A DNA stretch of 25,905 bases, taken from IMG/VR virus record IMGVR_UViG_3300026455_000051, positions 1 through 25,905 of that record. One strand, given 5' to 3'. This DNA is from a virus. The notes under the pieces were generated by a model. It was not told the DNA's origin, ran no database searches, and saw only the letters and a program-made list of their open reading frames with translations. Positions within the stretch are counted from its first letter, which is position 1, and the number at the start of each line of letters is the position of its first letter. A program made the position numbers and the translations under genes. This document shows positions 1 to 25,905 of the stretch, piece after piece.

Positions 1-2609
1 GAAAAACCGCTGTTGCTCGTATCGATGTAAAAAGCACCTATAATGATTTCCGCATTTGCTCCTGATCCAGAGGTAGGATTGTTAGAAAATGAATTATTTA
101 AGTTCCTTCCAAACCCACTGATGTTGTCAGTCACGATGTAAACACCATCGGTACAGTAGCTGGAATTGTTGGCATATCCCTGATATTTGGTTCCAAATGG
201 CTTGAATTGATTCTTGGGTTTATGTCCCGGAAGTATTCCATTTTTGTAAGCCGAATAACTGTTTTCACTGGAATAAAACCAATAAACATCCACGGCTTTG
301 TAATTTTGTCCCGGATAATAATCCATGTAATCTAAAAGATAATTTCCAAAATAATAAGGTGATATGTCCATGTCGCTAATGGGGGTGTCCGATGGATAAT
401 TGCTGTATTGGACATTCAATTGACCATAAGCCAAAAGGTTACGATTGGGATCGTATATCTTCAACGAATTGGCTCTCTTATAAGTTTCAATCCGAAACCA
501 ACCGTCTCCAAAGCCTCGTTCACCAAATTTATCCTCGGCAACATAGGCATCCAAGAATGTACATTCTGATCCACTATTGGTTTGAATTTTCATGGTAAAT
601 TGCGGTTTATCCATGTCCGGATAACGCACATTAGTTCTTGACCACAATTTTCCATTTAAAATAGTTGGAGAACCTCTGTCGCTAGTCAGTCCAATAATGA
701 TATTGGAAGTCTGATCATTCCATTCAAAGGTTGAATTGCCAGTCCATCCAGTACCATAATAATCACTTTGAAAAGCTGGTTGGCCAAAACCGGCATAATT
801 GAAATACGCAAGTTTTTCCGCAGAAGAATTCACTGACCTAGAGGCAACGCATGGAGTCAATCCTTCCACTGCCATGTAGGAAGGCTGATACAGAGAATCA
901 AGGTTTGGGCTATAAATCGAAAACAAGGAAGAGGTAGGATAATTTCCAAAATAATAGCCTGTAAAAGCATATTCAAAAATAGCGTCTAGAAAATAATACT
1001 GCCACCATTGAGGAGGTGCTGGGTCTAAATTTGGATCAAGATACTGCTCATAAGGTTGCACATAATCATGGGCAATAATTGGTGTTTCAAATTGATAGTA
1101 AGCTTTAAATACTTCATTGTATTGTGGATAACTGTATCCAACCTTAAACGACAATTCTCTGTATTCCAATGGCCGAACATTCTGTGGGTAGGCGATAAAT
1201 CTTTTGACATCACTGATATTCGGTATTGAGGAAAGGTCTGGAAAATTCTTTCTTTTAAAAGTCACTTCCACATCAACCACCGTTCCACGGGAATGGAACG
1301 ACAGGGTTTTCCCAACAGACTTACCGTTAGCATCGCTTGGAATTACATCGTATTTGTTTCCATAGGAAATAATGACATTCTTGTAAGTGTATTTGCAGTA
1401 TCCACCCGGATAATTTTCCACTACAGGTCTGGATTGCGTTAAATAAAATGCTGCTTTTTTATAAGGGAATGATTCCAGTCTTTGATAATATCCATACCAA
1501 CCCCACCAATAATAAAATCCAAAATAAGGAGATACTCCAATTTGGCCAGTAATTCTGTTGTAATAAGACCAATACGGAACTACGAAATCTGTTCGACCAT
1601 AATCATTCATCCATGGCCAATAACTGTATGTGTATGGAACACATACATTGTCCATTGGTGTCATGATGTAATCCATGCCAAATGGATAATAAGTGCCTGT
1701 TTCACCATAAACCGGATACCAATTAATTGAGCAATAGGAAAAACAATATGGCCTTAAAATAATGTTGTAGCCATCAAAGGTAGCACCAGCGATTACGAAT
1801 CCAGTCGTGTATTCCAAATAATCACGAAATTCATTGTACGGCTGCTGCACAAACTGATAGGACTGAAAATCGATCTGTGTTCCTGCCGGAAAATACATCA
1901 AAATATATGGACTTAAATAAGACACATAATCTGTTTCGTAATAAGTAACCGGACTCAATCCAGAAAGGTTGGTTCGCTTTGAAAACAAATGAATTGGACT
2001 GGTTGTTCCATACCCCCAGTAACTCCCATCAATCACATAATGCCTGAAATCGGCATTTGTCAACTGAATCAACCAAGAGGTTGGATACGCTCCGGAATAT
2101 CCATAATAAAAACCATGGCTCCAGTAATTAGACCACCATTCGTACCAATCATCGTAATAATCATTAGGGTTGTAGTTTAATTGGGGAATAACGGTTTGTT
2201 TTTGTCCTTCAAACGCATCAAAATGCCAGATGTTATTAGGCTGACGAATGACCTGTTCATCAGAAGTAATAGAGTACCCGTAGGTTCCATCGTATGAAGC
2301 AACTATGGGAGATATTTCCTTGTTGCAGTATTCGTAAGAAATCATCTGTAAAGAAAATTCGCACGGTGAACCAGCGGAACCATTGACCTGATACACCGTC
2401 TTTGTGGATGGTTCTTCCCACATCCAGTTTCCATTCGGTATCACACGCATCTGGACATCTTCTGTAGCGTCCACAATATCGACATTGTAGATGGAACCCT
2501 GAACGCTTTTTAACTGCAAACCATCAGGAACAAAGATATCAGACTGCTGCTGAATTTGCTGTTCAGAATAATGATCTGGAAACTGAGTATAAATGCTGGG
2601 TGTAAACAT
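1..2609 (-). CDS. Very tyrosine-rich large protein, partial (C-terminus off left edge)
   Basis: An ATG at 2609 opens a frame with no stop down to the left edge, at least 869 codons; I translated it line by line. The start lies one base after the TAA of the upstream gene and has no clear Shine-Dalgarno, so coupled initiation is likely. Composition is extraordinary: by hand count about 106 Tyr (12%) and 23 Trp, with much Pro, Gly, Asn, Ser and Phe. Dense patches include YYDDWYEWWSNYW near residue 150 and NYLLDYMDYYPGQNY near residue 765. Residues about 430-470 are nearly free of Tyr and may be a separate folded segment. The motif YYFGNY occurs twice, 200 codons apart. I see no signal peptide or membrane segment. 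It follows a fibre-like gene, so a virion surface or adhesion protein is the natural guess, but I do not recognise the family. Confidence 0.85.
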   Translation of the reverse strand, partial: MFTPSIYTQFPDHYSEQQIQQQSDIFVPDGLQLKSVQGSIYNVDIVDATEDVQMRVIPNGNWMWEEPSTKTVYQVNGSAGSPCEFSLQMISYEYCNKEISPIVASYDGTYGYSITSDEQVIRQPNNIWHFDAFEGQKQTVIPQLNYNPNDYYDDWYEWWSNYWSHGFYYGYSGAYPTSWLIQLTNADFRHYVIDGSYWGYGTTSPIHLFSKRTNLSGLSPVTYYETDYVSYLSPYILMYFPAGTQIDFQSYQFVQQPYNEFRDYLEYTTGFVIAGATFDGYNIILRPYCFSYCSINWYPVYGETGTYYPFGMDYIMTPMDNVCVPYTYSYWPWMNDYGRTDFVVPYWSYYNRITGQIGVSPYFGFYYWWGWYGYYQRLESFPYKKAAFYLTQSRPVVENYPGGYCKYTYKNVIISYGNKYDVIPSDANGKSVGKTLSFHSRGTVVDVEVTFKRKNFPDLSSIPNISDVKRFIAYPQNVRPLEYRELSFKVGYSYPQYNEVFKAYYQFETPIIAHDYVQPYEQYLDPNLDPAPPQWWQYYFLDAIFEYAFTGYYFGNYPTSSLFSIYSPNLDSLYQPSYMAVEGLTPCVASRSVNSSAEKLAYFNYAGFGQPAFQSDYYGTGWTGNSTFEWNDQTSNIIIGLTSDRGSPTILNGKLWSRTNVRYPDMDKPQFTMKIQTNSGSECTFLDAYVAEDKFGERGFGDGWFRIETYKRANSLKIYDPNRNLLAYGQLNVQYSNYPSDTPISDMDISPYYFGNYLLDYMDYYPGQNYKAVDVYWFYSSENSYSAYKNGILPGHKPKNQFKPFGTKYQGYANNSSYCTDGVYIVTDNISGFGRNLNNSFSNNPTSGSGANAEIIIGAFYIDTSNSGF

Positions 2610-2610
2610 A

Positions 2611-3771
2611 TTATGGCAGGGGATACCAACCCCTCACTCCATTGGAATCGGTTCCGTAATACATATTAGCCCCCGGATTTTCCATGTCATTCTTGAGTTT
2701 TATAGTAATGCCATTGTAATAGCTTCCCGTGATGTCTAGCGACATATTTGCATTGGATATTCCCTGTGAACCAGTAAAAACACCAGAGGAACTAATAAGG
2801 AGCAGCGATGAGCCAGTGGCAGGAGGTGTTGGCCATTGAACACCCACATTGGAACTGTTGATGTAATAAAATGCACCAGAACCATTAGTGGCTAAAAGCT
2901 GATTTGGATTCCCGTAATTCTTTGGAGTATCCAACAGGTCAGTCAATCTTAATGATTGGGATTGCTGGTATAGGATAGCAGTGTATTCGTCAGGGCAAAA
3001 GGTGGCATAACTAAAAACGAGTGTCCCGCCATTGTTGGTTGCATTGGTCACAACCTTGATGGCATTCGGGCCGGAACTTCCCTGTTTGATACACAACACC
3101 AGTGGTCGTTCATCGTTGTAATCCAAGGCGTTTGGATTGATTGGATTACCTGGGTTCCAATAACCAACAGCAAAACCCTGGTATACTTTTCCTGGAAGAA
3201 GCGGAGAGCCATTCTGTTCAATCGCCCAGACATTTCCGGCATTGCCACCAGAAGCCACCACTGGATTTGCATATGGATTGATGCTGCAAACAGTGGCAGA
3301 ATACTTGGAATTGTACATGACAGGCCCACCACCCTGAGCCTCATCAATCCTAATGAAATAACGATTGTTCGGATTTGTTCCGCACCAGAAATAAAATATT
3401 TCTCTTCCATCCGATGGATCAACACCCATAGACAAGGCTGGCACTATGCATCCATATTCTGGAGTATGGTCATTCAGCATCTGATTTGCATCTTTGCGAT
3501 CAAAGATGAATGGCATCGGAAATGCCTTTGGCCCCTTGGTCTGATTGTCCTGATTTAGTTTTACCCCGCCTTCCTTATCAATGAATATGCTGCCATTCCA
3601 CTCGACTTCCTGAAAGAAGTAATAGTAAATGTTCTGGTCGTTGGTATCCACCCTTCCAAAAATCTTCAGCCATATCCATGACGGAGAATCATTGCTGACA
3701 ACAAATGAATTCGTGGAGGAATCCCACGAAGCATTCATTCCATTTCCAATTTCTGGTTGCATATTTGGCAT
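2611..3771 (-). CDS. Fibre-like virion protein, 386 aa
   Basis: The ATG at 3771 has a GAGG element six bases upstream. It is the first gene after the terminator at 3783-3813, so it is expressed by read-through or from its own promoter. The N-terminal two thirds are beta-rich with many Asn, Gly, Tyr and Trp and no motif I can name. The last 120 residues look like phage fibre sequence: LTDLLDTPKNYGNPNQLLA, then a Gly/Ser/Asn-rich stretch, ending in YYGTDSNGVRGWYPLP, a tail often seen at the end of phage fibre and appendage proteins. The stop is one base from the start of the tyrosine-rich gene, so the two probably form one unit. The fibre role rests on the C-terminus and position only; the receptor or attachment partner is unknown. 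Confidence 0.75.
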   Translation of the reverse strand: MPNMQPEIGNGMNASWDSSTNSFVVSNDSPSWIWLKIFGRVDTNDQNIYYYFFQEVEWNGSIFIDKEGGVKLNQDNQTKGPKAFPMPFIFDRKDANQMLNDHTPEYGCIVPALSMGVDPSDGREIFYFWCGTNPNNRYFIRIDEAQGGGPVMYNSKYSATVCSINPYANPVVASGGNAGNVWAIEQNGSPLLPGKVYQGFAVGYWNPGNPINPNALDYNDERPLVLCIKQGSSGPNAIKVVTNATNNGGTLVFSYATFCPDEYTAILYQQSQSLRLTDLLDTPKNYGNPNQLLATNGSGAFYYINSSNVGVQWPTPPATGSSLLLISSSGVFTGSQGISNANMSLDITGSYYNGITIKLKNDMENPGANMYYGTDSNGVRGWYPLP

Positions 3772-3782
3772 GACAAACCTCT

Positions 3783-3813
3783 AAAAAAACAGGGTGACTT
3801 TTTAGCCACCCTG
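3783..3813 (-). terminator. Rho-independent terminator
   Basis: Read on the minus strand, CAGGGTGGC and GTCACCCTG form a nine-pair stem (one G-T pair) with a six-base loop, followed by seven T. It sits between the 89-residue gene ending at 3842 and the gene starting at 3771, so it would end the long upstream transcript or attenuate entry into the last two genes. Confidence 0.85.
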
Positions 3814-3841
3814 AATTTGATTAACATTGTAACAGCAAAGA

Positions 3842-4111
3842 TTATTCTTCCAAAAGAATTACCATTGCTGCCATCAGTTGAGGAATATTGGCAAATCCTG
3901 TCAAGGGAGCCTTGATAAGACTTTTTGCCAAATCCTTGCTTGGTTTCAACGGAGGTGGGAGAGTTTTTAACATGAAATCGTAAAACAATTTCAATGCCTC
4001 ATCTCTTCCAATCTCATTGTCCGTAAATTTGATGAATTGAGCCATTATAGGCTCAATCTGTTTCATCATTTCCTGAGCAGGATTGCTAGGATTTACTGGA
4101 GCATTAGACAT
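3842..4111 (-). CDS. Small helical protein, 89 aa, unknown function
   Basis: The ATG at 4111 is preceded by AGGAAAAAT, a usable ribosome site. The product is mostly alpha-helical and mildly acidic at the start, with NPAQEMMKQIEPIMAQFIKF near the N-terminus, a PPPLKPSKD turn in the middle and a hydrophobic C-terminus (FANIPQLMAAMVILLEE). That last stretch is too short and too acidic at its end for a confident membrane segment. It is the last gene before the terminator at 3783-3813 and lies 12 bases after the CANGQCG protein. I do not recognise the family. Confidence 0.7.
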   Translation of the reverse strand: MSNAPVNPSNPAQEMMKQIEPIMAQFIKFTDNEIGRDEALKLFYDFMLKTLPPPLKPSKDLAKSLIKAPLTGFANIPQLMAAMVILLEE

Positions 4112-4123
4112 ATTTTTCCTTTC

Positions 4124-4348
4124 TTAACCGCAGCAGGAACCGCCACGGAGTTTGAAACGAAGCTTTCCACCACGGAAAACTTTCTCTTCCTGAACTTCTA
4201 CTACTGGCTTTACTACAGGCTTTTCCTGCTTAGTTTCCACTTGCTGTGCAACTCCACACTGGCCGTTAGCACAGCTTGATCCACCTCGTTTGAGAGGCAG
4301 ATCAACTACTTGGGAACTCAAAGCCACCGCTAAAATGAAACTGGTCAT
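4124..4348 (-). CDS. Small Cys-rich protein with hydrophobic leader (CANGQCG), 74 aa
   Basis: I chose the ATG at 4348 because AGGAGG lies just upstream at the right distance; an ATG 30 codons earlier would overlap the protease gene and has no such site. The product starts with a short hydrophobic leader (MTSFILAVALSSQVV), then a basic SCANGQCG motif, a Glu/Lys/Val-rich central part and a basic Gly-rich tail ending in RGGSCCG. Four cysteines in two close pairs could bind metal or form disulphides if exported. I recall similar small leader-plus-CANG.C proteins from planctomycete genomes, which hints at the host or at transfer from it. It directly follows the protease gene; function unknown. Confidence 0.7.
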   Translation of the reverse strand: MTSFILAVALSSQVVDLPLKRGGSSCANGQCGVAQQVETKQEKPVVKPVVEVQEEKVFRGGKLRFKLRGGSCCG

Positions 4349-4382
4349 GATGCTTCCTCCTAAAGAAATTTGACCAAAGATA

Positions 4383-5354
4383 TTATAGCGTCCAATCGAT
4401 CTTTCGGGCAGGGTAACCGTCAAAATTACTGAAAGCAAATACTTCCTCGTTACAAATCTTGTCCATGTCCGAAGCTTTCATCCAGTAACTTCCCTTGGGT
4501 TCGCCATAATTGCCAGGAGGTGTTCCATGAGCATTCCCCCAAGAATTCTGGATCAAAAATATCAGGCCAAATTCAGGATGATCGGTGTAACCCAAGCAAG
4601 ATTGCTGATGACCCCATGCATCGGACTTCTTGGCCAATTGAACCGATGGTGTACCTGAAGGTTGAACTTTCAGGGAATTAAATCCCCACCATCCGGAAGC
4701 AATAGTCACAGGATACCCGTTTCGCAGGGCAGCTTTTACTTCTTTGGAATTACTCAACTGACTGGTGGAATTGACTCGGAACTTGTTGGCCACGGAAAAC
4801 AAGTCTCTAGGCGGTTTGTCTCCATTCGACCATTTGTATTCGACATCAGCACCAAAAGTCCAAGAACCATCGTTCTGTTTTACTGGTTGTGGAAGATCAG
4901 ACTCAATTGGAGGAACACCATCAATACGGCAAGATTCAGCCATGGACGATCCAAAAGAACCGTCACCAGTACCATGTAAACCACCACGCTTACGAGATTG
5001 CCCATAATTAAACAAAAAGAACGGTAGTTTCCATTGTTCATAGGTTTGGCCTTGTGTGACAATTTCCACGGCCTGTAGGGTCGCCATAACGGCTAATGCA
5101 CCATGTCCTACACATGAGCCGGTCTTTTGATCCCATGGGAAAAACTCATATCCACAGGCTTTGTTGACCACCTTGTATAGTAAAGCCTCTTTTACATCGG
5201 CATCCTCTCCAGTGATCTCAAAAGGCTTTAAGGATGACCTGAAAGCCTGTCGTTGTACCTCTGGAAGATCACTGATTGGCTTCCAGCCAAAGTTCCAATT
5301 GTTGATGAAATTGTTGTGATGCTGCCTTCCACCCCACTTGATGTAATCAATCAT
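4383..5354 (-). CDS. Papain-like (C1 family) cysteine protease, 323 aa
   Basis: The catalytic triad of a papain-type protease is visible: Cys81 in KTGSCVGHGA with an upstream Gln76 as likely oxyanion residue, His249 in AWGHQQSCLGY, and Asn270 in IQNSWG. Segments between them (GDGSFGSSMAESCRIDGVPP, then GYPVTIASGWWGFNS) also fit bacterial C1 peptidases. The 80 residues before Cys81 may be a short propeptide or structural extension; there is no signal peptide. The start ATG overlaps the stop of the Ig-like protein gene as ATGA, so the two are made together. In a phage it could cut virion proteins, help entry, or digest host envelope protein during lysis; the sequence does not decide. Fold and active site are secure, role is inference. 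Confidence 0.9.
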   Translation of the reverse strand: MIDYIKWGGRQHHNNFINNWNFGWKPISDLPEVQRQAFRSSLKPFEITGEDADVKEALLYKVVNKACGYEFFPWDQKTGSCVGHGALAVMATLQAVEIVTQGQTYEQWKLPFFLFNYGQSRKRGGLHGTGDGSFGSSMAESCRIDGVPPIESDLPQPVKQNDGSWTFGADVEYKWSNGDKPPRDLFSVANKFRVNSTSQLSNSKEVKAALRNGYPVTIASGWWGFNSLKVQPSGTPSVQLAKKSDAWGHQQSCLGYTDHPEFGLIFLIQNSWGNAHGTPPGNYGEPKGSYWMKASDMDKICNEEVFAFSNFDGYPARKIDWTL

Positions 5355-5998
5355 TTCAGTTCCTTTGCTACCTGTGTGAATACAGAAGTCATCAAATCTC
5401 TAGTTGCCTTATCAAGTTCCTTGTCAGCATCCTGGGGCAACTTGGAATTAAGTCTCTTACCAATGACTGCCCTTAGATTGGAAAGTTCATCAGGACGGAA
5501 TTGCTTGTTAATTGCCACCTTAGCTGCACGGAACACATCACCAACGGCTTTATACTCATCTTTTTGTGATTCTTTGGCAAGTTCCTCGTAGAACTGTGCA
5601 AGCCATTTTACAGCCTCCTTGTCTTCTTTTTTTGCTGCCTCAGAAATGTCCGATGCAGTAGGAGTCGGACTTGGAGGAGTATCAGGATTGTCTGGATTTG
5701 GAGGAAGAGCATTTCCAATAAGAACCGTACACATTGCTGCGTCTGAGGGGCCAGTCTGATCCGATGTGTACGCATAGATTCTAAATCGTCCCTCCGGCCC
5801 AGTCACCACTAGCGTTTTAGTGTCCTTGAGCAGTTCCACAGGGAACATATTGAGTCCAGCATCTGGACACAACCATTTCACGGTACTGCCACTAGTAGTG
5901 GCAGGAACCGTAATAAAAGCATTTGGTTGGCCATTGATTTGCTTTGGCAACTCAATGGTCGGTGCATGAAAAATCGCAAGCAGAATGAGTAAATTCAT
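5351..5998 (-). CDS. Exported Ig-like domain protein with Pro-rich linker and helical C-terminus, 215 aa
   Basis: The ATG at 5998 overlaps the HNH stop as ATGA, and its own stop overlaps the protease start the same way. Residues 1-12 (MNLLILLAIFHA) form a short hydrophobic leader. Residues about 15-95 look like a beta-sandwich, including a segment GRFRIYAYTSDQTGPSDAAM and a following strand. Residues about 96-115 are a Pro/Thr-rich linker (PPNPDNPDTPPSPTPT). The remaining 100 residues are charged and helical. I associate this arrangement with planctomycete proteins of unknown function. Being between a nuclease and a cysteine protease, it could be a partner, inhibitor, anchor or substrate of the protease. 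Export is inferred from the leader only. Confidence 0.75.
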   Translation of the reverse strand: MNLLILLAIFHAPTIELPKQINGQPNAFITVPATTSGSTVKWLCPDAGLNMFPVELLKDTKTLVVTGPEGRFRIYAYTSDQTGPSDAAMCTVLIGNALPPNPDNPDTPPSPTPTASDISEAAKKEDKEAVKWLAQFYEELAKESQKDEYKAVGDVFRAAKVAINKQFRPDELSNLRAVIGKRLNSKLPQDADKELDKATRDLMTSVFTQVAKELK

Positions 5999-6240
5999 GG
6001 TCGTCTTCGTATCCTTTCCTTTTGTCCTTGAGCATCATACTCCACACTTGGATTCCAACTTGTCCAACTGTCCAGATGCCCCAATAGGAAGTGGCATCGT
6101 TTACATAGGGTTAGGAGATTGGTTGGTTCATACTCTAATGACCTATCCAATGAATATGGATAGATATGATGCACTTCCAATGCTTCCTTTTTATAGCATC
6201 CAGCACATTGAGGATTTTTCTCAATATGCTCTTTCCGCAC
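5995..6240 (-). CDS. HNH endonuclease (likely expressed by -1 frameshift from the upstream gene)
   Basis: The shortest reading starts at GTG 6240 and gives 81 residues. It holds a full HNH core: CAGC zinc pair, LEVHHI with the catalytic histidine, the Asn of TNLLTLC, and the second pair CKRC followed by His. The tail GHLDSWTSWNPSV is common in this subfamily. The same frame is open upstream, and IGRGWKWPQ just before the GTG continues into VRKEH, matching the W..VR..H start I expect in this family. There is no ATG in that extension. The most economical source of it is a -1 slip at TTTTTTA (6273-6267), which would join it to the 105-residue protein and give about 195 residues. HNH proteins near phage structural genes often assist terminase cleavage; a homing or solitary role is also possible. 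Confidence 0.85.
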   Translation of the reverse strand: MRKEHIEKNPQCAGCYKKEALEVHHIYPYSLDRSLEYEPTNLLTLCKRCHFLLGHLDSWTSWNPSVEYDAQGQKERIRRRP

Positions 6241-6242
6241 TT

Positions 6243-6273
6243 GGGGCCACTTCCAGCCCCTGCCTATAAAAAA
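6243..6273 (-). promoter_or_regulatory. Candidate -1 programmed frameshift signal (TTTTTTA plus stem-loop)
   Basis: In the frame of the 105-residue gene the message reads GCT TTT TTA TAG, so T TTT TTA is a slippery heptamer in the correct phase directly before the stop. After a six-base spacer (TAGGCA) comes a stem GGGGC / GCCCC with an eight-base loop (6260-6243). Slippery heptamer, spacer length and stem are the three parts of a classical -1 signal, and a -1 slip leads exactly into the HNH frame. A homopolymer sequencing error in the six-T run would look similar. Confidence 0.55.
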
Positions 6274-6581
6274 GCGGAAATCAATATCTTCAAGGCGGTT
6301 TTTAGGATCAAGGCCCAGGGCACGATACCCAGGGTGACCTCATTAGCGTGGAACTTACTTTGTTCCAAAGCCTGATCCAACAGGCTGGCAAAGTCTTCCA
6401 AACCAATCTCACGACCTTCAAAAATCGTCTTATCTTCAGGCAATGCCTGTGCAGCAGCATAGCCAACAATGTTCCAAAGTGCATTGGCAAAAGTGCGGTT
6501 GTTCACATCTTCCTTGCCACGAATCTTGTTGATGCATAACAGAATAGCATCGGTTGGCATCGAATCAGGAAAATCAATCAT
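6264..6581 (-). CDS. 105-aa protein with hydrophobic C-terminus, unknown function
   Basis: The ATG at 6581 overlaps the stop of the holin-like gene (TAATG), so translation is coupled. The first 80 residues look helical and soluble (NRTFANALWNIVGYAAAQAL, then LEDFASLLDQALEQSKFHA). The last 24 residues, starting VTLGIVPWALILKT and ending in ALKILISAFL, are hydrophobic enough for a membrane-associated helix. The stop follows a TTTTTTA run, and a -1 slip there would replace termination with the HNH domain. Alone it might be a small membrane-linked partner in the cassette; as a fusion it would be the N-terminal half of a nuclease. I do not recognise the family. Confidence 0.75.
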   Translation of the reverse strand: MIDFPDSMPTDAILLCINKIRGKEDVNNRTFANALWNIVGYAAAQALPEDKTIFEGREIGLEDFASLLDQALEQSKFHANEVTLGIVPWALILKTALKILISAFL

Positions 6582-6853
6582 TAATCACCCTTTCTGTGTA
6601 GTGCTTCCAGTTCCTTCGTCTGTCGCAGAATTTCTGTCAGTATTTTCATGGAATCGGTCTGAGCCTTGGTCACTTCTCCGATTCCTGATTCCAGTCTGTC
6701 GATGAACAACATATGTCTCTGGTGCAGTGGTAGGAGAATATTAACACCAACCCAACTGCCACCCCGATACACGCACCAGACAAGAAAAATAAGAAAGGTG
6801 AGAGTGACACCAAATCTTTCTATCAAGCTGACGAAATCAATATCGGCGATCAT
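6581..6853 (-). CDS. One-TM holin-like membrane protein, 90 aa
   Basis: The ATG at 6853 overlaps the upstream stop as ATGA, and the stop overlaps the next start as TAATG. Residues about 12-30 (FGVTLTFLIFLVWCVYRGG) form one clear membrane segment. The rest is a long amphipathic, probably coiled-coil helix (FIDRLESGIGEVTKAQTDSM) with a charged C-terminus. A single N-terminal membrane helix plus a charged cytoplasmic or periplasmic helix fits small phage holins and holin-associated proteins, and it lies just after the fibre and fibre-chaperone genes, where lysis genes often lie. No sequence motif proves the role; a structural membrane protein is possible. Confidence 0.7.
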   Translation of the reverse strand: MIADIDFVSLIERFGVTLTFLIFLVWCVYRGGSWVGVNILLPLHQRHMLFIDRLESGIGEVTKAQTDSMKILTEILRQTKELEALHRKGD

Positions 6854-7350
6854 ATTACCACCACTTCTTCAATCGTGGAGGCATTTTGTACCGCTCGCCT
6901 CCGTGCAGCAAAAGTCTTGGAAATACTGCTCCTAAACTCGCCGTATTGTAACATGAAAACCGTCATGGATTGAATATCAGAAAACGATATTTCTTGGCTA
7001 TCTACCGTGATAATTGGCGGTATCGGATAGCCTAGATTTGCTGCCTCTTTTGCCATGGAAAAGTTTGCGGAAAGCAGGGCCACATCTTCGGCAGATATGC
7101 CTAAAATACCCTGTCCTGAATCCCAACCCTGAGCAATGGTTTGATTCCATTCTTCTTGTATTTTTTCAAGTTTTTCCATTTTTTTACAAAACAATGGATA
7201 TTTTTGAATCATGTCATTAACGATAGACAATTGGTCTTGGGTTGGTTCCTCAATGTAATCAATTCTAAATGTTCCATCATTATTAAGGTTTAAACCGTGA
7301 GTTTTTACAACCTTGTTTATCTCATCGTTAAATTCAACTAAATAGTACAT
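6850..7350 (-). CDS. DUF4376-like protein, possible tail fibre assembly factor, 166 aa
   Basis: The ATG at 7350 has a near-perfect AAGGAGG site and sits nine bases after the stop of the long fibre gene. Residues 1-40 look like a small strand-rich domain with a DGTFRIDYIEEPT hairpin; residues 40-75 are helical. Residues about 85-166 follow the pattern I associate with DUF4376, a C-terminal domain common in phage proteins encoded just after fibre genes: an acidic helix (AEDVALLSANFSMAKEAANL), a short beta hairpin (PPIITVDSQEISFS), and a closing helix pair with FAARRRAVQNASTIEEV. Such proteins are usually taken as fibre chaperones or attached tip proteins. The match is by pattern recall, so the role is tentative. 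Confidence 0.7.
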   Translation of the reverse strand: MYYLVEFNDEINKVVKTHGLNLNNDGTFRIDYIEEPTQDQLSIVNDMIQKYPLFCKKMEKLEKIQEEWNQTIAQGWDSGQGILGISAEDVALLSANFSMAKEAANLGYPIPPIITVDSQEISFSDIQSMTVFMLQYGEFRSSISKTFAARRRAVQNASTIEEVVVI

Positions 7351-7359
7351 ATTGCCTCC

Positions 7360-10300
7360 TTAGCACCAAAATGAACCTTCCAATATTGCCTGAATATATG
7401 TTGTTCCAGATGTTCCATATTCCAACATTGTGCAATAATGATAACCTAGGCAACTTCCACTTCGTATAGTGTATGCTCTTCCAGCACGGCCAGTCATATC
7501 CACGCTGTCATATCCTGGTGTACCACCATCAAAAGCAGCACCTTGACTAGCATAACCACCAGATGACGCACAACTAAAATTAACAACAGTATTCCTGTCC
7601 AAACCATTAACAAAATGGACAGACATGGCAGAGTCGTTATTCCAATTTCTCCATGAAGCAGTAGTGTAAGGATGCCCTGTATATGCGTAGGTTGGATATG
7701 TATTTTTGTACAAGAGTCTTTCAACAGGATTATTCATATTCCAAACAAAACGCTTGGCTAAAGAATCCTCGGTGGTGGTAGTCGATGTGGTTCTAAATGT
7801 TCCAAGATATCGTCTTGTGGTCGCAGAACTTTTAACATAAACACCATTTGTTAGCGTAATAGCATCTGTCCTTGCGGTGTCACTTGTCCATGCTGCCGAA
7901 AGTTCGAGTGTCAGCGTTCCTGCATTATTATAAATGAAAACATCATAATTTTTCCCAGAAGTTAAAGTTCCTAAAGCCAACGATCTTTCTGTAAATGTGT
8001 AAGTCGCCCAATTAGTTCCGTCATAAAGACTTATACGATCACCATTGTAAGGTGTATAGTAAATCGTAGTTGCACTTGTTACATCCGAAGTAGTTACAGG
8101 TGTTCCGCTAGTAAGGGTAAGTCTACCACCGGAAAACAAACCTTGGTTTACCCATGTCGGACTTGATGCACCAGCACTTGTAAGCACTTGTCCAGATGTT
8201 CCAGCAGCAGTCAAAGCTAAAGCCGAAGCTGTGCTATATGCTACCGCTCCATTTACAGCAGTTAAGTTCGCATTAGTTCCACCGTATGCCAGAGCAATTT
8301 GACCAGAAGCAATATCTGAGGCAACAACCGTATCCCATGCTGGTGCAGCACCGTTTGTTCCTGACCCAGTTTGACGGAGAAACTTTTTGGTAGTGGTGGT
8401 ATTTGGACTCAAAAGAGTTGTCGTGTTGCTGTTAGACTGATATGGTATCGATCCAAGTAGCGTTGTGCTATTTCCACCAGCAAGACTGGTAATGTAATTT
8501 GTCCAACTTAGGTTTCCAGAACCGTCCGTTTTTAAGACATAGTTATTTGTGCCAGCAGTTGTTGGAAGAGTTAAAGTATAATTTGTTGATATAGTCGCCG
8601 GAGCTTGAATTGCAGCATAATTGCTTGAATCTGCATCAGCAAAACGCACATCGGCCTGTGCATTTAAATAAAGATTTCCGGTGGCATCAAAATAACTGTA
8701 TACAGTTGTGCCAAGGTAATCCCGAAGTTCCAACAGTGGATATGTCTGTCCGTTAGCTGCAAAAATTCCAAAAACACCAACGGCACCATTTGCCGAATAT
8801 AAAGCCAACGCATCATATGCGGAAGAACCATACGAAAAATTGGAAGTCGCAGTAAAATTACCTGATCCATCGTTGTACTGAATGTCTCCATTTGAACCGG
8901 CAGCACTTGCACCACCAGCGGTTGTCCATGACAGTGTTCCTGTACCATTTGTAGACAGTACCTGGCCTGAAGTGCCGTCTGTAGAAGGATAGGTCAAACT
9001 ATTGATGACGGTGGTTCCAGAAACGGTCAACGCACTAAGAGTTCCAACTGTGGTGATATTTGACGATCCAGCCCATGTGCTTAAAGCCGTGTTTTCCACG
9101 CTGGACAATCCCACATCCGTCTTAGTGACGGTATCCCAAGCAGGAGCAGCAGATACCGTGCCTGTGCCGGTTTGACGCAAGAATTTGCGTGTAGTGGTTG
9201 TATTTCCGGAAAGTTTGGCCAATGTATTGCTGGCCGAAGAATATAGCGTATCGCCCAATGTGTAGGTGGTTTGTCCGGTTCCACCCTTGGTTGCACCTAC
9301 GGTGGCAAGAGTCGTTGTAATCGCCGTACTTCCAGAACCTGTTACATCACCCGATAAAGTAATGGTTTGGTTCGCCGTCAAATAAGTGCTAGTGTCCAGC
9401 GAGAATGTTCCAGATGCGGTCATTTTTACAAAAGATGCGGAAACATAAGTCAGGCCGGAAAGAGAGGTCAGGTTTGTGGATGATGCCTGACCACCTAAGC
9501 CTGCCAATGTATAGGTTGGAACATTTAATGTGTTGGAAACCAGTGTGGCTGATCCACTGGAACCCGTTGTGGTTAATGAAGTGATACGGTTTGTATAGGC
9601 CGTATCCCAGTTGGTCTGACTTGAAGTTGTTGGGATGGAATATCCAGCGGTAAAGCTGAAAACACCAGTTGTGTTGGTGTATGTCAATCCAGTAGCTGTT
9701 GAAGAAAGATCAGTTAATTTGATTCCACCAAGCCCAGCCAGAGTATATGTTGGAACATTCAGTGTATTTGAAACTAATGTCGCAGAACCACTGGAACCAG
9801 TAGTGGTTAAGCTGGTTATTCGATTGGCGTATGCCGTATCCCAATTGGTCTGAGAGGCAGAGGTTGGAAGTGCATATCCTGTATCCATAGACAAAGCTAT
9901 GGTTCCACTTCCTGTGATTGGAGAATTGGTCACCTTCATGCCGGTTGGTGCCGAAAGTCCCACGGAAGTGACAGTTCCTGATCCACCACCGGAAGCATTG
10001 ATCGTAAAATTAGGATAGGTTCCTGTGATTGTGATATTGGTTCCAGAGTTCAAAACTACTGTCTGATCGGGGGAAGAGTTAGTTATCACTCCAGTGGATG
10101 AACTGTAGGAAATTCCAGCTCCAGCAGACACCGATGCTCTTGATCTTGCATCGGTATAATACAGGTTAGTTCCCTCAGAAATGCTGCTGGTGGTTCCTGC
10201 GACATTTTCCCAAAGTTTGGTGGTCGAGTTGTAACGAAGGATATTGTTGGGTGCAACGCTGGTAATCGATACATCGTGGATTTCATCCAGTTCGTATCCG

Positions 10301-12273
10301 TTCTGGATTTTCACCTCAACCACACCTTGGGTTGGATGACTGCGAACTACGATGCCAACATACACAAGGTGGCTTGGTGCTGCCGGCTTGGTCGTTGTCC
10401 ATGCTCCAGCAGTGGTTGGGGACAGATACAGTTGAGTCCCTGCGGAATAGGATTGTGTATCAATGTCGGTTAGTCTTCCAGAAACAACCACATATCCATT
10501 GGACTGATCGGATGTATTACTCTGAATAATGCCATATGTCTGTGCCGAATTTGTATCGTTGTTGGCTTGGGCCTTGGTGACCGTTGGCAAATTTCCTTGG
10601 CCACCATTGATGTAAACAACCGTGCCTTTTGTCAGAGTTGCCCCAGTTGAATTATAAATTTCTGTGACGAGATTTAATGCCTGATCTATTGTGGTTGGGA
10701 AGGTCTTGAGACTTCCATCTCCGGTCACATACTCCGAACCTTTTCCAGAGAAATTAACACCTATATCTCCACTGGTGGTAATCGGTGTATTGGTGATCGT
10801 CAAAGCAGAAGCAGTTGTGGATATGCCAACGGAAGTTACAGTTCCGCTTCCAGAAGTACCAGTGTAATCAATCGTAAAGTTCGGATAAGTCCCTGTGACG
10901 GATATATCCGTTCCACCAGTCAATGAAACAACTTGATCTGGAGAGTCGTTGGTAATTACACCAGTTGTATTGTCATAACTAATACCAGTTCCTGCGGATA
11001 ACGCTTTTCTGGCATCGGAATCTGTGTATTGGGTGATCGTGCAATCAATGGTGAAGTCAGGATAAGTCCCAGTTACGGAGATTCCATTTCCAGAAGTTAG
11101 TGAAACAATCTGGTCAGGGGCCGTATTATTGATCGTATAATCGGGTGCAGTTCCGGTCAGGGATATATCCGTTCCGGCAGTGATGGAATTTACCGGATAA
11201 CTGATAGCAACATTCTGAATTCCAGTCACTATGCCTTTATCATTTACCGTCACTTCTGCCACATTGGAACCGTTACCATATGCCCCAGCAGTAATGGATT
11301 GAGTATTCAATTCCAATCCAATAAATCCAGAAGTTGTTATGGGTGAATTAGTGACCGTCAAATCTTGAGAAGAAACGCCAACACTGTAGACAGTACCTCC
11401 TGAGCCACCACCTCCAGTGGCATAGCCATCAAACAGCAAATGCACGATATCATTGCTGTCACGCATATAACCTTTGCGATCTGCCACATTGATGGCAAAC
11501 TCATTGATTTCCAAATCGGTATATGCTGGAACAGAACCGGCAATATAGGATCGTTTTGGCTTAACAGGAATTGGAGGGTTTGGGTTGCCAGCATTTGGTT
11601 GAAAAAACAACTGATTGGAATTAACCGCATTTAAGGCAAGAATAGTTGATTCAAAATGCAGATAAAATAATCCGTTACCAGTAATAATTAGATTAGTAAA
11701 AGTGGCAACGCCATTGGTTGTAGATACGGTATCAGTTCCAGTTAATGTTGCTGTTCCGGATAGTACAACCAAAGAAACTTGCACATCAGTTTCATAATTT
11801 GTTAACACATTACCAAATTGGTCTTTGATTCCAACTGATGGTTGTGGACTCAATAGACTTCCAGAAGACACTAATCCCGGCTGATTAATGACATACAAAC
11901 TGTTTGGAACAGATGGCGGAGGTGACCCACCATCGTCATAATACGCACTACCATTCATTGATGCCGGTGATTCATCATATGTGTCTATTTGGATAGATAT
12001 TGTTGATCCAGCAGAAACATTTAATGCAGAATTGAAAAACCAAATGCTAGTTGAATTCTGAAATATTCCAATTCCAGCCTGAATTATTCTTGCCTCGTTT
12101 TCTTGATTTGCATATCCAGACAAATCCAAGTAACAAACACCATCAGTTGATGCATAAAAATTTATGTCTGCTGTCAAATTACCTGTAGCAGAAAGATAAA
12201 TAACGAATGGATCGTTTTGTGTCCCTGATCCTGAATATGCAATTCCACTTGCAGAAGTTACCGTAAATGCCAT
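7360..12273 (-). CDS. Long modular tail fibre protein, 1637 aa
   Basis: I use the ATG at 12273, which overlaps the upstream stop as TAATG; a TTG two codons earlier is less likely. Residues 1-110 are an unknown beta-rich head domain. Residues about 125-226 resemble a bacterial Ig-like (Big-1 type) domain, with IKDQFGNVLTNYETDVQVSL and TTNGVATFTNLIITG. Residues about 244-283 (SVPAYTDLEINEFAINVADR and onward) match the short segment that often opens phage fibre shafts. Then follow many Gly/Thr/Ser-rich shaft repeats of the GTVTSVG..TPITTSG type, two almost identical 78-residue units, and two copies of the KFLRQTGTGT..APAWDTV motif. The last 100 residues are distinct and end in a YHYCTMLEYGTSGTT segment with a terminal SFWC, probably the receptor-binding tip. 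It should bind the host surface; the receptor is unknown. Confidence 0.9.
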   Translation of the reverse strand: MAFTVTSASGIAYSGSGTQNDPFVIYLSATGNLTADINFYASTDGVCYLDLSGYANQENEARIIQAGIGIFQNSTSIWFFNSALNVSAGSTISIQIDTYDESPASMNGSAYYDDGGSPPPSVPNSLYVINQPGLVSSGSLLSPQPSVGIKDQFGNVLTNYETDVQVSLVVLSGTATLTGTDTVSTTNGVATFTNLIITGNGLFYLHFESTILALNAVNSNQLFFQPNAGNPNPPIPVKPKRSYIAGSVPAYTDLEINEFAINVADRKGYMRDSNDIVHLLFDGYATGGGGSGGTVYSVGVSSQDLTVTNSPITTSGFIGLELNTQSITAGAYGNGSNVAEVTVNDKGIVTGIQNVAISYPVNSITAGTDISLTGTAPDYTINNTAPDQIVSLTSGNGISVTGTYPDFTIDCTITQYTDSDARKALSAGTGISYDNTTGVITNDSPDQVVSLTGGTDISVTGTYPNFTIDYTGTSGSGTVTSVGISTTASALTITNTPITTSGDIGVNFSGKGSEYVTGDGSLKTFPTTIDQALNLVTEIYNSTGATLTKGTVVYINGGQGNLPTVTKAQANNDTNSAQTYGIIQSNTSDQSNGYVVVSGRLTDIDTQSYSAGTQLYLSPTTAGAWTTTKPAAPSHLVYVGIVVRSHPTQGVVEVKIQNGYELDEIHDVSITSVAPNNILRYNSTTKLWENVAGTTSSISEGTNLYYTDARSRASVSAGAGISYSSSTGVITNSSPDQTVVLNSGTNITITGTYPNFTINASGGGSGTVTSVGLSAPTGMKVTNSPITGSGTIALSMDTGYALPTSASQTNWDTAYANRITSLTTTGSSGSATLVSNTLNVPTYTLAGLGGIKLTDLSSTATGLTYTNTTGVFSFTAGYSIPTTSSQTNWDTAYTNRITSLTTTGSSGSATLVSNTLNVPTYTLAGLGGQASSTNLTSLSGLTYVSASFVKMTASGTFSLDTSTYLTANQTITLSGDVTGSGSTAITTTLATVGATKGGTGQTTYTLGDTLYSSASNTLAKLSGNTTTTRKFLRQTGTGTVSAAPAWDTVTKTDVGLSSVENTALSTWAGSSNITTVGTLSALTVSGTTVINSLTYPSTDGTSGQVLSTNGTGTLSWTTAGGASAAGSNGDIQYNDGSGNFTATSNFSYGSSAYDALALYSANGAVGVFGIFAANGQTYPLLELRDYLGTTVYSYFDATGNLYLNAQADVRFADADSSNYAAIQAPATISTNYTLTLPTTAGTNNYVLKTDGSGNLSWTNYITSLAGGNSTTLLGSIPYQSNSNTTTLLSPNTTTTKKFLRQTGSGTNGAAPAWDTVVASDIASGQIALAYGGTNANLTAVNGAVAYSTASALALTAAGTSGQVLTSAGASSPTWVNQGLFSGGRLTLTSGTPVTTSDVTSATTIYYTPYNGDRISLYDGTNWATYTFTERSLALGTLTSGKNYDVFIYNNAGTLTLELSAAWTSDTARTDAITLTNGVYVKSSATTRRYLGTFRTTSTTTTEDSLAKRFVWNMNNPVERLLYKNTYPTYAYTGHPYTTASWRNWNNDSAMSVHFVNGLDRNTVVNFSCASSGGYASQGAAFDGGTPGYDSVDMTGRAGRAYTIRSGSCLGYHYCTMLEYGTSGTTYIQAILEGSFWC
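9496..9879 (-). repeat. Tandem 234-bp fibre repeat (two copies)
   Basis: Two copies, at 9730-9879 and 9496-9645, are offset by exactly 234 bp (78 codons). Both encode ITSLTTTGSSGSATLVSN followed by TLNVPTYTLAGLGG, and are preceded by SQTNWDTAY. The proteins are nearly identical while many third positions differ, so the duplication is old and held by selection on the protein. Confidence 0.8.
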
Positions 12274-13412
12274 TACCAAGTACCCCCGTCAGAGTACACC
12301 CAAACCAGTTGATTCGAGTTGTTGTAAGTTAAAACTTGAGATGTCAGACCACCGGAAGGAATACTACTTCCGTTTGCTGCGGATGTTATTCTTCCATATT
12401 CATCCACCGTGATATCCGCAGATGTGTATGATCCTGCTGTAACCCCTGTTGTAGGCAATCCAATATCTATATCTCCAGCACTGGTGATCGGAGAAAACTG
12501 GATAGCAATCGTGTCATTCATCGAGATGATGCCAACACTTGTTACAGTTCCAGTTCCAGTTCCAATACTTATGTTGGTAGCCTCAACAATTCTTCCCTTG
12601 TCATCAATCGTAATGACGGGAACTTCAGTGCTACTTCCATACAGTCCTGCAACCACACCTGTTGATTGCATTTCAATGTCTATTTGTCCAACCGATGTGA
12701 TGGGGGAACCACTAACCTGAAGCGTATTGGAAACAACACTAACACTGGAAACACTTCCTGTTCCAGCACCACTGATGGATACCGAAGAAACATCCGTAAT
12801 CACACCACGGCTGTTGATCGTGACCACAGGGATGGAATTACTGGTTCCATAAGTTCCCGGAGTCAAACTTTGTGTCTTTAGGTTTGCAGTTATTGTTCCA
12901 GCGGTTGTGATAGTCGGATTGGTGATTGTCAAATCCGAGGATGCCAAGGTGATGCTGGACACCGTTCCTATAACGCCTGGAGCCAAAGCGAGAGGTGATG
13001 CGGATGTTCCGTCACCCGTCAGGGTATTATCATGCTGAACCTTGGAAATATAAGTCGAGGACAAGTCTGGCAAATCCGTTATTGTCAAGGCACGGAATGA
13101 TGGAACCCCCTGACTTCCATCTGGAGTCGCCAGCACTAGATTTGCATTTTGGCTTTTGAATGCGACATTAAAATCACCCTGACCATTGGCAGGACTTCCC
13201 GTGACGGTGAACACGGAAGTTGGCATGGTCAGGCCAATGGCAATGTCCATGTTCGTGTTCGTGGCGTAACGAAACACTACGGCATCACCCTGGCCATTGA
13301 TGGTAACTTCTGAAACAGGGTCGGTGATCGCAGGAATGTACTGGTCAGAACTGGGAACAGCACTGACCTTGATTTGATCAACTATGACCGTATTGATGAT
13401 GTCCTGAGCCAT
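12273..13412 (-). CDS. Fibre or fibre-anchor protein with three ~66-residue repeats, 379 aa
   Basis: The ATG at 13412 is preceded by AGGAGACACG. Residues 1-140 contain strand-rich segments and a fibre-type stretch (FRALTITDLPDLSSTYISK). Residues about 145-345 are three successive repeats of about 66 residues, each running GTV.SV....LTI...PITTAG.I..L.T.....G.YG....P.ITVD..GRIT. The third is slightly shorter. The C-terminus GLTSQVLTYNNSNQLVWVYS resembles the closing segment of many fibre shafts. The same repeat occurs once more in the neighbouring long fibre, near its residues 295-360, so the two proteins probably share a fold and assemble together. Stop and next start overlap as TAATG, implying matched synthesis. 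Confidence 0.85.
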   Translation of the reverse strand: MAQDIINTVIVDQIKVSAVPSSDQYIPAITDPVSEVTINGQGDAVVFRYATNTNMDIAIGLTMPTSVFTVTGSPANGQGDFNVAFKSQNANLVLATPDGSQGVPSFRALTITDLPDLSSTYISKVQHDNTLTGDGTSASPLALAPGVIGTVSSITLASSDLTITNPTITTAGTITANLKTQSLTPGTYGTSNSIPVVTINSRGVITDVSSVSISGAGTGSVSSVSVVSNTLQVSGSPITSVGQIDIEMQSTGVVAGLYGSSTEVPVITIDDKGRIVEATNISIGTGTGTVTSVGIISMNDTIAIQFSPITSAGDIDIGLPTTGVTAGSYTSADITVDEYGRITSAANGSSIPSGGLTSQVLTYNNSNQLVWVYSDGGTW

Positions 13413-13421
13413 CGTGTCTCC

Positions 13422-13763
13422 TTATCTGGTGACTTCAGGAGATACACGGAATGTTCCCTCGACAAGGCGAACTACAAGAGTTCCGGTGACGATTTCCAAA
13501 TCGTACACATAGGATGCTGGGGTTAGCGGGGTCGTATCATCGGCATCTATGGTTAGAGTTATCTTGTTGTCAGACAACGAGATGCGTCCATTTTCTGTGG
13601 TCAGTTCGATGATAACAGTGGTGGATGCCACCGTGGGTCTTACTTGCATCCTTGCGGTGCTAGTATTGAAGTCTGGAACCGTATTATCGGCATTAATCAC
13701 GGTGATTTCCCGTGAAAAGGTAGCACCCTGCTCACAAACGATGTTGTAGGTTCCGGCCAGCAT
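13422..13763 (-). CDS. Small beta-rich phage protein, 113 aa
   Basis: The ATG at 13763 follows GGGTGAAAA. The sequence fits a small beta-sandwich family found in many phage tail gene clusters: an opening YNIVCEQGATFSREITVIN, a central RMQVRP followed by ELTTENGRISLSDNKITLTI, a PASYVYDLEI strand and a C-terminal RLVEGTFRVSPEVTR. I have seen this order (EQG.TF..TI, ARMQ.R, ENG.I, YDLE, EG...VSPEVT) in many phage proteins without a proven function. Its place between the distal tail protein and the fibres suggests a fibre adaptor or tip component. Confidence 0.8.
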   Translation of the reverse strand: MLAGTYNIVCEQGATFSREITVINADNTVPDFNTSTARMQVRPTVASTTVIIELTTENGRISLSDNKITLTIDADDTTPLTPASYVYDLEIVTGTLVVRLVEGTFRVSPEVTR

Positions 13764-13778
13764 TTTTCACCCCGTATT

Positions 13779-14912
13779 TCACTTCATAGTAGCCGGATCA
13801 CCAAAAAACATCAACTGAAAAGGATAGGAGTCATAGACTGGTTTCCATCGCAAATTGTCGGCAAAAGTGTTTTCTGTGTTGGTTACCATTGGGTAATATT
13901 TTTGATTTCCAAGATAAAGACCTAAATTGTGTCCACGGTATACATAACTACCGTTGTATGAACTGCGTTCAACCGAATAATCAGTTTCATATCCAACATA
14001 AAGAAGCTTAAAGGTTATATCAGCATACAGAAAATCGGTCAGTCCCCATCCAGATTGAAGTGGATTCAAGGTGCTGAAATTTCCACCGAAGAAGTTCCTT
14101 GTATATTCCTTAGATTCAATGCCAGTGAACAGCAATTCACCCGGCCCAAAACCTAGAAATTCAATCTGGTTGACTCTTCCTAATCCGTTGTAAATGTTTT
14201 CACATTGAGGACTGGTAGGAAAAATGAAATTGTAGGGAACTTGATGCCAAGTCATATTCAATACGGTTTTAGGCAGCAATGTCTTGCCACTAAATCCGGG
14301 GAATGGCTTGGTGTTTACACTAGGGCTATCAGAAAGAAATTCAAAATTTCCTGCTTTAATGGTCACATATTCGGCAGCAACCGATGTCTTGTAAGAAACA
14401 TAACGGTAAAACTCATTAGAAACATTTTGTATTGTGGTAAGTGTTCCATTGTCTTTTGCATAAACAAGGGGGCTGAAAGTGATTAAATCATCACCAAAGA
14501 CAAAATACGGCATTGGCGTAAACACTACGGTGATTTCATATTTATCGTAAGAACCAAAGTAGGATGGTATTTTTTGATAACTTTTGTCACCGTCAGTGCT
14601 GACATATTGCATTCTTGAATTAATGCCATTGTCGTCACGCTTAAGACCTATACCACGCACATTGGAAATACTGGAAGCATACATCCAGCGAAAGTACGGA
14701 TGAGCCATTGGCATATTTCGGCCAATGAGTGCCGTGGTTTTCATATAGGAACTAGGAAACACGGTGTTCAGAAAGGCATCCACCTCTCCGGATGAACCCA
14801 TTGGCCCTTCCACAATATAGGTCATGGTCGCAGAAGCATTCCCATCAATTCCAAAGGATGAATCTGCCGGTGATGTACTTCCGATTCTTTCTTTAAGATC
14901 ATTTACATTCAT
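13779..14912 (-). CDS. Distal tail or tail-tip protein, 377 aa
   Basis: The ATG at 14912 overlaps the tape measure stop as TAATG. The gene lies directly after the tape measure, where siphoviruses keep distal tail and tip proteins. The sequence is beta-rich with many aromatic residues (RWMYASSISNVRGIGLK, IPSYFGSYDKYEITVVFTPM, TWHQVPYNFIFP) and no recognisable enzyme motif or membrane segment. TWHQVPYNFIFP and a preceding LLPKTVLN hint at a jelly-roll or OB-like core, but this is only impression. The role rests on position; I cannot assign it to the distal tail (Dit) or tail-associated lysin family from sequence. Confidence 0.75.
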   Translation of the reverse strand: MNVNDLKERIGSTSPADSSFGIDGNASATMTYIVEGPMGSSGEVDAFLNTVFPSSYMKTTALIGRNMPMAHPYFRWMYASSISNVRGIGLKRDDNGINSRMQYVSTDGDKSYQKIPSYFGSYDKYEITVVFTPMPYFVFGDDLITFSPLVYAKDNGTLTTIQNVSNEFYRYVSYKTSVAAEYVTIKAGNFEFLSDSPSVNTKPFPGFSGKTLLPKTVLNMTWHQVPYNFIFPTSPQCENIYNGLGRVNQIEFLGFGPGELLFTGIESKEYTRNFFGGNFSTLNPLQSGWGLTDFLYADITFKLLYVGYETDYSVERSSYNGSYVYRGHNLGLYLGNQKYYPMVTNTENTFADNLRWKPVYDSYPFQLMFFGDPATMK

Positions 14913-17524
14913 TATGCGACTCCATTAGGAGCAAAAGAACCACCACCACCGCTATAATCTGTATCCATTTCTGTCAATGAATCCCAGAACGGAGTTTCAT
15001 TTCCATCAACAAGGCCACTCTCCTTGATGGCATCCAGCATGGCTTTCTTTTGCTTATCATATGCTGTGTTTTCGGACACAGTTTTCATGTATTCTTCCTG
15101 CCTGTCTTTTTGTTCTGGTGCTTGGGCCGTTATGGCAGCTTTCCTGATTGCGTCACCTAATGATTCAATAGACATGGATTGTGCTTCACGAACCGCCATT
15201 CCCACAGAAGAACCAGATTTTATTCCACCTTTTCCTTTTATTTCTCCAGCCTTGTATTCAAACTTTTTACCTTCCAATCCTGCTTTCATTTGTCTTTCAG
15301 CAGCATCCTCAAGTTTAGTCGCACCATCAATGACACTATTGCCCATTTTTTCAAGAGCTTTGCTTGTTTCTCCTTGTCCAACACCATCCACCCAGTCAAT
15401 CAGCCAAGATGCAAATTTAAGAATAGAACCTGTACCGGCATAAAATGCTGCTACCATCCAATTAAATGCACCAACAACAATGTTTGTTATATCACCAAGA
15501 AGCTTAAATCCATTGATCATGATGTCCGTGATGGATATTCCGCCTGAGAATATTTCTGCCATCATGGAGGCAGTTTCAAACAATGCGGAAAACCCATTAA
15601 TCAAAGGAACCAATATTTGAGTTAGTCCATATATGAGTCCGGCAGCAAATTTGATTACAGGCATGAATGCATCGATAAGAACAGCACCTAACTCTATCAA
15701 TGGAGGTACAATTTCAGCGAAACTTTCTCTTACTATTGAAATGGATGGAGCAAGTGCTTGCATGGCAGAATGAACAAAATCTGCAAACTGTCTAACGATT
15801 GGAATGGCCATTTCAAAAACAGGAAGCAACGCTTTACCAATGACACCTTGAAGATCATTAAATACAAGGTTCATTCTTTCCGCAGCAGCAGGACTGAATT
15901 TTGCCACATAAGATGACATAGATTGAATTGCTTGTCCTGCAATTGTAACAGCACCTGTTACAGCAGAAAGAGCAACTCCAAATCCTGCAAGTCCAACTCC
16001 GAGGGCAGCCGTTGCTCCACCGCCAATGGCAGCACTTGCTCTCCCTCCGGCAATACCAAGATTTCCGGTTTGTGCATATTGCATTCCACCTTGGGCAAGA
16101 TTCATGCCTGCTTTTGCGATTGGATTTGCAAGGAAAGGAGAAACATTTTTCCCAAACTTTTGAGCTATTCCTTGGAATATCGGAGAAAGTGCATTTCCGA
16201 AAAATTTTGCCCCACCTGTTAAGTTTTGATTGAATTGTGACATATATGAAGGAGGTTTTGGCATAGGCCCAACATCTGAGCCTGGAATCGCTTTGCTAGC
16301 CTCAATCGCATTCCTCTGGTCTTCCGTGATATTTTTTGGGCCAACAAATTTTGTTTTACTTCCTTCCAAACTATATGATTCACCACCCCTGTATTTTTGT
16401 GATGATTCAGATTCCTGTTGTGTCTGATTTTGAGCAACATCAAATACATTAGCTAAATCTTTGAATCGGATTGCAAAATTCATTAGTTCTGATTCATATG
16501 AACTTATTCCTTCTGGATATTGTCCAACTTCTGCAAAATTCAAAAGTTCTAATTCACATTGTCTTAATTCGCTTGATAAATCCTGAATCTTTTCTTCCAT
16601 TAAACTAAATGTGTCAATTAAAGGATTTACTGTTTTTGTCAAATCCGCAAATCTATTATTGGCTTCATCACTAACGCCATATATTGGCTCAAGTGCTGCA
16701 TATATGTCAGTAATTGGTTTTGAAATTTCAGCAGCATTGCCAGCGAGACCATATGATTCAGGAATTCCTGACTTAAGAACATTCATTGAATAAGTCAAAT
16801 TTTCAATGGCATTGCCAAACTCACGAAATTTTGCAAGTTGAACCGCAAACCCACTGGATGCTTCTTCTGTTTTTAAAGCAAATGTTTCAATAGAAGAAGC
16901 TTTCGGTTCAATGACTTCTTGTTTTGGTAGATATTCAGCACCAATAGAAGGCATTTCATATTTTTTGCCTTTTTTGTCTTTAGTGCTTTTAGACATGGCC
17001 GTCATCTGCTTTTCAGTTGCAGAGAAAACTTCGCCAAATCCACTGGCGACACTAGACATCAATTTTTCACTAACATCCGATTGAGAAGCGTATGCAGAAC
17101 CAAAGTCTAATGCAGTTGATGCAGTACCTTTACCTTTCCCTTTCTTTGTGCTTTTCTTGATGGATTCTACTTGTCCAAAAGTGACAGCAAAAACATCACC
17201 TAACCCTTTGGCAAGTTTTGCCATTTTCTCTTCATCAGTCGATGGAGTTTTTTTTGTTTTCTTTTTGGCTTCTTGGGCAAGTTTGTAATTGTTGGTGATA
17301 TTTATTTTTACATCATTTAAAGCCTTGCTGAGATCAGATTGCATCACCTTGATGGCATCAACAATCTTCAAATTACCAGTCTGGAATTCTTTAGCAAGAC
17401 TATCAAATGATGCATTAAAACTGACACTTGATGAACTTACGGCATTTGAAATTCCTTCTACGGCAGCAACAAGATTGGAAGCCATAGCGGAACTGTCGTC
17501 AATGATGATTCCATCGCTGCTCAT
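14912..17524 (-). CDS. Tape measure protein, 870 aa
   Basis: It is the longest gene between tail tube and distal tail genes, starts two bases after the tail chaperone stop, and has the expected make-up. The N-terminal third is helical and rich in Ala, Ser and Lys, with two related basic segments (IKKSTKKGKGKG near residue 130, MSKSTKDKKGKK near 190). Residues about 440-720 contain the Gly/Ala-rich hydrophobic stretches typical of tape measures (IGGGATAALGVGLAGFGVAL; later AVLIDAFMPVIKFAAGLIYG). The C-terminus is polar and Gly-rich. It sets tail length and is ejected with the DNA; at the usual 1.5 angstrom per residue the tail would be about 130 nm. I see no lytic transglycosylase or peptidase domain in it. 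Confidence 0.9.
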   Translation of the reverse strand: MSSDGIIIDDSSAMASNLVAAVEGISNAVSSSSVSFNASFDSLAKEFQTGNLKIVDAIKVMQSDLSKALNDVKINITNNYKLAQEAKKKTKKTPSTDEEKMAKLAKGLGDVFAVTFGQVESIKKSTKKGKGKGTASTALDFGSAYASQSDVSEKLMSSVASGFGEVFSATEKQMTAMSKSTKDKKGKKYEMPSIGAEYLPKQEVIEPKASSIETFALKTEEASSGFAVQLAKFREFGNAIENLTYSMNVLKSGIPESYGLAGNAAEISKPITDIYAALEPIYGVSDEANNRFADLTKTVNPLIDTFSLMEEKIQDLSSELRQCELELLNFAEVGQYPEGISSYESELMNFAIRFKDLANVFDVAQNQTQQESESSQKYRGGESYSLEGSKTKFVGPKNITEDQRNAIEASKAIPGSDVGPMPKPPSYMSQFNQNLTGGAKFFGNALSPIFQGIAQKFGKNVSPFLANPIAKAGMNLAQGGMQYAQTGNLGIAGGRASAAIGGGATAALGVGLAGFGVALSAVTGAVTIAGQAIQSMSSYVAKFSPAAAERMNLVFNDLQGVIGKALLPVFEMAIPIVRQFADFVHSAMQALAPSISIVRESFAEIVPPLIELGAVLIDAFMPVIKFAAGLIYGLTQILVPLINGFSALFETASMMAEIFSGGISITDIMINGFKLLGDITNIVVGAFNWMVAAFYAGTGSILKFASWLIDWVDGVGQGETSKALEKMGNSVIDGATKLEDAAERQMKAGLEGKKFEYKAGEIKGKGGIKSGSSVGMAVREAQSMSIESLGDAIRKAAITAQAPEQKDRQEEYMKTVSENTAYDKQKKAMLDAIKESGLVDGNETPFWDSLTEMDTDYSGGGGSFAPNGVA

Positions 17525-17526
17525 GT

Positions 17527-17889
17527 CTAATCCTCTTGGTATGGGTCGCCATACTTGTCAATGAACTGCTTCCTAAGGTCATTGACATTAGCACCCAAAG
17601 CCGAACCCATACGGATTAATGCCTCAAGTTCCTTTCGCTTAATAACCTTCTGATCCTTCGCTGTCCTGTGCTTCCATTCGTGTTCCTGCTGCTCATAGGA
17701 AACAGGAACGCCCTTATTGTCCCTTTTTCGGTAGTAAAGTTCAATGATTTGTTTGTCGGTTAAACGCTCAATTTCCCATGGACGAAGCAGATACGGCTTG
17801 TCCATGAGATTGGCGTAAAAGTTTCGCAATTCCGGCGGGTCTATCGGGTCATTATGCCTTATGGCTGAACCTGACTCGCCTTCAGTGCG
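17527..17889 (-). CDS. Tail assembly chaperone, frameshifted T part
   Basis: This frame has no good start of its own: the first start-like codon is TTG 17829, without ribosome site, and it is open upstream into the 3' end of the preceding gene. Conceptual slipping at CCCAAAC continues as RTEGESGSAIRHNDPIDPPE and then LRNFYANLMDKPYLLRPWE, adding 120 residues to the first 136 of the upstream protein (about 256 total). The added part is helical and charged. This is the G/GT arrangement found upstream of tape measure genes in most long-tailed phages, where the minor fusion product helps the tube assemble around the tape measure. It lies immediately before the tape measure, as expected. Confidence 0.85.
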   Translation of the reverse strand, partial: RTEGESGSAIRHNDPIDPPELRNFYANLMDKPYLLRPWEIERLTDKQIIELYYRKRDNKGVPVSYEQQEHEWKHRTAKDQKVIKRKELEALIRMGSALGANVNDLRKQFIDKYGDPYQED

Positions 17890-18296
17890 TTTGGGTAGGA
17901 TTTCTCCCTGACCAAATCCATGACGATCTTGAATTCGTCAGGCTTTGACATGACTAGTTGTTCAATTTCCGATTCCGGAACATTGAACAGGATGGAGGCA
18001 AAGGCACAGGTTCCAGAGGGAGTGGAAAGAGACTGAATGCTTCTTTCGCTTCCAAAAGAGTACACACCCGCTGCGATATCTCTGGTCACACCAGAGATCG
18101 CCTCACGAAATTCCACAGGATCAAGGTGTTCCTTGACCCTGAAGATGGCATCGAGTGCCTTCTTTTCCATTCGTTTTTCAAAGTCAGCCTTCACCTTCTG
18201 GGTAATCAATCCAGCAGTGTAGGTCTTGCCATTGAACTGAATGCTCAATGAACCTTCGCCAGGAACATTGAGCAATTCGGAAACGCCATTGGACAT
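17859..18296 (-). CDS. Tail assembly chaperone G, 145 aa
   Basis: The ATG at 18296 has AGGAAGCA just upstream. The product is a mixed small protein with an N-terminal strand region (GEGSLSIQFNGKTYTAGLIT) and helices (VKADFEKRMEKKALDAIF, ESEIEQLVMSKPDEFKIVM), consistent with tail chaperones that bind the tape measure during assembly. Evidence is mainly position between tail tube and tape measure, size, and the slippery CCCAAAC near its 3' end that leads to the T extension. The unshifted product ends nine codons after the slip site. It should be made in excess over the fusion. Confidence 0.85.
   Translation of the reverse strand: MSNGVSELLNVPGEGSLSIQFNGKTYTAGLITQKVKADFEKRMEKKALDAIFRVKEHLDPVEFREAISGVTRDIAAGVYSFGSERSIQSLSTPSGTCAFASILFNVPESEIEQLVMSKPDEFKIVMDLVREKSYPNALKASQVQP
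17889..17895 (-). promoter_or_regulatory. -1 ribosomal frameshift heptamer CCCAAAC
   Basis: In the frame of the G gene the codons are TAC CCA AAC, so C CCA AAC is a canonical X XXY YYZ heptamer in the correct phase. A -1 slip enters a frame that is open to 17527. Downstream, CTGAA and TTCAG can form a weak five-pair stem. Conserved -1 shifting in this gene pair is established for long-tailed phages. Confidence 0.85.
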
Positions 18297-18314
18297 TGCT
18301 TCCTCTTTTCTTTC

Positions 18315-18680
18315 TTAAACCGTAAACGAAAATGCTCCAGAGGTCTGAACGGTGATTTTCAGTTTCTGGACATCCTTTGCATCATTAGTCCATTCCAATG
18401 ATGTGATCCTGCAATTGGCAAATGTCACCGAAGGGCCACCAGTATAGGCAAGGATGTTGACGGTAATGATGTCCCCTTCGTCCGGATAAGCCACTCCGGC
18501 AAACATGACATTGAAACTGATCTCACCACTCCACATACCAACGGCATGGGACTCGAACCCACCATCAAAAAAATTGGTGGTGTCTGGAGTATCCGAGGTA
18601 GTTGTGACGGTAAAATCGCTGGCAGGGACGGCTGTTCCGTTGATGCCAATGCTGCCTAACTTTCCTGCTAAATAAGCCAT
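18315..18680 (-). CDS. Tail tube-like protein, second paralogue, 121 aa
   Basis: The ATG at 18680 is preceded by AAGGAGATAGCA; an earlier in-frame ATG (18725) overlaps the previous gene and lacks a ribosome site. The product is beta-rich and aligns by eye with the 150-residue neighbour upstream: both have GK(L/V)G.IGI near the start, PA....T....D.PD, a GGF-E--VG-(W/R)S-EIS segment, and a C-terminal DA-K-(L/V)--T. Long-tailed phages build the tube from many copies of a protein of this type, and the pair lies between tail completion and chaperone genes. Which paralogue forms the tube and which a tip, terminator or decoration is not decided by sequence. Confidence 0.75.
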   Translation of the reverse strand: MAYLAGKLGSIGINGTAVPASDFTVTTTSDTPDTTNFFDGGFESHAVGMWSGEISFNVMFAGVAYPDEGDIITVNILAYTGGPSVTFANCRITSLEWTNDAKDVQKLKITVQTSGAFSFTV

Positions 18681-18690
18681 TGCTATCTCC

Positions 18691-19143
18691 TTAAGAAGGC
18701 GTGGACATGAATTGGTAAGCACCATTGGACTTGATGGTCAGGGAGACCTTCTGGGCATCCTTGACGGCAACATTATAGCTCACATTGGTGATCGTTCCGT
18801 ATGGGAAGATGAAGGAAAGCGATGAGGTTGGATATTCCGATCCTGCACCAGCGGGATTGTTTCCGGTGGGTGCAATGTACACATCGACCTTTTGTCCAGC
18901 ATAGAAACCGCTGAACTGGGCTGGATCATAAGACACATCGCAACTGATTTCAGCGGAGCGAACACCAACAACGGTTTCCACGAAACCACCTGAGTCCACA
19001 TTGCTGACATCAGGTACATCGGCTTTAGCGGAAATGGTAATGTTGGTGGCTGGAAGGGAAACGGTTGGTGCAGCACCACCCATGTCCACGATTCCGATAA
19101 AACCAACCTTGCCTGTTATGAATGGGCCGGATGATCGAGGCAT
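18691..19143 (-). CDS. Tail tube-like protein, first paralogue, 150 aa
   Basis: The ATG at 19143 overlaps the upstream TAA as TAATG and also has AAGGAGATAT at the right distance. The product is beta-rich: GKVGFIGIVDMGGAAPTVSL, then ADVPDVSNVDSGGFVETVVG, then VRSAEISCDVSY, and a C-terminal DAQKVSLTIKSNGAYQFM. It is longer than its neighbour mainly through an insertion around residues 75-105 (APTGNNPAGAGSEYPTSSL). The position just after the tail completion gene and just before a paralogue and the chaperone fits a major tail tube protein. Assignment to the tube is by position and beta-rich composition. Confidence 0.75.
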   Translation of the reverse strand: MPRSSGPFITGKVGFIGIVDMGGAAPTVSLPATNITISAKADVPDVSNVDSGGFVETVVGVRSAEISCDVSYDPAQFSGFYAGQKVDVYIAPTGNNPAGAGSEYPTSSLSFIFPYGTITNVSYNVAVKDAQKVSLTIKSNGAYQFMSTPS

Positions 19144-19646
19144 TAGATATCTCCTTGTTCAAAAAAGCCATAAGTGAGTCGGAATCCAGTGACTTTCCAA
19201 GTCGAGACTGGATTGTCCACATTGAACGGAGGAATTCCCCTCACATCCACGCTCGTAGGACTGAGCATACCAGAAACATTAGCCAGTTTATAGATCGCTT
19301 TTCGAATATCATAACGAGTCAATTGGGACTCATAAGTCAGGTCACGGTTGTACTTTTGGATGTAGTAGACCTTCACCATGTACTTGAATTCCGTCCATCC
19401 ATCAAGGGCCATTTGACCCGTGATTTCTCCTTCTTCCGATGGAGAAACAATGACGGATGGAAACACATCGGATTCCGTGATCATCGCCGTCTTTCGCTTG
19501 TAGACGGTGAATCCGGCAGCAGTAAGGGAACTGGCAACCCCATCGATGATTACTGTCCATCGGTCATCATTCGGTGACGAACCATACGGTGACTGTTCTG
19601 CCACCGTTGGCCTGTTTCTCTGGATTAGTTTTGGCTTGTTTGCCAT
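19143..19646 (-). CDS. Tail terminator or completion protein, 167 aa
   Basis: The ATG at 19646 overlaps the upstream stop (TAATG), and its stop overlaps the next start in the same way. After a basic, Pro/Ser-rich first 28 residues, the protein has a mixed alpha/beta pattern: DDRWTVIIDGVASSLTAAGF, then TESDVFPSVIVSPSEEGEIT, a strand EFKYMVKVYYIQKYNR, a helix LTRYDIRKAIYKLANV and a final TGFRLTYGFFE. The order helix, V.P.V.V, long strand with Y-V-V-Y, helix with R..I, and closing strand fits tail terminator proteins of siphoviruses, which cap the tube and join it to the head. Position between connector and tube agrees. No specific family motif is proven. Confidence 0.7.
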   Translation of the reverse strand: MANKPKLIQRNRPTVAEQSPYGSSPNDDRWTVIIDGVASSLTAAGFTVYKRKTAMITESDVFPSVIVSPSEEGEITGQMALDGWTEFKYMVKVYYIQKYNRDLTYESQLTRYDIRKAIYKLANVSGMLSPTSVDVRGIPPFNVDNPVSTWKVTGFRLTYGFFEQGDI

Positions 19647-19963
19647 TACATCACCTTCGAGGACTGAAGGACATAATAACTATCCATCGCCACCGCATCG
19701 ATGGAGTTCACATAGAACTCTTCACCACCGGATGTAATCTTGCAGTTAATCTCTGGAACCCATGGATGCACATTCGTCTTGAATATCAGCCACCTGGTAA
19801 TCGTTTCCAGTTTGGCGACTCCATTCTGATCCATGTAAGCCAGTGTTCCCTGCCTTCGGAAGGCATAGTTTGTGGACACCTGTGAACCACCCGGATTGAC
19901 CAGAACGGCGGTTTCTGGGTTATCCATGATCTGGTAGTTCTGTGATAGATCAATAGTTGGCAT
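19646..19963 (-). CDS. Head-tail connector/stopper-like protein, 105 aa
   Basis: I chose the ATG at 19963 because it overlaps the upstream TAA as TAATG, the coupling used throughout this block; a start 30 codons earlier would be buried in the previous gene. The product is beta-rich: NPETAVLVNPGGSQVS, then FRRQGTLAYMDQNGVAKLET, then WLIFKTNVH, and a late segment GEEFYVNSIDAVAMDSYYVL. Small beta-barrel proteins with a late 'property of the input, then derived quantity' hairpin are typical stoppers (head closure proteins) that bind below the portal. Size and position agree, but the family match is by pattern only. Confidence 0.65.
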   Translation of the reverse strand: MPTIDLSQNYQIMDNPETAVLVNPGGSQVSTNYAFRRQGTLAYMDQNGVAKLETITRWLIFKTNVHPWVPEINCKITSGGEEFYVNSIDAVAMDSYYVLQSSKVM

Positions 19964-20175
19964 TACATGAACTGGGTTCTGAATTCCTGTGGGGCAACAT
20001 AGGTCAACAGCTTGTTCACCTGTGTGATATGTTGCAGTGTCTGCTGTCTCCATTCCGTTCTCGAAACGGCAACGCCCTCCCAGCTATAGGAAGGTTGAGG
20101 GTTTGCGGAGTCGGCAACTAATGCGTTGATGTAGTTGTCCCGAATCGTGATCAGGTTTTCTGCTGGTGTTGGCAT
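19963..20175 (-). CDS. Small conserved connector-region protein, 70 aa
   Basis: The ATG at 20175 is preceded by AAGGTG; a GTG two codons earlier is possible but lies inside that ribosome site. The product has a helical N-terminus (TPAENLITIRDNYINALVAD), a short PQPSYSWEGVAVSRTEW turn with a strand pair, and a C-terminal helix (LQHITQVNKLLTYVAP). I associate this layout (helix, PKPNYSIDG-like hairpin, helix) with small proteins next to capsid genes in environmental phages; function unproven. It is the first gene after the capsid terminator, so it begins the coupled neck-tail block. Confidence 0.65.
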   Translation of the reverse strand: MPTPAENLITIRDNYINALVADSANPQPSYSWEGVAVSRTEWRQQTLQHITQVNKLLTYVAPQEFRTQFM

Positions 20176-20189
20176 AGTCACCTTGGGTT

Positions 20190-20222
20190 AAAAATGCCGA
20201 GGTGGGAAAATCCCACCCCGGC
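20190..20222 (-). terminator. Strong Rho-independent terminator after the capsid gene
   Basis: Read on the minus strand, GCCGGGGTGGGA and TCCCACCTCGGC make a twelve-pair stem (one G-T pair) with a three-base loop, followed by ATTTTT. It starts 11 bases after the end of the capsid gene. It should end most capsid transcripts, letting the head genes be expressed well above the tail genes, with read-through feeding the rest. Confidence 0.9.
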
Positions 20223-20233
20223 GTTTGTGGTTA

Positions 20234-21457
20234 TTAAGCAGGAACGCCACGAACAACGAATCGTGGATCCATAACACCGGCAGCACCCCACCAAGAAGCC
20301 TTGATCGCAACAGCGATGTCTTGGTTGAATTCTGCCCAGTTGTTGGCTGGAGCCTGAACAACTTCCAGAGGCTTGGCTTCACGCCATACGAAAGCCTTCT
20401 TGAAGTTGCCGAGCCATACATACTTGTCAGCGGTGGAAGCTGTTACACCACTGGAGATCAACAATGCACGGGCATGAGCAGAAGTCATGAGTCCGTAATT
20501 GTTGTCCAGAGGATTTGGACTTTCCAACTGTTCAACATCACCAGAGGTGGCGTAGGGGCCATTCTTGGTGGTGGTTGCGGGATTGAGAATTCTAGAAGCA
20601 GCGTACTTCTGGAATGGCATTACCAGCATCTGCATTCCACCCGGCTCAAATATCTGGATTGGTTTGCCAGTATTTGGGTCTTTCATGTTATAGAACAATT
20701 GTTCTAGGGTGTTGATGGATGCCCAGTTGGACAGTGCATAGCTGTCAACCTGGTTGATGAAACCATAGTCGAGGCCAGACTGACCGCCCGATGCACTGTA
20801 GGTGGACAGGGAAACTTCGCCACCCGAAGCCTTGCCATAGACATAGCTACCGCTGATGCCCATGACGGTCTTCAGGATGCGTTCTTCCTTGGCCAGACCG
20901 CAGTAGGTGCCAACCGATTCAGCGGACGCAAGAGCCTGTGAGGTCTTGTCAGCGTAAATCATTTCGGCGGTTACTGCACAGATACGACCCACCTTCTCAA
21001 TCGCTGGCAACTTGATGTAGTTACCAACAAATCGAGTTTCAGGATAAGGCATACCCTGTTCAACGGTTTCAGAACCGCTGGTGGTGTCGGACAACCAAGG
21101 AATCAGTTCCTGACTCAGGTTCTGACCGGCAGGAATCGTGTTTACAAGGCTGTCGCCAATGAAGTTGGCGAGCTTGAACTTTTCCTTGACGGTGGTGATC
21201 AGAATCTGGCCGGTGATTGCTGCGAAGTTGGACGCATCAACCGCTTCGGTGGATTCCATGAACATTCGTTCTGGGCCATTGAAGCGATGCATGGTTTCGG
21301 CCCATTGTTCGCCAATGATGCCTTCGGCCAGACCACGAATGGAAAGCCTGTTGGGTTGAATATCGCCCTTGGCGATTGCCTCGGAAAGATATTCACGAGT
21401 TTTGGCAACACCGTTCTGCTTGCCAAACTCCTTCAGTTTAAGACCTAAACTCTTCAT
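20234..21457 (-). CDS. Major capsid protein, 407 aa
   Basis: Two ATGs are in frame; the AAGGAG site is directly against the one at 21463 and at proper distance from the one at 21457, so I use 21457 (MKSLGLKLKEFG). Size, position after the protease and decoration genes, and a strong terminator right after it all fit the major capsid protein of an HK97-type head. The N-terminal 65 residues are charged and helical and might be a scaffolding-type arm. Segments such as EAVDASNFAAITGQILITTV, IPWLSDTTSGSETVEQGMPY and WLGNFKKAFVWREAKPLEVV agree with environmental phage capsids. The sequence has no obvious insertion domain. It forms the icosahedral shell. Confidence 0.88.
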   Translation of the reverse strand: MKSLGLKLKEFGKQNGVAKTREYLSEAIAKGDIQPNRLSIRGLAEGIIGEQWAETMHRFNGPERMFMESTEAVDASNFAAITGQILITTVKEKFKLANFIGDSLVNTIPAGQNLSQELIPWLSDTTSGSETVEQGMPYPETRFVGNYIKLPAIEKVGRICAVTAEMIYADKTSQALASAESVGTYCGLAKEERILKTVMGISGSYVYGKASGGEVSLSTYSASGGQSGLDYGFINQVDSYALSNWASINTLEQLFYNMKDPNTGKPIQIFEPGGMQMLVMPFQKYAASRILNPATTTKNGPYATSGDVEQLESPNPLDNNYGLMTSAHARALLISSGVTASTADKYVWLGNFKKAFVWREAKPLEVVQAPANNWAEFNQDIAVAIKASWWGAAGVMDPRFVVRGVPA

Positions 21458-21481
21458 GTTCATTCTCCTTAATGAAAGAGG

Positions 21482-21952
21482 TTAGCGAGCCACAGCGTTC
21501 AAGGTGGACAACAACTGGAACTTGACTGTGCCGGTTCCAGAGAGAGCTTCGACTACGCTGCCGATAGCTAAATCTTTGGTCGCAACCTTCACCAGAGACT
21601 GGGGAAGAAGTGCGTTTCCAGAATTCGAGGGGCCAACAAAGTCACCCACAACGAGTGCGGTTCCGGTGTATGCACCTTGGTAGATACCGGAGCAATCGAT
21701 GCGGATTTCATTGTCGTTGCTATTTCCATAGACCTTGGCGATGTCTGCCCTTTTCAACTGGCCGGACACTCCGAGGAATGCAGCAGCAAAGTTTTCTTGG
21801 GTAGTCGCCAGATTGGTGTCCCAAGTGAAGTCCGCTGCGGAAACAGCGTTTCCACTTACGATAGCCACTAGGTCACCAACCTGAATCGCTTTTGCAGTGG
21901 CAACAGGAGCCACCACAGGATTGGTCGTGCCGTAGTTGTAAGTAATTGCCAT
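21482..21952 (-). CDS. Probable capsid decoration (cement) protein, 156 aa
   Basis: The ATG at 21952 is preceded by AAGGAGATAAGAC. The product is small, beta-rich and Ala/Gly/Val-rich, with IQVGDLVAIVSGNAV near the start, QENFAAAFLGVSGQLK in the middle, TALVVGDFVGPSNSGN and a closing LAIGSVVEALSGTGTVKFQL. The repeated VGD-VA / IGSVVEA pattern resembles small proteins next to capsid genes that bind the outside of the shell and stabilise it. Its position between protease/scaffold and capsid genes is the usual place. Family assignment is tentative. Confidence 0.7.
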   Translation of the reverse strand: MAITYNYGTTNPVVAPVATAKAIQVGDLVAIVSGNAVSAADFTWDTNLATTQENFAAAFLGVSGQLKRADIAKVYGNSNDNEIRIDCSGIYQGAYTGTALVVGDFVGPSNSGNALLPQSLVKVATKDLAIGSVVEALSGTGTVKFQLLSTLNAVAR

Positions 21953-21974
21953 GTCTTATCTCCTTATGATGGCT

Positions 21975-23177
21975 TTACTTTCCGAGGACAGATTCAACAA
22001 ACTGCTTGTAATTCGGTTCGCCTCGAATTTCAACCGAACTAACAGGTTTCACGCTGTTTCGTGCAAGGGCCACTTTCTTGCGATCTTCAATCGCCTCGGC
22101 CCAAAGTTCTTCGCCGATAGCACAAAGCTGGCGAATAAAAACCGGAGTCGCCTCCAGCTTGTGTTCCGTCAACAAAGAGTTGATCTTTTCTTCATTTTCC
22201 TTGTGGTGCTTGTAAGCACGAAGTTCAGCCAGTTCCTTCTGGATATCGTTGACCGATTCCATCTTTTCTTCTGGCTCATCCGCTGGATCAGCATCATCAG
22301 CCTTCTTGGCTTGTGCAGGAACGCCGGAGTCCTTGCCGGAGTTTGCCACATCGGTGGTTTCGCTCATGCCGTTTTTGAGGCCGAGCATTTCCAGAACCTT
22401 ACCGCATTTTTCTTCATTTGTTTGTTCGCCGTTGACAACAGACATGAGTTTATGGAACAGTTCCATATCCGGTTCGGCAGCAGACGATGAATCCTGACTA
22501 GCTGGGGGTGTCGCATCGGCAAGGGCAAGGTCGTCTCCTTCCTTGTACATTTCCTTGACTGGATTTTCTTCCTGCATCATTTTGGTAGCGTCCATGTTCT
22601 TCTCCGGTTGTTCGCCAATGTCGCCTCTTCTGGCCATATCCAGAGCGATGGCAACCGCTTGGTCTTGAGGGTAACCTTCATCACGAAGTCTTGATATTTT
22701 GTCCGGTACTTCGGACTCAAAGATGTTCTTAGTGGTCGCTGGGTTCGCAACTAGGTCAACGCTTTTCACACGGTCAATCCTGACCACTCGCTCAGTTCCA
22801 TCCGGATCGAGAGTCCATTTTCCCTGAACCATGTGTGAAAAGCCGATGTCGCCGAGTCCATTGTTCTCAGCGAACCACAGGAAGGAATCCACTCCCTCTG
22901 CGTGTGGATTGTAATGAAAATCGGCGTACAGCCCATCCGCTTCCAATCTGGGATTGGATAGCCAGCCGATTCGGTCTGAGAACGAAGGAGCATCCGTGAT
23001 GTGATCCTTGTTAACCGGACACTGGTTGTACATATGCATGGCTTCTTGAATGGCTTGTCGTTCATAGACTCTGCCATTCTGGGAATTGAATCCGAGGACT
23101 TTCACACCGTAGACAATGCTCTTGGCTCTGTCTACGCCTCGAAGTCCCCTAGGTGTGGATGTCAGTGTTGCATTCAT
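21975..23177 (-). CDS. Prohead protease fused to a scaffold-like C-terminus, 400 aa
   Basis: The ATG at 23177 has no strong ribosome site but lies 38 bases after the portal stop, and no better start exists. Residues 20-150 resemble phage prohead serine proteases: VYGVKVLGFNSQNGRVYER, His59 in NKDHIT, then RIGWLSNPRLEADGLYADF, Ser114 in GDIGFSHMVQG, and the typical closing KSVDLVANPATTK. His59 and Ser114 are the likely catalytic pair; the third residue is not clear. Residues 167-184 (EGYPQDQAVAIALDMARR) are a short helical motif seen in many phage proteins. The last 210 residues are acidic, low-complexity and coiled-coil (VNDIQKELAELRAYKHHKEN), as expected of an internal scaffold cut away during maturation. 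Confidence 0.85.
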   Translation of the reverse strand: MNATLTSTPRGLRGVDRAKSIVYGVKVLGFNSQNGRVYERQAIQEAMHMYNQCPVNKDHITDAPSFSDRIGWLSNPRLEADGLYADFHYNPHAEGVDSFLWFAENNGLGDIGFSHMVQGKWTLDPDGTERVVRIDRVKSVDLVANPATTKNIFESEVPDKISRLRDEGYPQDQAVAIALDMARRGDIGEQPEKNMDATKMMQEENPVKEMYKEGDDLALADATPPASQDSSSAAEPDMELFHKLMSVVNGEQTNEEKCGKVLEMLGLKNGMSETTDVANSGKDSGVPAQAKKADDADPADEPEEKMESVNDIQKELAELRAYKHHKENEEKINSLLTEHKLEATPVFIRQLCAIGEELWAEAIEDRKKVALARNSVKPVSSVEIRGEPNYKQFVESVLGK

Positions 23178-23215
23178 TTAGATAAAATACCCATGAAGGT
23201 TTAAAAATGTCAAAA

Positions 23216-25117
23216 TTATTTTGGATTGTTGCCAACCTCTGGAGCGTTGTCCGGAGTTTCCTTGGCCAACGCCTTGGGTGGCTTGTTCTCCGTGGTCGAT
23301 GGACTTTCGATTTTTTTCGGCAACCCACCCGTGGGAATGGAAGGAGAATCAACGCTTGCTTGGGATGTCTCTTCGGGCTTTTTCACGACTACATCTCGGA
23401 AGATCAGATCGATGATTTCCGGAGTCAGCAGTGGGAACGAGGCTCTTGCAATCGCCTTGCCGGACTCAAGAGGCACATCACCAATGGAGCAACGATGCAC
23501 GATGTCTACAAGGTTGGCGATTTGTGCCCCATTGAGAGCCGAATCCTGTACCTGATCCTGTCCACCGAATCCGGCCTGATGGGTTCCGGACATATCGACC
23601 CGTGCAGCAGGATTCATCGGATCGGTTGCAGTCGCCGTCTTCTTCTCTTCCACCGTAGGCTTGATAAAGTTCGATGCTTCTGTGTCATTGTCGAGACCGA
23701 GTTCAGCACGGATGGTCTGGATCGATTTCACACCCATGTTGAAATAGATGCTGTTCATCTCCGCTTCCTTCTGATGCTCACGGCTCTGGAGCGAGAAGGC
23801 TTCGGAGGTCACCCGAATGTTCTTGAGGATTTCCGCAGGGAATATGCCATGGTCGGCAGCTAGATAGAGTTGTTCCCAAGCGAGGGATCGATTGGGCTGG
23901 AATCGAGATTCGGCCAAGGATCGTCCAATGATACCCTGCCATCGCTCAAAAGTTCTTCGTGCCGGAGCTTCTGCAATGAGTGCTGAAGAGTAGTTATTAT
24001 TGCTTGCGTCACCGGACATGAGTGTTTCACTGATTCCAAACCTTGTAGCAAGTGATCTAAGGTTGGCTTGCAACACCTGGATGAGTCCTGCTGCATCGAC
24101 ATTCGCTCCGGGGAATTCGTAATCGATATTGGCCGGGGCCGTGATGATCGACCCGTATCCAAACCTCTCCAGCTTGATCGCCTCGGTGTCCCCATTGATG
24201 GACGGGCCATTGTTGATCGTGGCGTTGATATGGTCGTCCACAAGCTTCGACATCGAGTCGGGGGCCACATTGTTCACTTTTCGCACCATGGCAATCTTCG
24301 CCCGTGCCTTCGCCATGGTCACCGTGGACGCTAGGATGTCCTCGCAATTCGTCAAATTCTGGAACACCGGATAGAAGGTCGTCAACCCACGCTTCGCATT
24401 AGAGTTCGTCCCAACCTTGATGTGGACAATCTCCTCCGCAGGGATAAAGGTCGGTTCCAAGGATTCCCAAGGCCGAAGGATTACCTGATAACCAAGGATC
24501 GTGTTGATGTCATCCGGTTCCGTGATTATGCCAAAGGAATCCTTCGGGGAACCCATGTCCGATGAAAAGCCACGCACCAACTCCGGCTCAATAAACCGGA
24601 TTACCAGCATACCATTGGCTTGGGGGAACTTCCTGAGAAAGACCTCCCCATCCACATGAAGCCTGTACACAATCTCATTCTCGACCTCAACCAGGTTGTT
24701 GTATTCTCGGAACAAATCCAGCGTATGCTGAATCCTCGTCAGGTATTGCTCCGGAACCGGATTCTTCAAATCTACCGATGCTGCTCGCCATTTAAATCCA
24801 GTAGCACCCACCACAAAAGACTGGAAACAAGATACCAGACCATGAGCAAACTCATTGGTGGAGTACACATACCTTGCCCTGTCCCTGATGGACTTAAGCT
24901 GCCACCAAGTGAGATAGATCGGTAGCTGTTCTCCAGAAAGGTAATTGTTCCGAACAGCCAGTTGAGCAGGATTAATCCATCCACCAAAGCCACCACTAGG
25001 GAACTGAAATGGCCCATATTCTGCCGGATCATTCCAATACGGCCCCCAACCAGTATTGTAATCACCAGTGTCGTAACTGATCGACTCAGACCTAGTTGAT
25101 GACTTATTCTCGAACAT
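23216..25117 (-). CDS. Portal protein, 633 aa
   Basis: The ATG at 25117 has AAAGG upstream. The product has the size and segments of a phage portal: an early helix with NEFAHGLVSCFQSFVVGATG; EIVYRLHVDGEVFLRKFPQA; a strand pair ending in a PAEEIVHIKVG loop; and RFGISETLMSGDASNNNYSS, which resembles the conserved 'G(I/V)...L.G.....NYSS' segment of portals with the following helix ALIAEAPARRTFERWQ. The first 45 residues are Gly/Tyr/Trp-rich and probably disordered. The last 100 are Pro/Ser/Lys-rich and probably flexible. It forms the dodecameric DNA gate at one capsid vertex. The gene precedes the protease, as in most tailed phages. Confidence 0.93.
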   Translation of the reverse strand: MFENKSSTRSESISYDTGDYNTGWGPYWNDPAEYGPFQFPSGGFGGWINPAQLAVRNNYLSGEQLPIYLTWWQLKSIRDRARYVYSTNEFAHGLVSCFQSFVVGATGFKWRAASVDLKNPVPEQYLTRIQHTLDLFREYNNLVEVENEIVYRLHVDGEVFLRKFPQANGMLVIRFIEPELVRGFSSDMGSPKDSFGIITEPDDINTILGYQVILRPWESLEPTFIPAEEIVHIKVGTNSNAKRGLTTFYPVFQNLTNCEDILASTVTMAKARAKIAMVRKVNNVAPDSMSKLVDDHINATINNGPSINGDTEAIKLERFGYGSIITAPANIDYEFPGANVDAAGLIQVLQANLRSLATRFGISETLMSGDASNNNYSSALIAEAPARRTFERWQGIIGRSLAESRFQPNRSLAWEQLYLAADHGIFPAEILKNIRVTSEAFSLQSREHQKEAEMNSIYFNMGVKSIQTIRAELGLDNDTEASNFIKPTVEEKKTATATDPMNPAARVDMSGTHQAGFGGQDQVQDSALNGAQIANLVDIVHRCSIGDVPLESGKAIARASFPLLTPEIIDLIFRDVVVKKPEETSQASVDSPSIPTGGLPKKIESPSTTENKPPKALAKETPDNAPEVGNNPK

Positions 25118-25147
25118 TTAAGACCTTTAGTGTGCTAAATGTATTTC

Positions 25148-25438
25148 TTAGCCGTGCTGGATGGCGTAACCGTTGATGCGACCCGTGGGGCAACCCGTGA
25201 TTACTAACTTGATGCCACCCGTGGAGGAGATCAAACCGTCATTCTGCAATGAGGTGGTATAATATTCATACTTCGGAAGATGCATCGGGCCTGACAACGC
25301 CGTGCCGTCTGTCTTTTGAAACTGGAAGGTCATGTCACAATCAGCCTGAATGCTGATCGCATTCAACTTAGCTGTACCCGTAAACAATGATATAGATGCT
25401 GGGATGTCGGATGAAATCGATACGGATGACAATGCCAT
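25148..25438 (-). CDS. Small beta-rich protein upstream of portal, 96 aa
   Basis: I use the ATG at 25438; a longer reading would begin at TTG 25483 without any ribosome site and inside an AT-rich repeat region. The product looks like a small beta-sandwich: ISLFTGTAKLNAISIQADCD, then TFQFQKTDGTALSGPMHLPK and a C-terminal GGIKLVITGCPTGRINGYAI. It has no membrane segment and no enzyme motif. It is the first gene after the non-coding right edge and lies 30 bases before the portal start, so it may be a minor head or capsid surface protein. I do not recognise the family. Confidence 0.6.
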   Translation of the reverse strand: MALSSVSISSDIPASISLFTGTAKLNAISIQADCDMTFQFQKTDGTALSGPMHLPKYEYYTTSLQNDGLISSTGGIKLVITGCPTGRINGYAIQHG

Positions 25439-25508
25439 GGTAAATGCCCTACGGGTGAAGATACACAAATTGTATTGATTCAATTAATTAATGGCAAGAA
25501 AAATTACC

Positions 25509-25593
25509 ACTTGACGGTTCCAAAAAATTTATGGGAGTCGTTACCCTGGGGATGGGGGGTACACCAAAATGCAACTTGACGGTTCCGAAAAAT
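25509..25593. repeat. Direct repeat ACTTGACGGTTCC, two copies
   Basis: ACTTGACGGTTCC followed by AAAAAAT or GAAAAAT occurs at 25509-25528 and 25574-25593, 65 bases apart, with a G-rich segment between and after. Paired sites of this kind next to a G-rich tract would fit protein binding sites, for example terminase at cos. TTGACG alone resembles a -35 box, but no -10 follows at the right distance in either copy. Confidence 0.75.
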
Positions 25594-25684
25594 AGTGTCG
25601 TAGTTTCGAGAGGGGGGCGGGGGCCTCCTCGCCTTCGGCAAAATTAATAGGGGTTCACATTTGGGGAGTACAATTAATTAAGTG

Positions 25685-25806
25685 CAATCGTTTGCAATCA
25701 ATTCATTCTTAGTTAATCGTATACAATCGGCTTAGTTGCACTATGTGATGATTAAACTTAATTAATTAAATACAACAAAAATGAATTGCAAGTAATCGTA
25801 TACAAT
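25685..25806. repeat. Iteron-like repeats AATCGTNTNCAAT, three copies
   Basis: CAATCGTTTGCAAT at 25685-25698, and TAATCGTATACAAT at 25714-25727 and 25793-25806. The last two are identical over 14 bases. They are embedded in AT-rich DNA with TTAATTAA at 25484, 25674, 25758 and 25827 (the last two extended to TTAATTAATTAA). Such iterated short sites suggest a replication or regulatory protein target, but no such protein gene is in the window. Confidence 0.7.
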
Positions 25807-25905
25807 TGATTAGGTTGGATTGAATGTTAATTAATTAAATGAGTTAAATGCATGAATTAATTATTTAACTTAAGTTGATAGAAAGTTGAATAAGTAGTAT
25901 TACTA

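Follow-up and report, generated by a model that had tools for sequence, protein, structure and literature searches.

A tyrosine-rich phage protein encoded at the end of an exchanged gene block as a candidate for host recognition

The DNA analyzed here (the window, 25,905 bases) belongs to a tailed phage and ends on its left side within a gene for a very tyrosine-rich protein. Among related phages, this gene is the conserved last gene of a block of about 5 kb that is swapped wholesale, and its product, which we call type A, most likely helps the phages grip their hosts. We think it rather probable that the protein recognizes the host through tyrosine-rich loops at the virion surface, and we infer with this its presence in the virion, its surface exposure, and its contact with a receptor. 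If the loops bind, they would constitute a case of large-scale natural Tyr-rich recognition beyond antibodies and retroelement-diversified proteins.

Within the window, the minus-strand frame is free of stops from its ATG to the edge (3-2609, 869 codons); as the window spans an entire IMG/VR record, nothing but the end of the contig truncates it. A second contig, IMGVR_UViG_3300024503_000616, represents the same phage (1 mismatch in 12,609 bases, 99.99% identical) and supplies the missing part. There, the frame, for which the earlier note had considered a break beyond the edge, continues intact to a normal stop, yielding a complete protein of 1140 amino acids (aa), the full length that the note had sought to the left of the window. 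The 869-aa part contains 106 Tyr (12.2%), 23 Trp, and 51 Phe, and our recount of Tyr and Trp gave exactly the figures estimated before. The complete protein contains 143 Tyr (12.5%), 26 Trp, and 65 Phe, with aromatic residues at 20.5%, and has a calculated mass of 132 kDa, a pI of 4.6, and a net charge of -46. By comparison, Tyr accounts for 3.9% in the 22 other window genes tested, and 3.1% would be expected from positional base composition; at the 3.9% rate, at least 143 Tyr in 1140 residues would occur with a probability of 8e-34. The codon usage of the gene matches that of the other genes.

Searches of Pfam, the PHROGs, PDB sequences, and 50,697 phage records returned no match to the protein at the thresholds used, neither to a family of ordinary composition nor to any recognizable receptor-binding, glycan-binding, or tail domain, which agrees with the earlier remark that no phage family resembles it. 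No close isolate of the phage group is among the records searched. A pattern scan of bacterial and archaeal genomes, one for each species, which finds only relatives carrying the searched peptides, retrieved none, and in the literature Mtd was the only Tyr-rich phage tail protein for which we found a paper. Since there is no sequence homology to a known receptor-binding protein (RBP), we describe type A as a protein that would work like an RBP, not as a member of an RBP family. An AlphaFold2 model of the full protein built from six sequences reached a pLDDT of 27.6 and was discarded.

Full-length relatives of 1113-1166 aa were found in IMGVR 3300005805_006784, 3300007992_000851, 3300007555_000042, 3300024346_000234, 3300027782_000222, and 3300020172_003695, and a partial one in 3300007972_000301. 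Since 3300007555_000042 and 3300024346_000234 carry identical copies, the distinct relatives are five full-length proteins and one partial protein. They share 31-49% identity with the window protein, varying with the method, and all six occupy the same slot, with Tyr at 11.2-12.5% and aromatics at 18-20%. The dN/dS values were 0.13-0.29 in the Tyr-rich segments and 0.12-0.21 elsewhere, indicating that type A proteins are real, constrained proteins under purifying selection. Given the shared slot, the similar Tyr content, and this selection, the high-Tyr composition is a conserved trait.

To describe where the tyrosines lie, the type A alignment was scanned in 25-column windows. Tyr density correlated negatively with conservation (rho -0.49, p 3e-4) and positively with gaps (rho 0.42); among 13 other residues, only Asn showed a negative trend at p <0.05, weaker than that of Tyr. 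By column class, Tyr made up 17.4% of gapped, 12.1% of invariant, and 10.9% of variable ungapped columns. The protein is laid out as conserved framework blocks (e.g., residues ~435-484, 690-711, 802-825, 871-895, 970-994, and 1076-1140) alternating with Tyr-rich, indel-prone variable blocks. Tyr-rich variable surfaces have a well-known role in recognition (PMC3567102, PMC5077188); Tyr reaches up to 25% of antibody complementarity-determining regions (CDRs) and is enriched in selected variants of Mtd (PMC3567102). The placement of Tyr in variable segments supports a possible binding role. It is very improbable that the Tyr-rich segments instead arose merely through TAT/TAC slippage where loops tolerate change under relaxed constraint, devoid of any binding role. 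Mostly-TAT runs do occur: the one in L072 consists of six TAT and one TAC, and L068 has a mixed run of eight codons. The Tyr-rich segments also diverge faster. On the other side, these segments have the dN/dS values given above, their TAT/TAC use is mixed, and Tyr is just as frequent in invariant columns.

The earlier note had proposed a sticky appendage, a pi-stacking fiber, or a receptor-binding surface. Tyr-rich elastic and adhesive proteins are exemplified by resilin and the mussel foot proteins. Unlike these, type A is repeat-free and acidic, and its conservation follows the style of folded domains: neither tandem or internal repeats nor internal self-similarity nor a strong Tyr periodicity was detected in the protein. 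A repetitive elastic, pi-stacking, or cross-linked adhesive fiber would suit 12.5% Tyr and 20.5% aromatics, but the lack of repeats largely refutes it, and Tyr lies in divergent segments, so we rejected this reading as having hardly any likelihood left. Of the earlier proposals, the elastic or pi-stacking fiber finds no support, and the best supported is a virion surface that binds a receptor or is sticky.

The gene lies in the late region of a tailed phage, marked by a portal protein (PF05136) and major-tail-like proteins (phrog_1407). Minus-strand late genes lead toward a 1639-aa fiber-like gene (7360-12279) and then to a group encoding HNH and papain-like proteins, which is followed by a small gene, a terminator-like hairpin, a 386-aa fiber-like gene, and the Tyr-rich gene (Table 1). 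On the longer contig, two opposite-strand genes and then the terminase genes come next, the large terminase matching phrog_2. The earlier description of the Tyr-rich gene as lying just after a fiber-like gene and behind its own terminator was correct in that it directly follows a fiber-like gene; the hairpin, however, precedes the 386-aa gene. The start codon of the Tyr-rich gene lies one base after the stop of this partner gene, and by this spacing the two form one unit. The partner gene, of ~390 aa, is present in 17 of 30 related records. The C-terminus of its window copy matches phrog_36859, a family of unknown function, and relatives match phrog_11660, a tail protein family (best E 3.7e-12). 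A model of the 386-aa protein (pLDDT 48) gave no usable Foldseek match, the best viral one being an uncharacterized phage protein at TM <0.5. A short AGGGG/CCCCT inverted repeat (2613-2635, minus strand) is situated before the Tyr-rich start, within the end of the 386-aa gene, and may affect coupled translation.

Table 1. Positions in the window of the Tyr-rich gene and associated features
Feature	Position	Strand	Remark
Tyr-rich protein (type A), residues 1-869 of 1140	1..2609	-	remainder on IMGVR_UViG_3300024503_000616 (L003:10001-13423)
386-aa fiber-like partner	2611..3771	-	N-terminal ~140 residues common to all cassette types
Terminator-like hairpin	3790..3813	-	10-bp stem + T7; upstream of two-gene unit
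Small 89-aa gene, first in exchanged block	3842..4111	-	
Left block boundary	4098..4098	.	window similarity to type B phage G003 stops

Comparison of related genomes revealed that DNA directly flanking the ~5-kb block is 85-97% identical and that nearly all similarity is gone across it, with boundaries falling at the same gene ends between genomes. In the slot, sister phages carry either a second protein family (type B) or four smaller proteins (type C). When a type A contig (L071) was compared with a type B contig (L078), identity was 85.9% up to position 2863, at the small gene; within the block, only 54 bp were similar, where the partner gene ends; and identity of 97.1% resumed at 7868 and continued for 4 kb. 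Position 7868 is some 10 bases or less from the end of the Tyr-rich gene, whose stop is at 7878. Between the window phage and this same type B phage (G003), similarity ends at window position 4098 on one side and immediately beyond the Tyr-rich gene on the other. The same boundaries were found between type A L068 and both type B (L097, L101, and L112) and type C (L079 and L080), similarity returning, at 85-91% identity, where the Tyr-rich gene ends or up to ~30 bases before. That one place holds different blocks while its flanks are similar or near-identical points to recombination of a functional unit. In phages, host-recognition modules are recombination-prone and known to be exchanged this way (PMC10579305), and features of such modules are found here, namely, a gene block swapped between otherwise similar phages and a fiber or tail protein alongside. 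Near-identical genomes that differ in one ~5-kb block represent a natural experiment, which predicts the genes that set host specificity. Exchange of the block also fits other adaptive surface functions.

Type B proteins, of which 14 sequences were used in an alignment (A10), are about 980-1424 aa long with 7.2-10% Tyr. Type A and type B share a homologous C-terminal domain (hhalign E 1.6e-7 for whole profiles and 2.9e-11 for the block; hmmsearch E 3.4e-4, with column-shuffled controls far weaker). The middle blocks align collinearly (E 8e-4), and no match was detectable between the N-terminal ~380 residues. In type C phages, the partner is reduced to its N-terminal ~140 residues, and the four smaller proteins were matched by neither the type A nor the type B profile. 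Among 518 ORFs of at least 300 aa (median, 3.1% Tyr), the highest ranks were held by proteins of types A and B and by partners.

Several further features of the type B cassettes were observed. The C-terminal ~45 residues form a near-invariant Cys-rich tail in proteins otherwise 25-40% identical (e.g., L098:1261-4545), with the motif CxHIGKVIDRKxCNCPKKW...C...H...TDWKxCMxC, a possible zinc-binding or attachment module. In G023, an extra 272-aa open frame (L097:2543-3358, plus strand) lies between the type B gene and a convergent 171-aa gene and is missing from relatives whose flanks are the same. Virion-structural PHROGs are matched by some of the type B and partner proteins, type B matching head closure, baseplate wedge, and virion structural families. 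A glycine-rich GGSGYTSAP-like repeat is inserted only in the type B proteins of L100, L101, L116, and L126 and in some partners, and members with this insert probably account for the matches. We tentatively read the matches as due to this repeat insert and not as homology of the type B core to these families.

The system resembles the host-recognition module of the Alteromonas phages A5 and V22 (PMC10579305) in being a co-transferred gene block with a fiber-like protein, a block that phages of otherwise similar genome lack or replace with an unrelated one. It differs in that the large protein here is Tyr-rich and lacks a recognizable tail-fiber or receptor-binding domain, and in that the A5/V22 module is common to distant phages, whereas here close relatives carry alternative modules. 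Mtd, the RBP of a Bordetella phage diversified by a diversity-generating retroelement (DGR) (PMC3567102), would share with type A, if our reading is right, a Tyr-enriched variable binding surface. Unlike Mtd, type A is much larger and varies by ordinary divergence and block exchange. Reverse transcriptase (PF00078) was absent from 13 related records, which are possibly fragments, and a control was detected in 3 of 14 genomes; a DGR origin was rejected on this absence. Antibody CDRs and Tyr-rich synthetic binders (PMC3567102, PMC5077188) likewise combine Tyr-rich variable segments with a more conserved framework, an analogy of composition and not of homology.

In the mechanism that we propose, the Tyr-rich protein would be made jointly with the 386-aa fiber-like protein from their two-gene unit, and this unit is exchanged between phages inside the ~5-kb block. 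The conserved framework segments presumably fold as beta-type domains, and the Tyr/Asn/Gly/Trp-rich variable segments between them would form exposed loops. These could contact a host receptor or a surface glycan, in the way of antibody CDRs and selected Mtd variants. The product of the 1639-aa fiber-like gene could be the main receptor binder instead. We regard as speculative, and on balance unlikely, a broader view in which a phage protein superfamily evolved, without a retroelement, a scaffold that displays many Tyr-rich recognition loops of CDR-like composition and adapts by cassette swaps (A, B, and C) and loop divergence.

Two other roles must be weighed. The protein may decorate the virion head or tail, its Tyr-rich surface attaching weakly to polysaccharide, biofilm, or particles in general and not to a specific receptor. 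The composition and the acidic pI of 4.6 are consistent with this role, as are the other large fiber-like gene already in the genome and the inserted repeats that some type B and partner proteins have in common with virion-structural PHROGs. That the block is replaced in its entirety by versions with little or no relationship to it, however, suits a specificity determinant better, and we hold general adhesion to be a less likely alternative. Less likely still is a non-virion protein that acts in the infected cell, e.g., in phage exclusion or cell-surface modification, the block being swapped for that reason. The position of the block, beyond the peptidase-like/HNH group, adjoining the terminase genes, and behind a terminator-like hairpin, would accord with such a role, but the coupled partner has tail-family relatives, the protein is large and conserved, and inspection revealed no obvious signal peptide. 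Host recognition at the virion surface thus remains the reading that we prefer.

A few observations concern the host and the remaining genes. An 8.5-kb contig with a type B cassette (L129, CAMDNC010000148.1) was binned in a Flavipsychrobacter MAG, a possible but weak host clue, as it is a lone contig of this phage group's genes and may be misbinned. Shine-Dalgarno-like motifs precede about half of the window genes, which does not favor a Bacteroidota host. A 323-aa protein (4383-5354, minus strand), kept across the phage group at 66-98% identity, carries papain-like Cys/His/Asn motifs (GSCV, WGHQQ, and QNSWG); its profile found no match in PHROG or Pfam and matched the cysteine protease structure 3ois weakly (E 0.004). 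Downstream of an 870-aa, probable tape-measure gene, a 377-aa protein (13779-14912, minus strand) contains 8.0% Tyr and 7.4% Phe, and Tyr amounts to 7.8% in its relatives.
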